Below are positions 1 to 64,000 of a stretch of 64,000 nucleotides of DNA, one piece after another (the first letter of the stretch is position 1; every line of letters begins with the position of its first letter). The DNA is from Flavobacteriales bacterium. GTDB lineage: Bacteria; Bacteroidota; Bacteroidia; Flavobacteriales_C; GCA-002722245. The stretch spans positions 1 to 64,000 of the forward strand of contig JAHEZL010000021.1 of assembly GCA_023251095.1 (NCBI GenBank), given 5' to 3'. The notes under the pieces were generated by a model. That model did not search any database. It was not told where the DNA came from and was given only the letters and a program-made list of their open reading frames with translations. The position numbers were made by a program, and so were the translations under genes.

Positions 1-498
1 TTTGTACTTTTGTGTTTTGGCCGAATTCACCGAAGAGAATCCGAGTGCCTTGGCTAAATTTTCCATCGATTCTTTTTTAAAGTAGAATCGCTCGAAAATT
101 TCCTGGCACTTTGCCGATAGTGAAGAAATAATTCGCTCCATAGCTGCAAATTTTTCTTCCTGTACATGATCATAACCAATATCCTGTTCGGATATTATGA
201 GAGTGTCACTCCATTCTAATTCGTGATTTTTATTTTGTTTGCGCAATTGGTTTTTCCAAAGCAGGCGCGCGATACCATAGAGATAAGTGGATAATTTTGA
301 AGTGAGTTCAAAATTAGGGTCGCTTACTTTTTCAATGAGTAGCAATAAACTGTCGTTGAAAATTTCTTCAGCGGATTCTGTGTTTCCACCTGAAGTGATG
401 ATGTTGTGTTTTACTTTCGGGAATTCTTTATAAAGAATTTTGAGTGCTTTTTCTCTTTCCCCTTTTCTTATTTTACTGATGATTTCATGATCTTCCAT
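1..498 (-). CDS. RNA polymerase sigma factor, sigma-70 family (partial, C-terminus off the window)
   Basis: The frame is open from an ATG at 498 down to base 1, giving 166 residues with no stop, so the 3' end lies outside the window. The N-terminal half has a region-2-like helical stretch (AEEIFNDSLLLLIEKV, then KLSTYLYGIARLLWKNQLRK). The C-terminal half has a region-4-like helix-turn-helix (SAKCQEIFERFYFKKESMENLAKALGF). This layout is that of a small ECF-type sigma factor, which directs RNA polymerase to a restricted set of promoters. No anti-sigma gene is visible on the side inside the window; one may lie beyond base 1. The class is fairly certain, the regulon unknown. Confidence 0.85.
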   Translation of the reverse strand, partial: MEDHEIISKIRKGEREKALKILYKEFPKVKHNIITSGGNTESAEEIFNDSLLLLIEKVSDPNFELTSKLSTYLYGIARLLWKNQLRKQNKNHELEWSDTLIISEQDIGYDHVQEEKFAAMERIISSLSAKCQEIFERFYFKKESMENLAKALGFSSVNSAKTQKYK

Positions 499-573
499 AA
501 ATGCTTTTTTGTATTTATGTCAGAGATGGGGAAAAGGTAACCATGAATTTAAAAATAGATCCTTATTTGTGGA

Positions 574-873
574 TTAGGCCGCCTTTCCGGTATACTTTCT
601 AATGTTTTGAAATTCCTTCCCTTTGTGATTTTGCTCTTCTTCAATATCAAAATCATCTTGTAATCCCAGCCAGAATTTTGGAGAATTACCAAAATACAAA
701 CTCAAGCGCAAGGCAGTGTCAGCAGTTATTCTTCTTCTTCCTTTCAATATTTCCGATAAACGGGTTTGAGGGATGGAAATTTCTTTGGAAAGTCGGTAAG
801 CAGTGATTTCCAATGGAAGTAAAAACTCCTCCATTAGTACTTCTCCCGGATGTATGTTTTTTAGTTTTGCCAT
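574..873 (-). CDS. higA: HigA-family addiction module antitoxin (XRE-type HTH), apparently without its toxin
   Basis: This 99-residue protein begins with the HigA signature (NIHPGEVLMEEFL) followed by an XRE helix-turn-helix at about residues 25-65 (TAYRLSKEISIPQTRLSEIL) and the family tail (TADTALRLSLYFGNSPKFWL). HigA proteins bind and neutralise the HigB mRNA interferase and repress their own promoter. higB normally lies just upstream of higA. Here the 140 bases upstream hold only a palindromic repeat before the end of asnS, and no HigB-like frame is visible on either side. The antitoxin is therefore either solitary or paired with a toxin elsewhere. The start ATG lies 6 bases after a TATATTTG box. 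Confidence 0.88.
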   Translation of the reverse strand: MAKLKNIHPGEVLMEEFLLPLEITAYRLSKEISIPQTRLSEILKGRRRITADTALRLSLYFGNSPKFWLGLQDDFDIEEEQNHKGKEFQNIRKYTGKAA

Positions 874-879
874 AATTCA

Positions 880-887
880 CAAATATA
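880..887 (-). promoter_or_regulatory. Bacteroidota -7 box (TATATTTG) upstream of higA
   Basis: On the minus strand TATATTTG matches the TAnnTTTG -7 consensus and ends 6 bases before the higA start codon. No TTG is found at the usual 19-21 base spacing; that region is the arm of the palindromic element, so the promoter is only half supported. Confidence 0.4.
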
Positions 888-904
888 TTTTTTATTCTAT
901 TTTG

Positions 905-1009
905 AGGGCGATAGATCCTTCCTTCGTCAGGAGGACAACCATATTCGAAAATCCACTTCAGGAAATGAATCACATTTGTCTTCCTGACGAAGGAAGGATC
1001 TATCGCCCT
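905..1009. repeat. Long palindromic element (28-bp perfect, 34-bp near-perfect inverted repeat)
   Basis: The arms at 905-932 and 982-1009 are exact reverse complements (AGGGCGATAGATCC... and ...GGATCTATCGCCCT). Pairing extends inward to 938/976 with one G-T mismatch, leaving a 37-base loop. It fills most of the gap between asnS and higA. It resembles the REP/MITE-like palindromes scattered between genes in many Bacteroidota genomes. It could act as a bidirectional transcription barrier for the two leftward genes, or be a mobile non-coding element. Confidence 0.9.
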
Positions 1010-1014
1010 TATCA

Positions 1015-2472
1015 TCAAAACTCCGCTGTTTTAGGTGCTCTCGGGAAAGGAATCACATCGCGTATATTTCCCATTCCTGAAATGAAGAGCATCAATCTTT
1101 CAAAGCCCAATCCGAAACCGGCGTGGGGAGCGGTGCCAAAGCGGCGTGTATCCAAATACCACCAGATATCTTTTTCAGGGATATTAAAGCGTTTGATGGC
1201 TTCCATCAGTTTGTCGTAATTTTCTTCGCGTTGTGAACCTCCGATGATTTCGCCAATTCCCGGTACCAGTACATCCATGGCTGCAACGGTTTTTCCATCT
1301 TCATTTTGTTTCATGTAGAAGGCTTTGATTTCGCGAGGATAATTGGTAACGATGACCGGTTTTTTAAAATGTTTTTCTACCAGATATTTCTCGTGTTCAC
1401 TTTGCATATCGAAGCCCCACTCACCAATAGGAAACTGGAATTTCCCGGCTTTGTGCGGTTTTGAATTTTTGAGAATGTCGATGGCCTCAGTATAAGTAAT
1501 GCGTTCAAATTTATTGTTGAGAACAAAACGGAGTTTCTCAATCAAATCCATTTCACTGCGTTGTTCTTTCGGTTTGTCTTTTTCTTCGTCGAGGAGGCGT
1601 TGTTTCAAAAACTCGAGATCATCACTATTGTTTTCCAAAGCGTAAGCGATCAGGTATTTAATGAAATCTTCGGCGAGGTCCATGTTCTCGGTAATTTCAT
1701 TGAAGGCCACTTCGGGCTCTATCATCCAGAATTCAGCGAGGTGACGGGTGGTGTTGGAATTTTCGGCGCGGAAAGTGGGTCCGAAAGTGTAAATTTTTCC
1801 CAACGCCATTGCTGCCAGTTCACCATTCAACTGTCCGGAAACAGTGAGGTTGGTTTCTTTTCCGAAGAAATCCTGTTTGTAATCCACAGAGCCATCTTCT
1901 TTCAAAGGCGGATTTTTAGGATCCAGTGTAGTTACACGAAACATTTCTCCTGCGCCTTCACAATCGGAGCCGGTGATGATGGGCGTATGCACATTAAAAA
2001 ATCCGCGATCGTTGTAAAATTTATGAATGGCAAAAGTCATGGCGTGGCGCAAGCGCAATATGGCGCTAAAAGTGTTGGTGCGCGGACGCAAATGCCCTAT
2101 TTCCCGCAAAAATTCCAGCGAGTGTTTTTTGGGTTGCAGCGGATATTTTTCGGGATCGGCCGCTCCTAAAACTTCAAAAGAAGAAACGTGAATTTCAACT
2201 GTTTGTCCGGAACCTGTTGATTCCATTAGTTTTCCTGATATTGCCATGCAGGCGCCCACCGAAATGTCTTTGGTTTCATTGGCCGACACTTTATCCAAAT
2301 CAATTACCGCCTGAATATTGTTTATTGTTGAACCATCGTTGAGAATAATAAATCTGTTGCTTCTGAAAAAGCGAACCCATCCTTTCACCAAAACATCTCT
2401 TCCGAAATCCTTTGATACCAAGAGTTCTTTGATGGAACTCTGTTTTAATTTTTCTGCGTTGCCGTTCGTCAT
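1015..2472 (-). CDS. asnS: Asparaginyl-tRNA synthetase
   Basis: Charges tRNA-Asn with asparagine in the cytoplasm. The protein has 485 residues, close to the usual bacterial AsnRS length. An N-terminal OB-fold anticodon-binding domain (about 15-115, [21 protein letters not shown]) precedes a class II catalytic core. Motif 2 is visible as [21 protein letters not shown]-like sequence (FRAENSNT...RHLAEFW), and motif 3 is [20 protein letters not shown] with the class II arginine. The IRDVIPFPR ending separates AsnRS from AspRS. The gene is transcribed leftwards and ends 5 bases inside a palindromic element. The ATG at 2472 gives the normal family start. Confidence 0.97.
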
Positions 2473-2595
2473 TCTTAATTTTTTGTGAAGCTTAAAAGTA
2501 AATAAAAAGTTTATAGTTTTCGCCGTTTGACTTTGTCATTTGACCGAAGATATTTTACCGTTCACCTATTTTTTGGAAACGAATATGTTAAAACA

Positions 2596-2626
2596 TTGTG
2601 TCGACACATAAATTGACTTACATTTG
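2596..2626 (+). promoter_or_regulatory. Promoter of the tetR/RND efflux operon
   Basis: TTG at 2596-2598, a 20-base spacer and TACATTTG at 2619-2626 match the Bacteroidota sigma-ABfr consensus TTG-N19/21-TAnnTTTG. The tetR start codon is 24 bases downstream. Confidence 0.65.
2597..2608. promoter_or_regulatory. Perfect 12-bp palindrome in the tetR promoter, probable operator
   Basis: TGTGTCGACACA is its own reverse complement. It overlaps the -33 element and spacer of the promoter reading into the TetR gene, which is where an autorepressor would block polymerase. That the regulator binds here is inferred from position and symmetry. Confidence 0.55.
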
Positions 2627-2650
2627 GAAACATTTTAAAAGAAAAGCTTT

Positions 2651-3301
2651 ATGGAAAGTCAGGAATACGAGCTGTACCGCAGAACAACCGATGTGTACAT
2701 GAAAAACGGAATCAAGAATATTACCATGGATGACATGGCGAAGGAATTAAAGGTTTCTAAAAAAACATTATACAAATACGTGAAAGACCGTCCGGAACTG
2801 GCGGCAAAATCAATGGAGTGGAAATTGGCTCACGATAAAAAAGTGGTGAATGACATTGTTGCTAAAAATTTAAATGCTATTGAAGAGCTCTGCGAGATCA
2901 GCAATTTTTATTGCAGCAATCTGGTGAAAATGCATCCTTCTTTACATTTTGATCTGGAAAAATATTATCACCATGCATGGAGTCAGTTCATTGAATACAG
3001 AAATAGTTTTATGTTCAATACCATGTTGTCCAATATCAAAAAAGGAATCAGAGACGGTTTTTACAGAGATAATTTTGACATTGAAGTGATAGTAATCTTG
3101 TATATCATGAAAGTGGATATGGTTTTTGATCCGAGAATTTTCCCGGTATCGAAATTCAAATTTGCAGATGTATATATTGAAATGGTGAAATATCATCTTT
3201 CAGGAATTGCAAGTGAAAAAGGATTGAAAGAAATGAATAGATTGATGGAGCTTAAATGCCTTCATATACCTAAACCAGTAGACTTACAAATAGCCTCCTA
3301 G
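2651..3301 (+). CDS. TetR/AcrR-family transcriptional regulator of the efflux operon
   Basis: A 216-residue protein with an N-terminal TetR helix-turn-helix at about residues 24-45 (ITMDDMAKELKVSKKTLYKY) and a helical C-terminal ligand/dimer domain without recognisable specificity. TetR proteins usually repress adjacent genes and release DNA on binding a small molecule. It lies 19 bases ahead of the TolC-like gene and in the same direction, so it is probably the first gene of the efflux operon and autoregulated through the palindrome in its promoter. The pump substrate and the ligand cannot be read from the sequence. Confidence 0.93.
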   Translation: MESQEYELYRRTTDVYMKNGIKNITMDDMAKELKVSKKTLYKYVKDRPELAAKSMEWKLAHDKKVVNDIVAKNLNAIEELCEISNFYCSNLVKMHPSLHFDLEKYYHHAWSQFIEYRNSFMFNTMLSNIKKGIRDGFYRDNFDIEVIVILYIMKVDMVFDPRIFPVSKFKFADVYIEMVKYHLSGIASEKGLKEMNRLMELKCLHIPKPVDLQIAS

Positions 3302-3320
3302 GCTAAAATAAATACAACAA

Positions 3321-4697
3321 ATGAAAAAGAATTTTTTCCTTCTGGCTCTAAGCCTATGTACCTCCGTGATCTATGCACAGGAATTTTCCCTGAAAGAAGC
3401 CATTGATTATGCGATCATAAACAACGCCAATCATAAAAATGTAGTAGTTGATCAGCAGATTGCTGATATGAAACAAAAAGAAGTTTTGGGTTTATGGAAG
3501 CCCCAATTATCAGCAAGTTTGGATGTGAAAGATTATTTGCAACCGCCAACTGCTGTTTTTGACGGAGCTAAATTTCCGGGCTCTCCTGCGTTTTTAGCTT
3601 CATTGCCTATTGATGATCCTCAACGGTACTCTAAAGGGAGTTTTCAGATTCAATACAACAATACTGCGGGAATTCAAGCTTCTCAACTTATTTTTAACAG
3701 TGATGTTTTAGTGGCGATTCAAGCATCTAAGTCTTATAGTGAGTTGATGCAGAAAAATGTTGATCGATCAAAAGTTGACATTACTGTAGCAGTTACCAAA
3801 GCATACTACAACGTGTTGATCAGCAGAGAGCGCATAAAATTATTGGACGCTCAGTTGGAAAGAGTTAAGAAGATGCTGGATGATACAAAGCTGTTAAATG
3901 AAAAAGGTTTTGTAGAAAAAATTGATGTGGATCGAGTACAATTGGGATACAATAACCTTGTTACTGAAAAGGAAAAAATTGGTCGTTTGGTGGAATTAAC
4001 ATCTGCGCTTTTAAAATTCCAAATGGGAATGGACATGCAATCAACGATTGTATTGAAAGATTCACTGGATATGAATGCTCCTATTCAGGATTTGCCGATA
4101 ATAAAAGAGAAATTTGATTATTCATTGCGCGCCGATTATTCCATGACGCAACTTCAGCTGCATCTGATGGAATTGGACTATAAAAGAAATAAATTAAAAT
4201 GGATGCCAACAATAGCGGCCTATAGTAATTTCAGTACTATCAACATGAGTCCGAAATTTGATCCATTTAATTTCGGAGTTCAATCCAGTCCAATTAAACA
4301 ATGGTATCCATTAAGTTTAATAGGAGTAACCATGAATGTTCCTATTTGGGATGGCGGACAAACCTATTACAAAAAACAACAAGCTAAATTGAATGTATTG
4401 AAAACACAAAATACCTTACAGATGATGGAATCGGGTATTGATATGGATATTAAAATATCTTCAACTACTTATCAAAATGCTCTTTCTTCTCTTACTACTC
4501 AAAAAGAAAACATTCAGTTGGCACAAAAAGTTTATGATGTTACAAAAATAAAATATGAGCAAGGTGTTGGAGGAATTTCGGATGTGGTGAATGCAGAAGC
4601 TTCTTTAAAAGAAGCTCAGGTTAATTACTTCAACGCGATGTATGAATATTTGGTCGCCAAAACAGATTACGAAAAAGCAACGGGTTTAATAAAATAA
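3321..4697 (+). CDS. TolC-family outer membrane efflux channel
   Basis: The 458-residue protein starts with a signal peptide (MKKNFFLLALSLCTSVIYAQ) and continues with two OEP repeats rich in long amphipathic helices. The family landmarks are FSLKEAIDYAIINNANHKN near the start and the second repeat ending VYDVTKIKYEQGVGGISDV...AEASLKEAQVNYFNA. It would form the outer-membrane duct and periplasmic alpha-barrel of a tripartite pump. It is the second gene of the operon, with adaptor and RND pump following at gaps of 11-32 and 21 bases, so the whole exporter is encoded together. Confidence 0.95.
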   Translation: MKKNFFLLALSLCTSVIYAQEFSLKEAIDYAIINNANHKNVVVDQQIADMKQKEVLGLWKPQLSASLDVKDYLQPPTAVFDGAKFPGSPAFLASLPIDDPQRYSKGSFQIQYNNTAGIQASQLIFNSDVLVAIQASKSYSELMQKNVDRSKVDITVAVTKAYYNVLISRERIKLLDAQLERVKKMLDDTKLLNEKGFVEKIDVDRVQLGYNNLVTEKEKIGRLVELTSALLKFQMGMDMQSTIVLKDSLDMNAPIQDLPIIKEKFDYSLRADYSMTQLQLHLMELDYKRNKLKWMPTIAAYSNFSTINMSPKFDPFNFGVQSSPIKQWYPLSLIGVTMNVPIWDGGQTYYKKQQAKLNVLKTQNTLQMMESGIDMDIKISSTTYQNALSSLTTQKENIQLAQKVYDVTKIKYEQGVGGISDVVNAEASLKEAQVNYFNAMYEYLVAKTDYEKATGLIK

Positions 4698-4729
4698 GAA
4701 AATAAAATATGCAAACTATATCTACTCAA

Positions 4730-5842
4730 ATGAAAAAATTAAGTGTACTACTCATGGCTGCTACTATTATAGCGGGATGCGGTGAACCGGACAAAAAAAC
4801 ACAACTGGCTGATTTGAAAAAAGAATACGCCACTTTGTCTTCTCAAATTAAAGAATTGGAAAGTCAAATTGCTGCCGAAGATACCGGCGCCGCTGTTGCA
4901 ACAGGAAGAATGGTGGCGACCGAAATATTGAAACGGTCAACCTTCCGTCACTTTGTTGAAGTTCAGGGAAGAATTGATGCTGATGAAAACGTAGGGGTTA
5001 CTGCCCGTTCTATGGGCGTTATAGTAAAAGTAAATGTTGTGGCCGGACAAGAAGTTCGTAAAGGACAAACTTTGGCTGAGCTCGACAATCAATTGGGTTT
5101 ACAAGGGATTGATGAATTGAAAACGCAATTAGAAATGGCCACCACTGCTTACGAAAAACAAAAATCTTTATGGGATCAAAAAATTGGAACAGAGATGCAA
5201 TACCTCGGTGCTAAAACCAATAAAGAAGCTTTGGAAAAAAGATTGGCAACCACACGTGAGCAATTGGATATGATGCGAATTGAATCACCTATTGATGGTG
5301 TGGTGGATGCTGTGAATGTTAAAGTGGGACAAGCTGTTGCTCCCGGCATACCTGCTTTTCAGGTGGTTAATTTATCTTCTTTAAAAGTAAAAGGAGAAGT
5401 TCCCGAAAAATATGCAGCGCATGTAAAAACCGGAAGTGAAGTGGTTTTGAATTTTCCTGATTTGAAAAAAGAAGTGAGTGCAAAAGCATCTTATTCTGCA
5501 AAAGTGATCAATCCGATGTCGCGAACTTTCACAGTGGAGGTTGACTTAAAAGAAGCCAATGCGGATTATCATCCTAACATGATTGCAGTGTTGAAAGTGG
5601 TGGATTACAAAGCTGATTCAGCGATTGTTGTTCCTACAGATGTTGTGCAGCATAGCGAAACCGAAAGTTTTGTTTTTGTTGCGCAAAAGGAAAAAGGCGC
5701 TACAACAGTTAAAAAGAAAGTAGTTGAAGTTGGAGAAAGCTACAACGGATCTACGGAAATTTTGAAAGGCTTAACAACAGGTGATGTCATCATTACCAAA
5801 GGTTACCAAAACGTAAACGACGGCGACGCAATACAATATTAG
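4730..5842 (+). CDS. RND efflux periplasmic adaptor (membrane fusion lipoprotein)
   Basis: The membrane fusion protein that couples the RND pump to the TolC-like channel. From the ATG at 4730 the protein has a lipoprotein signal (MKKLSVLLMAATIIAGC), with acylation expected at the cysteine. An upstream in-frame ATG at 4709 would add seven residues before the signal, so I prefer 4730. A short coiled coil (KKEYATLSSQIKELESQIA) follows, then the barrel-sandwich domain (VGVTARSMGVIVKVNVVAGQ), the hairpin, the second lipoyl half (MRIESPIDGVVDAVNVKVGQ) and the beta-barrel and membrane-proximal domains. Length is normal for the family. Confidence 0.94.
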   Translation: MKKLSVLLMAATIIAGCGEPDKKTQLADLKKEYATLSSQIKELESQIAAEDTGAAVATGRMVATEILKRSTFRHFVEVQGRIDADENVGVTARSMGVIVKVNVVAGQEVRKGQTLAELDNQLGLQGIDELKTQLEMATTAYEKQKSLWDQKIGTEMQYLGAKTNKEALEKRLATTREQLDMMRIESPIDGVVDAVNVKVGQAVAPGIPAFQVVNLSSLKVKGEVPEKYAAHVKTGSEVVLNFPDLKKEVSAKASYSAKVINPMSRTFTVEVDLKEANADYHPNMIAVLKVVDYKADSAIVVPTDVVQHSETESFVFVAQKEKGATTVKKKVVEVGESYNGSTEILKGLTTGDVIITKGYQNVNDGDAIQY

Positions 5843-5863
5843 TTCATCATAAGATTTTAAGTC

Positions 5864-8800
5864 ATGGAAAAAAAGTTAAAAGAATTCCGGCCTACCAGCT
5901 GGTCTATAGATAATAAAACGGCCATTTACATCCTCACCATTTTCATTACACTGGCAGGGATAATAGCTTATAACGGATTGCCAAAGGAAAAATTTCCAGA
6001 TATTGTTTTACCACAAATTTCTGTTTCAACAATATATCCTGGAGCCTCTCCAAAAAATGTTGAAAATTTGGTGACAAAGCCATTGGAAAAAAAGCTGAAA
6101 GCTGTTTCGGGAGTTAAAAAAATTAAGAGCAGTTCCGTTCAAAATATGTCGGTAATTATGGTGGAATTTAATTCCGATGCCAAAGTTGCTGAAGCAAAGC
6201 AAAAAGTGAAGGATGCTGTTGATAAAGCTGAGCGCGATTTGCCTCCATATCCGTCGGAAATTATGGGCCCACCCGCAGTAAACGAAATTGAGTTTTCTGA
6301 AATGCCAATTTTATTTGTCAATGTTTCTGGTGATTACAATTTGGATAAATTGAAAAAGTATGCAGATGAATTGAAAGATAAAATTGAAAGTTTAAAAGAA
6401 ATCAAACGCGTGGATTTGGTTGGTGCTTTAGACAGGGAGATTCAAATCAATGTGGATATGCATAAGATGCAAGCTGCAATGATTTCTTTGTATGACATTC
6501 AACGTGCAGTAAGTAGTGAAAACAAAACCTCTTCGGCTGGAAATATTACGGTGAATGGCATGAGCCGATCAGTAAGTATTTCGGCAGATTATACAGATGT
6601 TGAGAAATTAGGAAGCACCATCATTAATGCCGGAAATGGTGCCACAATTTATTTGCGTGATATCGCTGAGGTGAAAGATGGTCATAAAGAACAAGAAAGC
6701 TTTGGTCGTCACAATGGAAAAAATGTAATTACTTTAAACATTGTAAAAAAAGGAGGAGAAAATTTAATTGCTTCTTCTGATAAAATTCGTGAGATCGTAG
6801 AAGAAATGCAAGCCAATTCTTTTCCCGAAAATTTGAAAGTTGAAATCACCGGAGATCAGTCTAAAGAAACGAGAATTACTTTGCATGATTTGATCAATAC
6901 GATCATCATCGGATTTATTTTGGTAACCATCATCCTTATGTTTTTCATGGGTGCTACTAACGCAATGTTTGTTGGATTGTCGGTTCCGTTATCCATGTTT
7001 ATTGCTTTTATAGTTTTATCAATGATGGGCTTTTCATTGAATATGATCGTGTTGTTTGCCTTTTTATTAGGGTTGGGTATTGTTGTGGATGATGCGATTG
7101 TAGTGATTGAAAACACACATCGTATTTATGACAATGGAAAAATGCCGATTAAACAAGCAGCTAAATATGCTGCCGGTGAAGTATTTTTACCAGTGCTTTC
7201 GGGTACAGCTACAACCTTAGCCCCTTTTGTTCCTCTTGCATTTTGGAGTGGTATGATGGGTGAGTTCATGAAGTATTTACCTATTACATTAATTATTACG
7301 TTGACAGCTTCTTTGGTTGTAGCGTACATTATCAATCCTGTATTTGCAGTGAGTTTCATGAAACCTCATGCTGACAATGTGGATAAAGCAAAACGAAACC
7401 GAAGAATTCGATTGGTGTCCATCATCATGATTTTTATAGCAGTGTTGTGCTACGCTTCAGATTTTTCTACCGGATCGGAAGAGCATAGTGCCCGAGGTAT
7501 TGGGAACTTTGTAATTGTTATGTTGTTGGTTTATTTATTCTATCAATTCGTGATGGAAAAAGCTATTAAAAAATTTCAAACCAAGTTGTGGCCGTCAATC
7601 CAATTGCGTTATGCACGCTTTTTGGATTGGGCGCTAAGCCGTCCGGGAAAAGTCATTGCAGGTACATTTGGCTTACTCGTCATTTCTATCATATTGATGA
7701 TTGCGCGTCAGCCCAAAGTGGAATTTTTTCCAACTGCTGATCCTAACTTCATATATGTGTATGTGAGTTTACCGGTTGGAACGGATGTTAGATACACTGA
7801 TTCCATTACTAAAATAGTTGAAGCCCGGGTAATGAAAGTGATTGAAAACGACAGTGATATTGTTCAGTCGGTGATGGCGAACGTTGCCGTTGGTGCATCA
7901 GATGATAACTTTGATTTGAGTTCGCAAACACACAGAGGGAAAGTAGGTGTTGCTTTTGTGGAGTTTGGTAAAAGAAATGGTAAATCAACCAGTGAAGTGA
8001 TGGACAAGGTGAGAGCGGCAATTAAAGGCATTGCTGGTGCCGAGGTAACGGTGAGTCAAGAGCAAAACGGTCCGCCAGTTGGTAAACCAATTAGCATTGA
8101 AATTAGTGGTGACCGATTTGAAGATTTGATGAATGCTTCCAATGCATTGAAACATTATTTGGATTCAATCAATATTCCAGGTGTTGAAGAATTGAAAACG
8201 GATTTAATTAGCAGTAAACCTGAAATTTCTTTTAATATGAATCGCGAGCGATTAAATCGTGAAGGAATTAATACCAATCAGGTTGGTGGCGAATTGCGAT
8301 TTGCAATTTCGGGTTGGGAAGTTTCTCGATTCAAAGATGCCAATGAAGATTATCCAATCATGTTGCGTTATCAGGAAGACCAACGAAAAAATGTAGATGT
8401 GTTAAGCAACATGAAAATGACTTATCGTGACATGGCGAAAGGTGGGGTGATTCGTCAGGTTCCTGTTTCTGCTTTTGCCGATATTGAATACACCACAACC
8501 TATGGCGGAATAAAAAGAAAAAATCAAAAGAGAGTGGTTACTCTTTCCTCCAATGTTTTAAGTGATTTTAATCCGAATGAAGTGATCGCTGAGATTCAAA
8601 AAGCTTCAACTGGGTTTACAACTCCTCAGGGTGTTGAAATCAGTTACACCGGACAACAGGAAGAACAAGCCGAGCAAATGGGTTTCCTTTCCACTGCTTT
8701 GTTGATTTCTGTAGGATTGATTTTAATTATTCTGATCATTCAGTTTAACTCGATCAGCAAAACACTCATTATTATTTCTGAGATTTTCCTGAGTATCATA

Positions 8801-9271
8801 GGTGTATTGCTCGGTTTGGCCATCACCGGAATGAACTTCTCTATCATCATGACCATGATTGGTATTGTGGCTCTGGCCGGTATTGTGGTGAGGAATGGTA
8901 TTTTATTGGTAGAGTTTATTGACATTCTGGTAGACGAAGGAATGCCGGTTCGTGAAGCGGTAGTGGAAGCGGGTAAAATTCGTATGACTCCGGTTATTCT
9001 TACAGCAACCGCTACTATCCTCGGTATGATTCCGCTGGCAGTTGGTTTCAACATTGATTTCGTAACAATGTTTACGCACCTTGATCCGCATCTTTATTTT
9101 GGCGGCGACAGCGTGGCCTTCTGGGGACCTTTGTCGTGGACCATCATTTTCGGATTGGGCTTTGCTACCTTCCTTACTTTAATTTTAGTGCCGGTGTTAT
9201 ACTACCTGGCCTACAGAGTAAAAGAAAAAGTGAAGGCGGTTAAATTAAAAATGAGTACTCCAAAAGTTTAA
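5864..9271 (+). CDS. RND (AcrB/HAE1-type) efflux transporter permease
   Basis: The inner-membrane proton-driven pump of the operon; 1135 residues. An N-terminal membrane helix (about 18-36) is followed by a periplasmic porter domain, a helix bundle, a second porter domain and a second bundle, as in AcrB. The proton-relay pair D409-D410 sits in helix 4 (GIVVDDAIVVIEN). The protein is about 100 residues longer than AcrB. Part of the excess is a segment at about residues 516-580 with two hydrophobic stretches (LVSIIMIFIAVLCYASDF and GIGNFVIVMLLVYLFYQFVM) between the two halves. Substrate is unknown. A strong terminator follows 17 bases after the stop. Confidence 0.95.
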   Translation: MEKKLKEFRPTSWSIDNKTAIYILTIFITLAGIIAYNGLPKEKFPDIVLPQISVSTIYPGASPKNVENLVTKPLEKKLKAVSGVKKIKSSSVQNMSVIMVEFNSDAKVAEAKQKVKDAVDKAERDLPPYPSEIMGPPAVNEIEFSEMPILFVNVSGDYNLDKLKKYADELKDKIESLKEIKRVDLVGALDREIQINVDMHKMQAAMISLYDIQRAVSSENKTSSAGNITVNGMSRSVSISADYTDVEKLGSTIINAGNGATIYLRDIAEVKDGHKEQESFGRHNGKNVITLNIVKKGGENLIASSDKIREIVEEMQANSFPENLKVEITGDQSKETRITLHDLINTIIIGFILVTIILMFFMGATNAMFVGLSVPLSMFIAFIVLSMMGFSLNMIVLFAFLLGLGIVVDDAIVVIENTHRIYDNGKMPIKQAAKYAAGEVFLPVLSGTATTLAPFVPLAFWSGMMGEFMKYLPITLIITLTASLVVAYIINPVFAVSFMKPHADNVDKAKRNRRIRLVSIIMIFIAVLCYASDFSTGSEEHSARGIGNFVIVMLLVYLFYQFVMEKAIKKFQTKLWPSIQLRYARFLDWALSRPGKVIAGTFGLLVISIILMIARQPKVEFFPTADPNFIYVYVSLPVGTDVRYTDSITKIVEARVMKVIENDSDIVQSVMANVAVGASDDNFDLSSQTHRGKVGVAFVEFGKRNGKSTSEVMDKVRAAIKGIAGAEVTVSQEQNGPPVGKPISIEISGDRFEDLMNASNALKHYLDSINIPGVEELKTDLISSKPEISFNMNRERLNREGINTNQVGGELRFAISGWEVSRFKDANEDYPIMLRYQEDQRKNVDVLSNMKMTYRDMAKGGVIRQVPVSAFADIEYTTTYGGIKRKNQKRVVTLSSNVLSDFNPNEVIAEIQKASTGFTTPQGVEISYTGQQEEQAEQMGFLSTALLISVGLILIILIIQFNSISKTLIIISEIFLSIIGVLLGLAITGMNFSIIMTMIGIVALAGIVVRNGILLVEFIDILVDEGMPVREAVVEAGKIRMTPVILTATATILGMIPLAVGFNIDFVTMFTHLDPHLYFGGDSVAFWGPLSWTIIFGLGFATFLTLILVPVLYYLAYRVKEKVKAVKLKMSTPKV

Positions 9272-9288
9272 CAATAACCTAGTGAAAT

Positions 9289-9324
9289 AAAAAGGTCGTT
9301 CCGTTCAATCGGGACGACTTTTTT
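9289..9324 (+). terminator. Intrinsic terminator of the efflux operon
   Basis: AAAAAGGTCGTTCC (9289-9302) pairs with GGGACGACTTTTTT (9311-9324), with two G-U wobbles, around an 8-base loop and running into a T tract. Confidence 0.9.
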
Positions 9325-9380
9325 ATTTGACATCCCCTCGATTTATACTATTTTTACAAAGTTCATCGTTAAACGTTGCA

Positions 9381-11312
9381 ATGGATTTTAAGGCAGGGGA
9401 ATTATTACATAATATCAATATTCCGTCAGATCTCAGGGAACTGAAGGAAAATCAGCTGGTTCAGGTGAGTGATGAGTTGCGTCAGTTCATCATTGATGTG
9501 GTATCGGTAAAAGGCGGTCACTTCGGCGCCAGTTTAGGGGTAGTTGAACTCACCGTTGCCCTCCATTATGTTTTCAATACTCCTTACGACAGAATAGTTT
9601 GGGATGTGGGCCATCAGGCTTACGGCCACAAAATTCTTACCGGACGAAAAGACATTTTTCACACCAATAGAAAATACCAGGGAATCAGTGGTTTTCCCAA
9701 GCGTTCCGAAAGTGAATACGATACTTTCGGTGTAGGGCATTCCTCTACTTCAATTTCCGCTGCGCTTGGAATGGCGGTGGCTTCCCGATATAAAAAAATT
9801 GAAGACCGACAGCATATTGCCGTGATAGGTGATGGAGCGATGACAGCAGGTTTGGCTTTTGAGGCCTTGAACCACGGAGGTGTTGAACCTTCCAATATGC
9901 TGGTGATTCTGAACGATAATTGCATGGCCATCGATCCAAACGTTGGTGCTTTGAAAGAATATTTAACCGACATGACCACCTCTCCCACTTACAATAAAGT
10001 GAAGGATGAAGTTTGGCATTTGTTGGGTAAAATCAGCAAGTTCGGTCCGAATGCACAGGTGATAGCACAAAAAATTGAAAACGGGATCAAGTCGGCATTG
10101 CTAACGAAAAGCAACATGTTTGAGTCGTTGAAGTTTCGTTATTTCGGTCCTGTTGACGGCCATGATGTAAAATATCTCGCCAAGGTTTTAAAAGATTTAA
10201 AAGATATTCCGGGTCCGAAAATATTGCACGTTCTCACTAAAAAAGGAAAAGGATTTGTGCATTCAGAGTTTGGAGATCAAACCGTGTGGCACTCTCCGGG
10301 GGTTTTCAATAAAGACACAGGTGAAATTATTAAAGTCACTCCGCAATCTCCGCAGCCTCCCAAATACCAAGATGTTTTCGGACATACGATTGTTGAGCTG
10401 GCCGAAAAAAATCCGAAAATTATGGGAATTACGCCGGCCATGCCCAGCGGAAGTTCTTTGAATATAATGATGGCGGCCATGCCCGACAGAGCTTTTGATG
10501 TTGGTATTGCCGAGCAGCATGCGGTTACTTTTTCAGCCGGATTGGCTGCCGAAGGACTGATTCCTTTTTGCAATATTTATTCGTCTTTCATGCAACGCGC
10601 CTACGATCAGGTGATTCATGATGTGGCGCTGCAAAATTTACCTGTGGTGTTTTGTTTGGATAGGGCCGGATTTGCCGGTGCCGACGGACCTACACATCAT
10701 GGTGCTTACGATATTGCTTACATGCGTTGTATTCCTAATATGGTGGTCGCTGCGCCGATGAATGAAGCTGAATTGCGCAACTTAATGTACACCGCTCAGC
10801 TGGATGGAAATGGCCCTTTTGCCATTCGCTATCCAAGAGGAGAAGGGGTGATGATAGAATGGAAAACACCGATGAAGGCCATTAAAATTGGTACGGGAAG
10901 ACGAACAATCAATGGCGATGACATTGCTATTTTAACGATAGGCCAGGTTGGAAATTTTGCAGTGAGCGCTTGCGAAAAACTGGAGAATGACGGTGTTTCT
11001 GCGGCGCATTACGATATGCGTTTTGCCAAACCGATTGATGAATTGTTGTTGCACGAAGTTTTCGGCAAATTTAAAAATGTGATTACTGTGGAAGATGGCT
11101 GTGTGATGGGCGGAATGGGTTCGGCAGTATTAGAGTTTATGAGTGATAACGGTTATCAGGCAAATATTATCCGTTTGGGAATTCCCGATAAGTTTATTGA
11201 ACACGGCAGTCAGGATGATTTGTACAAAGAATGCTTATTCGACACGGAAAATATTTATCTTACAGCAAAAAAAATGTTGTCTAAGTTTAAGTCGAAGCAA
11301 GCTGCCGGATAA
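9381..11312 (+). CDS. dxs: 1-deoxy-D-xylulose-5-phosphate synthase
   Basis: First enzyme of the MEP isoprenoid pathway; condenses pyruvate with glyceraldehyde 3-phosphate using thiamine diphosphate. The ATG at 9381 gives 643 residues starting MDFKAGELLHNINIPSDLR, which matches the family start; the frame is open upstream to 9327 but that extension looks non-coding. The ThDP/Mg motif is GDGAMTAGLAFEALNHGG followed by NDN, and the transketolase pyrimidine domain carries DVGIAEQHAVTFSAGLA with the catalytic glutamate. The C-terminal domain is complete. The next gene starts 3 bases after the stop. The polyprenyl synthase at 60.6 kb would consume its downstream products. Confidence 0.97.
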   Translation: MDFKAGELLHNINIPSDLRELKENQLVQVSDELRQFIIDVVSVKGGHFGASLGVVELTVALHYVFNTPYDRIVWDVGHQAYGHKILTGRKDIFHTNRKYQGISGFPKRSESEYDTFGVGHSSTSISAALGMAVASRYKKIEDRQHIAVIGDGAMTAGLAFEALNHGGVEPSNMLVILNDNCMAIDPNVGALKEYLTDMTTSPTYNKVKDEVWHLLGKISKFGPNAQVIAQKIENGIKSALLTKSNMFESLKFRYFGPVDGHDVKYLAKVLKDLKDIPGPKILHVLTKKGKGFVHSEFGDQTVWHSPGVFNKDTGEIIKVTPQSPQPPKYQDVFGHTIVELAEKNPKIMGITPAMPSGSSLNIMMAAMPDRAFDVGIAEQHAVTFSAGLAAEGLIPFCNIYSSFMQRAYDQVIHDVALQNLPVVFCLDRAGFAGADGPTHHGAYDIAYMRCIPNMVVAAPMNEAELRNLMYTAQLDGNGPFAIRYPRGEGVMIEWKTPMKAIKIGTGRRTINGDDIAILTIGQVGNFAVSACEKLENDGVSAAHYDMRFAKPIDELLLHEVFGKFKNVITVEDGCVMGGMGSAVLEFMSDNGYQANIIRLGIPDKFIEHGSQDDLYKECLFDTENIYLTAKKMLSKFKSKQAAG

Positions 11313-11315
11313 TTC

Positions 11316-12002
11316 ATGAAGCAATTTCTCCCTATATTTTTTCTCCTGGTATTTGCATGTCCTGCTTTTGCGACAGATTCCACACATGTCCACAAAAAAA
11401 CTTATTTCAAAAGAAAAAAAAGATTGCTGAGTGAAGATGGAATTGCCTTTGATTTGGTGAGCAATTTATGGTTAACCACTCCCAGCGGCATTGTTCTGAA
11501 ACCCGAGCAATCCATTGGTTACAATATTTCTATCTATAAAGACTGGCCTTTAGGGCACAGTTCTTTTACCATAGCAGCAGGTATTGGATACAGCGTTGAA
11601 CACATTCAGAATAACGGTCAGTTTTTATACACCAACAACAACACCCAAACTTTTTTGTATCCCAAACAAGAACATTTTCTTTCCAACCGATTGTCGCTGG
11701 AATGGTTTGAAATTCCTGTTGAATTGCGTTTGCGCACAAAAGGAAAAGGACCCTTCCGTTTTTATCTGGGCGCCAAAGCCGGATTGAATGTGACCAACTA
11801 TTATCAATTTGTTGATGAAGATACCAAGCTGAGAGAATACGACATCAAAAACATTAATTGGTATCGTTATGGTGTTTATACTCGTTTGGGTTATGGTTAT
11901 TTCAATTTGTTCGCTTATTATTCTTTGAGCGAATTGTTTGTGCACAATCATGGTCCGGTGCTGACTCCTGCGTCTGTGGGCTTGTCGATGATATTGCGAT
12001 AA
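11316..12002 (+). CDS. Outer membrane beta-barrel protein (PorT-like)
   Basis: A 228-residue protein with a signal peptide (MKQFLPIFFLLVFACPAFA) followed by alternating strands rich in aromatic residues, for example GYNISIYKDWPLGHSSFTIA, LRLRTKGKGPFRFYLGAKAG and YGVYTRLGYGYFNLFAYYSL. The pattern and length fit a small 8-10-stranded outer membrane barrel of the Bacteroidota PorT/OMP_b-brl type. It starts 3 bases after dxs and is probably co-transcribed, without an obvious functional link. No catalytic motif is seen, and its role is unknown. Confidence 0.75.
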   Translation: MKQFLPIFFLLVFACPAFATDSTHVHKKTYFKRKKRLLSEDGIAFDLVSNLWLTTPSGIVLKPEQSIGYNISIYKDWPLGHSSFTIAAGIGYSVEHIQNNGQFLYTNNNTQTFLYPKQEHFLSNRLSLEWFEIPVELRLRTKGKGPFRFYLGAKAGLNVTNYYQFVDEDTKLREYDIKNINWYRYGVYTRLGYGYFNLFAYYSLSELFVHNHGPVLTPASVGLSMILR

Positions 12003-12022
12003 ATATAATCCCTTTCCCTTTT

Positions 12023-13573
12023 ATGAAATTCAAAGTAATTTTTCTTTCTTTTCTTTTTTCTTCAATCTTTTTTGCGAATTCCGTTGCACAGATAAAACAA
12101 CCTGTACGTATAGAATATGATGAAGACAAGGTAGATGATTTTGAGGTTTCGGGTTTTGAAAACAAAAAAGTAGCTCTTGTTATTTATCGAAATAAAGAGA
12201 TTCACAGCAAAAAAGAAAAGATTTATGTTTTTGATTCTTTTGATGAATCTTTTAAAAAAATAAATACTAAATCCATTGTGGTATCTGGTAAATGGGATAA
12301 AACAACGACTTTTTATAATCAGGATTTTCAGTTCATGTTATCATACAATCATACAAATGGAAAATTCCTCTTGATTAAAATTGATCCGCAAACCCTTGAT
12401 TTTACTTCTCTGGAAGGTGTTTTTGGGAAAAAATTTTCCGTTGATGAATGGTATGTACAGGGAAATTCTCTTTTTGTAGCAGGTACGGTAAAGAAAGCGG
12501 CACATGTGATCGTAATAGATATGAATAGTGGCAAGGTAAAGGATCTGATGCTTAAATCCATGACCAAGCATAAACTTACTTTTATTGATCTTGAAAGAAT
12601 TAAAACACCAACAGGTTATGAAATTGGGTTTCAATATCAGGTTCAGATAAAACGGAAACATCATGAAACATATCTTTTGCGCTTCAATGAAAATGGTGAA
12701 AAGACGGGAGATTTTCTTGTGCTGCCGAAACCCGATGAAAAAACGGATTTGATGAATGCTACACTCACTAAAGTAAGCAACGGAACATACATTGTAACCG
12801 GAACTTATAGCAGGGGAAAGACAGGTTTCGCCAATGGAGTGTATGTTGCCGGTTTAACGGAAACAGGCTTGAAGTTTATAAAGTATTATAATTTCCTCGA
12901 CCTGCATAACTTCACTAACTACATGTCAGAAAGAACACAACAGGTAGTGGAGAAGCGACAGGACAGGAAAGAAGCCCATGGCAAGGAACTCAATATTGAC
13001 TACCGAACGGTTACTCACGATATCCTTGAACTGGATGGTACTTACATTTATCTCGGTGAGTTCTATTATCCTACTTACCGCACCGAGTATTATACCGATT
13101 TCGTGACGGTGGCTTCTGGTCCGAATGGTATGACCACCACCCGTGCAGTACAGCGTACAAGAAAGGTCTTCGATGGCTTTCAGTATTCACACGCTGCTCT
13201 TGCTGCCTTCAACGATCAAGGAGATTTGCAGTGGAGCAATGCTTTCGATATGTATGTAGAGGACAAGCCTATGCGCCCAAAACAGTTCATTCATGCGGGA
13301 TCAGACGATGCAAAAATCAGACTTATGTATGTTACAGGTTCAACGATAAAGGCGGTGACCTATGATAATGACGGACAGGAAACAATGAAGAAAGAAGTGG
13401 GAATGAATACTAATCTGAATGGTGATAAGATACGATACACTCTTGGCGGCAATTGTGAATATTGGTTTGGTAATACTTTCCTGAGTACCGGCTTTCAACG
13501 TATCAAGAATATAGAAGAAGAATCCGATAAGAAAAAGCGTTCGGTTTACTTTGTCAATAAACTGAGTTTTTAG
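12023..13573 (+). CDS. Hypothetical secreted protein of unknown function
   Basis: I do not recognise a family. The ATG at 12023 begins a clear signal peptide (MKFKVIFLSFLFSSIFFANSVAQ) and gives 516 residues; the frame stays open upstream to 11858 but overlaps the preceding gene and has no good start. The mature part is a soluble, beta-rich protein with repeated stretches such as GKFLLIKIDPQTLDF and NGTYIVTGTYSRGKTGFANG, reminiscent of beta-propeller blades. It has no sorting domain at the C-terminus, so it is likely periplasmic. Its end overlaps the convergent PAP2-like gene by 4 bases. Confidence 0.7.
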   Translation: MKFKVIFLSFLFSSIFFANSVAQIKQPVRIEYDEDKVDDFEVSGFENKKVALVIYRNKEIHSKKEKIYVFDSFDESFKKINTKSIVVSGKWDKTTTFYNQDFQFMLSYNHTNGKFLLIKIDPQTLDFTSLEGVFGKKFSVDEWYVQGNSLFVAGTVKKAAHVIVIDMNSGKVKDLMLKSMTKHKLTFIDLERIKTPTGYEIGFQYQVQIKRKHHETYLLRFNENGEKTGDFLVLPKPDEKTDLMNATLTKVSNGTYIVTGTYSRGKTGFANGVYVAGLTETGLKFIKYYNFLDLHNFTNYMSERTQQVVEKRQDRKEAHGKELNIDYRTVTHDILELDGTYIYLGEFYYPTYRTEYYTDFVTVASGPNGMTTTRAVQRTRKVFDGFQYSHAALAAFNDQGDLQWSNAFDMYVEDKPMRPKQFIHAGSDDAKIRLMYVTGSTIKAVTYDNDGQETMKKEVGMNTNLNGDKIRYTLGGNCEYWFGNTFLSTGFQRIKNIEEESDKKKRSVYFVNKLSF

Positions 13574-14235
13574 TAAAGCAACAGAAAAAAAGTTTCTGTA
13601 ATTACGCCCACTACAAAACCCGCCAATACTTCGGCGGGTTGATGCGCATTGAGTCGGAGGCGGGCAAAGCCTACCAAGCCCGCAATAAACAAAGTGCTGT
13701 ACAATATGGCATCCCATGAAAAATTAAAAACATTCATCATTAATATTTCAGTTCCTACCATTCCGCCGATTCCTATCATGTGAATGCTGATTTTCCAGTA
13801 CACCGATATCACTAAAGAAAGTAAAATCGCCAGTTGCGCTCCGGCCAGAATAATTAAAATCATTTGATTGACATGGTCAAGTGTATTCTGAATGATGACA
13901 GAGGCTGTGAGGTAACAAAAACCTGTGATGGCAAAAGGAAGCAATCGTTCTCTGCGGTTTTCCATTTGCAAAGATTGTATTTGTCCCATGCGTTTTAAAA
14001 CGAGGGCCGTGATGCCGGGAATGAGCAGTGTAAAAACAATAATGATGGCAAAAATCATTTTGTTGGTGGCCATCATTTCGGGCAGTGCATATACATTAAA
14101 ACCGTTCAGCTGATTGCTAAAAAAAACCAAGAGCATGCCGTAAGTAGGCATAAATAAAGGATGGAAGAGATAAGAAATAATTTTTGCGACGCTGATTTCT
14201 TTAGCTGCTTTTGCGATAACAATATCCTCTTCCAT
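13570..14235 (-). CDS. PAP2-superfamily-like membrane protein, catalytic motifs degenerate
   Basis: A 221-residue membrane protein with five or six hydrophobic helices and the layout of PAP2 lipid phosphatases. The usual three motifs are recognisable but altered. ENRRERLLPF stands for KX6RP, SIHMIG for PSGH, and ARLRLNAHQPAEVLAG for SRX5HX3D, with Glu where the last motif normally has Asp. Similar divergent sequences are common in Bacteroidota, so lipid phosphatase activity should not be assumed. Its ATG shares one base with the rpoN stop (TAATG), indicating translational coupling with rpoN. Confidence 0.75.
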   Translation of the reverse strand: MEEDIVIAKAAKEISVAKIISYLFHPLFMPTYGMLLVFFSNQLNGFNVYALPEMMATNKMIFAIIIVFTLLIPGITALVLKRMGQIQSLQMENRRERLLPFAITGFCYLTASVIIQNTLDHVNQMILIILAGAQLAILLSLVISVYWKISIHMIGIGGMVGTEILMMNVFNFSWDAILYSTLFIAGLVGFARLRLNAHQPAEVLAGFVVGVITETFFLLLY

Positions 14236-15689
14236 TAAATTTCTTTTCTTAATCTTCCCACCGGAATGTTTAATTGTTCGCGGTATTTGGCAACGGTTCG
14301 ACGGGCGATATTGTAGCCTTTTGTTTTTAAAACTTTCATGAGCTCATCGTCGGTATACGGACTTTTTTTGTCTTCACTTTCAACGCACTCCTGCAATATT
14401 TTTTTAATCTCTTTGGTAGAAACCTCTTCACCGCTGTCGTTTTGCAAAGATTCGGAGAAAAAGGATTTGATGAGTAAAGTACCAAAACCTGTTTGAATGT
14501 ATTTGCTGTTGGCAACGCGTGACACGGTAGAAATATCAATGCCTACTTTTTCAGCGATGTCTTTCAGGATCATCGGTTTTAGTTTTGTTTCATCGCCCGT
14601 TAAAAAGTATTCGTGCTGATATTCAATGATGGCACGCATGGTAAAAAGCAAAGTGTTTTGTCGCTGTTTAATAGCATCAATAAACCATTTTGCCGAATCC
14701 AGTTTTTGTTTCACAAACATCACTGCTTCTTTCTGTTCTCTATCGGCACCCGTTTTATTGCTGCTGTATGCCTTCAGCATTTCAGAAAACATTCTGCTGA
14801 TTTTTAATTCCGGAGCGTTACGCGCATTGAGCTGAAGATCCAGTTCACCGTCGTTGTTGATTAAAACGAAATCGGGAACTACTGCTTGTGCGGTTCTGCT
14901 GGAGTCGCCTGCAGAATTTCCGGGTTTCGGATTCAGTTTTAAAATTTCAGCTACGGCACCTTTCAGACTGTCTTCGGTGATTTCCAGTTTTTTCAGGATT
15001 TTATCAAAATGTCTTTTCGAAAATTCATCAAAGTATTTATCCAACAACATTTCAGCTAAAACGATACTTGGCGTAGCGCGTTTTTTTCTTTTGATCTGTA
15101 GCAGCAAACATTCCTGTAAGTTACGTGCGCCAATGCCCGGAGGATCGAGGCTTTGAATGATAACCAACAATTCTTCCAGTTCTTTTTCGGTGGTAGTGAT
15201 GGATTGGTAAAAAGCCATATCGTCCACTATTGAAACCAGATCTCTGCTTAAATATCCCGATTCATCCAGATTTCCAACGAGGTATTCGGCTACTAAATAT
15301 TTATGATCATCAATGTTTTGTAATCCCAACTGAGTAAGCAACATCTCCTGAAAGGATTGTCCCATGGATAAAGGGATTTCACGCTCTTCATCGTCTTTGC
15401 TATGGTTGTTGGCTTCGTATTTATAGGAAGGCTCGTCGTCATCGGAAATATATTCGGAAAGATCGAAGTCGTCTCTGCTTTCTCCTTCCGGATCAACGTC
15501 ATCGGCATTGCTTTCTTCCTTTTCATTGTCGTCGCTGTCGGATAAATCCTCCAGTGCGGGGTTGCTTTCTATTTCTTCTTTGATGCGTTGTTCCAGCGCT
15601 ATGGTTGGCAATTGCAGCAGCTTCATCAGCTGAATCTGCTGAGGAGACAATTTCTGTAAAAGCTTTTGATTCAGACTTTGCTTTAACAT
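14235..15689 (-). CDS. rpoN: RNA polymerase sigma-54 factor
   Basis: A 484-residue sigma-54, which recognises -24/-12 promoters and needs an AAA+ activator. The three parts are visible. The glutamine/leucine-rich activator-interacting region I is LSPQQIQLMKLLQLPTIALE, followed by a strongly acidic linker (about residues 50-110). Next is the core-binding domain (LGLQNIDDHKYLVAEYLVGN onward), then the DNA-binding domain with the helix-turn-helix (LKDIAEKVGIDISTVSRVAN) and the RpoN box (ARRTVAKYRE) near the C-terminus. No sigma-54 activator gene is present in this window. It is followed directly by the PAP2-like gene. Confidence 0.97.
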   Translation of the reverse strand: MLKQSLNQKLLQKLSPQQIQLMKLLQLPTIALEQRIKEEIESNPALEDLSDSDDNEKEESNADDVDPEGESRDDFDLSEYISDDDEPSYKYEANNHSKDDEEREIPLSMGQSFQEMLLTQLGLQNIDDHKYLVAEYLVGNLDESGYLSRDLVSIVDDMAFYQSITTTEKELEELLVIIQSLDPPGIGARNLQECLLLQIKRKKRATPSIVLAEMLLDKYFDEFSKRHFDKILKKLEITEDSLKGAVAEILKLNPKPGNSAGDSSRTAQAVVPDFVLINNDGELDLQLNARNAPELKISRMFSEMLKAYSSNKTGADREQKEAVMFVKQKLDSAKWFIDAIKQRQNTLLFTMRAIIEYQHEYFLTGDETKLKPMILKDIAEKVGIDISTVSRVANSKYIQTGFGTLLIKSFFSESLQNDSGEEVSTKEIKKILQECVESEDKKSPYTDDELMKVLKTKGYNIARRTVAKYREQLNIPVGRLRKEI

Positions 15690-15794
15690 TTTCTTTTCCT
15701 TTGAAAGGTTAAATTATAAATGCTTTACGAGAGCAACAATTATTTTGTGTCAATTTTTAGGCCAAATATTTAAAAGGCCTGTAAACACTGTAAT

Positions 15795-17345
15795 TTACGC
15801 AGATTTCTTCCCCGCCCAAAATAAAGCGAAGAAAAACACGAAAAAGGAAACCCCGGCCTGAGTTTCCAGGGTGTCTTCGGAAAGCATGGAAAGCAAAATA
15901 ATGAGGGCGAAAATTTTTGCTAAAAAAGGATATTCCAATTGGAAAGTGTAACGGTATAAACTGAAAAGCATCACGAGAAAGAAAAGGAAGCCGGCGATTC
16001 CAAAACTGATCCAGAAAGTAAGATACTGGTTGTGCGTATGTCGCCGCAAGTCGCCGGTTAGCGTTGATTTATCTTTATCGTACTGAACATTAAAAGCATT
16101 TTGCACATCACCCGTTCCAACTCCCCAAAGATAATTTTCGCTGATGATTTCCACACCTGTTTTCCAGTACACAAATCGTTGTGTGAGCGAGCTGTTGTTC
16201 ACCGCTTCGCCGTGTGAATAAATATCAATTTCGCGGAGTAATTCGCGGATTCTTTTTCTTACCGGATTGCTGTTGCTGTTCACCGCATTGGCTTCACCTT
16301 TTTCAATGTTGACAATATCTTCAGCAGAAAGTTGCGCCATTCCCTGTGCATCTTTTTTTAGTCCGAGTGAAGTGAGATAACGCAACAAAGTTATTTTTAA
16401 CTCCTGACCTTTTTTATCCAAAGAATCGTAACTGAATTCGCTTTTTTTATCCCATGCTTCCTGCATTTCTTTTTCGCAAACATTCCTCCAGAGGTAGTAA
16501 CCGTTTTCGGTAGCGGGATTATTAATGTCGTTATAGTAAGGATTTCGGGAAGGAGTGTCGGGCGTAGCGTTCTGGTTGTTTTTCACAACAAATATGTCAT
16601 TGATTTCATAATAGAAATAAGCACCGGCGACAACAAAAATCATTAGCGATCCCACAACTATTTTTTTGAAATATTTTTTGTGTTCCCAGTCTAGCAACAG
16701 CATCAGTAAAGGGAGAGCGATGATTCCCAGTGTGAGCAAACCGGTGATGGATTCCAGTAAAACCATACAAAGCAGCAGCACAATTGCATTCAATAAGCAC
16801 AGCGCTCCAGAAATCATTTTTTCTTTAAAGGCAAAACAAAGCAGAACGACGCTGAAGCACATCATCAAACTGAAGCGGATGTGTGAAGTGAAAGAAGATA
16901 AGAGTCGGTGTTCCAGCACTTCTTCTATCCACCCCATTTCTGAAGCGATGTATTTTCCTATCACTATTGCAGCTCCCGCAAACACGGCTGCGCAGAAGAA
17001 ACCCAGAATGGAGCGGAGTTCTTTTTTATTGGGTTTTGTAGTGGTGGCTACCACAAAAGGAACAAGAAACAAAGGGATTTTTATGTTGATGTCGCGTGCT
17101 GCATAATTAATATCTTCGGTGTTGATCAGAAAAACAAAATGCAAAATCAGCAAGAGCGGAAACCACCACAGGATGCGGTTTTCCACAAATAATTTTAATT
17201 TTTCTTTGTAGTTGATGTTGAGCAGCCAGCTGATGCCGAGCGCTATTTGCGCAATGGTTAAAAAAGCTTTCGACAGCGGTAAAGCCGCGGCAAATAAGCA
17301 CAATCCAAAGACATAGAGGAATCTGCTGAATTTGGATAGTGCCAT
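15795..17345 (-). CDS. O-antigen ligase/polymerase family (Wzy_C) membrane protein
   Basis: A 516-residue polytopic membrane protein with about ten hydrophobic helices and one long hydrophilic loop (about residues 255-390). The conserved Wzy_C/O-antigen ligase segment follows that loop (VGTGDVQNAFN, then RRHTHNQYLTFWISFGIAGF). Proteins of this fold join lipid-linked glycans to lipid A-core or to proteins, or polymerise them; which of these applies cannot be told from sequence. It lies 3 bases downstream of the S41 protease gene on the same strand, so it is in that operon. No glycan biosynthesis genes are nearby. Confidence 0.85.
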   Translation of the reverse strand: MALSKFSRFLYVFGLCLFAAALPLSKAFLTIAQIALGISWLLNINYKEKLKLFVENRILWWFPLLLILHFVFLINTEDINYAARDINIKIPLFLVPFVVATTTKPNKKELRSILGFFCAAVFAGAAIVIGKYIASEMGWIEEVLEHRLLSSFTSHIRFSLMMCFSVVLLCFAFKEKMISGALCLLNAIVLLLCMVLLESITGLLTLGIIALPLLMLLLDWEHKKYFKKIVVGSLMIFVVAGAYFYYEINDIFVVKNNQNATPDTPSRNPYYNDINNPATENGYYLWRNVCEKEMQEAWDKKSEFSYDSLDKKGQELKITLLRYLTSLGLKKDAQGMAQLSAEDIVNIEKGEANAVNSNSNPVRKRIRELLREIDIYSHGEAVNNSSLTQRFVYWKTGVEIISENYLWGVGTGDVQNAFNVQYDKDKSTLTGDLRRHTHNQYLTFWISFGIAGFLFFLVMLFSLYRYTFQLEYPFLAKIFALIILLSMLSEDTLETQAGVSFFVFFFALFWAGKKSA

Positions 17346-17348
17346 TTT

Positions 17349-19007
17349 TTATTTTACCGTTTGTAAAACAGCATTGTATTTTTCTTGTGCCAATAGCACT
17401 TCCATGGCTTTGTCGATGAATCTGTCGTTGTATAAAGAAGCCACTATTCTTCCGGTTTGATAATAATATCGGCTCACAATTTCTTCTTTGATCAATTGTG
17501 AAATAAGGTCTTTATACATAGAAAGATCTTTCTTTTTTTGTGCTGTTAATTTTTGCTGAAGGGCATCGTATTCAGGTTGAAGTAATTTATAAAACTCTTC
17601 TTTTTCCGAAGTTTTTTTGAAATCGCTCAGCACTCTTTCGCTTTCGCTGGTATAGCTGTAATCCTTGTCTTTAATGAATTCCATGAATTCATTGTAAGTA
17701 GCATCTGTCACCTGAAAAGATTTTGCGGGAGCTATGGAATCGTGTTTCAAGCGGTATTGCGTCACGAAATCAAAGATCAAATCTTTGGAAAGTAAAGACG
17801 CAACCAAAGGATTTGCATCGGGTTCTTCCGCTTCTATATCGGGTTGTATTCCGCCGCCGTCCATTACAGGTCGACCGTTTTTAGTTTTAAAATAAGCTTT
17901 CAGGGAATCGGCCACTTTAATGGCCTTCCCTTTGTCGTCTTTGTGTGCATAATCAATGGCCTGAATACAACGTCCGCTTGGTGTGTAGTATTTGGCGATG
18001 GTTACTTTCAGCATGGAATTGTAGCTGAGTTTGTAAGTTCCCTGTACCAAACCTTTGCCGTAAGATTTTTGTCCGATGATCACTGCCCTGTCTAAATCCT
18101 GCAAGCTGCCGCTAACAATTTCAGATGCTGAAGCAGAGTGCTCATTGATTAAAACCGTGAGCGGTAAATTGGCAGCGATTGGTGTGTTCAATGTTTTTTT
18201 AGATTCGGAGCTGTTGCTGAATCTTCCTTTTGTTTCACACACCAGAGTTCCCTTGTCAACAAAGAGATTCACGATATCGATGGATTCTCTGAGCAAACCT
18301 CCGCCATTGTCGCGAAGATCAAAAATCAACCCTTTTAACGGACCTTCTTTTTGCAAAGTCTCCAAAGCCTCTTTCACTTCTTTGGCACATTTGTCGGTAA
18401 AGCTGTTCAGTTTAATGTAGCCGATATTGTTTTTCAGCATACCATAATAAGGCACACTTTTCATTTGAATTTCTTCGCGGGTGATTTCCATTTCAAAAGC
18501 TTGTGGAGTTCCCGGACGCTCAATTTTGAGCTTCACTTTACTTCCCGGCTCACCTTTTAATAGTTTACTTAAATCGCCGGTAGATTTGTTTTTTGTGGAT
18601 TCGCCGCCGGCTTCCAGTATTTTATCTCCTGCGCGCAATCCCGATTTTTGAGCCGGGAAACCTTCATAAGGCTCAGAGATAATGATGAATTCTCCTGATT
18701 TATGAATGGTGGAACCAATGCCGCCGTATTGGCCGGTGGTCATCAGTTGAAAATCTTCAATTTCCGATTCTGGATAATAGTTGGTGTAAGGATCCAGAGA
18801 CTCCAGCATGGCGTCAATTCCGGTTTTCATCAACTTCCCGGGATCGGTTTGATCCACATAATGCAAGTTGAGTTCGCGGTAAATAGAAGCGAATATGTCA
18901 AGGTTTTTCGCCATTTCAAATCTATCGGCATCGGCAGTAAATGCTACTGTAATCAGCATTACAACAGCAGAAACAGCGAGAAATAATTTTCTTTTTAAGT
19001 TCTTCAT
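17349..19007 (-). CDS. S41-family C-terminal processing peptidase (CtpA-like)
   Basis: A periplasmic serine protease of 552 residues with an N-terminal signal sequence or anchor (LFLAVSAVVMLITVAFTADA). A PDZ domain at about 85-170 (GGIGSTIHKSGEFIIISEPY, then SGLRAGDKILEAGG) precedes the S41 catalytic domain. The nucleophile motif SASASE is at residues 291-296 and the lysine-bearing motif SYGKGLVQ about 25 residues later, giving the Ser-Lys dyad. A C-terminal helical extension of about 130 residues follows, as is common in Bacteroidota homologues. It lies between yidD and the O-antigen ligase gene, all leftward. Confidence 0.95.
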   Translation of the reverse strand: MKNLKRKLFLAVSAVVMLITVAFTADADRFEMAKNLDIFASIYRELNLHYVDQTDPGKLMKTGIDAMLESLDPYTNYYPESEIEDFQLMTTGQYGGIGSTIHKSGEFIIISEPYEGFPAQKSGLRAGDKILEAGGESTKNKSTGDLSKLLKGEPGSKVKLKIERPGTPQAFEMEITREEIQMKSVPYYGMLKNNIGYIKLNSFTDKCAKEVKEALETLQKEGPLKGLIFDLRDNGGGLLRESIDIVNLFVDKGTLVCETKGRFSNSSESKKTLNTPIAANLPLTVLINEHSASASEIVSGSLQDLDRAVIIGQKSYGKGLVQGTYKLSYNSMLKVTIAKYYTPSGRCIQAIDYAHKDDKGKAIKVADSLKAYFKTKNGRPVMDGGGIQPDIEAEEPDANPLVASLLSKDLIFDFVTQYRLKHDSIAPAKSFQVTDATYNEFMEFIKDKDYSYTSESERVLSDFKKTSEKEEFYKLLQPEYDALQQKLTAQKKKDLSMYKDLISQLIKEEIVSRYYYQTGRIVASLYNDRFIDKAMEVLLAQEKYNAVLQTVK

Positions 19008-19025
19008 GTTCTATTTTTTATTCAA

Positions 19026-19250
19026 TTACGGTACCGGATCATATCCTTTTCCTCCCCAGGGGTGACAGCTCATGAACCGTTTTAAAGATAACCAACTCCC
19101 GCGAAAAATGCCATGTTTTTTTAAGGCATCTACTGCGTAATTGGAGCAGGTAGGGTCATAGCGGCATTTGGCACCAAGGAAAGGAGAGATCATCCCTTGA
19201 TATAAACGCACCAATCCTATCAATATTTTTAAAATTAATTTACGCAACAT
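19026..19250 (-). CDS. yidD: Membrane protein insertion efficiency factor YidD
   Basis: A 74-residue protein with the complete YidD signature: a hydrophobic N-terminus, [30 protein letters not shown] and the C-terminal [12 protein letters not shown]. YidD assists YidC-dependent insertion of inner-membrane proteins. It overlaps the end of rnpA by 11 bases, the usual gene order (rpmH-rnpA-yidD), although rpmH and yidC are not here. Confidence 0.96.
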
Positions 19251-19623
19251 TTTTATTCAGTTCATGGATCAGCTTGATCATTTTATTTTCAATGTCAGCA
19301 AAAGGTAAATCTTCTTTTGCAACATAAATAAGCAATAAAGAAATTTTCACATTTTTTTCTTTTAAAGCAGTATACAGCAGGGTTTTGTTTTTGCGGTAAG
19401 CCTCCCGTACTTTTCTTTTGATGCTGTTGCGGTCGTGGGCTTTGCGAAAGCTTCTTTTCGGAACGGCAATACACATCTGTGCAGGAAATTTAGAAACTAC
19501 GGCTTCCTTGTCCCACAGAGCTTTGTAAGGATAGCAATTCATGCCATGTCCTTTTTCGAAAAGGTTGGTAATTATTTTCGGACTGCTTAATCTTTCGCTT
19601 TTTCGAAACGTTTGTCGCTCCAT
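19240..19623 (-). CDS. rnpA: Ribonuclease P protein component
   Basis: The protein subunit of RNase P, which with the rnpB RNA removes tRNA 5' leaders. At 127 residues it is of normal length. The start [18 protein letters not shown], the central [15 protein letters not shown] and the RNR motif [13 protein letters not shown] at residues 65-77 are diagnostic. rpmH (ribosomal protein L34) usually precedes rnpA, but here the upstream 135 bases hold only a palindromic repeat and the divergent yebC gene begins beyond it. Confidence 0.95.
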
Positions 19624-19653
19624 TTCCCAAGATTAATGAAAATATGTATTGTC

Positions 19654-19711
19654 TCCCACAGATTACACAGATTTTCACAGAGTTCTGTGATGATCTGTGT
19701 AATCTGTGGGA
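19654..19711. repeat. Palindromic repeat, copy 1 (CCCACAGATTACACAGAT family)
   Basis: The 28-base arms 19654-19681 and 19684-19711 are complementary at all but two positions, around a 2-base centre. A second copy of the same family occurs at 39032-39092. It lies between the divergent rnpA and yebC genes. The form is that of a REP-like intergenic element. Confidence 0.9.
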
Positions 19712-19757
19712 AATATTCTGTTTTTTTTATCTTAGCACCCTTCATAAAAAATATTTC

Positions 19758-20465
19758 ATGGGAAGAGCATTTGAATTTCGTAAAGCAAGAAAATTTAAAC
19801 GATGGGCACACATGGCCCGCACGTTTACGAGAATAGGTAAGGATATTGTGATGGCGGTGAAATCCGGCGGACCGGATCCCGACAGTAATTCCCGCTTGAG
19901 AGCGATCATACAAAATGCCAAGGCTGCCAACATGCCTAAGGACAATGTGATGCGCGCCATTAAAAACGCATCGGATAAGGATGTTTCCGACTATAAAGAA
20001 ATTTTGTACGAAGGTTACGCAGCCCACGGTATTGCTGTGTTGGTGGAAACTGCTACCAACAATCACGTGCGAACGGTGGCCAATATCCGCAGCTATTTTA
20101 ACAAATGCAACGGAACCCTGGGAACTTCAGGTTCTGTAGTGTTTATGTTTGATCATACCTGCAATTTCAAAATCAAAAAAAACAATCTGGATCCCGAAGA
20201 ATTGGAGCTCGAATTGATTGATTACGGCATCGATGAAATTTTTGTGGAAGAAGATCATATCCTGATTTACGGTCCCTTTGAAAGCTTCGGAAGCATACAA
20301 GGAGCGCTGGAAACCAAAGGAATTGAAATTGAAACTTCGGGCTTTGAACGCATCCCGAACATAACTAAAAAATTAACTCCTGAAGAGGAAGAAGATGTAA
20401 ATAAACTGCTGGAGAAAATTGAGGAAGACGACGATGTGCAGAACGTTTATACAACAATGGGTTAA
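19758..20465 (+). CDS. yebC: YebC/PmpR-family DNA-binding regulatory protein
   Basis: From the ATG at 19758 the protein is 235 residues and begins MGRAFEFRKARKFKRWAHMA, the standard family start in Bacteroidota; the frame extends further upstream but runs through a palindromic repeat. Conserved blocks include GGPDPDSNSRLRAIIQNAKA, MPKDNVMRAIKNA and YEGYAAHGIAVLVET. YebC proteins have been described as transcriptional regulators and, more recently, as factors relieving ribosome stalling at proline-rich stretches. It is transcribed away from rnpA. Confidence 0.96.
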   Translation: MGRAFEFRKARKFKRWAHMARTFTRIGKDIVMAVKSGGPDPDSNSRLRAIIQNAKAANMPKDNVMRAIKNASDKDVSDYKEILYEGYAAHGIAVLVETATNNHVRTVANIRSYFNKCNGTLGTSGSVVFMFDHTCNFKIKKNNLDPEELELELIDYGIDEIFVEEDHILIYGPFESFGSIQGALETKGIEIETSGFERIPNITKKLTPEEEEDVNKLLEKIEEDDDVQNVYTTMG

Positions 20466-20474
20466 TTTTATCCG

Positions 20475-21065
20475 ATGAAAAAATTACTAAGCATTTTACT
20501 GTTATTGTCTTTTAATTTCAGCTTCGCAGGCGGTACTGTAAACGATGAAGGCGAACCTCGTTTTTATGGACTATCAGTAGAGTATTTGCGATTCGTCTCT
20601 CATTTAAGCGACTATTACAAACCGGCTCCTGTTTTTGCTTTCGATATGAAAGTGAATAACTGGGAATTTTCCGGTGGCTTCGGAGTTGTTGAGCCCAGAA
20701 GCACTGTAATTAAAAACTCTTATTATTGGTCGAGTTCAAAGCCTGTGGATGCATCGGTTTCTACGATGTACATCATCCCTTTTTATGCTTCTTACGACTG
20801 GCTCTTATCTGATAATTTTGCAGTTAAACCTTATTTGGGCGTGGGCGTGGGATTAATTTACTACACCATGAATTACACTACTACCGGAAGTCTCAGTGGC
20901 GGAACCACTTCAGCCATGATGGGTATAGCCCCGCGCTTCGCCTTAAAATACGATTTGGGCTTTGGAAGAGTGGAAGTGTATGCAAGAACTTTTGCGGGAT
21001 TCGACATTGAATTTGGCGGCGATTTAACAGGAGCCTTCGGCTTAGCGTATCATCATTATTATTGA
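20475..21065 (+). CDS. Small outer membrane beta-barrel protein, function unknown
   Basis: A 196-residue protein with a signal peptide (MKKLLSILLLLSFNFSFA) followed by alternating hydrophobic/aromatic strands (FAVKPYLGVGVGLIYYTMNY, ALKYDLGFGRVEVYARTFAG) and a C-terminus ending in aromatic residues, typical of eight-stranded outer membrane barrels. It starts 9 bases after yebC and may be co-transcribed with it. The 219 bases after its stop contain only a weak, T-tract-less hairpin and the purH leader. No family assignment beyond the barrel is justified. Confidence 0.7.
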   Translation: MKKLLSILLLLSFNFSFAGGTVNDEGEPRFYGLSVEYLRFVSHLSDYYKPAPVFAFDMKVNNWEFSGGFGVVEPRSTVIKNSYYWSSSKPVDASVSTMYIIPFYASYDWLLSDNFAVKPYLGVGVGLIYYTMNYTTTGSLSGGTTSAMMGIAPRFALKYDLGFGRVEVYARTFAGFDIEFGGDLTGAFGLAYHHYY

Positions 21066-21284
21066 AGGTTTTCAAATGCTGAGTTTAATATTGAAAATTC
21101 AGCAGTGTAATTTCCGGTAAAAATCAGTGTTTTCTCCTAGCTCTCGCAGATTAAATTCTCCTTACGTAATTAACAATTTCACCGACTTTTCAACAATCCT
21201 GAAAATAGCCTCGCTATTAATTGAAAAGCCCCCCGCGTTTTGATAACATTGTACTTTGTTTTCAACCCATTTCACAGCATACCA

Positions 21285-22808
21285 ATGAGCGAGTTAAGAA
21301 AAATTGAAGGAGCTTTGATTTCCGTGTTCGACAAGGATAATCTGGAGCCGATCGTTAAAGAATTACACAAATTAGGAGTGATCTTGTATTCAACAGGAGG
21401 GACCCAAACTTTTATAGAAGAGCTGGATATCCCTGTGGTACCGGTGGAAGACTTAACTTCTTATCCCTCAATTTTGGGCGGAAGAGTTAAAACTTTACAC
21501 CCGAAAGTATTCGGTGGAATTTTGGGTAGAAGAGGTTTGCAATCGGATGTTGCGCAGTTGGAACAATATGAAATTCCGGCCATTGATCTGGTGATTGTGG
21601 ATTTGTATCCTTTCGAAAAAACAGTTGCTTCAGGTGCTGCTCACGAAGATATTATTGAAAAAATCGACATCGGCGGTATCTCTCTGATCCGCGCCGCTGC
21701 TAAAAATCATAAAGATGTAGTGATTGTTCCTGCTAAAGAACAATATGCTACTTTGCTCACTTTACTGAAAGAAAAACAAGGATTTACTGATATTGAAGAT
21801 CGCAAAGCATTGGCTAAAGCGGCTTTCAACGTGAGTTCTCATTACGATACTGCGATCTTCAACTATTTCAATCAGGGCGAAGAGGTGGTTTTCAAACAAT
21901 CCATCAGCGAATCAAAAGTGCTGAGATACGGCGAAAATCCTCATCAAAAAGGATATTTCTTCGGGAAAATGGAAGACATGTTTGAGCAAGTTCAAGGCAA
22001 GGAGCTGAGCTACAACAACCTTTTGGATGTTGACGCTGCAGTGAATTTAATTGCTGAATTTAAAGACACCACTTTCGCTATTTTAAAACACAACAACGCT
22101 TGCGGAGTAGCAACACGCAAAACAGTGCTGGAGGCATGGAATGATGCTTTGGCCTGTGATCCGGTTTCGGCTTTCGGTGGTGTGTTGATCACCAACGTGA
22201 AAGTGGATAAAGCTACAGCTGAAGAAGTAAGTAAATTATTTTTTGAAGTGATTATCGCTCCGTCTTACGAAGCGGAAGCATTGGAAATACTGAAACAGAA
22301 AAAAAACAGAATCATCCTCATTCAAAAACCAATAGAATTGTCGAAACAACAATTCCGTACAGCCTTGAACGGTGTGTTGGTACAAGACAAAGATTCAGTG
22401 ATGGAAGGAGAAAAAGATTTGACTCCTGTCACAGACAAAAAAGCTACGGCTCAGGAAATCGCTGATCTTTTGTTTGCCGCTAAAATCTGCAAACACACGA
22501 AATCAAACACCATTGTTTTCACAAAAAACAATACTTTGATTTCCAGCGGAACCGGTCAAACTTCCCGCGTGGATGCTTTGCGTCAGGCGGTGGTTAAAGC
22601 AGGTGAATTCGGGTTTTCTTTGCAGGGAGCAGTAATGGCCTCGGATGCATTTTTCCCTTTTCCTGATTGCGTACAACTGGCGAAAGAAGCAGGGATCACG
22701 GCAGTAATTCAACCGGGTGGATCTATCAAGGATCAGGAATCTATCGATTATTGCAATAAAAACGGAGTGGCAATGGTCATCACCGGAATCAGACATTTTA
22801 AACACTAA
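21285..22808 (+). CDS. purH: Bifunctional AICAR transformylase/IMP cyclohydrolase
   Basis: Catalyses the last two steps of de novo IMP synthesis. The ATG at 21285 gives 507 residues starting MSELRKIEGALISVFDK; an upstream in-frame start would add 15 non-conserved residues. The N-terminal MGS-like cyclohydrolase domain carries LYSTGGTQTFIEE and GGRVKTLHPKVFGGIL. The transformylase domain has LRYGENPHQKGYF and AILKHNNACGVA, with the catalytic Lys-His. The C-terminus (AVIQPGGSIKDQESIDYCN) is complete. It is followed 9 bases later by mreB. Confidence 0.98.
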   Translation: MSELRKIEGALISVFDKDNLEPIVKELHKLGVILYSTGGTQTFIEELDIPVVPVEDLTSYPSILGGRVKTLHPKVFGGILGRRGLQSDVAQLEQYEIPAIDLVIVDLYPFEKTVASGAAHEDIIEKIDIGGISLIRAAAKNHKDVVIVPAKEQYATLLTLLKEKQGFTDIEDRKALAKAAFNVSSHYDTAIFNYFNQGEEVVFKQSISESKVLRYGENPHQKGYFFGKMEDMFEQVQGKELSYNNLLDVDAAVNLIAEFKDTTFAILKHNNACGVATRKTVLEAWNDALACDPVSAFGGVLITNVKVDKATAEEVSKLFFEVIIAPSYEAEALEILKQKKNRIILIQKPIELSKQQFRTALNGVLVQDKDSVMEGEKDLTPVTDKKATAQEIADLLFAAKICKHTKSNTIVFTKNNTLISSGTGQTSRVDALRQAVVKAGEFGFSLQGAVMASDAFFPFPDCVQLAKEAGITAVIQPGGSIKDQESIDYCNKNGVAMVITGIRHFKH

Positions 22809-22817
22809 AATATTAGT

Positions 22818-23846
22818 ATGGGATTATTTAGCTTCCTTACACAAGAAATTGCAATCGACCTCGGTACTGCAAATACTTTGATCATTGAAAATGACAAAGT
22901 AGTGGTAGACGAGCCGTCGATTATTGCCATGAACCGCATCACCGGTGAGGTGATGGCCATCGGTAAAAAAGCAATGCAGATGCATGGTAAAACCCACGAG
23001 AATATTAAAACTATTCGTCCGCTGAAAGATGGTGTTATCGCCGATTTCCACGCTGCCGAAGAAATGATTCGCGGCTTTATCAAAATGATCAATTTGAACA
23101 AGCGCCGTATGTTCGGTCCGTCCAATATCCGTATGGTAATTTGTATTCCATCCGGTATCACGGAAGTGGAAAAACGTGCGGTAAAAGATTCAGCAGAACA
23201 TGCCGGAGCAAAAGAAGTTCGTTTGATTCAGGAGCCTATGGCTGCTGCGATTGGTATCGGTATCGACGTGGAAGAACCAATGGGAAACATGGTGATCGAC
23301 ATCGGTGGTGGTACCAGCGAAATCGCGGTTATCGCACTGGGTGGGATCGTTTGCGACAAATCTATTCGCGTTGCAGGTGATGAATTCACACAGGATATTG
23401 AAGATTATATGCGTCGCCAACACAATATTTTAGTTGGTGAAAGAACGGCTGAAAGAATTAAAATTGAAGTCGGCGCTGCATTGCCTGAACTCGACAATCC
23501 GCCGCCTGATTTCGCCGTTCACGGACGAGATTTAATGACAGGTATTCCAAAAGAAATCACCGTTTCTTATTCAGAAATTGCACACTGTTTAGATAAATCC
23601 ATTTCGAAAATTGAAGCGGCTATTTTGAGTGCATTAGAGATGACACCTCCTGAATTATCTGCCGATATTTTCCGCACCGGAATTTATTTAGCGGGCGGTG
23701 GTTCCATGTTGAGAGGTTTGGACAAACGTATTTCCAAAAAAACAAAACTGCCTGTTCACGTTGCTGAAGATCCATTGAGAGCGGTGGCGAGAGGGACAGG
23801 TATTGCGTTGAAAAACTTCGACAGGTTCCCATTCTTGATAAAATAA
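22818..23846 (+). CDS. mreB: Rod shape-determining protein MreB
   Basis: The bacterial actin that organises lateral wall synthesis beneath the inner membrane. It has 342 residues with the actin-fold nucleotide motifs IDLGTANTLI (phosphate 1), VIDIGGGTSEIAVI (phosphate 2) and YLAGGGSMLRGLDKR (adenosine). The N-terminal GLFSFLTQEIAIDLG could contribute membrane association. It heads a block of five cell-shape genes whose order (mreB-mreC-mreD-mrdA-rodA) is the classical elongasome cluster, implying a rod-shaped or elongating cell. Confidence 0.98.
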   Translation: MGLFSFLTQEIAIDLGTANTLIIENDKVVVDEPSIIAMNRITGEVMAIGKKAMQMHGKTHENIKTIRPLKDGVIADFHAAEEMIRGFIKMINLNKRRMFGPSNIRMVICIPSGITEVEKRAVKDSAEHAGAKEVRLIQEPMAAAIGIGIDVEEPMGNMVIDIGGGTSEIAVIALGGIVCDKSIRVAGDEFTQDIEDYMRRQHNILVGERTAERIKIEVGAALPELDNPPPDFAVHGRDLMTGIPKEITVSYSEIAHCLDKSISKIEAAILSALEMTPPELSADIFRTGIYLAGGGSMLRGLDKRISKKTKLPVHVAEDPLRAVARGTGIALKNFDRFPFLIK

Positions 23847-23879
23847 AAACATTCAAAGTTTGAAGGTGATTGATTTGAA

Positions 23880-24728
23880 ATGAAAAATCTTTTAGCAATT
23901 CTTTATAAAAATCATTTGCTACTGCTTTTTCTTTTTCTTGAAATTATGGCCATTACTTTTGCCATTCAGAACAATAATTTTCAGCGGGCTTCCTTTATCA
24001 ATTCTGCATCCTACGTTACGGGCAACACCTATGAGGTGATGAATAATTTTTCATCGTACATGGATCTCAAAGAGAAAAATGCTTTGCTGGCCGATTCTCT
24101 CGCGAAGTTAAAATCTCAAACTTTAAGTGCGTATTTAAAAAAGGATACCAGCGTTACTAAAGTGAGCGATACCTTGTACAAACAGCGTTATACCTACATT
24201 AGCGCTGAGGTGCTGCACCAAAGTATTCATAAAGCAAATAATTTTTTAACGCTTAACAAAGGCAGTGATGATGGTATTGAAGTGGGAATGGCTGTGCTGG
24301 GAGCGAATGGCGTAGTGGGAAAAGTAAATGGAATCAGCTCTAATTTTTCTTCGGTGTTGTCTTTACTGAACAGTCAGACCAAACTTTCCTGCAAACTTAA
24401 AAAAACAAAATCTTTGGGTTCTCTGGTTTGGAATGGAAAACAAGCTTCGGGCTTGTCCTATCGTCAGGCACTGTTAGTAGATGTTCCGCTCACAACAAAA
24501 ATTACGGTGGGAGATACGGTGGTGACTTCGGGTTATTCGGATAATTTTCCGGGAGGAATTCCGGTGGGCAAAGTGCTTGATTTTTCTATTGAATCCGACG
24601 GACAATCACAAGATGTGAAAATTGAACTTTTTCTGGATTTCAATATTCTCGATCATGTTTTTATTGTACGTGATGTGCTGCGTGAAGAAAAAGATTCGGT
24701 GGAAATTAAATACCAAAATGCAAACTGA
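23880..24728 (+). CDS. mreC: Rod shape-determining protein MreC
   Basis: A 282-residue bitopic protein. An N-terminal transmembrane helix (LLLLFLFLEIMAITFAI) is followed by a coiled-coil segment (about residues 55-85) and the periplasmic beta-domain with the family sequence FLTLNKGSDDGIEVGMAVLGANG and GDTVVTSGYSDNFPGGIPVG. MreC links MreB to PBP2/RodA. Its stop codon shares one base with the mreD start (TGATG). Confidence 0.95.
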   Translation: MKNLLAILYKNHLLLLFLFLEIMAITFAIQNNNFQRASFINSASYVTGNTYEVMNNFSSYMDLKEKNALLADSLAKLKSQTLSAYLKKDTSVTKVSDTLYKQRYTYISAEVLHQSIHKANNFLTLNKGSDDGIEVGMAVLGANGVVGKVNGISSNFSSVLSLLNSQTKLSCKLKKTKSLGSLVWNGKQASGLSYRQALLVDVPLTTKITVGDTVVTSGYSDNFPGGIPVGKVLDFSIESDGQSQDVKIELFLDFNILDHVFIVRDVLREEKDSVEIKYQNAN

Positions 24729-25240
24729 TGCTGGAGCATTTACCACGATATATCATTACTGCTTTTTTGCTCATCTTTTGTCAGGTGATGATCTTCAATC
24801 AAATTCATTTTTCCAATGTCATCAGCACTTATCCGTATATTTTATTTTTGCTTCTTTTGCCGAGTAATACCAACAATGCGCTGGCACTGGTACTTGCTTT
24901 TTCACTCGGTATCATTCTGGATTTTTTCTCCGATTCGGGAGGAATGCACGCTGCAGCTTGTGTGCCGATAGCTTATATCCGCCCCTTTATTTTACGCACT
25001 GTTGGCACCGAAAGTAAAAAAGACAGTTATACACCAACCATAAAAGATTTAGGTTTTAACAGATACCTCACCTACGCCGCCATCATAGTTTTGATACACC
25101 ACACCATTCTTTTTTACATGGAGGCATTTGAGTTTTCACTCTTCTTTACTACTTTATTAAAAACGATAGGAAGTTCGGTGCTTACCTTGATTTTTATCGT
25201 GATCATTCAGTACCTATTTATTAAAGAACCAGGCAAGTGA
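24728..25240 (+). CDS. mreD: Rod shape-determining protein MreD
   Basis: A 170-residue integral membrane protein with about five hydrophobic helices (IITAFLLIFCQVMIFNQIHF, YILFLLLLPSNTN, LALVLAFSLGIILDFFSDSG). Sequence is weakly conserved in this family; the SLGIILDFFSDSGGMHAAA stretch and the position between mreC and mrdA make the assignment safe. It overlaps mreC by one base and mrdA by four. Confidence 0.92.
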   Translation: MLEHLPRYIITAFLLIFCQVMIFNQIHFSNVISTYPYILFLLLLPSNTNNALALVLAFSLGIILDFFSDSGGMHAAACVPIAYIRPFILRTVGTESKKDSYTPTIKDLGFNRYLTYAAIIVLIHHTILFYMEAFEFSLFFTTLLKTIGSSVLTLIFIVIIQYLFIKEPGK

Positions 25241-27042
25241 ATCCTACGTCCGACAGGCAATATGTGATTGTTGGTATTTTTTCCACGCTGGCTATTATTT
25301 TCGTTTTCCGTTTGTTTTATCTCCAGGTGGTGAATCCTGAATTTGAGGAAAAAGCATTGGGCATGGGACGCAAAGTAGTGGTGGAATTTCCCATGCGCGG
25401 AACCATTTATGATCGCAACGGACACATCATGGCGCACAATGAAATTGCTTACGATTTAATTGTGCTTCCTAAGGATGTAGACATTGATACTTTGGAGTTT
25501 TGCAAGTTGTTGAATATTGATACTGCCGAGTTCAACCGCCGCATAAAAATTGCGCGCACTTATCCCAATGCAGTTTACAAAGAATCGGTTTTTCAGGAAT
25601 TAATTTCAGTGGAAGATTTCGCCAGAATCAGTGAGCAGTTGTATCGTTATAAAGGCTTTTCGGCACAAAGAAGAAACGTCAGGAATTATCCTAAGCCCAG
25701 CGGAGCGCATGTTTTAGGCTACATGCAAAAAGTGAGTGTGAACGATAAACAGCGCGATGAATTTTATGTGAACAATGATTTCATTGGCAGGAGCGGATTG
25801 GAAATGTATTACGAAAAAGAATTGCGCGGCATCAAAGGAATTAAATATTTGCGTCGCGACAGAAACAACAATGTTAAAGGACCTTACAAAGAAGGAAAAC
25901 TGGATCAGAAATCCGAACCGGGAAAAGATTTGTATACTTCCATCGATGCCGTTTTACAGGAATATGCCGAACAACTCATGCAGGGAAAACGAGGAAGTAT
26001 TGTGGCCATTGATCCGAGAACAGGTGAAGTGTTGTGCATGGTTTCGGCGCCTACTTACAATCCCAATGATTTGGTGGGAAGATATTTCAGCAAGAATTAC
26101 GACACGATATTTAACAGTCCGGGACAACCTTTATTTTTTCGCAGCATCGCCGCCACACAACCTCCCGGATCTATTGTAAAAACAATGCAGGCAGCCATTG
26201 CTCAGCAATTTGGTGTGGCCAATGCGAACACTAAATATGCTTGTAACAAAGGATTGGTTGGTTGTCACGATCACGACAGTCCGCTTACCTTAGCGCAATC
26301 CATTCGTACTTCCTGCAATCCGTATTATTACAATCTGGTGAAAAGTATTTTGTATTCGGAAAAATCAGGAAATGATTTTTCTACCATTGAACACGGATTG
26401 AACAGATGGGAAGATGTTGTGCGTTCTTTTGGTTTGGGAAATCCTTTGCATATTGATTTGGCAGGAGAGAAAGACGGGAATGTTCCCGATGCAAGAGAGT
26501 ACAATAAAACTTATGGAAAAGGACACTGGAATTACCGAACCGTTTATTCTTTAAGTATCGGTCAGGGAGAGTTTGCGCTCACTCCTTTGCAAATGACCAA
26601 TCTCGCTGTAATCATTGCCAACAAAGGAAAATATTACACTCCGCATGTAGTGCAAAAAGTAGGCGATCGTGAATTGGATTATAAAGATTCTGTGCATACG
26701 GTTAAAATTGAACCACGGTATTTTGATGTGGTGCAGGATGGAATGCAGGCAGTAATTGAAGAGCATGGAGGAACTGCCGGACGGGCAAAAATTGATACTT
26801 TACATTATTGCGGAAAAACCGGAACATCGCAAAATCCGCATGGAGAAGATCATTCTGTTTTCATTGCTTTTGCGCCGAGAGAAAATCCTACAATTGCTAT
26901 TTCGGTTTATATTGAAAACGCGGGAAAGGGCGGATTGTGGGCTGCTCCCATCGCCAGCTTGGTGATTGAAAAATATTTGCGCGGTGTTATTTCGCGAAAA
27001 GAATTAGAAGAAGATATGCTGAAAGGCGTAATAAAATATTGA
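25237..27042 (+). CDS. mrdA: Penicillin-binding protein 2, elongasome transpeptidase
   Basis: The monofunctional class B transpeptidase that cross-links lateral-wall peptidoglycan with RodA. It has 601 residues and begins at a GTG codon within the overlap GTGA with mreD. A single N-terminal membrane helix (YVIVGIFSTLAIIFVFRLFY) is followed by the dimerisation/pedestal domain (GTIYDRNGHIMAHNE) and the transpeptidase domain. The active-site motifs are SIVK (in PPGSIVKTMQAA), SCN (in IRTSCNPYYYN) and KTG (in CGKTGTSQNPHG). Confidence 0.97.
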   Translation: MNPTSDRQYVIVGIFSTLAIIFVFRLFYLQVVNPEFEEKALGMGRKVVVEFPMRGTIYDRNGHIMAHNEIAYDLIVLPKDVDIDTLEFCKLLNIDTAEFNRRIKIARTYPNAVYKESVFQELISVEDFARISEQLYRYKGFSAQRRNVRNYPKPSGAHVLGYMQKVSVNDKQRDEFYVNNDFIGRSGLEMYYEKELRGIKGIKYLRRDRNNNVKGPYKEGKLDQKSEPGKDLYTSIDAVLQEYAEQLMQGKRGSIVAIDPRTGEVLCMVSAPTYNPNDLVGRYFSKNYDTIFNSPGQPLFFRSIAATQPPGSIVKTMQAAIAQQFGVANANTKYACNKGLVGCHDHDSPLTLAQSIRTSCNPYYYNLVKSILYSEKSGNDFSTIEHGLNRWEDVVRSFGLGNPLHIDLAGEKDGNVPDAREYNKTYGKGHWNYRTVYSLSIGQGEFALTPLQMTNLAVIIANKGKYYTPHVVQKVGDRELDYKDSVHTVKIEPRYFDVVQDGMQAVIEEHGGTAGRAKIDTLHYCGKTGTSQNPHGEDHSVFIAFAPRENPTIAISVYIENAGKGGLWAAPIASLVIEKYLRGVISRKELEEDMLKGVIKY

Positions 27043-27049
27043 AGTACAA

Positions 27050-28543
27050 TTGGCAAAAAGAAACAACATATTAAACAATATCGATTGGGTACTCCTTTCC
27101 ATTTTTTTGTTGTTGATGCTGATTGGCTGGGTAAATATTTACGGGGCGGTTTTTGATGAGGCGCATCCAAGTATTTTTGATACTTCACAGCGTTACGGAA
27201 AACAGCTTTGGTGGATAGGAGGTGCTTTGTTGCTGGCTTTTGTGATTCTGGCTCTCGACAGTAAAGTTTTTACTTATTCTGCCTATGTAGTTTACGGCAT
27301 TAGTTTGCTGACATTGCTGGTCACTATTTTTGTGGCACGTGAAGTAAACGGTGCCCGTTCCTGGCTGGAAATAGGCGCCTTTAAAATTCAACCTTCGGAG
27401 TTTGCTAAATTCGCTACCAGTCTGGCTTTGGCAAAATATCTTTCTACGCTACAAAACTTAAAAGCAAATACCGGTTCCTTGTTTGAACTGGGTTATCAGA
27501 TCAGCAGAATTTTTACAGGCAAAGCGGTTTTTCGTTTGCAATACATCGATTGGAAAACGCAGGTGGCACCAATGGCTATCATTTTAGTGCCGATGATTTT
27601 AATTCTCGGACAAAAAGATACGGGCTCCGCTTTGGTGTATCTGGCTTTTATTTTCGTGTGGTACCGCGCCGGATTTTCGGGTAGCATTTTGCTCATCGGT
27701 TTTTATCTGATGGTGCTCGCCGTTTTAACTTTAATGGTGGATGCCGATTCGGTAATTTCTGCAGTGTGTACCATTGCGTTGTTGTTGTATGCTGTATTCA
27801 TAAAAGACACGCTGTCTGCAGTGATCCTCATTGCTTCCATTGTGCTGTATTATATTTTATTTTTCATTTTTGATTGGAACAGCGCCATCACCAATTATTT
27901 TTTCATTGCAGCGATGGGCATTTTCTTCATTGCTAATTTCACTGCCGAAACCATGTGGAGAAAGTTTGAAAAAAACTTTGTTCTTTTTTCTTTGCTCGGC
28001 AGTTTGTTGTTCATTGGTAGTGTTCAGTTTTTATTCGACAATGTTTTGCAACCCCATCAGAAAGACAGGATACTCGTGCTCTTCGGAAAGAAGGAAGACA
28101 TTCACGGTGTGGGTTATCAGGCGCATGTTGCTAAAATCTCTATTGGTTCGGGAGGGATGACGGGCAATGGTTTTCTGGAAGGAATTATCACCAAAGGGAA
28201 CTTTGTTCCTGAACAAGGAACCGATTATATTTTTTGTACGGTGGGGGAAGAGTGGGGATTTTTAGGTTCTACTTTCGTGATCATTTTATACCTCGCGCTC
28301 ATCCTGCGGATAATTTTCAGGGCCGAAAAACAGCGCTCCAATTTCACGCGGATTTATGGCTACTGCGTGGCTTCCATTTTATTTATCCACTTTATGATCA
28401 ATATCGGTATGGTAATCGGATTGGCGCCGGTAATCGGGATTCCCTTGCCCTTCCTAAGCTATGGAGGATCGTCGCTTTGGGCCTTTACTATTTTACTTTT
28501 CCTTTTTGTGAAATTTGATTCGCAGAGGTTGGAGATTTTGTAG
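27050..28543 (+). CDS. rodA: Rod shape-determining protein RodA (SEDS glycosyltransferase)
   Basis: The peptidoglycan polymerase partner of PBP2. The best start is TTG at 27050 (LAKRNNILNNIDWVLL); no in-frame ATG precedes the first helix. SEDS motifs are visible: GARSWLEIGAFKIQPSEFAK, LGQKDTGSALVY and, at the C-terminus, GIPLPFLSYGGSSLWAF. At 497 residues it is well over 100 longer than E. coli RodA. The excess is a central region (about residues 215-330) with several extra hydrophobic stretches before the QPHQKDRILVLFG motif. It closes the elongasome cluster. Confidence 0.96.
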   Translation: MAKRNNILNNIDWVLLSIFLLLMLIGWVNIYGAVFDEAHPSIFDTSQRYGKQLWWIGGALLLAFVILALDSKVFTYSAYVVYGISLLTLLVTIFVAREVNGARSWLEIGAFKIQPSEFAKFATSLALAKYLSTLQNLKANTGSLFELGYQISRIFTGKAVFRLQYIDWKTQVAPMAIILVPMILILGQKDTGSALVYLAFIFVWYRAGFSGSILLIGFYLMVLAVLTLMVDADSVISAVCTIALLLYAVFIKDTLSAVILIASIVLYYILFFIFDWNSAITNYFFIAAMGIFFIANFTAETMWRKFEKNFVLFSLLGSLLFIGSVQFLFDNVLQPHQKDRILVLFGKKEDIHGVGYQAHVAKISIGSGGMTGNGFLEGIITKGNFVPEQGTDYIFCTVGEEWGFLGSTFVIILYLALILRIIFRAEKQRSNFTRIYGYCVASILFIHFMINIGMVIGLAPVIGIPLPFLSYGGSSLWAFTILLFLFVKFDSQRLEIL

Positions 28544-28547
28544 AAGT

Positions 28548-29114
28548 ATGATGAAAAGATTAATAATAATTGTTTGTAGTATTATCTCAATACATATTCA
28601 TGGACAAAATCTCATTAACAATGGAGATTTTGAAGAGTATGTGTTTTGTCCAAGAGGATATACAAAAACATCAATTAAAGAATTGTTGCCTTTTTGGTTA
28701 ATTCCTAATAAAGGGACGACAGATTACTTCAATGAATGCGGAGTAAAAGAGTCCAAAATCCCATCTAATTATTTTGGTAAATTAAAGAGTGCGAGTGGGA
28801 AAGGCTACGTAGGCCTGCATTGTGGTGGTATGCCTAATACTAAAGAGTATAATAAAAATTATCGAGAATATATATCAATGGAGTTAACGCAACCTTTAAT
28901 AAAAGATTCTATTTATTGTGTTTCATTTTATTACGCGATAGCTCCTAATTCCCAAAATACAATTAATGAATTGGGAGTTTATTTTTCAAATGAAAAGGTG
29001 TATGTAAGGACTGATAAGAATTTGGAATTTATTCCTCAGGTGAAAAATTTATCACCTCTTATTAAATCTGGATGGGGGGTGTTTTGCCAAGAATATAAAG
29101 CTACTATTAAATAA
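28548..29114 (+). pseudogene. Truncated secreted protein (N-terminal domain of a Bacteroidota OmpA-type family)
   Basis: From the ATG at 28548, a signal peptide (MMKRLIIIVCSIISIHIHGQ) is followed by NLINNGDFEEYVFCPRGYT, a TDYFNECG stretch and YVGLHCGGMPN...YREYISMELTQPL. This is the jelly-roll-like N-terminal domain that in Bacteroidota is usually followed by further strands and an OmpA peptidoglycan-binding domain. The 188-residue frame stops soon after SGWGVFCQEYKATIK, in the middle of that domain, and nothing recognisable follows before the Fic gene. I read it as a remnant, possibly cut when the Fic cassette arrived. The alternative is a genuine short protein. Confidence 0.6.
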
Positions 29115-29124
29115 TCTACAGCAA

Positions 29125-29227
29125 TTTCTCATGTATAGATTTTATACTTGAGAAATTTGTCATGTATAAAATTTATCATTATTTTTACATGATAAAACAA
29201 TCAAGTATAAAATCTATACATGAGAAA
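29125..29227 (+). promoter_or_regulatory. Operator array of the fic gene: 27-bp inverted repeat plus a third copy of the motif
   Basis: Arms 29125-29151 and 29201-29227 are exact reverse complements. Within each is the unit CATGTATA-N5-TATACTTGA (29130-29151 and, inverted, 29201-29222). A third, weaker copy starts at 29161 (CATGTATAAAATTTAT), exactly 31 bases after the first. The right-hand copy contains the fic start codon. Each unit is itself partly symmetric (GTATA/TATAC), as expected for a dimeric HTH protein. Confidence 0.75.
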
Positions 29228-30326
29228 AAAGGCACAAATAAGGAATATCAATAACGAAAAACCTTTTAATAATCTTCCTCTTTTACCTCCTTCAAAGGAA
29301 AAGATAGAAACAATTAAAGTACTTCGTCAATTGGTAAAATCATCTGTAGCCTTAGCAGAATTAAAAGGACTAGCAAAAATTTTACCGAATCCCAATATCT
29401 TACTCAATGCAGTAATTTTAAAAGAAGCTAGTGCCAGTTCCGAAATTGAAAATGTAATAACCACCCAGGATAAGCTTTATCAGGCTTTATCGGCTAAAGC
29501 CACGCAAGTAGATAGTGCTACTAAAGAGGTATTGCGTTACAGGGAAGCAATGCTCTACGGATTTCATTTTGTTCAAAAGAAAGAATTCTTAAACACTAAT
29601 GCGATTATTGAAATTCAAAAAATTCTGGAAGAAAACGCCGCAGGCATTAGAAAGTTGCCTGGTACTGCTCTTCGTAATGCAGCTACCGGAAAAGTAATTT
29701 ATACTCCTCCTGATAATATTGATAATTTAACTTTGTTGTTGAAAAACTTTGAAAAATACGTGAATGAGCACGATGATATTTCTCCTCTCATAAAAATGGC
29801 GGTGCAGCATTATCAGTTTGAAAGCATACATCCTTTTTATGACGGTAATGGTCGAACAGGAAGAATAATAAATATACTTTACCTTATCCTAAATGGATTA
29901 CTGGAGAATCCAATATTGTATTTAAGTGCTTATATCATTGATAACAAAACAGATTACTATCGTTTGTTACAGGAAATACGAATCAAGGACAACTGGGAAG
30001 ACTGGGTATTATACATCCTAAAAGGAATAGAGCAAACGGCTAATGAAACTATAGTTAGGGTAAATGAAATTAGTCAACTGTTTATCAAAACACAGGAATT
30101 GGTAAAGAAAAAAGCCCCTAAGTCTTACAGTAAAGAATTAATTGAATTGCTCTTTGAGCATCCTTATTGCAAAACGGAATACCTCACGGATCGCTTTGGC
30201 ATTTCACGTATAACAGCGTCTAAATATTTAAAAGAGCTTGAAAAAATTAATGTACTTGAATCCAAAAAGGCTTGGAAAGAAACTTTGTACATCAATACAA
30301 AGCTGTTTAATTTACTTAAAAAGTAA
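29220..30326 (+). CDS. Fic-domain protein with C-terminal winged helix-turn-helix
   Basis: A 368-residue class II Fic protein. Fic enzymes transfer AMP (or other phosphate groups) to hydroxyls of target proteins. The inhibitory motif S-x-x-x-E-N is at residues 73-78 (SSEIEN) ahead of the core, the flap is at about 159-165 (VIYTPPD) and the complete active-site motif HPFYDGNGRTGR is at 204-215. Near the C-terminus (about 305-360) is a winged HTH (CKTEYLTDRFGISRITASKY). The gene has no antitoxin partner and its promoter carries an array of inverted repeats that even covers the start codon, so autoregulation through the HTH is likely. The 3' end overlaps convergent recJ by 11 bases. Confidence 0.93.
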   Translation: MRKKAQIRNINNEKPFNNLPLLPPSKEKIETIKVLRQLVKSSVALAELKGLAKILPNPNILLNAVILKEASASSEIENVITTQDKLYQALSAKATQVDSATKEVLRYREAMLYGFHFVQKKEFLNTNAIIEIQKILEENAAGIRKLPGTALRNAATGKVIYTPPDNIDNLTLLLKNFEKYVNEHDDISPLIKMAVQHYQFESIHPFYDGNGRTGRIINILYLILNGLLENPILYLSAYIIDNKTDYYRLLQEIRIKDNWEDWVLYILKGIEQTANETIVRVNEISQLFIKTQELVKKKAPKSYSKELIELLFEHPYCKTEYLTDRFGISRITASKYLKELEKINVLESKKAWKETLYINTKLFNLLKK

Positions 30327-32013
30327 TATCCTTAATGTCCATCTGCATCGTTGCCCTTCCTTTGTAATTATTAGTACTTAAAGAAAAGCAGGCGCTAATG
30401 ATTTTTCCTGCTGAAATGGGTTGAGAGAATTTCGCCATTTTAAAAGCCACACCCGGAATTTTTTTATCGGGATGATCATTGTCGGAAAGTAAAACGCGTA
30501 AATGCTCAACGCCTATTATCCTGCAACCACCAACATCTACCAGATTTTCAGCAACAAATAAGGGCGTTTCATTGCCGGGTCCGAAAGGTTCAAACTGTCG
30601 GAGTACGCGATAAAATCTTTCGTCGATATCGTTGAGATTTAATCGTGCTTCTACTTTTAATTTTGGAATAAGAAGTTCTGCGGTGATTTTTTTTTCGATG
30701 ACATTTTCTAATTTCTTTTTGAAGGCCGCGTAATTTTCGGGCAGCAAACTAATGCCTGCCGCATGATCGTGTCCGCCGTATTGTTCCAGTAATTCAGCAC
30801 ATTCTTCAATGGCTTCCAGAATGTTGAATCCTTTCACGGAACGTGCGCTTCCGGTGATTTTTCCATCGGCTTGTGTGAGTACTAAAGTGGGACGGTAATA
30901 CTGATCCTGCAGGCGGGAAGCAACAATGCCAACTACTCCTTTGTGCCAGTTCGGACTGAATACAATCGTGCTGCTTTTTTCCGGTTCATTTTTTAAAATA
31001 GCCAGCGCTTCTTCGGTAGTTTTTTTCTCGGTGGTTTTTCGTTCTTCGTTGTAGAGGTGAATATCGTCGGCCAGGGAAGATCTTAATTCCTTGTCGCTGC
31101 TTACCAAGAGATCAACAATGTGCATGGCTGAGTACATGCGGCCTGCAGCGTTTATACGCGGACCGATACCGTAGCCCACATCCATCATGGTGAGTTCTCC
31201 TTCGCGGTTGGAAATGTTGATGATATTTTTCAATCCGGGCAGCGGATTGCTGTTTAATTTTTTGAGTCCGAAGTGAGCCATCACTCTGTTTTCACCTATC
31301 ATTGGCACCATATCGGCACCGATGCTCACAGCCACTAAATCTAAAAAGTTGAGATAAATCTGATTGTCGATTTCATACTTTTGACAATAACCCTGAATGA
31401 ATTTAAATCCCACTCCCGCCCCCGATAAATGTGGAAAAGGATAAGTGCAATCTTTTTGTTTTGGGTTGAGCAGCGCCACAGCATCAGGGATTTCTTCGCC
31501 CGGATTGTGGTGATCGCAAATGATGAAATCGAGTCCCATTTCCTTCGCTTTTGCAATGTGTTCAACGGAGCGCGTTCCACAATCCAGAGCGATGATTAAC
31601 GTGAACTCATTGTCGGCAGCGAAATCCAAGGCATCATAGGAAATTCCATAACCTTCCTTGTACCTGTCGGGAATGTAATACGCAGTATTTTCGGTGAGTT
31701 TTTTTAAAAACAAATACATCATCGCAACAGAAGTGGTTCCATCCACATCATAATCTCCGAACACCAATATTTTTTCATTGTTCTGCAATGCGAGATGTAA
31801 GCGATTGATCGCGACATCCATCCCTTTCATCAAAAAAGGATCGTGTAAACTTTTGATTTGCGGACGGAAAAAAGTTTTTGCGTCTTCGAAGTTTTCAATG
31901 CCCCGGTGCAGGAGCAGTTTGGCTAAAACGGGGTGAATGCCCAATCCGTCGCACAGGGCATTTACTGCAGAAGCAGGAGGTGCCGGATAATCTTCCCGTA
32001 TTTTTTTTACCAT
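30316..32013 (-). CDS. recJ: Single-stranded-DNA-specific exonuclease RecJ
   Basis: A 5'-3' exonuclease on single-stranded DNA used in recombination and repair. It has 565 residues, the normal length. The DHH phosphoesterase motifs are intact: VFGDYDVDGTTSVAMMYLFL (motif I), ALDCGTRS, CDHHNPGEEIPDA (DHH) and the DHHA1 motif GGHDHAAGISL near residue 412. The C-terminal OB-like domain (RFYRVLRQFEPFGPGN) is present. It is transcribed alone leftwards, ending against the fic gene and starting 42 bases from a divergent lipoprotein gene. Confidence 0.97.
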   Translation of the reverse strand: MVKKIREDYPAPPASAVNALCDGLGIHPVLAKLLLHRGIENFEDAKTFFRPQIKSLHDPFLMKGMDVAINRLHLALQNNEKILVFGDYDVDGTTSVAMMYLFLKKLTENTAYYIPDRYKEGYGISYDALDFAADNEFTLIIALDCGTRSVEHIAKAKEMGLDFIICDHHNPGEEIPDAVALLNPKQKDCTYPFPHLSGAGVGFKFIQGYCQKYEIDNQIYLNFLDLVAVSIGADMVPMIGENRVMAHFGLKKLNSNPLPGLKNIINISNREGELTMMDVGYGIGPRINAAGRMYSAMHIVDLLVSSDKELRSSLADDIHLYNEERKTTEKKTTEEALAILKNEPEKSSTIVFSPNWHKGVVGIVASRLQDQYYRPTLVLTQADGKITGSARSVKGFNILEAIEECAELLEQYGGHDHAAGISLLPENYAAFKKKLENVIEKKITAELLIPKLKVEARLNLNDIDERFYRVLRQFEPFGPGNETPLFVAENLVDVGGCRIIGVEHLRVLLSDNDHPDKKIPGVAFKMAKFSQPISAGKIISACFSLSTNNYKGRATMQMDIKDITF

Positions 32014-32055
32014 TTAAAATTGAATTAACTTCGAGACTTAAAGATCACGTTTTTT

Positions 32056-32484
32056 ATGACAAGAAGAAATACGACCTACTTAAATTTTGTGATTGTTTTT
32101 ATTCTGTTTGCATCGTGCAGCGGAGACTTGTCGACGGGAAATACGCCAGCTTTATCGGGTACGTGGATCATCACTAAAATCAATGAAAGCTCTAATAAAC
32201 CGGGATATGCGCCCAATGACGGCAGATATGCGAAATACAAATATCTGGATTTGAATCAAAATGCCAAAGGGGCTTTGTGGGGAGGGAAAACCGAGTGGGA
32301 TGCTTTTGCCACCTGGGACGAAAAAAATAAATTCATAGAATTGCAGGCGAAAGACAGTTCAGCAGTTTTAAAGGATTTTGAAAAATTTACGATTGATTCC
32401 GTGAGCACTTATTATCTTCATATTTATAATGTGGCATCTTTTCATGATACGGTGGTGACGAAGGAGATTTTTTTTAAGAAGTAA
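32056..32484 (+). CDS. Small lipoprotein, lipocalin-like, function unknown
   Basis: A 142-residue protein with a lipoprotein signal (YLNFVIVFILFASC), acylation expected at Cys20. The mature part starts SGTWIITKINESS and continues with a beta-rich domain of the size and pattern of the lipocalin-like (META/DUF-type) small lipoproteins of Bacteroidota. No specific family could be recognised. It lies between divergent recJ and the large T9SS protein gene. Confidence 0.7.
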   Translation: MTRRNTTYLNFVIVFILFASCSGDLSTGNTPALSGTWIITKINESSNKPGYAPNDGRYAKYKYLDLNQNAKGALWGGKTEWDAFATWDEKNKFIELQAKDSSAVLKDFEKFTIDSVSTYYLHIYNVASFHDTVVTKEIFFKK

Positions 32485-32491
32485 GGATTTC

Positions 32492-32612
32492 TAAGTGTAA
32501 AAAAAATAAGGGGCAATCAAAATTCAATGTAGTATAAATCAATTATTTATGAAAAGATAGTTTTGTTCTGTAAGTGTAAAAACATAATATTTAATATGTT
32601 GTAAATCAATTA
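32492..32612. repeat. Degenerate direct repeats in the gap before the large T9SS gene
   Basis: TAAGTGTAAAAA occurs at 32492-32503 and 32571-32582, and TAAATCAATTA follows each at 32534-32544 and 32602-32612. The two blocks look like an imperfect duplication in the very AT-rich 189-base region upstream of the 1662-residue protein gene. The role is unknown; chance in AT-rich DNA cannot be excluded. Confidence 0.35.
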
Positions 32613-32673
32613 AATACGCTGTAACTTTTTGCTATTTCCATTTGTTTTCACTAAGATTAAGTAATAATTTGCG

Positions 32674-35600
32674 ATGACGATGAATAAAAAAAGCATTTGG
32701 ATCCTATCGGGTATTTTTTTCTTGATGCTTTCAAGTGTTTTTGCAGGTGGTTTGTTCACAGGAAAAAAACAGATTTCGCTCAACAGTATTTTCAATCAGA
32801 ATATTCGTTTCACAGAAAACAAAGGGCAACTCAGTCATTATAAAATTGATTGGACGCAGTGTGGTAAAATAGGATTTTACACCCAGTCGTTCGGGGGTAC
32901 TGCGTATTTCGCCGACAATGGTATAGGCTTCGGATTTATCAGGGAGAGTTTGGATGAAACAAAACATCCTTCAAAAAAATACAAAGGCGAAGAGGAGGAG
33001 GAAGAAGAGGAAAGTCACATCCTCAACACCACCGGATTTTTTTTAGAGTTTGTTGGAAAAAATCCAAACAGTTCGCTCATCGGTTTGGGTAAACAAATCA
33101 CTCAATTCAATTATTATCAGGGCAGCAGCCACATCACCGGTGTAGGGAATTACAACGAGTTGTTGTATCAGAATTTATACAACAATATCGATTTGAAATA
33201 TTATATGGCTAAGGGCAAACTGAAATTCGATTATCTGGTGAAAGCCGGAGCCGATGTGAGTCAGATTCAGTTGCGTTATAACGGCATGAAGAATGTCTCC
33301 GTGAACAAAAACGGAGAGCTGGAAATTCTTACCGAATGGGGAAAATTAATTGATGCTAAACCCTATTCCTATCAAATCATTGATGGCAAAGAAGTGCCGG
33401 TTGACGTAGCTTATATCAAACATGCCAATGGGATTATTGGTTTTGAAATCAGAGGGAATTATGATGCTTCAAAAACGTTGGTGATTGATCCGCCAACATT
33501 GACCTGGGCCACTTTGGTGGGTGCTACCAATGGTGATGGATATTTGTTTGATGTTACTGTGGATACACAGGGAAATAGTTATGGTACAGGTTGGTACAAT
33601 CAGGGATTTCCAACGGTGAACCCTGTGGATGTTACCTTTCCCGGCGGAGATGCCATCGTTTTTAAATTGGCTTCTGATGGAAAAACATTGTTGTATTCTA
33701 CATGGATTGGCGGTGACGGACAGGAAACAGGGACGGGTGTTGCGGTGAATGCTTTGGGTGAGGCTTTTGTTTGCGGATTTACCAATAACGCCACTAATTT
33801 TCCTGCGGCGGGAACTCCGGTACAGTCGGTTTTAAAAGGGGGCAATGATATTTTTGCATTGCGTTTCGGTGCAGCGGGAACTCTTGTGTATTCTACTTTT
33901 TATGGTGGTACAGGCGAAGATCAGGCTTTTGCCATTGATATAGATGCTACTAACAATGCCTTCATTACAGGATATACTACTTCAACCAGCGCATTTGCAA
34001 CCGGTGGTGCCTTCCAAACAGTTCATGGCGGTGCCTTTGATGCCTTTGTTTTAAAATTAAATCCTAGCGGAAGCAGTGCTTTGTTTTGTACTTATTATGG
34101 TGGAACAGGAAATGATTTAGGGAGAGATATTGTAGTTGACGGTGCCGGTAATCCATACATTGGGGGAGGTTCAGCATCTGCTACCGGTATTGCAAGTGCC
34201 GGATCTTTTGATGCCACTTATGGTGGCGGTGCTTTGGATGGTTTTGTGGCTAAACTGAGTGCCAATGGCGCTTCCCGTGTATATGGCGCTTATTGTGGAG
34301 GAAGCAATGAAGACAAAGTAGAAGCAGTGGATGTAAAATGCAATGGTGAATTGGTGATGTCGGGATATACCCGTTCCGACAATGTTTCTTTTGTTGCTGT
34401 GAATGCCATACAAGCCAACAACGGCGCACCCGGTGGCGGTCCGCGTGATGCCTTTATGCGCAGGGTGAATCCGGCAGGTACAGCTTTGCTCAACTCTACT
34501 TTTATGGGAAGCAATGGCGAAGACGCTGTTAAAAACGGAGATCCTTTTGGTGTTACTGTTCAGCAGCGCGGAACAGGAGTAAGTGTAAACCGCCTCGGAA
34601 ATATTGCAGTTTCCATGTGTACTTCTTCTACCGGATTGCCTTTGGTTTCTCCTACTCAGGGAAGTTATGGAGGTGGGCTGGCCGGCTTAGGCGATGCCTA
34701 TATTTTTGTGACAGATTCCACGGGAACTTCCATTATTTTTTCAACTTATTTCGGAGGAGACGGAGATGATTATCCGGTGTCGGGAATCAAATTTCATCCG
34801 GTAGACAATAATGTTTTTGTTGTGGCGGGTAATTCACATTCCAGCGACGGAACTTTTCCGGCAACAGCGGGATCATTCATGACCACCCGTCAAACGGCCT
34901 TAACCAGCGATCAGCCTTATGTTGTAAAATATACTCAGCTTTTGTGTAAAATTAATGTCACACTTCCTCTTCCGGCGGCGGCGTGTAAAGGAGATACGAT
35001 TAAGTTTAGTGCCGATACTTTATGCGGCGGAGCAACACCAACTTATAAATGGACGGTGAATGGAGTAGTGCAGGTGGGTGAAACAGCCAAAAAGTTTTCC
35101 AGCAATAAACTCAACAACAACGATGTGGTGTGTGTTATTTTCAGCAAAATAATTCCGGGATGTTATCCGGTGACAGAAGCAGATACAGCTTGCGTCACCG
35201 TGACGGTTAATCCTTTGCCGGTGATGACTCTGTCCGACGATTCCATTTGTTCGGGTAAAAGTGCCCTGATTAATGCAGGGGCCGGTTTCACTTCTTATCT
35301 GTGGTCGGATGCTACCACTGGTTCGAGTATTACAAAATCCGTTGCAGGCAGCTATTGGGTGGAAGTCACTAAAAACGGCTGCAAGAAAAGAGATACTATG
35401 AATTTAGTACTCAGAACTCCATTGTCGATTTTACCTGATTCTGCTAAAACATGCAATGGAACAAACACAGGATATGTAGTTACTTTTAAAATCAGCGGCG
35501 GTGATCCTGCATCTTATAAAGTAACAGGATTGGCGGGCACTTTAACAGGAAATGCTTTTACCGGTAATTTGATTGCATCAGGCTCTTCTTTTTCACTCAT

Positions 35601-37662
35601 CGTTACCGATAAATACAATTGCGATACAGTGCAATTCAACGGCAGTTTAAGTTGTGGTTGCAGCCCGACACTTACTTTGAGTTCCGATAAATTGATTTGT
35701 AAAGGAGATAGCGTTCCGATTACTTTTTCTTTGTCGGGAGCTGTTCCTCCTTACGATGTGGTATACACCGACGGCGCCAGTAATTTTACTTTAACTGGAA
35801 TTACAAATGGTTTTGTAAAATATGTAAAACCTTTGGATACCACTGTTTATACTGCGGTTTCTATAACAGATCAAAATGGATGTACTGCTTTATCTACCAG
35901 TAAAGTCACGATTACAACAGCTCCTGTTTTTCAGATTTTAGTTACTCCTTCGCATGTCACTTGTTTCGGATTTTGTAATGGTTCGGCAGCAGCGCTGGTG
36001 AACAACGGAGCGGCACCTTATACTTATTTATGGTCGCCTGTTCCTCCGCAGGGACAAGGCACAGCCAATGTTTCACAAATGTGTGCGGGCACTTATAAAG
36101 TGGTCATCGCAGATAAATACGGTTGTAAAGATTCGGTTTCACCGGTGTTGACCGAACCGCAAAAAATAATTTATACCATGGATTCCATTGCGGCACACTG
36201 CAATAAATTTGATGGAAGTGCAGGTATTACGGTGGTTTCGGGAGGAAGTGCTCCTTTTGATTATCAGTGGGATTTGAATACCGGCGGACAAGCAACGGCT
36301 GTGGCCGCTAATCTTCAACCGGGAATATATACGGTACTACTCAGCGACAATAAAAATTGTACGGTGACGGATTCTGTAGAAGTTTTGAATATAGCGGCTC
36401 CTTCTTTTTCTTCAACTTTTACACAACCACTATGCTCTCTCGCATGTAACGGAACCGCTGTGCTCACTAACATTACAGGAGGTACGCGGCCTTTTACTTA
36501 TGTGTGGACGAGTCCGGTGGGAGTGAGTCCTGTTCTTGTTGACTCCTCTGCTTCTGCATTGTGTGCAGGAACTTATAAAGTGCTAGTGACAGATAAATTC
36601 TCTTGTAAAGATTCCGCCAATTTTGTTTTAACTGATCCGAGCGTTATTCAGGTTTTAATCACTCCTTCTGCGAAAACCTGCGTGAACGGATCTTTGCAAT
36701 TGAGTGCTTTAGCCAGCGGAGGAACGCCCGCTTATACTTACACGTGGTTGGCAGATCCTACTTTAAGCAGCACTGTTATTGCCAATCCGGTAGCGACGCC
36801 TAACGGAATAAAAAAATATATGGTGAGTGCAAGCGATGTAAATAATTGTCCGCCTGCAACGGCATCAGTCACTTTAATTACAAATCCTTCACCCGATTTT
36901 ATTATCGATTCTGTTCCGGATTGCAATGCAATAACAGTTGATTTTACCAATCAAAGTACAGCATCTACTGTGAATCATTCTTGTGCCTGGGACTTTGGAA
37001 ACGGCAGTACATCGGCCATTTGTGATCCTCAGTTTGTTTTTAATGAAGGAACTTATGATATCACACTCACTGTGACCGATGACAGTTCATGCGTGAAGTC
37101 CATCACTAAAAATATTGATCTGCATATTTATGATGCTCCTTTTGCAGCTTATCAGGCAACGCCGCAACCCACTACTATTTACGATCCTATGATTTCCTTC
37201 ACCAATCTGAGCACGGGAGCTACTTCTTATTCGTGGCATTTTGGAACCGGCGACAGTTCCAAACTGGTCAATCCGTATTATACTTTTTCTGATACCGGGA
37301 CTTTTAATGTTTGTTTAAGAGCCATTAATTCGGCGGGTTGTTACAAAGATACTTGTTCGGATATCCGGATAGATCCTGTAGTATCTTTTTATGTGGCGAA
37401 TGCATTTACACCCAATGGTGATGGAACGAATGAAGAATTTATTCCTTTCGCTTCGGGTTATGATAATGACGATTATGAATTACTGATTTTTGATCGTTGG
37501 GGAGAACTGATTTTTAAAAGCACGAATTTGTCGGAGGGATGGGATGGAAGCTATAAAGGTCGGCCGGTTCAGATGGATGTGTACGTTTGGAAAGTTACTG
37601 CACGTGAGCAATACAGCAAAAAAACATTAAGTAAAATCGGAAGAGTTTCCTTAATCAGATAA
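32674..37662 (+). CDS. Large secreted beta-propeller/PKD/SprB-repeat protein with gliding-type (T9SS type B) C-terminal domain
   Basis: A 1662-residue secreted protein. The signal peptide is MNKKSIWILSGIFFLMLSSVFA; the start may be 32674 or 32680, two codons later. The N-terminal domain begins NIRFTENKGQLSHYKIDW, typical of proteins carrying SBBP repeats. A run of eight glutamates lies at about residue 107. Next come at least five SBBP propeller blades (STFYGGTGEDQAFAIDID, CTYYGGTGNDLGRDIVVD, STYFGGDGDDYP), Ig/PKD-like domains, and two SprB-type repeats (PSHVTCFGFCNGSAAALVNN; TQPLCSLACNGTAVLTNITG). A PKD domain (CAWDFGNGSTS) and the CHU_C/gliding motility-associated C-terminal domain (NAFTPNGDGTNEEF...DRWGELIF) follow. 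Likely an adhesin or cell-surface protein exported by T9SS. Confidence 0.93.
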   Translation: MTMNKKSIWILSGIFFLMLSSVFAGGLFTGKKQISLNSIFNQNIRFTENKGQLSHYKIDWTQCGKIGFYTQSFGGTAYFADNGIGFGFIRESLDETKHPSKKYKGEEEEEEEESHILNTTGFFLEFVGKNPNSSLIGLGKQITQFNYYQGSSHITGVGNYNELLYQNLYNNIDLKYYMAKGKLKFDYLVKAGADVSQIQLRYNGMKNVSVNKNGELEILTEWGKLIDAKPYSYQIIDGKEVPVDVAYIKHANGIIGFEIRGNYDASKTLVIDPPTLTWATLVGATNGDGYLFDVTVDTQGNSYGTGWYNQGFPTVNPVDVTFPGGDAIVFKLASDGKTLLYSTWIGGDGQETGTGVAVNALGEAFVCGFTNNATNFPAAGTPVQSVLKGGNDIFALRFGAAGTLVYSTFYGGTGEDQAFAIDIDATNNAFITGYTTSTSAFATGGAFQTVHGGAFDAFVLKLNPSGSSALFCTYYGGTGNDLGRDIVVDGAGNPYIGGGSASATGIASAGSFDATYGGGALDGFVAKLSANGASRVYGAYCGGSNEDKVEAVDVKCNGELVMSGYTRSDNVSFVAVNAIQANNGAPGGGPRDAFMRRVNPAGTALLNSTFMGSNGEDAVKNGDPFGVTVQQRGTGVSVNRLGNIAVSMCTSSTGLPLVSPTQGSYGGGLAGLGDAYIFVTDSTGTSIIFSTYFGGDGDDYPVSGIKFHPVDNNVFVVAGNSHSSDGTFPATAGSFMTTRQTALTSDQPYVVKYTQLLCKINVTLPLPAAACKGDTIKFSADTLCGGATPTYKWTVNGVVQVGETAKKFSSNKLNNNDVVCVIFSKIIPGCYPVTEADTACVTVTVNPLPVMTLSDDSICSGKSALINAGAGFTSYLWSDATTGSSITKSVAGSYWVEVTKNGCKKRDTMNLVLRTPLSILPDSAKTCNGTNTGYVVTFKISGGDPASYKVTGLAGTLTGNAFTGNLIASGSSFSLIVTDKYNCDTVQFNGSLSCGCSPTLTLSSDKLICKGDSVPITFSLSGAVPPYDVVYTDGASNFTLTGITNGFVKYVKPLDTTVYTAVSITDQNGCTALSTSKVTITTAPVFQILVTPSHVTCFGFCNGSAAALVNNGAAPYTYLWSPVPPQGQGTANVSQMCAGTYKVVIADKYGCKDSVSPVLTEPQKIIYTMDSIAAHCNKFDGSAGITVVSGGSAPFDYQWDLNTGGQATAVAANLQPGIYTVLLSDNKNCTVTDSVEVLNIAAPSFSSTFTQPLCSLACNGTAVLTNITGGTRPFTYVWTSPVGVSPVLVDSSASALCAGTYKVLVTDKFSCKDSANFVLTDPSVIQVLITPSAKTCVNGSLQLSALASGGTPAYTYTWLADPTLSSTVIANPVATPNGIKKYMVSASDVNNCPPATASVTLITNPSPDFIIDSVPDCNAITVDFTNQSTASTVNHSCAWDFGNGSTSAICDPQFVFNEGTYDITLTVTDDSSCVKSITKNIDLHIYDAPFAAYQATPQPTTIYDPMISFTNLSTGATSYSWHFGTGDSSKLVNPYYTFSDTGTFNVCLRAINSAGCYKDTCSDIRIDPVVSFYVANAFTPNGDGTNEEFIPFASGYDNDDYELLIFDRWGELIFKSTNLSEGWDGSYKGRPVQMDVYVWKVTAREQYSKKTLSKIGRVSLIR

Positions 37663-37696
37663 ATGTTCCTTGCCCCCAAAGCAAGGAACATTTTGG
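37662..37696 (+). terminator. Intrinsic terminator after the large T9SS gene
   Basis: AATGTTCCTTGC (37662-37673) and GCAAGGAACATT (37681-37692) form a perfect 12-bp stem with a 7-base loop, followed by TTTT. The first stem base is the last base of the stop codon. It may also serve the convergent GH26-like gene that ends at 37709. Confidence 0.85.
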
Positions 37697-37708
37697 TACC
37701 CGTCACTA

Positions 37709-38971
37709 CTAAAAAACTATAATTTTTTGTTTCGAAAAAGCACCCGATCGCAAAGCAATATTTACTACATAAACACCCGCAGAAATATTTTCATTTAAAT
37801 TGATTTTCAAATTGATATTTGAATAATCAGAGCTGTTGTAAATTTCTTTTCCGTTAATATCGCTGATGCTGATTTCTTTAATTTCTTCGAGAAAGGGGAG
37901 TGCAATATTAATTTCTCCGTTGGATGGATTCGGAAAAATATTTATTGAATTAACAGAAGTATCTTCAATTTGATTGGCATCGCAATCCAGCGTTTGAAAT
38001 AAAGTTGGCGAAGCATTGAGCCAGAAAGAAGAAGAAATTTCAGCGAGCCATTTTGTTTTAATTGTTGCATTGTTTTGCACGCGCGTATCGCCCCAGCCCT
38101 GACCTATCCACATGGGTTGCGCATTCCAGTTGGCATTGATATACGCCAGTGCTTTAATCACATCTTTGTTGTTTTGTATGTGTTGAAACAGCGGACCAAA
38201 CCAGCCATCCCACGAATATCCTGTGGTGATAATATCTCCGCGCGGTGTGGCTTCGGCAATCATTAAAGGTTTTTGATGACTGCGCGCGAGTGCAATTTCA
38301 CCAGATCCGTTCGATGCATATTTAAAATGTGAGTAAGCCATCCAATCAACATAATCATCTCCCGGATACCATTGTTTTAAATAAGTTGTATCGTTGGAAT
38401 AGCCCGATCCCTGCCATACATAAGCACAATTGCTCACTCCCGCTAAACGCATTTTATCTACAATTCTTTTATAGGCGAGTTTATAAGCTGCAGCATTGTA
38501 GTTGTTCCAGGAGCCATCATATTCATACCCTATGCGAAGAAAAACGGGCTGACTTCTTCCTTTGATCCAGTTGGCCAATTGAAGTAATACGCCATCGCGT
38601 GTTCCGTTGTTGATGTTGGCTAGTTCTCCCACCAGATATAAGCCTACTGCCAAAACTGAATTTTTATACAAAGTATTATCGGTGATGCACTGCGCGCAAA
38701 TATCACCTCCTCCGTAATTGGTAATGGAGGTCATACCTGCCAATGACGGAATACTGAGATACGTTGTTACGCCTCCGGGAACGGGCCCACCAACATTCTC
38801 AATATATCCGTTATTATTGGGAGAGGCGGATCCTCCGAGAGATCCCAAATCCTGTCCCATTATTAATATAGCAGTGCCATCGGGCGGTTCAAATTTGGCG
38901 CACTGAGCATAAGCCGATCGGGTAAAAATGCTCAGCAACACAAGAACTCCGACTAATTTAAATTTCTTCAT
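37709..38971 (-). CDS. GH26-like glycoside hydrolase with T9SS type A sorting domain, copy 1
   Basis: A 420-residue secreted protein. The signal peptide (about 1-22) ends ...RSAYA. The catalytic region resembles GH26 clan-A barrels (beta-mannanase/beta-1,3-xylanase type). FLRIGYEYDGSWNNYN carries the putative acid/base Glu150, WYPGDDYVDWMAYSHF follows, and KPLMIAEATPRG carries the putative nucleophile Glu240. From about residue 337 a T9SS type A domain follows (NIFPNPSNGEINI...SAGVYVVNI). It would act outside the cell or on its surface. The substrate is unknown. A paralogue lies immediately upstream on the same strand. Confidence 0.82.
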   Translation of the reverse strand: MKKFKLVGVLVLLSIFTRSAYAQCAKFEPPDGTAILIMGQDLGSLGGSASPNNNGYIENVGGPVPGGVTTYLSIPSLAGMTSITNYGGGDICAQCITDNTLYKNSVLAVGLYLVGELANINNGTRDGVLLQLANWIKGRSQPVFLRIGYEYDGSWNNYNAAAYKLAYKRIVDKMRLAGVSNCAYVWQGSGYSNDTTYLKQWYPGDDYVDWMAYSHFKYASNGSGEIALARSHQKPLMIAEATPRGDIITTGYSWDGWFGPLFQHIQNNKDVIKALAYINANWNAQPMWIGQGWGDTRVQNNATIKTKWLAEISSSFWLNASPTLFQTLDCDANQIEDTSVNSINIFPNPSNGEINIALPFLEEIKEISISDINGKEIYNSSDYSNINLKINLNENISAGVYVVNIALRSGAFSKQKIIVF

Positions 38972-38993
38972 AATACTTATTGTAAATAATACA

Positions 38994-39023
38994 CAAAGTA
39001 CAATATTGTTTTTAAAAAGTCAA
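38994..39023 (-). promoter_or_regulatory. Promoter of GH26-like gene copy 1
   Basis: On the minus strand TTG (39023-39021), a 20-base spacer and TACTTTG (39000-38994) approximate the Bacteroidota promoter. The sequence after the -7 box (TGTAT) is shared with the promoter of copy 2. Confidence 0.5.
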
Positions 39024-39031
39024 GGTAAATC

Positions 39032-39092
39032 TCCCACAGATTTCACAGATTTTCACGGATAAGATCTGTGGTGATCTGTGAAATCTGCGGGA
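39032..39092. repeat. Palindromic repeat, copy 2 (CCCACAGATTTCACAGAT family)
   Basis: Arms 39032-39060 and 39064-39092 form a long imperfect palindrome with a 3-base centre and five mismatched positions. The left arm differs from copy 1 (19654) at two bases. One of these (A to T) is matched by a T to A change in the right arm, so pairing is preserved. It lies between the two GH26-like genes. Confidence 0.9.
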
Positions 39093-39096
39093 AAAT

Positions 39097-40356
39097 TTAT
39101 TTGCTCACCACAATTTTATATTGGGAAATTCCTGTTTCATTTCTAATGCTCACAATGTAAATCCCATCGGCTACTTTTTCATTCAAAGATATTTTCACAA
39201 GACTTTCCGAAAACGAAAATTCTCTGAATACACTTTCACCATTGAGATTTCTGATGTTGATTTCTGATGGATGACTGAGTGAAATATTAATATTTCCGTT
39301 GGAAGGATTGGGATACACGTTCACGGAATTCACTCCTTCATTTTGTATTTGTGTTGAAGTCCATGAACAATCTAAAGTCTGAAATAAAGTAGGAGAGGCT
39401 TTCAACCAGAATGAAGTGTTGATTTCAGCGAGCCATTTTGTTTTGATGGTGCTGCTGTTTTCAATGCGCGTATCACCCCACCCTTTTCCTGCCCACATGG
39501 ATTGCCCATCCCAGTTGGCATTGATGTATGCCAATGCTTTAATCACATCTTTATTGGTTTGAATGTGCTGAAACAAAGGGCCGAACCATTTGTTCCATGA
39601 ATAATTAGAATTGATTATATCTCCCTGCGGAGTAGATTCGGCTATCATTAAAGGTTTATGATGTGCCCGTGCAATGGCCATTTCGGGAGCACCTTTGTTG
39701 CTGTACATAAAATGAGAATAGGCCAGCCAGTCAACATAATCATCTCCGGGATACCATTGTTTCAAAGTGGCGGTATCGCTCGTATAGCCGCAGCTTTGCC
39801 ATACATAGGCGCAGTTGGTGACACCATTTGCGCGAAATTTATCAACGATTCTTTTGTACGCTAATTTGTAATCGGCGGGATTATAATTGTTGTACGATAA
39901 GTCGTATTCATAACCGATGCGCAAAAAAACCGGTCGGTTTCTTCCCTTGATCCAATCGCCCAATTGTTGAATCAATGCATCGCGCTGACCATAGTTAATG
40001 GCACTTAATTCATTCACTAGCCACAAGCCAATCACCAGCGCTGAATTTGAAAAATTAGTGTTGTCGGTAATGCATTGCGCGCAAATGTCGCCCGCGCCGT
40101 AGTTCACGTTTGTAGTGACACCCTGTAAATAAGGGAAATCAGTGTAAGTGGTAATACCGCCCGGAGTAGGACCACCTACATTTTCCATATAGCCGTTGTT
40201 GTGTGAAGAAAATCCGCCTACTGATCCGAGATCTTGTCCGAGGATGAGTAAAGCATTTCCATTAGGTGGTTCAAACTTTGCGCATTGCGCGAAAGCACTT
40301 GGTGCAAAAAAAGGCACAAGCAAGAGCACACAAATAAATTTGTTGAAGTTTAACAT
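39097..40356 (-). CDS. GH26-like glycoside hydrolase with T9SS type A sorting domain, copy 2
   Basis: A close paralogue of the downstream gene. The ATG at 40356 (MLNFNKFICVLLLVPFFAPS) gives 419 residues and a good signal peptide; an upstream in-frame extension reaches a palindromic region and is unlikely. The same catalytic blocks are present (FLRIGYEYDLSYNNYN, WYPGDDYVDWLAYSHF, KPLMIAESTPQGD), with the same two candidate glutamates. The C-terminus has the T9SS domain (NVYPNPSNGNINI...ADGIYIVSI) ending in KIVVSK. By eye the catalytic parts are clearly more similar than the sorting domains. The pair arose by tandem duplication. Confidence 0.82.
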   Translation of the reverse strand: MLNFNKFICVLLLVPFFAPSAFAQCAKFEPPNGNALLILGQDLGSVGGFSSHNNGYMENVGGPTPGGITTYTDFPYLQGVTTNVNYGAGDICAQCITDNTNFSNSALVIGLWLVNELSAINYGQRDALIQQLGDWIKGRNRPVFLRIGYEYDLSYNNYNPADYKLAYKRIVDKFRANGVTNCAYVWQSCGYTSDTATLKQWYPGDDYVDWLAYSHFMYSNKGAPEMAIARAHHKPLMIAESTPQGDIINSNYSWNKWFGPLFQHIQTNKDVIKALAYINANWDGQSMWAGKGWGDTRIENSSTIKTKWLAEINTSFWLKASPTLFQTLDCSWTSTQIQNEGVNSVNVYPNPSNGNINISLSHPSEINIRNLNGESVFREFSFSESLVKISLNEKVADGIYIVSIRNETGISQYKIVVSK

Positions 40357-40392
40357 AAGTATAGGGTTTAGGTTGTTATTGTATAACATACA

Positions 40393-40421
40393 CAAACTAG
40401 CAAATAAAAATGAGAAAACAA
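40393..40421 (-). promoter_or_regulatory. Promoter of GH26-like gene copy 2
   Basis: On the minus strand TTG (40421-40419), a 19-base spacer and TAGTTTG (40399-40393) followed by TGTAT. The -7 region lines up with that of copy 1, as expected after a duplication that included the promoter. Confidence 0.5.
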
Positions 40422-40462
40422 AATAAAATCCCTCTTGCCTTCGCACATTAATGCCCTCACAC

Positions 40463-40562
40463 TCTCCCTTTTTTCAAAGGGAGAAGTGCGGTACTCATCT
40501 ATTTTCACAACATGCTTTTCAGGAAATGCTAGCTAACCAACTTCCTCCTTTGGAAAAGGAGG
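40463..40562. repeat. Two related short hairpin repeats (CTCCCTTT/AAAGGGAG type)
   Basis: The first hairpin pairs 40463-40471 with 40476-40484; the second pairs 40544-40551 with 40555-40562. Both are followed by AGTGCG, and both have a purine-rich right arm, so they look like two diverged copies of one unit. They occupy most of the 251-base gap between the GH26-like gene and the next lipoprotein gene. Confidence 0.75.
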
Positions 40563-40607
40563 AGTGCGTTGATAGTGCGAGGGGAAGGAGGATTTTGTGA
40601 ATGAAAT

Positions 40608-41120
40608 TTACAACAACTTCGCATTCACCTTAAACAGCGTGTAAATATCAATGGTATAATCCTTCGAAATAACCTGATCGGTTACGGTATTTACTCTGAG
40701 GATAAACTTATCGGCTTTTATGTATTCTTTCAATTCATCGCCCGAACTGGTAAGATCAATTGTTTTGCCTGCCGCCGAATCTACATTATTATTCCACGCA
40801 ATTTTCTTTTCACTTAAACCCTCGGCATTGATGTATATTTCTATCGATTTTAAAAATCCGAAATTCCCGTTGTTGGGATCATGCACTGTCAATGTCATTT
40901 TGCTGAGTGAAATTTTATCCACCAGATTTTTATTGGTGTTGTTGTTTTCAAATTCACTTTGCGAATTGGTGGTGACATCTGGAGTAAGCACATCTATAGG
41001 TAAACTAATGCCGGTAGAAGAGGGAACGGTGGCCGACGACGTATAATCGATGTTGAATTCGGTTAGTTTTTCACAACCCGAAAAGACTATCGCCAGACAA
41101 AAAAATAAAATAATTCTCAT
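40608..41120 (-). CDS. Lipoprotein of unknown function
   Basis: From the ATG at 41120 the protein has 170 residues and a lipoprotein signal (MRIILFFCLAIVFSGC). An in-frame start at 41156 would add 12 residues and overlap the preceding gene. The mature part (EKLTEFNIDYTSSATVP...) contains a beta-rich domain seen in uncharacterised Bacteroidota lipoproteins: a statement of direction (KISLSKMTLTVHDPNNGNF) followed by LKSIEIYINAEG. No function can be given. It begins 4 bases after the dehydrogenase gene and is probably co-transcribed with it. Confidence 0.75.
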   Translation of the reverse strand: MRIILFFCLAIVFSGCEKLTEFNIDYTSSATVPSSTGISLPIDVLTPDVTTNSQSEFENNNTNKNLVDKISLSKMTLTVHDPNNGNFGFLKSIEIYINAEGLSEKKIAWNNNVDSAAGKTIDLTSSGDELKEYIKADKFILRVNTVTDQVISKDYTIDIYTLFKVNAKLL

Positions 41121-41124
41121 AGGT

Positions 41125-42303
41125 TTATTTAAAGGAGGGAATTCCCGTAATGTCATTTCCTGTAATCAGTAAATGAATGTCGTGGGTTCCTTCGTAAGTA
41201 ATTACAGATTCCAGATTCATCATGTGACGCATGATAGGATATTCGCCTGTGATGCCCATGGCGCCATGGATCTGACGTGCTTCACGTGCAATTTCCAAAG
41301 CCATGTTTACATTGTTTCTTTTGGCCATAGATATTTGTGCCGATGTTGCTTTGCCCTGATTTTTCAAACTTCCCAATCGCCAGCACAAGAGTTGTGCTTT
41401 GGTGATTTCGGTAATCATTTCGGCTAATTTTTTTTGTTGCAACTGAAAAGAAGCAATCGGTTTTTCAAATTGCTGACGTTCCAGTGAATAGCGTAAAGCC
41501 GAGTCGTAGCAGTCCATTGCGGCACCAATAGCACCCCATGCAATGCCGTATCGTGCCGAATCCAAACAACCCAGCGGAGCACCCAATCCGTCTTTATTCG
41601 GCAACAGATTTTCTTTTGGAACTTTCACATTATCAAAAACCAATTCTCCGGTAGCGGAAGCACGCAACGACCATTTGCCATGCGTTTCAGGAGTAGAGAA
41701 TCCTTTCATTCCTCTTTCAACTAGGATTCCTTTGATTCTTCCTTCTTCGTTTTTTGCCCATACTACGGCAATATCGGCAAAGGGAGCATTGGAGATCCAC
41801 ATTTTAGCGCCATTCAACAAATAGTGATCTCCTTTATCTTTAATGTTGGTGACCATTGCCGAAGGATTTGATCCATGATCGGGTTCGGTTAATCCGAAGC
41901 AGCCCATCATTTCTCCCGTGGCTAATTTTGGTAAATATTTTCTTTTTTGTTCTTCTGATCCGTAGCTGAAAATAGGATACATCACGAGGGAAGACTGTAC
42001 TGACGCGGTAGAGCGAATGCCCGAATCTCCGCGCTCAAGCTCCTGCATGATGAGTCCGTAAGAAATATGATCGAGTCCGGCACCGCCATATTCCTGCGGA
42101 ATATAAGGTCCGAAAGCACCAATCTCTCCCAATCCTTTCAGCAAGTGTTTTGGAAAAATTGCTTTCTGACAGTGGTCTTCAATAATTGGAGATACTTCTT
42201 TACTTACCCATTGGCGGGCAGCGTCTCTCACCATTTTTTGTTCGTCGCTGAGTAGTTCATCGATATTGTAATAATCGCAACCTTTAAATTGATTTTTGCT
42301 CAT
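41125..42303 (-). CDS. Acyl-CoA dehydrogenase, glutaryl-CoA dehydrogenase type
   Basis: A 392-residue FAD flavoenzyme of the acyl-CoA dehydrogenase family. The FAD/substrate blocks are CFGLTEPDHGSNPSAM and KMWISNAPFADIAVVWA, and the C-terminal domain has the helix ARQIHGAMGITGEYPIMRHM. The catalytic base is the Glu of YEGTHDIHLLITGNDITG, the arrangement found in glutaryl-CoA dehydrogenases, which act in lysine/tryptophan degradation. Substrate assignment rests on that resemblance only. It begins 104 bases from the divergent small haem-protein-like gene. Confidence 0.9.
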   Translation of the reverse strand: MSKNQFKGCDYYNIDELLSDEQKMVRDAARQWVSKEVSPIIEDHCQKAIFPKHLLKGLGEIGAFGPYIPQEYGGAGLDHISYGLIMQELERGDSGIRSTASVQSSLVMYPIFSYGSEEQKRKYLPKLATGEMMGCFGLTEPDHGSNPSAMVTNIKDKGDHYLLNGAKMWISNAPFADIAVVWAKNEEGRIKGILVERGMKGFSTPETHGKWSLRASATGELVFDNVKVPKENLLPNKDGLGAPLGCLDSARYGIAWGAIGAAMDCYDSALRYSLERQQFEKPIASFQLQQKKLAEMITEITKAQLLCWRLGSLKNQGKATSAQISMAKRNNVNMALEIAREARQIHGAMGITGEYPIMRHMMNLESVITYEGTHDIHLLITGNDITGIPSFK

Positions 42304-42407
42304 GGTGTTTCTTTTCTTATAAAATGAAGATACAGTTTTGTTCTAAATTCGATTATTATGGCCCAAATATTTTTTTTACTTTTCGCATTGTTAAAGAAAC
42401 ACCCAAG

Positions 42408-42794
42408 ATGAATAAGTTTAAAATTATTTTACCGGGTACAGTATTTGCATTTATTGTGTGTAATCTTACACTGATGCAGCAATCCTGTTCCTATAATGAG
42501 ATAGAGCCACCTAAAAAAACACCTCTTGCTTTTTGTGATTCGGTTGACATCACTTATAGCGGAAGCGTGAAAGCAATCATTGCTGCTGAATGCGCCACTC
42601 CGGGTTGTCATGCTGCTAATTCCAATTACGGAGATTTCACAACCTATAATAACCTGAAATTTTTTCTGGAAGACGGACAATTTAAAACCAGGGTTTTCGA
42701 CGGTCCGGCGTTTATGCCCGCAGCCGGATTTGTTGATCCTGTGAACAAAGAAATTTTAAAATGCTGGTACGATAAAGGTGCCTTAAACAATTAA
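42408..42794 (+). CDS. Small c-type-cytochrome-like secreted protein with a CX4CH motif
   Basis: The ATG at 42408 (MNKFKIILPGTVFAFIVCN) gives 128 residues with an N-terminal export signal; a longer frame from 42324 overlaps the promoter region of the divergent gene. The mature part has CATPGCH at residues 62-68, a CX4CH variant of the haem-attachment motif, and MPAAG near residue 103 that could supply an axial methionine. Many Bacteroidota proteins share the pattern (YSGSVKAIIAAECATPGCH). It is 10 bases upstream of a YceI gene in the same direction. Haem binding is inferred. Confidence 0.65.
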   Translation: MNKFKIILPGTVFAFIVCNLTLMQQSCSYNEIEPPKKTPLAFCDSVDITYSGSVKAIIAAECATPGCHAANSNYGDFTTYNNLKFFLEDGQFKTRVFDGPAFMPAAGFVDPVNKEILKCWYDKGALNN

Positions 42795-42804
42795 AAATAA
42801 ACTT

Positions 42805-43347
42805 ATGAAAAAACTACTGACATTTATCTTATTGGCTTCGCTCACACAAGTGAATGCGCAGGTTTACAAAAGCAAAAGCAGTAAAATTTCTTTCTTCTCC
42901 AAAACACCGGTGGAAAATATTTCGGCAGTGAATACTACCTCTCTAAGTGGAATTGACACCAAACAAAAAAGTATATTGGTTCAAGTAAAAGTAATTGCTT
43001 TTAAATTTGATAAGCCTTTAATGGAGGAGCATTTCAATGAAAAATATTTGGAAACCGATAAGTTTCCTGACGCCAAGTTTAAAGGTAAAATCACTAGTCC
43101 CATTGATTTTACTAAAGACGGAATATATACTATCAAGGCAGAAGGAACTTTCACTCTGCACGGAGTGGAGAAACCCCATACCTTTGAAGGGACTTTGGAA
43201 ATTAAAAAAGGCGAAATGATTTTGCATTGTAAATTTGCCGTAAAACTGGTGGACTACAAAATAGAAGTGCCTTCGGTGGTAACTGAAAAAATTGCGGAAT
43301 CCATTGATGTTGATGTGAATTTCACTTACGTTCCTTATAAAAAATAG
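42805..43347 (+). CDS. YceI-family periplasmic protein
   Basis: A 180-residue protein with a signal peptide (MKKLLTFILLASLTQVNAQ) and a YceI lipocalin-like barrel, known in relatives to bind isoprenoid lipids such as polyprenyl chains. Conserved stretches are HFNEKYLETDKFPDAKFKGK, YTIKAEGTFTLHGVEKPHTF and DYKIEVPSVVTEKIAESIDV. It lies between the cytochrome-like gene and a DUF5777 gene, with gaps of 10 and 12 bases, so the three form an operon. A role in handling a lipid or quinone in that group is speculation. Confidence 0.92.
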   Translation: MKKLLTFILLASLTQVNAQVYKSKSSKISFFSKTPVENISAVNTTSLSGIDTKQKSILVQVKVIAFKFDKPLMEEHFNEKYLETDKFPDAKFKGKITSPIDFTKDGIYTIKAEGTFTLHGVEKPHTFEGTLEIKKGEMILHCKFAVKLVDYKIEVPSVVTEKIAESIDVDVNFTYVPYKK

Positions 43348-43359
43348 AAATAGTTCCTA

Positions 43360-44388
43360 ATGAAAAAGAAGTGTCTTTTAATACTCAGTTTATTTTTCTT
43401 CGCTAATACTTTTGCACAAGATAGTCTGAAGACGACGATTGTACCCTCAAAAGCAGATAATACTGCGCAAGACAGTTTGAAAAACATTTCAAAAATCACT
43501 GAAGTTCCTCCCGCTGATACCACGGCAGAAGACGATCTGATGAATATTTTAGAAGAAGAAAGTCCGGTGGAAAAAAAGCAAAAAGTATTTGCCACTTTTA
43601 AATCTACTTATCTGATCAATGCCCAAACCAATGAAACGGTAAAAAAGGGAACGCTAGATTTTCGTATCACGCATCGCTTTGGTGATGTGGCGGGATCGGG
43701 CGGCGGAATACATAATTTTTACGGTTTCGACAATGCCAACAACATTCGCTTTTCTTTTGATTATGGCATTAGTGATCGCCTGCAACTGGGAATTGGCAGA
43801 AGCAAGATCGGTGAAAATATCGATGGCTCCATTAAATACAAAATCATGGAACAGGTAGAGAAAGGTTTTCCTGTTTCTATTGTAGCTTATGCCAACATGG
43901 TGATTACTCCTAAACTGGATCTGAACAACGAATTCGGTGCTTTTGTTAACCGTTTTTCGTACTCTTATCAGATCATCGCCACCACTAAAATCAACCGAAA
44001 AGTTTCCGTTGGTCTGCTTCCAACCTATATCCACAGAAACATGATTCATGCTGCCACCAATTCAAGCAACGGCGCGCAGGAAACCAATGATATTTTTTCA
44101 GCGGGTATTATGGGACGCGTAAAAATCACACAATCTCTTGCTTTAATTGCCGAGTATTTTTACACCTTCTCCGATTTCAGGATGAACAATACTACTTCTC
44201 CTTATTATATGCCTTTGGGAATCGGAGTTGAAATTGAAACCGGCGGTCACGTCTTTCAAATGAATTTGACCAATACCGCCGGTATTGTGAATCAGGATTT
44301 TATTCCAACTTCTCCCGACAGCTGGCTGAAAGGACAGTATAAACTGGGCTTTACAATTTCCAGAGTTTTTGGTACAGTGCGACAATGA
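43360..44388 (+). CDS. DUF5777-family outer membrane beta-barrel protein
   Basis: A 342-residue protein with a signal peptide (MKKKCLLILSLFFFANTFAQ), an acidic low-complexity stretch (about 21-70) and a beta-barrel with the family landmarks TFKSTYLINAQTNETVKKGT, LDFRITHRFGDVAGSGGG and FDYGISDRLQLGIGRSKIGE. It would sit in the outer membrane. It follows the cytochrome-like and YceI genes, an association I believe recurs in Bacteroidota. Its stop codon overlaps the DUF4271 start (ATGA). Function is uncharacterised. Confidence 0.85.
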   Translation: MKKKCLLILSLFFFANTFAQDSLKTTIVPSKADNTAQDSLKNISKITEVPPADTTAEDDLMNILEEESPVEKKQKVFATFKSTYLINAQTNETVKKGTLDFRITHRFGDVAGSGGGIHNFYGFDNANNIRFSFDYGISDRLQLGIGRSKIGENIDGSIKYKIMEQVEKGFPVSIVAYANMVITPKLDLNNEFGAFVNRFSYSYQIIATTKINRKVSVGLLPTYIHRNMIHAATNSSNGAQETNDIFSAGIMGRVKITQSLALIAEYFYTFSDFRMNNTTSPYYMPLGIGVEIETGGHVFQMNLTNTAGIVNQDFIPTSPDSWLKGQYKLGFTISRVFGTVRQ

Positions 44389-45077
44389 CCTTTCTTCCCC
44401 GACATATAGTCAACCAGGATTGGATACTCGGCGTTTTATTACTGCTGCTTTTATTTCTTGCTTTGCTGTTATCATCCTACCGATCGCTCATTTATAAAAT
44501 GTTGATGGCTACTTTCTTCAAACAATATTATATCATTTTACAAAGAGAGGAAAATGAGATTTACCGTAAGGTTTCTATGTTTTTGAATTTCATTTCTTTT
44601 ATCAGCATCGCCTTGTTTTTTTATTTTCTTTTTGAAAAATACAGATGGAATCAGCTGTCTATTCATGGCTTTTCTTTTTTCTTATTGATTTTAGCCGTGG
44701 TGTTGCTGGTGGTTTTATTGCAGTACGGCATAGTGAGTTTTACCGGCTGGATTTTTAAAGCACAAAGTGAAAGTCGGGAATTTCAATTCAATATATTACT
44801 CACCTACAAATTGTTAGGTGTGTTTTTGATCCCTTTGCTCTTTTTCATTCAATATTCGGTAAGCACAGGTCCCTTTTTATTCCTGAAAATTGGCCTGTTT
44901 CTACTTGTTTTAGTTAGCATTAAAAGGTACTTCGTGGGATTTCAACTCGGATTTAGCATTACATCGTTTCCAAAAATCTATTCGTTTTTGTATATTTGCA
45001 CTTTAGAACTATTGCCGCTTGCAATACTTGTAAAAGAGTATGAGGCAGAATTTTTAATGAAAATACTAGGCATTTAA
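44385..45077 (+). CDS. DUF4271 integral membrane protein
   Basis: A 230-residue protein with seven or so hydrophobic helices, starting with the conserved NQDWILGVLLLLLLFLALLL and ending with YLCTLELLPLAILVKE-like sequence (YICTLELLPLAILVKEY). This matches DUF4271, a Bacteroidota-specific family usually found next to hemD, as here (12 bases upstream). Its function is unknown. Its ATG overlaps the upstream DUF5777 stop codon by four bases. A TATATTTG box inside the gene (44991-44998) might add a promoter for hemD, but no matching -33 element is seen. Confidence 0.85.
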   Translation: MTFLPRHIVNQDWILGVLLLLLLFLALLLSSYRSLIYKMLMATFFKQYYIILQREENEIYRKVSMFLNFISFISIALFFYFLFEKYRWNQLSIHGFSFFLLILAVVLLVVLLQYGIVSFTGWIFKAQSESREFQFNILLTYKLLGVFLIPLLFFIQYSVSTGPFLFLKIGLFLLVLVSIKRYFVGFQLGFSITSFPKIYSFLYICTLELLPLAILVKEYEAEFLMKILGI

Positions 45078-45089
45078 AAACGTTATAGA

Positions 45090-45836
45090 ATGAAGAAAGT
45101 GCAGAGCATCCTGGTTTCACAGCATCCCGAAAATGACAATGCCAAAACACCTTATTCGGAGCTGGCTGCGAAATACAAGCTTAAAATCGACTTCCGTTCG
45201 TTTATTCAGGTAGAAGGGGTTGATATTAAGGATTTAAGAAAGCAAAAAGTCAATATTCCTGATTACACCGCTGTTATTTTAACCAGTAAAAATGCGATAG
45301 ATCACTACTTTAGAGTGTGTGAAGAAATTCGTTTTACTGTACCCGATACAATGAAATATTTCTGTATGTCGGAAACCATCGCCAACTATTTGCAGAAATA
45401 TGTGGTGTACCGCAAAAGAAAAATTTTTCATGGAAAGCAAACTTTTGCTGACTTGATGGACATGATCAAGAAACACAAAACAGAAAAGTATTTGTTGCCT
45501 TCTTCAGATATTTTGAAACCTGTCATTCCGGAAACCCTTGATAAAGCAGGAATTGATTACACCCGTTGCATCATGTACAATACGGTAGCTGCCGATTTAT
45601 CGGATCTGGAAAATGTGTTTTACGATGTATTGGTGTTTTACAGTCCGGCAGGAATTGAATCCCTTTTCAAAAACTTTCCTAAGTTTAAACAAAAGGATAC
45701 TTTGATTGCTGCTTTTGGCGAAACCACCAAGAAGGCGGTTGAAAAAGCCGGATTGAAATGCAATATTCCTGCACCGCAGGTAAATGCTCCTTCTATGACT
45801 GGCGCCATAGAAAAGTATATCAAAGAGAATAAATGA
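45090..45836 (+). CDS. hemD: Uroporphyrinogen-III synthase
   Basis: Closes and inverts ring D of hydroxymethylbilane to make uroporphyrinogen III, the branch point of haem and corrinoid synthesis. The 248 residues form two alternating domains; recognisable blocks are ILVSQHPENDNAKTPYSELA, YTAVILTSKNAIDHYF, YLLPSSDILKPVIPETLDKA and the C-terminal DVLVFYSPAGIESLF...AAFGETTKKAVEKAG. The family is poorly conserved in general, but the Bacteroidota form is distinctive and the DUF4271 neighbour supports it. The stop overlaps the next start (ATGA). Confidence 0.93.
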   Translation: MKKVQSILVSQHPENDNAKTPYSELAAKYKLKIDFRSFIQVEGVDIKDLRKQKVNIPDYTAVILTSKNAIDHYFRVCEEIRFTVPDTMKYFCMSETIANYLQKYVVYRKRKIFHGKQTFADLMDMIKKHKTEKYLLPSSDILKPVIPETLDKAGIDYTRCIMYNTVAADLSDLENVFYDVLVFYSPAGIESLFKNFPKFKQKDTLIAAFGETTKKAVEKAGLKCNIPAPQVNAPSMTGAIEKYIKENK

Positions 45837-46018
45837 CACACAGGATTTTTGAAAAAATCTGGCTTCTTATTTTAGCCATTTGTGCTGTTATTTTTGTGTA
45901 CTCTGTTACTCAGAAAGGGTTTGGAGAATCCTATATCTGGTTAGTTTGGATGATTTTGTCGCTGCTGTTTTATTTCCGCCGCCGAAAAACCAGAATCGAT
46001 TTAACGAAGGAAAAATAA
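45833..46018 (+). CDS. Small membrane protein of unknown function
   Basis: A 61-residue protein with two hydrophobic helices (IWLLILAICAVIFVYSV and YIWLVWMILSLLFYF) and a basic C-terminus (RRRKTRIDLTKEK). Its start overlaps the hemD stop by four bases and the next gene begins 3 bases after its stop, which supports translation. No family recognised. Confidence 0.7.
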   Translation: MTHRIFEKIWLLILAICAVIFVYSVTQKGFGESYIWLVWMILSLLFYFRRRKTRIDLTKEK

Positions 46019-46021
46019 AGT

Positions 46022-47278
46022 ATGGAAACTTTCGTCATCATTGGTTTATCTCTTCTTTTTTCTGCTATTTTTTCGGGAATGGAAATCGCCTTTGTTTCGG
46101 CCAATAAAATGGAAATTGAGCTGCAGAGCAAATCCGGAAATTTCATTTCAAACCTTTGTTCCCGTTTTGTAAGCACTCCCTCCCGTTTTCTGGCTACCAT
46201 GCTCATCGGCAATAATCTTGCGCTGGTTGTTTATAGTACCTATATGGAGCAATTGCTGGAAGGGCCTGTGGAGAGCTGGGTAAGCAATGTGTTTTTGATT
46301 TTATTTTTTCAAACCATGATCTCTACTCTGATCATTTTGATCCTCGGAGAGTATATTCCTAAAAATATTTTTCATTCGGCACCCATCAAAGCCTTGAAGG
46401 TTTTTGCCTTGGTAGTATACCCTGTTTATTTTCTTTTAAAATGGGTAGTGGCCTTTACCATATGGATTTCCAGAATGTTTTTGAAAATATTTTTTAAGGT
46501 GGATGTGGAAGATGAACCGCCCATTTTTGATCGTTTGGATCTGGAGAAATATCTGGAACACCGTACCCGGCAGCTCGATCATAGCGAACAGGTGGATCAT
46601 GAAATAAGGATTTACAAAAATGCGCTGGATCTTTCGCGCATCAAAGCGCGTGAATGTATGGTGCCGCGTACCGAGCTGGTGACGCTGGATGTGCAGGCAA
46701 GTATTCCGGTGCTGGTTAAAACTTTTACCGATACGGGCTTATCTAAAATACTGATTTACCGCGGTTCCATTGATAATATTGTTGGTTTTGTGCACTCGAT
46801 GGAACTGTTCAAGCAGCCTGCCGATATTAATTCGATGATTCTTCCGGTATTTTATATTCCTGAAACCATGCCCGCCGATCAGTTATTGTCTGCATTTATT
46901 CAAAAGAAAAAAAGCATAGCGGTAGTGGTGGATGAGTTTGGCGGAACTTCGGGAATGATCACCGTAGAGGATGTAATGGAAGAAATTTTCGGTGAAATTG
47001 AAGACGAGCACGATACCCAGGAAATGATAGAGCAGCAAATCACCAAGGAAGAATATCTTTTTTCGGCGAGGGTTGAAATTGATTACATCAATCAGCGTTA
47101 CGGACTCGGTTTGCCTTCTTCAGATGCCTATGAAACCCTTGGCGGACTCATCTTTTCCCTGCACGAAACCATTCCTCAGGACGGCGCTCACATTCAGGTG
47201 GGGCACTTCGATTTCCTAATTGAAAAAGTGAGCAATACCAGAATTGAATTGGTGAGGGTTTTCGTTCAGTCGAAATAG
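46022..47278 (+). CDS. CNNM/CorC-type hemolysin-family membrane protein with CBS domains
   Basis: A 418-residue protein of the HlyC/CorC group. An N-terminal CNNM (DUF21) transmembrane domain with about four helices covers residues 1-185 (METFVIIGLSLLFSAIFSGM, then RFLATMLIGNNLALVVYS). A pair of CBS motifs at about 205-330 follows (ARECMVPRTELVTLDVQASI; IAVVVDEFGGTSGMITVEDV), and a CorC_HlyC domain ends the protein. Relatives are magnesium or divalent-cation transporters; GldE of the gliding machinery belongs to the same fold, but no gliding neighbour supports that here. It probably shares a transcript with hemD. Confidence 0.93.
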   Translation: METFVIIGLSLLFSAIFSGMEIAFVSANKMEIELQSKSGNFISNLCSRFVSTPSRFLATMLIGNNLALVVYSTYMEQLLEGPVESWVSNVFLILFFQTMISTLIILILGEYIPKNIFHSAPIKALKVFALVVYPVYFLLKWVVAFTIWISRMFLKIFFKVDVEDEPPIFDRLDLEKYLEHRTRQLDHSEQVDHEIRIYKNALDLSRIKARECMVPRTELVTLDVQASIPVLVKTFTDTGLSKILIYRGSIDNIVGFVHSMELFKQPADINSMILPVFYIPETMPADQLLSAFIQKKKSIAVVVDEFGGTSGMITVEDVMEEIFGEIEDEHDTQEMIEQQITKEEYLFSARVEIDYINQRYGLGLPSSDAYETLGGLIFSLHETIPQDGAHIQVGHFDFLIEKVSNTRIELVRVFVQSK

Positions 47279-47377
47279 CCCTGTTAAACCAATCTTAAGG
47301 CTTTAAAGATAAGCTGAAACATCTTTTTTTCTTTCACTTGAACTATGTATATTCGTGCCTCTAAAAAATTTTAGTCA

Positions 47378-49528
47378 ATGGCAATTATTCAAAAAATTAG
47401 AAACAGATCAGGGCTGATGTTACTGGTAATAGGTGGAAGTTTAGTGCTTTTTATCCTGGATGCCGCACTTAACCAAAGAGGCGGTAATACCGGCGGCGAT
47501 CCAAATACGATAGGTGAAGTAGAAGGAGTTAAAATCTCCAGAGACGAATACAACCAGTTTGTAAGAAGCATGGAAAGTCGTGCTCAGCAACAAGGTCAGA
47601 TGATGAATGATTACAGCAAACAACAAATCAATGAGCAGGCCTGGAATTCATTAGTGGACCTGGCCATCAGAGAAAAAGAATACGAAGCAGTAGGGATTTC
47701 AACTTCTGATGAGGAAGTGGCCACTATGTTTTTTCAATATTACACCAGCAACTTCGCGCAAGCACTGGGCGTTCCTGCCGACGTAGAGAAAGTGAGAGAA
47801 GCCATAAAAAACACAGAGAACAAAGAAGTTTTGGAGCAGGTGGATATGCTGGAAAAAGATATTCTCCGCAACTTAAACTACATGAAATACCAACGTCTGG
47901 TTCAATCAGCTTTCATTCCAACCAAGGCTGAAGCTCAGTATCAGTATGAGTTGAATACCGTTACAAATGAATTCACGGTGGGGATGCTTTCTTATTCAAA
48001 CATTGTTGATTCTACCATCAAAGTGAGTGAAGATGAAATCAAAGAAGCATACAACAAAGAGAAAGACAGCTATCAGCAAAAAGAAGGAAGAAATATCCGT
48101 TTTGTGGTTTTCCCTTTAGAGCCTTCTGCTGCCGACGAACAAAAAGTAACTGCAGAACTGGAAGGTGTGAAAGCACGTTTTGGGACTTACAAAGGAAGCG
48201 ATGCTAATTTTGTAAATACCGAATCTGACGGGAATGCAGGATATCAAAATACCTATTATGCAAAAGCTGCGGGATTGCCTGCTATCATGGATAGTTCTTT
48301 TGCTTCTTTGCAGGAGGGACAAATCTTCGGACCTTACATGGAATACAATGCTTCAGGAAAAAAAGCATTGAAAGTTGCTAAGGTTTTAAAAGTAAAACAA
48401 CTGGCCGATTCAGTAAAAGTAAAACACATTTTAATCTCTGTTAAAGGGGCGCGTGATGTGCCGGGAAGTGAAAACTTCCATCTGGCTTCTGAAGAGAGAA
48501 TGGTTGAAGTGAGCGACTCTCTGGAAAAAATATTGAAAACAAAACCGGAATTGTTTGATATCATGGTGCAAAAGCATTCTGATGATTTCATGAGCATCGG
48601 TAAAGGCGGCGACATAGGATGGATCAGCAAAAATTCTCCATATGCTCCTCTGTTTGATTCTTGTATGCTGGCCAACGAAGAAAGTATTATTAAAGTGTTC
48701 TCTAATAAAGACGGAGTGCATTTGGTGAAAATTGTTCAACAGGGAAATCGCATCAAAAAAGTGAATGCCGGAATTATTTCCCGTGAATTGCATCCTTCCG
48801 ATCAAACTTTAAATCAGTTGTATGTAAATGCTACTGAGATTTCCGATTTGCTGAAAGGCGGAAAAAACATTGATACCTTGGCCAACCAACGTCATCTTCG
48901 TGCAGCAATGCATGTGGGATTGGGTAAAAATGATTTTGCCGTGAATGGTTTGCAAGGCGGAAGAGAAGTGGTGAAATGGTCGTACAAAGCTGCAGTAGGT
49001 GATGTATCAGGTGCTATTTTATTGCCGCAACAGGCTTATGTTGTGGTTTTGGTGGAGAAAGAAATGAAAGAAGGTGCCAAGCCTTTGGAAGATGTGAAAA
49101 AGGAACTTGAAATTAAAATCATCACCGAGAAAAAAGGAGAGCTGCTGGCGAAAAAAATATCTGAAGCTATTGCAGGAGGAGCCGGAACTTTACAGGCTTT
49201 AAAAGCTAAGTTCCCTGAATTCATTGTTGACAGTATTCCTGCAACACCTGCAGGCGCAAATATGCCTAAGTTCGGAAATGAACCCGATGTAATGGGTATG
49301 GTTGCTGCAATGCCGGTAAATAAACTGTCGCAGGCAGTGAAAGGAAAACAAGGTGTGTATTTGGTTTTGGTAAGTAAACGTGCCGGAAATGAAATTAAAA
49401 TCAAGGATTACTCTCCTGAGCAAAATGACCTGGCTCAAAAAACAAAATCAATGGTGGAACAAATGATGACAGATGCTTTAAAAACGGGTGCCGATATTGA
49501 GGACAACCGCTTTGAAAAGCTTGATTAA
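47378..49528 (+). CDS. SurA/PpiD-like periplasmic peptidyl-prolyl isomerase, membrane-anchored
   Basis: A 716-residue protein with a single N-terminal helix (LMLLVIGGSLVLFILDAALN), a SurA_N-like chaperone region (about 40-230; GEVEGVKISRDEYNQFVRSM) and a PpiC rotamase domain at about 345-455 (VKHILISVKGARD..., then SIGKGGDIGWISKNS...). A C-terminal helical region resembles a second, degenerate parvulin domain. It would fold newly exported outer-membrane and periplasmic proteins. A strong terminator follows the stop, so it is a single-gene unit. Confidence 0.93.
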   Translation: MAIIQKIRNRSGLMLLVIGGSLVLFILDAALNQRGGNTGGDPNTIGEVEGVKISRDEYNQFVRSMESRAQQQGQMMNDYSKQQINEQAWNSLVDLAIREKEYEAVGISTSDEEVATMFFQYYTSNFAQALGVPADVEKVREAIKNTENKEVLEQVDMLEKDILRNLNYMKYQRLVQSAFIPTKAEAQYQYELNTVTNEFTVGMLSYSNIVDSTIKVSEDEIKEAYNKEKDSYQQKEGRNIRFVVFPLEPSAADEQKVTAELEGVKARFGTYKGSDANFVNTESDGNAGYQNTYYAKAAGLPAIMDSSFASLQEGQIFGPYMEYNASGKKALKVAKVLKVKQLADSVKVKHILISVKGARDVPGSENFHLASEERMVEVSDSLEKILKTKPELFDIMVQKHSDDFMSIGKGGDIGWISKNSPYAPLFDSCMLANEESIIKVFSNKDGVHLVKIVQQGNRIKKVNAGIISRELHPSDQTLNQLYVNATEISDLLKGGKNIDTLANQRHLRAAMHVGLGKNDFAVNGLQGGREVVKWSYKAAVGDVSGAILLPQQAYVVVLVEKEMKEGAKPLEDVKKELEIKIITEKKGELLAKKISEAIAGGAGTLQALKAKFPEFIVDSIPATPAGANMPKFGNEPDVMGMVAAMPVNKLSQAVKGKQGVYLVLVSKRAGNEIKIKDYSPEQNDLAQKTKSMVEQMMTDALKTGADIEDNRFEKLD

Positions 49529-49551
49529 TAAGCTAAAAGAACAAATTCAGG

Positions 49552-49583
49552 AAAACCGTGGAAATTATTTTCACGGTTTTTTT
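49552..49583 (+). terminator. Intrinsic terminator after the PpiD-like gene
   Basis: AAAACCGTGGAAA pairs with TTTTCACGGTTTT, followed by a run of T, 23 bases after the stop codon. Confidence 0.88.
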
Positions 49584-49651
49584 AATTCTCAGGCAGCGTT
49601 TATTTAATATATGTTGTCTTGTAATATAGAAGTCGGATTTCAAAGCTTTTG

Positions 49652-50224
49652 ATGAACGAAAAAGAAATAGTACAGGGTTGCCTGAATGGTAATGAAAGGG
49701 ATTTTAAAACCTTTTACGGCCACTACTATGGAAAAATGTTAAATGCCTGCGTTCGCTATGCTAAGGATAAGGAGGAAGCGAAGGATATTGTTCAGGAAGG
49801 GTTTGTCAGAGTATTTAAAAATCTACATCAATTCGATTTTCAGGGCTCTTTGGAGGGTTGGGTACGAAGAGTGATGGTGAATACCGCTATCAATCATTAC
49901 AGAAAGTACATGAAAGATATTGTGAATTATATGGAGGATGAGCGGGTGGTAAATATGGAAAAACACGAGGAGGACAATCACGAGCCGGCAGAAACTATTT
50001 CATCAGATCAGATTCTGGCGATGGTTCAAAATCTCACTCCTGTTTACCGTACCGTATTTAACTTAAGTGTAATGGAAGGATATTCCCATAAAGAAATCAG
50101 TGAGGCTTTGGGGATAACGGAAAGTACTTCCCGATCGAATCTTGCGAAGGCAAGAATAAAATTACAGGAAATGGTGAATAAACATTCGCTAAAACTTAAT
50201 ACCCATGAAGCGCATGGAAAATAA
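49652..50224 (+). CDS. ECF-type RNA polymerase sigma factor
   Basis: From the ATG at 49652 the protein has 190 residues (a TTG one codon earlier is in frame). Region 2 (about 15-90) includes YAKDKEEAKDIVQEGFVRVF and GWVRRVMVNTAINHYRK; region 4 (about 125-180) includes LTPVYRTVFNLSVMEGYSHK and ISEALGITESTSRSNLAKAR. ECF sigma factors redirect transcription in response to envelope signals and are normally held by an anti-sigma factor. The next gene overlaps it and has a cytoplasmic N-terminus, a membrane helix and an outer membrane barrel, so it is the candidate regulator. Confidence 0.96.
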   Translation: MNEKEIVQGCLNGNERDFKTFYGHYYGKMLNACVRYAKDKEEAKDIVQEGFVRVFKNLHQFDFQGSLEGWVRRVMVNTAINHYRKYMKDIVNYMEDERVVNMEKHEEDNHEPAETISSDQILAMVQNLTPVYRTVFNLSVMEGYSHKEISEALGITESTSRSNLAKARIKLQEMVNKHSLKLNTHEAHGK

Positions 50225-51656
50225 AATGGACGAGCTATTTAAATCGCAGCTGAATAATCTGACTGAAGAACAACCTTCAGAGATGGATTGGGCTGCGCTT
50301 AAATCGGAATTGAATAAGGAAGGACTGATCAACAAGAACAATAACAAAAGAAAAATTTTCTTTTGGTCGTTTACCGCCTTGTTGTTGATTGGAGTTGGTT
50401 TATTTGCTTTTTACAATCAAACAAAAACGGCTGCTTCTGCAGTTACTATTGTTGCAAAACAAAGTCCGGAAAAAGATCAGGTTTTGCTAGTGGAGAAAGA
50501 ACAGTTGTCGGAAAAAAAATCAGAGGGAACATTCAATAAAAAACAGCAACAGATTACTATTGAAAATAAAGAATCAGAGAAAAGTTCTTCCAACGTAAAA
50601 ACTGAAATTCAGGAAGTACCGGAAAAATCAAATTCAAAAGTTCCTTCTGTTTCTAAAAAAATAACTCTTGTAAAATCAAATTCAAAAACTTCTGAAAAGG
50701 AAAAATCGCATAAGGTGCAGTCTATATCTGTTGGCGGAATGCAAACAAGAGAGGAAGATAAAACGAATGTTGAAGTTGAAAAAAATGTTGTTGCGCAAAT
50801 TGCCGCTGAAGAAACTACAGCCAATCCAACAGAAGAAATAAAGTCGCTTGCGCTGACCACTCCTTCTGCAACAATAGCAACAACCGCTGTCGGAGTTGAA
50901 ACATCAGCAACAGCTGTTGCGGATTCAATCAGCACTGTTGCACAAATTGATACTCCTGCAACTGAAATCAAAAAAGAGGAAGATATTTTAGATAAAACTG
51001 TGTACCGTAAATTTTGGGGAGGCGCTTTGGTTTCGTTGGATTACAATGACTATACTTTAAAATATAACACTACGGACGGAAAGTATATCTCGCCGGAAAA
51101 TAAAGATGAAAGCCGGTTTCAATACAGCGCAGGAATCGGAGTGGGTTACCGCCATTCCAAATTGTTCGGCATCTCTGCGGAAGTATTGTATTCACAAAAA
51201 AAATCGCTTCACCTTAGCGGAAGCGCACCCGATACTTCGGGCAGTGATGCAAACGGCAATCAATATCACTACAATATTGAAGCAAAATATCTCGATGTAA
51301 TTGTTAAGCCACGCATTTATGTATGGCATAAAAAATTCTCCGCTTATGTTTTTCCGGGTTTTGTTACTTCCTTTAATTTACCGGGGTGGGACGGCAAAAG
51401 TTATTTTACCAAAACACAAATCACTGCCGATGGTTATGTGCAGGATAAAATCAATCTGGAATTTTTCTCTGCTGGATTTTCTTTACTTGCCGGTGCCGGA
51501 ATAGAATATGACCTTAAAAACAACTGGAAAATTATGGGCGAAATTTCTTATCGCCAAAGCTTAACGCCGTTGATTCAGCATTCTAGCTATACAGTTCCGC
51601 TCTCTCACTATTTATATTCAGTGAATGCAGGTATAGGCGTGTGCAGATATTTTTAA
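50205..51656 (+). CDS. Predicted envelope-spanning protein: cytoplasmic N-terminus, one membrane helix, long linker, C-terminal beta-barrel
   Basis: A 483-residue protein. Residues 1-50 are hydrophilic (DELFKSQLNNLTEEQPSEMD..WAALKSELN), a pattern seen in anti-sigma-like proteins of Bacteroidota. One hydrophobic helix lies at 51-70 (IFFWSFTALLLIGVGLFAFY). A low-complexity Lys/Glu/Ser/Thr/Ala linker covers about 71-265. The last 217 residues are an outer-membrane-type beta-barrel ending in Phe. The start may be 50205, 50214 or 50226; the last is 2 bases after the sigma stop. Its overlap with the ECF gene suggests that it controls that sigma factor. The linker, almost 200 residues, is long enough to cross the periplasm. 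Confidence 0.75.
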   Translation: MKRMENKMDELFKSQLNNLTEEQPSEMDWAALKSELNKEGLINKNNNKRKIFFWSFTALLLIGVGLFAFYNQTKTAASAVTIVAKQSPEKDQVLLVEKEQLSEKKSEGTFNKKQQQITIENKESEKSSSNVKTEIQEVPEKSNSKVPSVSKKITLVKSNSKTSEKEKSHKVQSISVGGMQTREEDKTNVEVEKNVVAQIAAEETTANPTEEIKSLALTTPSATIATTAVGVETSATAVADSISTVAQIDTPATEIKKEEDILDKTVYRKFWGGALVSLDYNDYTLKYNTTDGKYISPENKDESRFQYSAGIGVGYRHSKLFGISAEVLYSQKKSLHLSGSAPDTSGSDANGNQYHYNIEAKYLDVIVKPRIYVWHKKFSAYVFPGFVTSFNLPGWDGKSYFTKTQITADGYVQDKINLEFFSAGFSLLAGAGIEYDLKNNWKIMGEISYRQSLTPLIQHSSYTVPLSHYLYSVNAGIGVCRYF

Positions 51657-51672
51657 AAATAAATTATTCAGG

Positions 51673-52737
51673 ATGAATAAATTCACAGCCATTAAATCAA
51701 TAGTTTTCGGAGTATTGGTCTGGATTATTTCCAGCACATCCTGTAAAAAAGATACCCTGGAAACAACAACGGCAAAAGCCGATACTAATGTAGTAAGAGA
51801 ACTCCTGACTCAGATACAGCCTGAACAACAAACCTTTATTATTGATGCATCACAACCCAATACCCTTACGGGTAAAGATGGAATGGTGATTGAAATTCCT
51901 GCGAATGCTTTTATCAATAACAAAGATTCTTTAGTAAGCGGAAATGTTACCATTATTTTGCAGGAAATACTTTCTGTAGGAGGTCAGATTACATCAGGAA
52001 TACCGGCAACTTCAAACAAAAAGATTTTAAAATCCGCGGGAGAGTTTTTATTCAGAGCTGTTGCGGGCGGAGAGCAATTAAACATAGCGCCCAACAGATC
52101 CATCATATTTAATATTCCTGCTACCGATGTTGATTCTACTATGAATACCTTCATAGCAAACGATTATTTTTTAGGAATAACAGGAGAAGATTTTAATTGG
52201 TTTCAGGCAGATTCTGTTTTGTTTACCGCAAAACACGTTGATACTGTTGCCTGGGACAGTATTAAAAAAGAATGGAATTTTGATACCACCTATGCGAATG
52301 CACATGATCTTCAATACAAATCGGGAAAATATAAAATGACAATTTCCGACTTATATACGCACTCTATGTTTAATGTAGATAGATTCATCAATTGGGGAAG
52401 CACCACCTGGGCGCAATCAGTTTCCTGTGTTATCAATGCACCCGAAAGTTCAAACGGAGAACCCATTGATTTCACACTTAAATTAGTTTTTAAACAATTT
52501 GGCGCTACCAGTTGGTTTGATCACAAGGGATTATTAGGTACAACGGCTACCATTATAGTAGACGATGAATGGCCGGTGGGTGAAGATGTTGTAGTGCTGG
52601 TAGTTGGTGTGGGACAAAAATCCAAGAAAACATATTTTGGTAAAACCACTTTGAATATTACAGCAGATTCAAAACCTGTTATTGATATCAGTCCGTTAAG
52701 CACTGATGAATTATCTACAGCATTGGGTAATTTGTAA
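51673..52737 (+). CDS. Lipoprotein of unknown function, paralogue 1 of a tandem pair
   Basis: A 354-residue lipoprotein; the signal ends SSTSC (MNKFTAIKSIVFGVLVWIIS). The mature part has a conserved block, GMVIEIPANAFINNKDSLVSG, followed by NVTIILQEILSVGGQITSG and SAGEFLFRAVAGGEQLNIAP. This resembles the ZU5-like/beta-sandwich domain found in many Bacteroidota surface proteins. The C-terminus GKTTLNITADSKPVIDISPL is also shared with the next gene. It starts 16 bases after the envelope-spanning protein gene, so it may belong to the sigma factor operon, and ends at an intrinsic terminator. Function unknown. Confidence 0.75.
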   Translation: MNKFTAIKSIVFGVLVWIISSTSCKKDTLETTTAKADTNVVRELLTQIQPEQQTFIIDASQPNTLTGKDGMVIEIPANAFINNKDSLVSGNVTIILQEILSVGGQITSGIPATSNKKILKSAGEFLFRAVAGGEQLNIAPNRSIIFNIPATDVDSTMNTFIANDYFLGITGEDFNWFQADSVLFTAKHVDTVAWDSIKKEWNFDTTYANAHDLQYKSGKYKMTISDLYTHSMFNVDRFINWGSTTWAQSVSCVINAPESSNGEPIDFTLKLVFKQFGATSWFDHKGLLGTTATIIVDDEWPVGEDVVVLVVGVGQKSKKTYFGKTTLNITADSKPVIDISPLSTDELSTALGNL

Positions 52738-52761
52738 AATTTTGTTGGATAGTTTCTTTCC

Positions 52762-52796
52762 ACCTGCTTCATAACAATGAAGCAGGTTTTTTCTTT
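52762..52796 (+). terminator. Intrinsic terminator after lipoprotein paralogue 1
   Basis: ACCTGCTTCAT and ATGAAGCAGGT form a perfect 11-bp stem around a 4-base loop and run into TTTTTTC. The identical stem recurs after paralogue 2. Confidence 0.92.
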
Positions 52797-52897
52797 TCAG
52801 GATTATTTATAATAAATATTTTTTTCAGGCAGCGCTTTTGATTTGTGATTTGTCTTCATAATACAGACACCTAAAACAAACACTAAAAATTAAAATT

Positions 52898-53971
52898 ATG
52901 ATGAACAAATTCACAACAATTAAAACAATGTTACTGGGGGCAGTGGCTCTGAGTATTTTTGCAGTATCCTGTAAAAAAGATACGCTGGAAACCATTACTC
53001 CGACAGAAGATGCTACTGCGGTAGATAATCTTTTAAGTAAAATGGATCCTGAAATGCAATCGTTTACGATTGATCCATCCCAACCCCAAACCATTACAGG
53101 AACAGAAGGAACTGTAATTAATATTCCTGCCAATGCATTTGTTGATGCCAATGGAAATGCAATAACAGGTAATGTTACTATTTCATTAAAAGAAATTCTA
53201 AGTCTGAAAGATCAAATCACTTCAGGTGCGTATGCAGTTTCAAATGGTGAGTTGTTGAAATCAGGCGGAGAATTTTTCTTTGAGGCAACAGCCAATGGCG
53301 AAAAATTAAAATTGGCAGTGAATCAATCCATTACTTTTGATATCCCTGCTACTGAGGTTGACTCTACCATGCAGGTATTTATAGGACAGGAAGTAAGTGA
53401 AGATTCTACCGGATCAAATGTAAACTGGATTCCTGCCGACACCTCCAAATACCAAACTGTTGTTACGGATAGTGTGTGGAATTCAAAAGACACTTCATGG
53501 ACTATGGATACTGCTTTCCTGGCCACTTATCAATTGTATATGACTTTGAGTGGTTATACCATGAAGGTTTATGATATTTATAATACTTCCTATTACAATT
53601 GCGATCACTTTTACAACTATCCTAATTTGATTGGGGAATTGCCTGTTACTATCACAAATGCCAGCAATGAACAAGACGAGGTAGTTGATTACAGTATAAA
53701 ATTAGTGTATAAGAAATTGGGTAGTGTAGCGGAAGGCTATGAACCTAACTCCGGTTACTCAGGACTTTTGGATAAAAAATTCTCGGGAGGAATTTCTTCT
53801 ACTTGGTTAACAGGTGAAGATGTGATCGTGATTGTGGTGGGCGTAGGACAAAAATCTAAGAAAGCTTATTATGGTAAAACCAGTCTGACTCTTAGCTCTA
53901 GTTCAAATCCTTCTATATCTATAAATACAATAAGTGATGCCGATTTAGCTGCTGCTTTGGATAATTTATAA
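52898..53971 (+). CDS. Lipoprotein of unknown function, paralogue 2 of a tandem pair
   Basis: A 357-residue lipoprotein (signal MNKFTTIKTMLLGAVALSIF, lipobox ending AVSC) with the same layout as the preceding gene: CKKDTLETITPTEDATAV, then GTVINIPANAFVDANGNAIT, NVTISLKEILSLKDQITSG and the shared ending VVGVGQKSKKAYYGKTSLTL. The two genes are clearly a tandem duplication, including their terminators. The stop codon lies inside the convergent aminotransferase-like gene's end by 53 bases. The role is unknown. Transcription appears to be separate from paralogue 1, since a terminator lies between them. The first codon may be 52898 or the next ATG at 52901. Confidence 0.75.
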   Translation: MMNKFTTIKTMLLGAVALSIFAVSCKKDTLETITPTEDATAVDNLLSKMDPEMQSFTIDPSQPQTITGTEGTVINIPANAFVDANGNAITGNVTISLKEILSLKDQITSGAYAVSNGELLKSGGEFFFEATANGEKLKLAVNQSITFDIPATEVDSTMQVFIGQEVSEDSTGSNVNWIPADTSKYQTVVTDSVWNSKDTSWTMDTAFLATYQLYMTLSGYTMKVYDIYNTSYYNCDHFYNYPNLIGELPVTITNASNEQDEVVDYSIKLVYKKLGSVAEGYEPNSGYSGLLDKKFSGGISSTWLTGEDVIVIVVGVGQKSKKAYYGKTSLTLSSSSNPSISINTISDADLAAALDNL

Positions 53972-55013
53972 AAATCGTTTTTTGATTATTTTTTTTACCT
54001 GCTTCATTTTTATGAAGCAGGTTTTTTCTTTTTGAAAGGCCGCCTATTATTTTATTTTCAAATTCTTTTATTTCTTCTTCTCTTAAGTGAGACGGCAGAT
54101 AAATGCAGCGCGCCGTGCCTTTCAGGATATTGAGGCGCTGTAATTTTTTAAGAGGACGATTGCAACCGAAATTATTTAACCATAAAATACTGCCGAAATT
54201 ATTGAGGAGACCCTGAGGAAAATCTTTTTTTAATTTTTTGTTGATGGAAGTACGCAATTCATTGCCCTGATTATTCCAGTGGAGATAAAAACTGCTTTTC
54301 GAAAAAGTTATTTCATCGGCAATTTTTTTACAGGCAATCAATCCTTCTGCTTTAGGAGCAAATGTTCCGGGAAGAAATGCTTCATCAAAAAAATCAGGGG
54401 AGTGGGCTAGGGCACCGAGGGGAATGCCATTGGAAATGTTTTCACCAAGCAGTACAGCGTCTGCCTGAAACTGAAAAATAAAGTTGAGCCCTTTCTGATG
54501 AAGGCGTGCGATAGTTTTTCTTTCATCGAGAATGAAAGGAATACCGCTCCCGGAACATAATGTCCTAAGAGAATGGATCCGTTGTTCAAAATCAATACAT
54601 TTTTGAATGACAAACAATGGATCTAAAATAAGTGCAGCTACTTCGTCGGATCTTTCCGTTAGAAAAGATTTGGCGCCGCGCAGCTGATATATATATGAAA
54701 AGTTAGGCTGAGAAAATTTTTGAGGAAAACCGAAATAGAGAATTTTTTTGTTTGTGTCTTTGGCTTTGTAGTACTCACTCAAAAAGTGGAAGGTGCTCAT
54801 TTCCGATTTAAAAAAAGCAGTGTTGTTGAAGTTTGTTATTTGTTGTAAAGCACTTTCTGCCTCTTTAATCAGGGGGGATATTTTTCCGAAGAGTTGTCCG
54901 ATTTCTATCCGTTGTTCAATGAAATTTCTCATCTCCACATCCGAACAGTGAACGATGTTTCGTTCAGAAATTCTGTTTGTTATGCCTAAAGCCGGATGAT
55001 TCATTAATTTCAT
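53919..55013 (-). CDS. Class III aminotransferase-fold protein lacking the PLP lysine (probable pseudoenzyme)
   Basis: The 364-residue protein aligns by eye with glutamate-1-semialdehyde aminotransferase-type proteins. FFKSEMSTFHFLSEYYKAKD corresponds to the SGTEA region, IPFILDERKT (159-167) to the LIFDEV motif with its PLP-contacting Asp, and LGENISNGIPLGALA (189-203) to LGKxIGGGxPxGA. The lysine that binds PLP is Glu191 here, and the SGTEA residues are also changed, so normal transamination is not expected. The last 35 or so residues run through the terminator and coding end of the convergent lipoprotein gene, and may be an acquired extension. Pathway unknown. Confidence 0.65.
   Translation of the reverse strand: MKLMNHPALGITNRISERNIVHCSDVEMRNFIEQRIEIGQLFGKISPLIKEAESALQQITNFNNTAFFKSEMSTFHFLSEYYKAKDTNKKILYFGFPQKFSQPNFSYIYQLRGAKSFLTERSDEVAALILDPLFVIQKCIDFEQRIHSLRTLCSGSGIPFILDERKTIARLHQKGLNFIFQFQADAVLLGENISNGIPLGALAHSPDFFDEAFLPGTFAPKAEGLIACKKIADEITFSKSSFYLHWNNQGNELRTSINKKLKKDFPQGLLNNFGSILWLNNFGCNRPLKKLQRLNILKGTARCIYLPSHLREEEIKEFENKIIGGLSKRKNLLHKNEAGKKNNQKTIFINYPKQQLNRHHLLYL
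53997..54027 (+). terminator. Intrinsic terminator after lipoprotein paralogue 2
   Basis: ACCTGCTTCAT and ATGAAGCAGGT form a perfect stem with a 4-base T loop, followed by TTTTTT. The stem is identical to that at 52762. It lies inside the convergent aminotransferase-like gene, where it encodes residues of about 329-339. Confidence 0.9.
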
Positions 55014-55111
55014 TTGTGCTCAATAGATGGCAGCAAAAATGAAGTAAAGGCCAGGAAAATTTATATTGATTTTTTCAAAGAGGGGGAAATGATTTGCGGA
55101 TTTTGCAAAAA

Positions 55112-57052
55112 TTAGTTTCTGCCTAAAATCGCCGACAGTTGTTTTTTTGCTTCGTTGTACAACATCAATTCCTGAAGATCACTATCGTTGGAATGGGCTT
55201 TGATCTTGATCTGCAGTTCGCTGATGTTTTTTTGAACGGTGGCGAGTTTGAGTCGGTTTACAGCGGTTTCAACAGCAATAGTAAGTAAATCTTCTTCTTT
55301 AATAATCACAATGTTGTGCTGTCCCCAATTGTGTAATTCGTATTTAAATTCCATCAGATTGATGATGGCATTGTTGACTTCCACATCCTGTGAATTCAAA
55401 AAATGTTTTTCATCCGGCACTGTATTGCTGAGCAACTGTTTTTTGTATTCGTTGTAAATGGCTTGATATACGGGGTTCCCAAAGCTAATTGCATCTTCAT
55501 CTAAAGCGCTGGTGATAAATTCTGCAATATGGATATTGATTTCTTCATCGTCTTCTCCCGCTATTTGTATGCTGTGGTGACCGTATTGTAAAAGTATACG
55601 GATGAGTTCATTTTCCTGGTTTTTCAGGAAAAAATCTTCTTTGTTTTCAGGAACAACAACTTCTTCTACCGGAACAGAAAAGAAGGGTTCGTCATTTTGT
55701 TGCGGAGTGGGTGCAAATGCTGTGTCGCCTCTTTTTTTCGCCTGATCTTTAAAATCTTTTGCGCGTATTTTATTAAGCTCGTTAATCAGCGTTTGTTCGC
55801 CAATGTCCATCAAACGGCTGGTTTCCTGAGTGAAAACGGTTCGTTTGATAGGATCAGGGATTTTCGCTACCGATGTCACGATGTCTCTGATCAGTTCTGC
55901 TTTTTTGATTGGATCACCTCCGGCTTCATCCAGCAATACTTTACATTTAAAGTGAATGAAATCTGTTGCGTCATCTAAATATTTTTGTAAAGCTTCGGGT
56001 GAATTTTTTCGCGAGAAGGAATCTGGATCTTCGCCATCGGGAAAGAGAATAACTTTTACATTTAATCCTTCTTCCAAAAACATGTCGATACCGCGAAATG
56101 CTGCACGGATACCGGCTGCGTCGCCATCAAAAAGTACCGTTACATTTTCTGTAAATCTTTTGATGAGTTTTATCTGATCCACTGTTAATGCGGTTCCTGA
56201 TGAAGCCACTGCATTTTCCACTCCGGCCTGATGCAGGGAAATAACATCGGTATAACCTTCCACCAACAAACATCTGTCGTTTTTAATGATGGATTTTTTC
56301 GCCTGAAAAATTCCGTACAGAACTTTGCTTTTATGGTAAATGTCGGTTTCCGGACTGTTAACATATTTGGGAACCGTTTTGTCTTTTTTGAGTGTTCGTC
56401 CGCCAAAACCAATGATACGGCCCGATAAATTATGAATAGGAAACATCACTCTCGCTGCAAATCTGTCGTTGAGGTAATCGCCTTTTTCCAGGATGATTCC
56501 TGATTTCAGCAGCAATTCTTTTTTATATCCTTTTGCTAAAGCGCGTCCGGCTAAAAAATTTCGGTCTTCCGGACTATAACCCAATTCAAATTTTTTGATC
56601 GTGTCGGGCGTAAAGCCTCTTTCTTTAAAGTAGCTCATGCCTATGGCACGGCCTTCTTGTAAGTCGGTGATGTTCTCTTTGTATAAATTTCCTGCAAACT
56701 GGTGAATGAGGTACAAGGCCTCTCTTTCGTTTTCGAGTTGAACCTGTTCCGGACTCTGTTCTTCCTCCTGAATTTCAATGTTGTACTTTTTGGCGAGAAA
56801 TTTTAGCGCCTCAGGATAAGTGAAATGTTCGTGCTCCATCAGGAAGGTCACCACACTGCCTCCCTTGCCCGAACTGAAGCATTTAAAGATCTGTTTGGCC
56901 GGTGAAACATAGAAAGAAGGCGACTTTTCTTCGGTGAAAGGACTGAGGCCCTTAAAATTACTTCCCGACTTTTTTAAGTTCACAAACTCCCCAATCACTT
57001 CTTCAATGCGGGATTCTTCAAATATCTTGTCTATGGTTTCCTTTGGGATCAC
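55112..57052 (-). CDS. dnaG: DNA primase, with a degenerate zinc-binding domain
   Basis: Synthesises RNA primers at the replication fork; 646 residues. The N-terminal zinc domain has the usual fold signature (KSPSFYVSPAKQIFKCFSSG) but three of the four zinc ligands are missing. SPFT (37-40) stands for CPFH, and CFSSG (58-62) for CFGCG, keeping only Cys58. The TOPRIM core is intact: CLLVEGYTDVISLHQAGVEN, then GTALTVDQI, and VLFDGDAAGIRAAFRG with the catalytic acidic residues. A C-terminal helicase-binding region follows. Similar losses are, to my knowledge, seen in other Bacteroidota primases, so this is probably a lineage trait. Confidence 0.95.
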   Translation of the reverse strand: MIPKETIDKIFEESRIEEVIGEFVNLKKSGSNFKGLSPFTEEKSPSFYVSPAKQIFKCFSSGKGGSVVTFLMEHEHFTYPEALKFLAKKYNIEIQEEEQSPEQVQLENEREALYLIHQFAGNLYKENITDLQEGRAIGMSYFKERGFTPDTIKKFELGYSPEDRNFLAGRALAKGYKKELLLKSGIILEKGDYLNDRFAARVMFPIHNLSGRIIGFGGRTLKKDKTVPKYVNSPETDIYHKSKVLYGIFQAKKSIIKNDRCLLVEGYTDVISLHQAGVENAVASSGTALTVDQIKLIKRFTENVTVLFDGDAAGIRAAFRGIDMFLEEGLNVKVILFPDGEDPDSFSRKNSPEALQKYLDDATDFIHFKCKVLLDEAGGDPIKKAELIRDIVTSVAKIPDPIKRTVFTQETSRLMDIGEQTLINELNKIRAKDFKDQAKKRGDTAFAPTPQQNDEPFFSVPVEEVVVPENKEDFFLKNQENELIRILLQYGHHSIQIAGEDDEEINIHIAEFITSALDEDAISFGNPVYQAIYNEYKKQLLSNTVPDEKHFLNSQDVEVNNAIINLMEFKYELHNWGQHNIVIIKEEDLLTIAVETAVNRLKLATVQKNISELQIKIKAHSNDSDLQELMLYNEAKKQLSAILGRN

Positions 57053-57081
57053 CTGCTAAAAATAGAAAGATTCGGCCTGAA

Positions 57082-57113
57082 TTGAAAGGGTTTTGTTTTA
57101 TCTCGTACCTTTG
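57082..57113 (+). promoter_or_regulatory. Promoter of rlmN
   Basis: TTG at 57082-57084, a 21-base spacer and TACCTTTG at 57106-57113 match the Bacteroidota consensus. The start codon is only 5 bases after the box, implying a leaderless or nearly leaderless transcript. Confidence 0.6.
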
Positions 57114-57118
57114 TAGCA

Positions 57119-58159
57119 ATGAGCGCCGAAAAGAAAAATATCAGAAGTCTGTCCATTGACGAACTAAAAGAGGAATTAAACTCTTTTGGGGAGAAGGCTT
57201 TTCGCGCCAAACAGATCTATGAATGGCTGTGGAAAAAGTCGGTTACTTCCATTGATCAAATGACGAGCTTATCCCTTCCCCTAAGAAATCAGCTCAACGA
57301 AAAATTTACCATTCCCGCAGTAAAAATTCATAAATGCCAGATCAGTAAAGACCGAACCATCAAAAATGCTTTTCAGTTGCATGACGGTTATATTGTTGAA
57401 GGTGTTTTAATCCCCACCGATTCCCGCATGACAGCTTGTATTTCATCGCAGGTGGGTTGCAGTTTAACTTGTAAATTTTGTGCTACTGGGCGGATGAAAA
57501 GAGAGCGCAATATTGAGTTTGATGAGATTTACGATCAGGTGGTGCTGATTAAAAATCAGGCCATGGAAAAATACAATACGCCGCTCACCAACATTGTATA
57601 CATGGGCATGGGCGAGCCTTTGCTGAATTATAAAAACACTTTGGCATCGATTGAAAAAATTACTTCTCCCGAAGGTTTGGGGATGTCGCCGCAACGCATC
57701 ACCGTATCTACAGCAGGTGTAGCCAAAATGATTCAGAAACTGGGCGATGATGAAGTGAAGTTTCATTTGGCCTTGTCGCTGCATGCTGCCAACGACGAAA
57801 AGAGAAATAAAATTATGCCGATTAACGAGCAAAATTCTTTGGAATCGTTGATTCATGCGCTCAAACATTTTCACGAAAAAACAGGAACGCGTCCCACTTT
57901 TGAATTCATAGTTTTTAAAGATTTCAATGATAGCGTGGAAGACGCAGCGGATCTGGCCAAATTCGCGAAAAACGTCCCTTGTAAAATAAACATCATCGAA
58001 TACAATCCAATTGAAGATGGTGAATTTCAACAAACCACTCCCGAGCGCTTAACACGTTTTGCTGCCCATTTGGAAAGTAAAAATCTGGTGGTGAATATCC
58101 GCCGAAGCCGTGGTAAAGACATTGATGCTGCTTGCGGCCAGCTGGCAAATAAACATTAG
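57119..58159 (+). CDS. rlmN: Dual-specificity RNA methyltransferase RlmN
   Basis: A radical SAM enzyme that methylates C2 of A2503 in 23S rRNA and A37 of some tRNAs. The 346-residue protein starts MSAEKKNIRSLSIDELKEEL with the RNA-binding N-terminal domain. The radical SAM cluster motif is CKFCATG in SQVGCSLTCKFCATGRM, followed by YMGMGEPLLNYKNTL, RITVSTAGVAKMI and LALSLHAANDEKR. The C-terminal CGQLANKH ends the family signature with the second catalytic cysteine. It is a single gene with its own promoter, facing away from dnaG. Confidence 0.97.
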   Translation: MSAEKKNIRSLSIDELKEELNSFGEKAFRAKQIYEWLWKKSVTSIDQMTSLSLPLRNQLNEKFTIPAVKIHKCQISKDRTIKNAFQLHDGYIVEGVLIPTDSRMTACISSQVGCSLTCKFCATGRMKRERNIEFDEIYDQVVLIKNQAMEKYNTPLTNIVYMGMGEPLLNYKNTLASIEKITSPEGLGMSPQRITVSTAGVAKMIQKLGDDEVKFHLALSLHAANDEKRNKIMPINEQNSLESLIHALKHFHEKTGTRPTFEFIVFKDFNDSVEDAADLAKFAKNVPCKINIIEYNPIEDGEFQQTTPERLTRFAAHLESKNLVVNIRRSRGKDIDAACGQLANKH

Positions 58160-58266
58160 TAGAAACGTTTTGTTTTAAAAATTCTGTATAATCACTATTT
58201 GTGATATGTAAAAATGCAGATATCAAAATTAATTTATTAATTAATAGAGTTATTTGATATTTAATT

Positions 58267-58297
58267 TTGCTCTCCTCTTCTGCTTGCCTTATCTTTA
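58267..58297 (+). promoter_or_regulatory. Putative promoter of the first beta-helix T9SS gene
   Basis: TTG at 58267-58269, a 20-base spacer and TATCTTTA at 58290-58297 match the Bacteroidota consensus in all but the last base. The start codon is 24 bases downstream. Confidence 0.45.
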
Positions 58298-58321
58298 CTT
58301 CACTACTACTAAAAGGCAGCT

Positions 58322-59413
58322 ATGAAAAATTTACTTTTTGCAATATTCCTTCTTTCGGGAGTTTTAGCTAAAGCAACAGCATATACAACAAATGGTGCTA
58401 ATTCATGGACAGGTGCTACTGCTCCTCCTGCGGGATGGCAATCGGGAATGGCCATTACCGTTAGCCATTCCATTACCGACATGACCGCTTACACCGCTCA
58501 ATTGCTTGATGGAACCTCTACAATAACTATTGAAAGCGGAGGCTATTGGAAAGTGGCCGGAATTTTATTCAATGACGGAACCTCTACCATTCGTGTTAAA
58601 AGCGGAGGAGTTTTGTTTATCAATGGTTCTTTTTCAATGGATAGAAGCACTATTATTGTGGATGCCGGCGGTCAATTGCGAATGAATGGCTCTGATGCTT
58701 TTTATACCGGAGGATCATTAACCATGAATGGTACGATGACGGTTTCCGGAAACTTTTCTTCTCAGATTGCAATTGCCGGAACGGGAGTAATTAATTACGG
58801 CGCGGGCAGTCCCGACTGGAGCGGTGGCGGATCATTTGCCGCAGGAACAACAACTTTACCTATCGAATTGATTGGCTTTTCAGCGATTAAAAAAGAGAAT
58901 AACAATGTACTTTTAAATTGGACAACAGCTTCTGAAACCAACAGCGATTATTATTCAATACTGCGTTCTGATAATGCTCAAACTTTCGAAAGTATAGCAA
59001 CTTTGCAAGCTGCCGGAAACAGCACTCATATCATCCATTACAATTATGTGGATCAATCGCCTGTAAATGGAAGAAACTATTATCAATTGCTGGAAACCGA
59101 CAGAGACGGGCGAACCCAAAAGTCGGAAGTAGTAGCGGTAGATATCAGAGAGAGTCTCGATTTTCTTACACAACTTTACCCTAATCCTGTTATTGATCAG
59201 GTTGCATTAATTTTTAATTCTTCAAAGGGAGGAGTGTATAAATTTAATATTTCAAACATTAATGGACTCAGCATTTATTCGGCTCTTATCCCTGCTATGA
59301 TAGGAGAAAATAAGTTTTCTATTTCCATGGAAGAATATGCCGGCGGACTTTATTTCATTACTTTGATCGCCCCTGATTTTACTCAATCATCCCTTCAGAT
59401 CGCAAAAAAATAA
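58322..59413 (+). CDS. Secreted beta-helix-like protein with T9SS-type C-terminus, paralogue 1
   Basis: A 363-residue secreted protein with a signal peptide (MKNLLFAIFLLSGVLAKATA). The N-terminal half (about 20-175) is made of short repeats of alternating glycine and beta strands (GTSTITIESGGYWKV, GTSTIRVKSGGVLFI), as in parallel beta-helices. Next comes a linker domain, LPIELIGFSAIKKENNNVLL then WTTASETNSDYYSILRS, typical of Bacteroidota proteins exported by T9SS. The C-terminus (LYPNPVIDQVALIF...YAGGLYFITLI) is the sorting domain. Ligand or substrate is unknown. A paralogue follows 139 bases later. Confidence 0.8.
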   Translation: MKNLLFAIFLLSGVLAKATAYTTNGANSWTGATAPPAGWQSGMAITVSHSITDMTAYTAQLLDGTSTITIESGGYWKVAGILFNDGTSTIRVKSGGVLFINGSFSMDRSTIIVDAGGQLRMNGSDAFYTGGSLTMNGTMTVSGNFSSQIAIAGTGVINYGAGSPDWSGGGSFAAGTTTLPIELIGFSAIKKENNNVLLNWTTASETNSDYYSILRSDNAQTFESIATLQAAGNSTHIIHYNYVDQSPVNGRNYYQLLETDRDGRTQKSEVVAVDIRESLDFLTQLYPNPVIDQVALIFNSSKGGVYKFNISNINGLSIYSALIPAMIGENKFSISMEEYAGGLYFITLIAPDFTQSSLQIAKK

Positions 59414-59552
59414 AGCGGCGGAGTAAATATTTCACAGATTAAATATCCCATTTTACAGAAATTATTTTTTTTGTATTTAGCAAAATAGGTAGTTTCACGT
59501 ACCTAGATTGAACCAGACCTGATTTTATTAAAAACTTAACTTAAACAGAGTA

Positions 59553-60572
59553 ATGAAAAAACTCCTGCTCTTATCTTTCTTGTCGACGACTTTATTTTGC
59601 CACGCAACAGATTATTGGTCGATAAGCACAACTTTATGGTCGAATACTGACGGAGGTGCAGATTGTTCCTGTTCTCCCGGAAATTTAAATACTGGAGATA
59701 ATGTATATGTAAAGCATTTTATTTCTTCAGCTGTAATGACTCTTTCGGGAACTCCTTCTGTATTAATTTTTAATGGAGGAAGATGGGATCTTACCGGAGG
59801 AAATATGGATATTAATGCAGGATCATGGACGATAAATTCAGGAGGAACTCTTGCGGTAAAAGGAGGAACATTGACTAGCGGTGGTTTTACAACTTTTTTG
59901 GTGAATGGTAAATTAGAACTTGTTGATTTAATTAATAACGGGGCTATTACCGGTTCCGGACTGATCTCTTATACGGGCAGTATAACCAACAATGCTACCA
60001 TAGATCCTCTTAGTACTTTACCCGTTGAATTAATTGATTTCAGTGTTTCAACAAATTCAAATTCGGTGGACGTAAAATGGTCAACGGCTTCTGAAATAAA
60101 TAGTGATTATTATACTGTAATGCGTTCAAAAGATGCCGTGCATTTTGAGTCTGTGGGCACCATACAAGCTTCTGAAAACAGTGCTTCCATGATCATATAT
60201 AATTTCACCGATCATTCTCCTTTACCCGGAATCACGTATTATCAGCTCATAGAAACAGATAAAGACGGAAGCACTCAACAATCGAAAGTAACAGCGCTGG
60301 ATTTTAACGCTACATCCAATCTCATTATCCACAGTTATTCTAATCCGGTTGAAGAAGAAGCTCAATTGTTTTTTCCTTCTTCTGCCGAAGGGATGTTTAA
60401 AATCAATATATCAAACGCCTACGGACTAAGCGTTTATTCAGCTTCCGGTGTTGCGTTGTCGGGAGAAAACAAATTGTTTTTATCCATGCATGAATATTCC
60501 GGCGGACTTTATTTGATTACATTGACTGATGCGGATGAAAGAACTTCAACTGTTCGTATTGTGAAAAAATAG
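59553..60572 (+). CDS. Secreted beta-helix-like protein with T9SS-type C-terminus, paralogue 2
   Basis: A 339-residue protein built like its neighbour: signal peptide (MKKLLLLSFLSTTLFCHA), a shorter beta-helix region (WDLTGGNMDINAGSWTINSG, GTLAVKGGTLTSGG), the module LPVELIDFSVSTNSNSVDVK then WSTASEINSDYYTVMRS, and a sorting domain ending YSGGLYLITLTDAD. Similarity to paralogue 1 is greatest in the last 180 residues, while the passenger regions have diverged. The 139-base gap ahead contains AT-rich sequence and no clear promoter. The two genes probably arose by tandem duplication. Confidence 0.8.
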   Translation: MKKLLLLSFLSTTLFCHATDYWSISTTLWSNTDGGADCSCSPGNLNTGDNVYVKHFISSAVMTLSGTPSVLIFNGGRWDLTGGNMDINAGSWTINSGGTLAVKGGTLTSGGFTTFLVNGKLELVDLINNGAITGSGLISYTGSITNNATIDPLSTLPVELIDFSVSTNSNSVDVKWSTASEINSDYYTVMRSKDAVHFESVGTIQASENSASMIIYNFTDHSPLPGITYYQLIETDKDGSTQQSKVTALDFNATSNLIIHSYSNPVEEEAQLFFPSSAEGMFKINISNAYGLSVYSASGVALSGENKLFLSMHEYSGGLYLITLTDADERTSTVRIVKK

Positions 60573-60622
60573 CACTTTCTATTTGCCTTCTTTGCCATTG
60601 ATTTTTGTACTTTCACGCCACA

Positions 60623-61600
60623 TTGGCGACTATAAAATCCATACAGGCTCCCATCAGTAAAGAGATGGATTTGTTTGAAAAAACTTTCAAGCAATCCATG
60701 AAAAGCTCAACGCCGCTGCTCGACAAAATCACTTATTTCATTGTAAAGCAAAAAGGAAAGCATGTAAGGCCGATGTTTGTGTTTTTAACTGCTAATCTTT
60801 GCGGTGGAATTACAGAGCGTACATACAGGGCTGCCGGACTCATTGAGATGATACACACAGCCACATTGGTGCATGATGATGTGGTGGATGACGCGCACAT
60901 TCGTCGCGGATTTTTTTCGTTGAATGCACTCTGGAAAAATAAAATTGCGGTGTTGGTGGGCGATTATCTGTTGTCAAAAAGTTTACAATTGTCGGCCGAT
61001 AACGATGATTTCGATTTTCTTAAAATACTTTCAGCTACTACCAAAGAAATGAGTGAAGGTGAGTTGTTGCAAATTGAAAAAGCACGCCGACTGGATATCG
61101 ACGAAGCGGTTTATTTTGAAATTATCCGTCAGAAAACAGCAACGCTCATTGCTGCTTGTTGTGCCTGTGGTGCTGCATCTGCCGGTGCCGATAATAATTT
61201 GGTGGGTAAGATGAAATTGTTGGGTGAACAAATAGGAATTGCTTTTCAAATCAAAGATGATTTGTTCGATTATGAAGCGCAAAGCAGTATTTTAGGAAAA
61301 CCGGTAGGCATTGATATCAAAGAAAAAAAGATGACGCTGCCTTTGATTCATGTGTTGAGCAAGGCGAATCGAAGCGAAAAAAAATGGATCATCAATATCA
61401 TGAAAAATCACAATGAGGAGGCACAAAAAGTGAAGGAGCTCATTCAGTATGTGAAAGATAAAGGCGGAATTGAATACGCGAAAGGAAAAATGATGTTGTA
61501 CAGAAAAGCAGCGATAGATATTTTAAATACTTTTCCCGATACCGAATCGCGTGCATCTTTCATTGATTTGATTATTTTTACTACAGAAAGAGATAAATAG
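60623..61600 (+). CDS. Polyprenyl diphosphate synthase (trans-isoprenyl)
   Basis: Adds isopentenyl diphosphate units to an allylic diphosphate to make the side chain of quinones or the lipid carrier. Both aspartate-rich motifs are present: LVHDDVVDDAHIRRG (first) and FQIKDDLFDY (second), with KGKHVRPMFVFL at the N-terminus. I take the start to be TTG at 60623, giving about 325 residues (LATIKSIQAPISKEM), which matches the family start. A TTG at 60605 would add six residues, and no ATG precedes the conserved region. The next gene starts 2 bases after the stop. Confidence 0.93.
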   Translation: MATIKSIQAPISKEMDLFEKTFKQSMKSSTPLLDKITYFIVKQKGKHVRPMFVFLTANLCGGITERTYRAAGLIEMIHTATLVHDDVVDDAHIRRGFFSLNALWKNKIAVLVGDYLLSKSLQLSADNDDFDFLKILSATTKEMSEGELLQIEKARRLDIDEAVYFEIIRQKTATLIAACCACGAASAGADNNLVGKMKLLGEQIGIAFQIKDDLFDYEAQSSILGKPVGIDIKEKKMTLPLIHVLSKANRSEKKWIINIMKNHNEEAQKVKELIQYVKDKGGIEYAKGKMMLYRKAAIDILNTFPDTESRASFIDLIIFTTERDK

Positions 61601-61602
61601 AA

Positions 61603-62406
61603 ATGGGAAAAATCAGCAAACTCATAAAAGGAATCGGCACTTTGATAAAGCAGCCTTATTTGCTGAATTTGGTTTTGGAATCTTCGGAATACCATCAAAA
61701 AATTCTGCAAAAAAATTCTCCCGAAATTTCAAAAGGTTTGCCTCAGATTTCTTTTTGCGACCTCACCGATAAAAAACAAATTACGGTTGCCCCTTTTGCT
61801 TTTTTAGAAGGAGGATCTTTATCTACAGACCTCGGCTTATTAAAAATTTTAGCGGAGAAAAAACCAAATACTACTTATTTTGAAGTGGGCACCTGGCGCG
61901 GTGAAAGTGTTGCTAATGTTGCATCTGTGGCCGATAAATGTTTTACTTTAAATCTTTCTGCTGAAGAAATGAAAGGTTTGGGAATGGCGCAACGCTATAT
62001 TGATTTGCACGGATTTTATTCAAAAAAATTACCCAATGTTACGCATCTCACCGGCAATTCTTTGTTCTTTAATTTTTCTCCTTACCAACATAAAATGGAT
62101 TTGGTTTTTATTGATGGAGATCATCATTATGAAAGTGTTTTGAAAGATAGTGCTACTGCTTTTTCTTTGTTGAAAGATCAAAATTCTATTATTGTTTGGC
62201 ACGATTATACCAACGGACCCGAGACCATTCGCTGGGAAGTTTTTCGCGGAATATGGGAAGCCACTCCTGCCGACAAAAGAAAACATTTGTATAAAGTATC
62301 CAATACGCAATGTGCGGTGTATTACCCTTTTCCTGTGAAATCAAAAACAGCGCAATATCCCGAAACTCCTGAAGTGGATTTTAAAGTGGAAATGACTTTC
62401 AATTAA
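61603..62406 (+). CDS. Class I SAM-dependent methyltransferase, substrate unknown
   Basis: A 267-residue protein with a Rossmann-like methyltransferase core. The SAM-binding motif I is YFEVGTWRGESVANVASVAD at about residue 92, followed by the acidic motif LVFIDGDHHYESVLKDS and the later strand IIVWHDYTNGPETIRWEVFRG. The ending (VSNTQCAVYYPFP) is normal for the family. It begins 2 bases after the polyprenyl synthase gene and is probably co-transcribed, so a role in quinone or lipid methylation is possible but not shown. Confidence 0.85.
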   Translation: MGKISKLIKGIGTLIKQPYLLNLVLESSEYHQKILQKNSPEISKGLPQISFCDLTDKKQITVAPFAFLEGGSLSTDLGLLKILAEKKPNTTYFEVGTWRGESVANVASVADKCFTLNLSAEEMKGLGMAQRYIDLHGFYSKKLPNVTHLTGNSLFFNFSPYQHKMDLVFIDGDHHYESVLKDSATAFSLLKDQNSIIVWHDYTNGPETIRWEVFRGIWEATPADKRKHLYKVSNTQCAVYYPFPVKSKTAQYPETPEVDFKVEMTFN

Positions 62407-62475
62407 TTTTTTTCGAACTGGCGAGGGAAATGAAAAAGAATATCGTCAAATAAAAAAACCTAAAAATATCCTTAT

Positions 62476-63828
62476 ATGAGAAAATCAATTTTACTCTTGT
62501 CTTTAATAACATCGATGGGAATTATCCAGGCGCAGACTAGTCCTGCCATTACTTCCTGGCTGCAAAACACTACGCAAACCGGTTATTATTACACCAGTGG
62601 CAGTAGTACGCCAACGAGTAATAGCATTTTGGTCAATTGTCAGGAGGTGTCCTATTCCTCCACTTATGCGTATGTTAAAACGAAAGGTGTTCCTGCGTAT
62701 ACCACCGGACCCTTTTTAGATGGTAACACATCACAGGCAACCAATCAAAATGCAATTTTTAAATTCCCTTTGAGCCCTCAGCAAAACACCGGAACATTAA
62801 GCACTACCACCGGTGGGAATATTGGTGTGTTTATTAACGGTGTAGCCTTGTTTGATTACAGAGACGGAGTGTCGTGGAGTGCTACCAGTAGTGCGAATAA
62901 AGGCGGACCACTTGGCGGTTCGGGCGATGGTATCTGGAACAGGGATGCCGTGCCTGCAGAAAAATCGGGATTTGACTGCGCGAAAGGCCATCCTGCAATG
63001 GGCAATTATCACCACCATCAAAGTCCTTCGGCCTTTGATTTAGACTTGAATGTTTTGTCTACTATTTGTTCTACTTATGATGCCGATGGATTGTATGTGA
63101 TCGACAGTACAAAGCATTCTCCTTTATTAGGATTTGCTTACGACGGTTTTCCGATTTATGGTGCCTACGCTTACAAAAATGACGATGGTACAGGCGGCAT
63201 AGTTCGCATGAAATCCGGTTATCAGTTAAGAAACATTTCAGTGCGTACACATTATTCAGATGGTTCCAATGTTGCAGATGGTCCGGCAGTAAGCTCTACT
63301 TATCCTTTAGGTACTTATCGTGAAGATTATGAATTTGTAACGTATGCCAATATGGATGATTATTTAGATGCACACAACGGACGTTTTTGCGTGACTCCCG
63401 AATATCCAAACGGTACTTATTGCTATTATGCAACAGTGGATGCCAAGTGGAATTCAGCCTATCCTTATGCTGTAGGACCCTATTTTTACGGTGTGTATGC
63501 CAACAGAAAAGTTTCTTCCATTTCAGAAAGTGTAACCGTTTATACGAATAATACTACTGCTATATCCAAAGAAGACTTCAATCAAATGAATGTTTCAGTT
63601 TTCCCTAATCCGGTTAACGATGTAATTGTGGTTCAGGCCGGTCCTTTCTTGGCCTCCGATGTTAAAGTTCAGTTGTTTGATATGAACGGAAAACTGGTGG
63701 CTACTACAGTGATTAATAAAGGAAGCACGCTGGCATATTTTGATGCTCAGGCGCTTTATGAGGGAACCTATATAGTGACCATTTCCAGTGGTGAAAACCA
63801 AATTTCTAAAACGGTTGTAGTCCAATAA
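62476..63828 (+). CDS. YHYH-domain secreted protein with T9SS type A sorting domain
   Basis: A 450-residue protein with a signal peptide (MRKSILLLSLITSMGIIQAQ). The central YHYH region carries the family name motif in NYHHHQSPSAFDLDLNVLS, with FAYDGFPIYGAYAY and SGYQLRNISVRTHY around it. The function of YHYH proteins is not known; some are annotated with metal-binding roles because of the histidines. The C-terminal 80 residues are a T9SS domain (NVSVFPNPVNDVIVV...ALYEGTYIVTI), so the protein is exported to the surface or medium. Confidence 0.88.
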   Translation: MRKSILLLSLITSMGIIQAQTSPAITSWLQNTTQTGYYYTSGSSTPTSNSILVNCQEVSYSSTYAYVKTKGVPAYTTGPFLDGNTSQATNQNAIFKFPLSPQQNTGTLSTTTGGNIGVFINGVALFDYRDGVSWSATSSANKGGPLGGSGDGIWNRDAVPAEKSGFDCAKGHPAMGNYHHHQSPSAFDLDLNVLSTICSTYDADGLYVIDSTKHSPLLGFAYDGFPIYGAYAYKNDDGTGGIVRMKSGYQLRNISVRTHYSDGSNVADGPAVSSTYPLGTYREDYEFVTYANMDDYLDAHNGRFCVTPEYPNGTYCYYATVDAKWNSAYPYAVGPYFYGVYANRKVSSISESVTVYTNNTTAISKEDFNQMNVSVFPNPVNDVIVVQAGPFLASDVKVQLFDMNGKLVATTVINKGSTLAYFDAQALYEGTYIVTISSGENQISKTVVVQ

Positions 63829-63840
63829 ATTAAAGTATGT

Positions 63841-63898
63841 AAGGCTTTTTGTATGGATCAAAGAAGATAGATTTCTTTGGTCTGTACAAAAATGCTTT
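63841..63898. repeat. Imperfect inverted repeat downstream of the YHYH gene
   Basis: 63841-63865 pairs with 63873-63898 around a 7-base loop. As RNA the mismatches are almost all G-U wobbles, with one bulge. It lies 12 bases after the YHYH stop, but only a short T run follows, so it is either a weak terminator or a diverged palindromic element. The rest of the sequence to base 64000 shows no gene. Confidence 0.6.
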
Positions 63899-64000
63899 TA
63901 TGTTGAATCAAAATCCTTTTCCCACCGAATCTTATAACAAATCTCCCCAAAACTATAACAACTTAGTCTGGTTTCTCCTCGTTTTTTGATAGAACCAAAA

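Follow-up and report, generated by a model that had tools for sequence, protein, structure and literature searches.

A contiguous array of 103 bp (positions 29125–29227 of the window, the whole stretch of 64,000 nucleotides that was analysed) was found in front of a Fic-HTH gene of the SoFic family. We conclude with high confidence, from computational evidence, that the array serves SoFic as an operator for autoregulation, to which dimers of the protein would bind via their C-terminal winged helices and repress their own gene. The preliminary description had put forward an operator array for the adjoining Fic-HTH gene that overlaps its start codon, which is borne out by conservation among orthologues; its further proposal, that the Fic protein itself binds the array, is supported by the sequence comparisons as the most likely one.

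The array comprises six half-sites of 13 bp each with the consensus TTnTCATGTAWA, which start at 29125, 29143, 29156, 29184, 29197 and 29215 and alternate in orientation (+ − + − + −). Taken in pairs, these give three palindromic operators, 31, 41 and 31 bp long, in which the half-sites are 5, 15 and 5 bp apart. Operator O1 (29125–29155) is a 31-bp palindrome consisting of TTTCTCATGTATA (29125–29137, +) and TATACTTGAGAAA (29143–29155, −), separated by 5 bp. O2 (29156–29196, 41 bp) consists of TTTGTCATGTATA (29156–29168, +) and TTTACATGATAAA (29184–29196, −) with a 15-bp spacer that holds the −7 box, and exceeds O1 and O3 by one helical turn. O3 (29197–29227) is again a 31-bp palindrome with a 5-bp spacer, in which ACAATCAAGTATA (29197–29209, +) is followed by TATACATGAGAAA (29215–29227, −), the latter containing the ATG. 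A repeat search returned inverted-repeat arms of 46 nt that are 87% complementary (29125–29170 and 29182–29227), and the six-site template scored z = 12.7 on the array against dinucleotide shuffles, far beyond chance. The earlier observation is thus confirmed and was understated: the three motif copies claimed are real, although the half-sites number six, and the perfect 27-bp inverted repeat (29125–29151/29201–29227), the exact 31-bp direct spacing (29125 to 29156) and the position of the ATG (29220) within the last copy can all be read in the sequence. No second copy of the array was matched in its own 3.6-Mb genome, in which it was found only here, and a genome-wide search for the 23-bp palindrome gave no further copy with fewer than 2 mismatches. 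A regulon elsewhere in the genome was considered and rejected, the only candidates being weak 2-mismatch matches, with 1 match per strand for the backwards-pattern control.

The gene (29220–30326, + strand) is solitary, lies between rodA and recJ, and encodes a predicted SoFic-family Fic adenylyltransferase of 368 aa, as judged from Pfam, PADLOC and structure-chain matches. The protein has a Fic_N domain (residues 35–115, Pfam), the class II inhibitory motif SSEIEN (residues 73–78; pattern (S/T)xxxE(G/N)), the Fic active-site motif HPFYDGNGRTGR (residues 204–215) and a C-terminal winged HTH (residues 288–362), within which the predicted recognition helix SRITASKYLKELEK (30204–30245, + strand, residues 329–342) was delimited by the HTH pattern. 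The PADLOC SoFic profile covers residues 21–367 with 379 bits (E = 7.9e-114), Pfam Fic_N, Fic and SoFic-like_C each score above cut-off, and full-length matches of ~327 bits were obtained to the solved SoFic proteins of Shewanella (3EQX/3ZCN) and E. coli (9VJC). The score for the NCBIfam SoFic equivalog is 435 bits against a cut-off of 550, and the protein is therefore a member of the SoFic family and not a strict equivalog. By family membership, it is predicted to be a solitary anti-phage AMPylating toxin, with both toxicity and protection expected.

In a genome of the same genus (G004), the ends of rodA and recJ are separated by ~12 bp that hold nothing else, so that the SoFic segment represents an insertion. 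No antitoxin gene was seen downstream of the window SoFic, the next ORF being recJ on the opposite strand. A 189-aa secreted-looking ORF (28545–29114), whose N-terminus weakly resembles the BT_4411 family (E = 1.2e-4), fills together with SoFic the rodA–recJ gap that is almost empty in G004. At the rodA–recJ junction of genome G003, a long inverted repeat, GAGTAGTGGCGATAGATCCTTCCTTCGTCAGGAGGACA... (~3270–3400 of L158), looks like a repetitive palindromic element.

A sigma-ABfr-type promoter is predicted within O2 (29156–29187, + strand), with TTTG at 29156–29159, a 20-bp spacer and TAnnTTTA at 29180–29187, boxes that come close to the Bacteroides consensus TTTG/TAnnTTTG (PMC7366714). The three palindromes thus lie around the predicted promoter of the gene itself. 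Of 48 well-fitting arrays, 28 have a TAnnTTT[GA] box whose position relative to the array centre is +2 or +4, which places the promoter at the centre and accounts for the longer middle operator. We infer that the transcript starts near 29192, giving a leader of ~28 nt.

The motif, whose absence upstream of orthologues the preliminary description had named as a refutation, is present there: the array is kept at the same position in 18 sequences from several Bacteroidota families, including the window gene, to which the other members are 68–82% identical. The mean column information is 0.2–0.3 bits upstream of the array and 1.1–1.6 bits over most of it; conservation stops sharply at the left edge of O1, where it passes 1.1 bits per column. 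The flanks beyond are mostly unrelated among the orthologues, short pieces being shared only by a few near pairs, and hence gene and array move as one unit. In 15 of the 18 the array is in register with the ATG and the −7 box lies at one fixed distance from the start codon; the other three (L044–L046) have lost O3 alone, with O1 and O2 kept and a GGAGG-like stretch where O3 was. In the orthologues the left half of O3, which would be part of the leader, is without the CATG core (TCAGG, TCAAG, TCCGG), which O1 and O2 mostly retain, and an upstream ATG is absent from 17 of the 18 predicted leaders. We read this change as probably reflecting that a false start codon is avoided while the DNA site is kept under pressure. 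At two genes 64–67% identical to the window SoFic (L060 and L070) the array was not detectable (template z not above 3); their recognition helices differ (ERKAASRYL and NRKTASNYL), and therefore the operator there may have been lost or altered past detection.

The arrangement is shared far beyond these orthologues. The survey covered 127 distinct SoFic upstream regions, the gammaproteobacterial part being drawn from plasmid and E. coli records, and spacing was analysed in 104 regions whose identity is below 57%. Significant repetition of a 9-mer was seen in 40% of the SoFic upstream regions vs 2.4% of control stretches, and the repeat words vary by subfamily (TCATGTAWA, CGAGGGTAAA, TGTCGA, TGAACATAT, TTTAGTG and CTTTACA). 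In the 104 distant regions, the spacing of same-strand repeats has peaks at 30, 40/41 and 70/71 bp and nowhere else, with combined scores of 13.9, 13.2/11.8 and 10.0/6.2, respectively. Generic promoter periodicity was rejected as a source of these peaks, since 88 ordinary promoter regions have none at the same distances. A template of six half-sites (+ at 0, 30 and 70; − at off, off+40 and off+70; threshold z > 3) fits 60% of the 127 SoFic genes vs 0 of 42 control stretches, and the remaining ~40%, L060 and L070 among them, do not reach the threshold. Wrong pitches fit rarely (24–26/34–36 in 5% and 34–36/44–46 in 2%), and partly overlapping pitches, which contain some of the true geometry and score for that reason, fit 19–44%. 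The invariant 30/40 geometry is present in Bacteroidota, alpha- and gammaproteobacteria, and what operators of unrelated sequence keep is the spacing rather than the pairing.

Upstream of the E. coli Sofic gene, whose CTD sequence is identical to that of the crystallised 9VJC, ATATGTCGAT repeats are located at −209, −169, −98, −58 and −28, i.e. with pitches of 40, 71, 40 and 30. Two further E. coli records were noted. A TGTCGAT/AAACATAT array like those of the E. coli/Salmonella SoFic lies at ~1460–1600 in strain GPEC709 (L167), is followed by no annotated SoFic gene, and is perhaps a remnant after gene loss; in strain S10 (L165), a frameshifted SoFic (1233–2308) still has its operator array, and a second Fic family gene follows directly (2520–3501). 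The 40/41-bp pitch likewise occurs at 20 more distant Fic-HTH genes (L168–L187, ~30% identity, outside SoFic-like_C), with repeats such as TTAACTATA or TTAAATAAG, and the array design may therefore extend to the whole Fic-HTH group.

The letters of the operator follow the recognition helix of the protein encoded behind it. The helix SR(I/V/L)TA pairs with TGTAWA, KTVGNYL with CGAGGGTAAA, KRQ(T/A)A with TGTCGA, and SRTTLTKYM with TGRACATAT. In 2393 pairs whose Fic domains are less than 55% identical, the similarity of the operators rose with the identity of the recognition helices (r = 0.29, partial 0.30; Mantel p = 0.001), a modest correlation obtained with a crude motif comparison, and showed no correlation with Fic-domain identity in the same pairs (r = 0.002). 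Counting against the association, certain unlike helices, AKRQTA and SRTTLT, have similar-looking motifs. Paralogues within one genome differ in their operators (genomes G000, G088, G279, G320 and G350), and the window's own genome includes two paralogues with different operators. The statistical association suggests that the winged helix sets the operator sequence, and since the operator letters track SoFic's own helix, self-repression of the toxin gene is most likely.

We propose that SoFic dimers would occupy the six half-sites through their C-terminal winged helices, as three adjacent operators aligned on one face of the DNA (31 and 41 bp being ~3 and 4 turns). Bound SoFic would cover the start codon as well as the promoter's −7 box and block RNA polymerase, and transcription of the toxin would thereby be kept low; once SoFic is titrated off the array, repression would be relieved. 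Beyond this, it is conceivable, though unlikely, that the array acts as both silencer and sensor, by analogy with CbFic2, whose activity changes on DNA: a row of DNA-bound SoFic dimers would be off both transcriptionally and enzymatically, and damage to or loss of the host chromosome during infection would release a pre-loaded pool of active toxin and open the promoter. If that were true, Fic-HTH defence proteins would in general be activated by way of 30/40 arrays with a recognition-helix code.

Could a protein other than SoFic bind the array? Many defence genes are under the control of separate WYL/HTH regulators, and a different host-encoded regulator, e.g. of a defence island, might bind here with SoFic merely as its target. 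This is improbable: array and gene travel together between families although the flanks are mostly unrelated, and the same geometry recurs across Bacteroidota, alpha- and gammaproteobacteria. Moreover, operators that follow SoFic's own helix and differ between paralogues of a single genome sit poorly with one host regulator common to all of them, and autoregulation fits both.

Another possibility is that the inverted repeat works in RNA, either as an attenuator or through the 27-bp stem, which would mask the start codon, as the preliminary description had suggested, and so regulate translation. The strand does fold very stably (−52.4 kcal/mol, z = −13.1), and the stem would be part of any transcript that reads through from the upstream ORF, but the strong folding of the whole strand arises because palindromic DNA always folds so. 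The predicted transcript begins within O2 and thus lacks the left arm. Folding of the predicted leaders gave z from −2.5 to +1.9, near 0 as for shuffles in most orthologues, among whose leaders no conserved stem pairing the start codon was found. The long O1–O3 stem is far weaker in every orthologue than in the window genome, the left half of O3 has a mismatch and not a compensating pair, and the spacing kept across unrelated sequences comes without kept pairing. The RNA function is thus highly improbable, and the proposed hiding of the start codon is not upheld. A mobile palindromic element of MITE or REP type, landed by chance at the start codon, would explain the terminal inverted repeats, which at 46 nt are long and nearly perfect. 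It is refuted by copy number and conservation, the array being single-copy in its genome and kept in register with the ATG in all but the three sequences lacking only O3, and retains a negligible probability.

Autoregulation through the array would bear, in several ways, on how SoFic is silenced and then set off by phage, a question still standing in the literature (PMC12249575). Fixed geometry with changing letters throughout the family points to the C-terminal winged helix as a sequence-specific DNA reader, the array rule predicts the operators of the crystallised E. coli and Shewanella proteins, and dozens of natural helix–operator pairs are available for deriving a recognition code. The arrays also open the way to ask if DNA binding controls AMPylation, as it may do in SoFic by analogy with CbFic2.

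Among the closest known proteins, the Shewanella SoFic (3EQX/3ZCN) and EcSofic (9VJC; PMC12249575) have the same family and architecture as the window SoFic. Dimers are established for EcSofic (PMC12249575), and its gene has a TGTCGAT array with 40/30 pitch; operators of the TGTCGA type are observed in E. coli and predicted from the helix in Shewanella, whereas that of the window SoFic is TCATGTAWA. Unlike the window SoFic, EcSofic was reported with a downstream antitoxin, AS1 (PMC12249575); that AS1 could contribute to regulation as well counts against the autoregulation model. In the open-access literature covered, SoFic was still without a demonstrated DNA-binding activity as of 2023 (PMC10628234), and the main text of the 2025 EcSofic paper does not contain the terms DNA-binding, transcription or helix-turn-helix (PMC12249575). 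CbFic2 of Coxiella burnetii, like the window SoFic a class II Fic with an HTH, forms dimers more readily on DNA, which switches it from AMPylation to deAMPylation; it was studied with random DNA and histone targets and has no specific operator known (PMC10628234), in contrast to the array of SoFic.

CccR of Yersinia pseudotuberculosis, a Fic-HTH toxin, is the close precedent for such autoregulation: repression of its own promoter has been demonstrated, requires the dimer and runs through inverted repeats near the −35 and −10 boxes, to which the HTH binds (PMC9755527). Like the window SoFic, CccR combines an N-terminal helical domain, a Fic domain and a C-terminal HTH in one chain, with class II inhibition. 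However, the CccR operator is a single 46-bp site, AGATAATCAT-N26-ATGATAATCT, whereas that of the window SoFic has six half-sites in a 31-41-31 arrangement reaching into the start codon, and CccR is a secreted effector whereas SoFic is a defence protein. The 380-aa chain of 7xux, which we take to be CccR, aligned with the window protein over residues 145–287 only (E = 8e-10) and not over the full length; with the alignment confined to the Fic core, the window SoFic would work like CccR by analogy and is not its orthologue. In the type II toxin–antitoxin system Phd-Doc, a complex with a Fic-fold toxin also binds repeated palindromes at its own promoter. There the DNA-binding domain comes from the antitoxin, whereas the window SoFic unites toxin, inhibitory helix and DNA-binding domain in one polypeptide.

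Follow-up and report, generated by a model that had tools for sequence, protein, structure and literature searches.

A locus in the genome of a Flavobacteriales bacterium probably constitutes a Dma/Reo-type switch for envelope sensing that is complete in itself, with autoregulation and a lipoprotein response. It lies in the window, that is, the whole stretch of 64,000 nucleotides analysed here (contig JAHEZL010000021.1 of assembly GCA_023251095.1), and its features are collected in Table 1.

In Bacteroides thetaiotaomicron, Dma1 and Dma2 consist of an N-terminal sigma-binding domain, a transmembrane (TM) helix, a long disordered tether and a C-terminal barrel; their genes adjoin an ECF sigma gene, and upon deletion of dma2 its neighbour genes were among the most raised (PMC13088901). 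Reo of Phocaeicola vulgatus is reported to span all compartments from the cytoplasm to the surface (PMC9308784, PMC13114119), and the EcfO-Reo regulon holds nigD genes, with three paralogues (PMC13114119). It is important to point out that the likeness of the present locus to these Bacteroides systems was judged from the published layout. A previous reading of the DNA, made from the sequence only, had proposed that one chain links the outer membrane to the sigma factor. Prediction and conservation back this proposal, but the idea as such is not new, since it is the published architecture of Dma1/Dma2 and of Reo (P. vulgatus, B. fragilis).

Table 1. Features of the locus (positions in the window).
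Feature	Position	Strand	Basis
Hairpin resembling a terminator, at the end of the upstream PpiD/SurA-like gene	49545..49581	+	by eye
Predicted promoter of the sigma operon, cognate to the ECF sigma factor, CAGGCAGCG-N15-TTGTCTT	49590..49620	+	
ECF sigma factor gene, 190 aa	49652..50224	+	ATG at 49652; Pfam Sigma70_r2 and r4_2
Dma/Reo-like anti-sigma factor, 483 aa	50205..51656	+	Pfam, charge, AlphaFold, Foldseek, orthologues
Cytoplasmic N-terminus, aa 1-50, with two helices and near-invariant Trp29 motif, predicted sigma-binding	50205..50354	+	
Helix in the inner membrane, aa 51-69, N-in as judged from charge	50355..50411	+	
Disordered periplasmic tether, aa 70-265	50412..50999	+	pLDDT <50, composition
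C-terminal 8-stranded outer-membrane barrel, aa 266-483, Phe at end	51000..51653	+	Pfam, AlphaFold, Foldseek
Lipoprotein 1, 354 aa, in sigma operon, 16 nt past anti-sigma stop	51673..52737	+	
Intrinsic terminator after lipoprotein 1	52762..52795	+	
Second promoter copy, 5' of lipoprotein 2, CAGGCAGCG-N15-TTGTCTT	52826..52856	+	
Lipoprotein 2, 357 aa, paralogue of lipoprotein 1, own transcription unit	52898..53971	+	
Intrinsic terminator after lipoprotein 2	53997..54030	+	

The sigma factor and its predicted envelope-spanning partner

The ECF sigma factor matches both Pfam regions (Sigma70_r2, E=3e-15; r4_2, E=5e-16) and has relatives at 47-82% identity. General ECF models are matched, while the TIGR02985 score of 103 bits is below the cut-off of 126. 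The last 20 nt of the gene are the start of the 483-codon partner gene. The elements named in the sequence-only reading are all there, at the positions that it gave.

The four-part architecture of the partner is predicted with confidence. Its single TM helix (51-69) is preceded by some 50 residues, as had been read from the sequence (a short cytoplasmic N-terminus and one inner-membrane helix), and the net positive stretch KNNNKRK lies immediately N-terminal of it. In 70 of 78 relatives, the charge N-terminal of the helix is more positive than on the C-terminal side. The linker that follows (70-265) has 196 residues, only two of them aromatic, and is rich in Lys, Glu, Thr and Ser. The earlier description as almost 200 low-complexity residues is right about the length, but "low complexity" is a loose term for a disordered stretch that has no simple repeat (3.63 bits, compared to 4.07 bits for the barrel). 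At full extension, the tether measures about 70 nm, which is ample to cross the periplasm.

The AlphaFold model of the partner, run on an alignment of 36 sequences, has helices at 2-17, 26-38 and 47-72, the N-terminal ones being moderately confident (pLDDT 62-82). Residues 76-265 are without structure (pLDDT <50), and eight long strands at 270-482 form a barrel (pLDDT mostly 75-98). The barrel domain matches OMP_b-brl_2 (PF13568) above the Pfam cut-off (E=4e-10), and the top Foldseek match is the TM domain of OmpA (E=3e-8), with OmpX, OmpW, NspA and Ail lower. The claim of an outer-membrane-type barrel ending in Phe is borne out, Phe483 being the final residue, and the C-terminal fold, which had been named as a point to check, is predicted to be an 8-stranded OmpA-like barrel. 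In OmpA-like barrels the N-terminus is on the periplasmic side, which fits a tether coming from the inner membrane.

The partners share a motif before the TM helix, with a Trp in 90% or more of the aligned proteins, and hardly any sigma-adjacent partner lacks the motif, which probably serves as the sigma-binding unit. Several relatives have it in tandem, with two to four copies before the helix (it is repeated two or more times in L076, L084, L089, L094, L101, L105, L108, L135, L141 and L153). The tandem arrangement suggests a short self-standing module, and the repeated motif perhaps binds more than one sigma molecule.

A predicted shared promoter and the lipoprotein genes

The same bipartite element, a predicted promoter, is found upstream of the sigma gene and of lipoprotein 2. 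The motif was first spotted by eye at these two sites and then tested, and the independent part of the tests consists of the relatives and the genome-wide searches. No match to the element was obtained in 100 shuffles. Nine promoters from five genomes were aligned (sigma and lipoprotein 2 of the present genome, G000; sigma and lipoproteins 2 and 3 of G003; sigma and lipoprotein of G004; G016; G037), and only one of the 14 core bases (GGCAGCG and TTGTCTT) varies, the other 13 being invariant, with the N15 spacing fixed. The element is exact in G000, G003, G004 and G016, and its core is kept in G037 and also in G315; by eye, G349 has a degenerate version that is one base shorter.

Genome-wide searches of G000, G003 and G004 gave nine exact matches. 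Seven of these precede sigma or lipoprotein genes of this locus, and the other two are inside ORFs; the intergenic copies are confined to this locus. The element is absent, even with one mismatch, from six genus or family neighbours without the sigma-partner pair. In the sigma tree, the genomes with this promoter, seven in number, form one clade that has no other member (support 99/96). The predicted promoter is specific to this sigma clade, and the option that the wider sigma family has it in general was rejected, since the core is upstream of none of 78 more distant sigma relatives.

As an intrinsic terminator stands behind each lipoprotein gene, two transcription units are predicted, one comprising sigma factor, anti-sigma factor and lipoprotein 1, and the other lipoprotein 2. 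We infer that this sigma factor reads the shared promoter, and the simplest reading would then be autoregulation coupled to lipoprotein output, in the manner of EcfO-Reo and its nigD genes. A sigma-70 promoter scan of the region gave chance-level matches only, and no RNA families were found in it. Directly upstream of the locus is a gene for a PpiD/SurA-like peptidyl-prolyl isomerase (window 47378-49528). It is also upstream in G003 and G004, where a comparable hairpin occupies the same position, and not in more distant relatives; this envelope-folding neighbour may be coincidental.

The two downstream lipoproteins had been called paralogous, and they are indeed 44% identical over their length, with the lipobox SC/KKD and the common start SC/KKDTLE. 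Neither has a Pfam family above the cut-off. Both are predicted to be all-beta, with no convincing fold match to known structures in the PDB. NigD was considered as an identity and rejected (no Pfam or PDB sequence match, weak Foldseek, TM-score about 0.2). A profile of the lipoproteins matches 214 of the 395 genomes sampled in the class, mostly via the N-terminal half. Since the sigma operon includes lipoprotein 1, and the sigma gene's own promoter also precedes lipoprotein 2, both lipoproteins are very probably outputs that are switched on by the sigma factor. The sequence-only reading had left it at "input or output", a choice that the operon and the promoter largely settle in silico for the latter.

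Some further observations concern the lipoproteins. In another ECF partner of G000 (L046:831-2411, G000:C9), the stretch past the TM helix has weak similarity to the lipoproteins of the window; a single comparison gave 29% across 78 aa, with E=1e-6. Lipoproteins of varied length and sequence come after the pair at L158, L159, L160, L163 and L171, and those that follow the pair in many relatives mostly start with C-K/E-K-D-x-L from the lipidated Cys. This start is common among Bacteroidota lipoproteins, and its recurrence may be of little meaning.

Conservation of the pair and its other outer ends

Orthologues turned up in whole-genome searches, at 51% and 40% identity in two of the four genus neighbours and also in more distant families. 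The order sigma-partner-lipoprotein is kept in G003, which has three lipoproteins, and in G004, G016, G315 and G349, which have one each. Such conservation of gene order across relatives of several families points to more than chance.

Among the best 80 named sigma relatives of the search, all from Bacteroidota or unassigned bacteria, 78 have an immediately downstream partner ORF with an N-terminal TM helix, and the two genes mostly overlap by 1-26 nt. OMP_b-brl_2 is matched by 35 of the 69 partners scanned, the tether is by a rough estimate at least 126 residues long in 58 partners that are 400 aa or longer, and Bacteroidales relatives with the same layout were found. Judged from these searches, the putative pair is widespread in Bacteroidota. 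When genome contigs were scanned with the anti-sigma protein alone, no relative was obtained, whereas the sigma alignment did find relatives; this is attributed to the fast divergence of linker and barrel. One sigma factor, on a contig titled Polynucleobacter meluiroseus MAG (L099), is nearly identical to a Crocinitomicaceae one (L096), and the Polynucleobacter label is probably a case of binning contamination.

We now turn to partners with other outer ends. Two of them are encoded in the same genome. The ECF sigma partner at L045:5119-7047 (G000:C10) has a C-terminal PorP/SprF barrel, of the type IX secretion system (T9SS), and four tandem Trp motifs before the helix, while the one at L049:5020-6690 (G000:C42) combines a PorP/SprF barrel with a different N-terminal domain. 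At L030, the sigma factor and its short TM partner have as a neighbour a separate protein that by eye is PorP/SprF-like. In at least nine named relatives, partners with the Trp motif and TM helix lack the barrel and end instead in CHU_C, a type IX secretion signal, above the Pfam cut-off (L076, L077, L078, L085, L090, L092, L102, L111, which is from Crocinitomix catalasitica, and L143). These are mostly from Flavobacteriales, usually with PKD domains before CHU_C, and they include an isolate and a complete genome. The outer end switches about eight times on the sigma tree, an approximate count, as the partner classes come partly from ORF length and C-terminal residues. No report of anti-sigma factors with CHU_C or PorP/SprF was found in a partial literature search. 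We tentatively suggest, with a confidence slightly short of even, that Bacteroidota have one anti-sigma/inner-membrane chassis with exchangeable ends (OmpA-like barrel, PorP/SprF barrel, CHU_C), the T9SS-ended forms of which would relay the state of the T9SS or its cargo to transcription.

Proposed mechanism, alternatives and related systems

The mechanism that we propose is based on the layout, the predicted fold, the shared promoter and the conservation. The 483-aa protein would have its N-terminus in the cytoplasm, cross the inner membrane once and reach, through the disordered periplasmic tether, a small barrel in the outer membrane. In the resting state, the N-terminal helices with the Trp29 motif would hold the ECF sigma factor. 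A trigger at the outer membrane, where the barrel may be unassembled, or bound, pulled or damaged from outside, would be relayed via the tether, or would cause cleavage, and the sigma factor would be freed. It would then transcribe its own operon (sigma, anti-sigma, lipoprotein 1) as well as lipoprotein 2 through the shared promoter, and the outcome would be autoregulation and a burst of envelope lipoproteins as response. Here, we infer the double insertion, the sigma binding, the match of sigma factor and promoter, the signal and the function of the lipoproteins.

Another option is that the partner is cut after the helix, by signal peptidase or a regulated protease, into a short anti-sigma factor and a free barrel, with signalling by co-production and not through the tether. 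An AxA triplet does follow the helix (aa 77-79) and could be a weak signal-peptidase site, stand-alone barrel homologues exist in many genomes, and some Chitinophagaceae relatives have short partners without an outer-membrane end. However, the triplet is not kept in the orthologues of G003, G004, G016 and G037, the long tether is kept in relatives although cleavage would not need it, and the fusion is retained across the phylum-wide set. We consider this scenario quite unlikely. Surface signalling of the FecI-FecR type, with a TonB receptor elsewhere, is very improbable. An ECF sigma factor with a single-pass partner would be consistent with it, as would the TIGR02985 score, though below the cut-off, but the barrel is fused to the partner, Pfam gives no FecR match there, and no TonB receptor gene is present over about 3.6 kb on the upstream side of the group and 3.5 kb on its downstream side. 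The locus is in this respect unlike the FecI-FecR-TonB receptor scheme, as the sequence-only reading had stated.

A sensor role of the lipoproteins is compatible with their also being members of the regulon. They could, for example, bind to the barrel as ligands, or plug it, so that the anti-sigma factor stays in its holding state; their induction would then be negative feedback. One or more lipoproteins follow the pair in six of the seven clade members, but the copy number ranges from 0 to 3, with G037 having pair and promoter and no adjacent lipoprotein, while G002 has kept a lipoprotein homologue without the pair. Such an additional input function thus seems rather doubtful to us.

The proposed tethered switch can be compared with known systems. 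Dma1/Dma2 with Das1/Das2 of B. thetaiotaomicron have the same four-part layout and an adjacent ECF sigma gene, but genus and sequence are different, and the window lipoproteins are not NigD by sequence. EcfO-Reo (Phocaeicola vulgatus/Bacteroides fragilis) likewise has a cytoplasm-to-surface anti-sigma factor and several surface lipoproteins in its regulon. There, the output is three nigD paralogues; in the window, it is another lipoprotein family that adjoins the pair and whose predicted promoter was identified from sequence. The parallel would thus be one of wiring and not of output protein. FecI-FecR-FecA also combines an ECF sigma factor and a single-pass inner-membrane holder with a signal from the outer membrane, but the window has neither a FecR domain nor a separate TonB receptor, and the barrel is on the same chain. 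In PorA/PorXY-SigP, signalling to an ECF sigma factor is influenced by a protein with a T9SS C-terminal domain (PMC7712824). This T9SS link bears on the CHU_C- and PorP-ended relatives; that system, however, uses a two-component system and separate proteins, whereas these relatives fuse the T9SS part to the sigma partner.

Dma/Reo proteins belong to the few known routes along which a single molecule may relay an event at the outer membrane to RNA polymerase. What is added here is a readable local regulon and the T9SS-linked variants. The locus is compact. With a promoter that can be read from the sequence and an apparent regulon made up of the operon itself and one to three lipoproteins, it is a case in which a two-promoter reporter would measure the signalling directly. 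The T9SS-linked ends suggest a scheme that extends beyond the published barrel type, and they connect T9SS status to transcription in a way that can be tested. If this is true, the state of the T9SS or of surface cargo would be read directly into transcription via a single chain that runs from the sigma factor to the secretion machinery.
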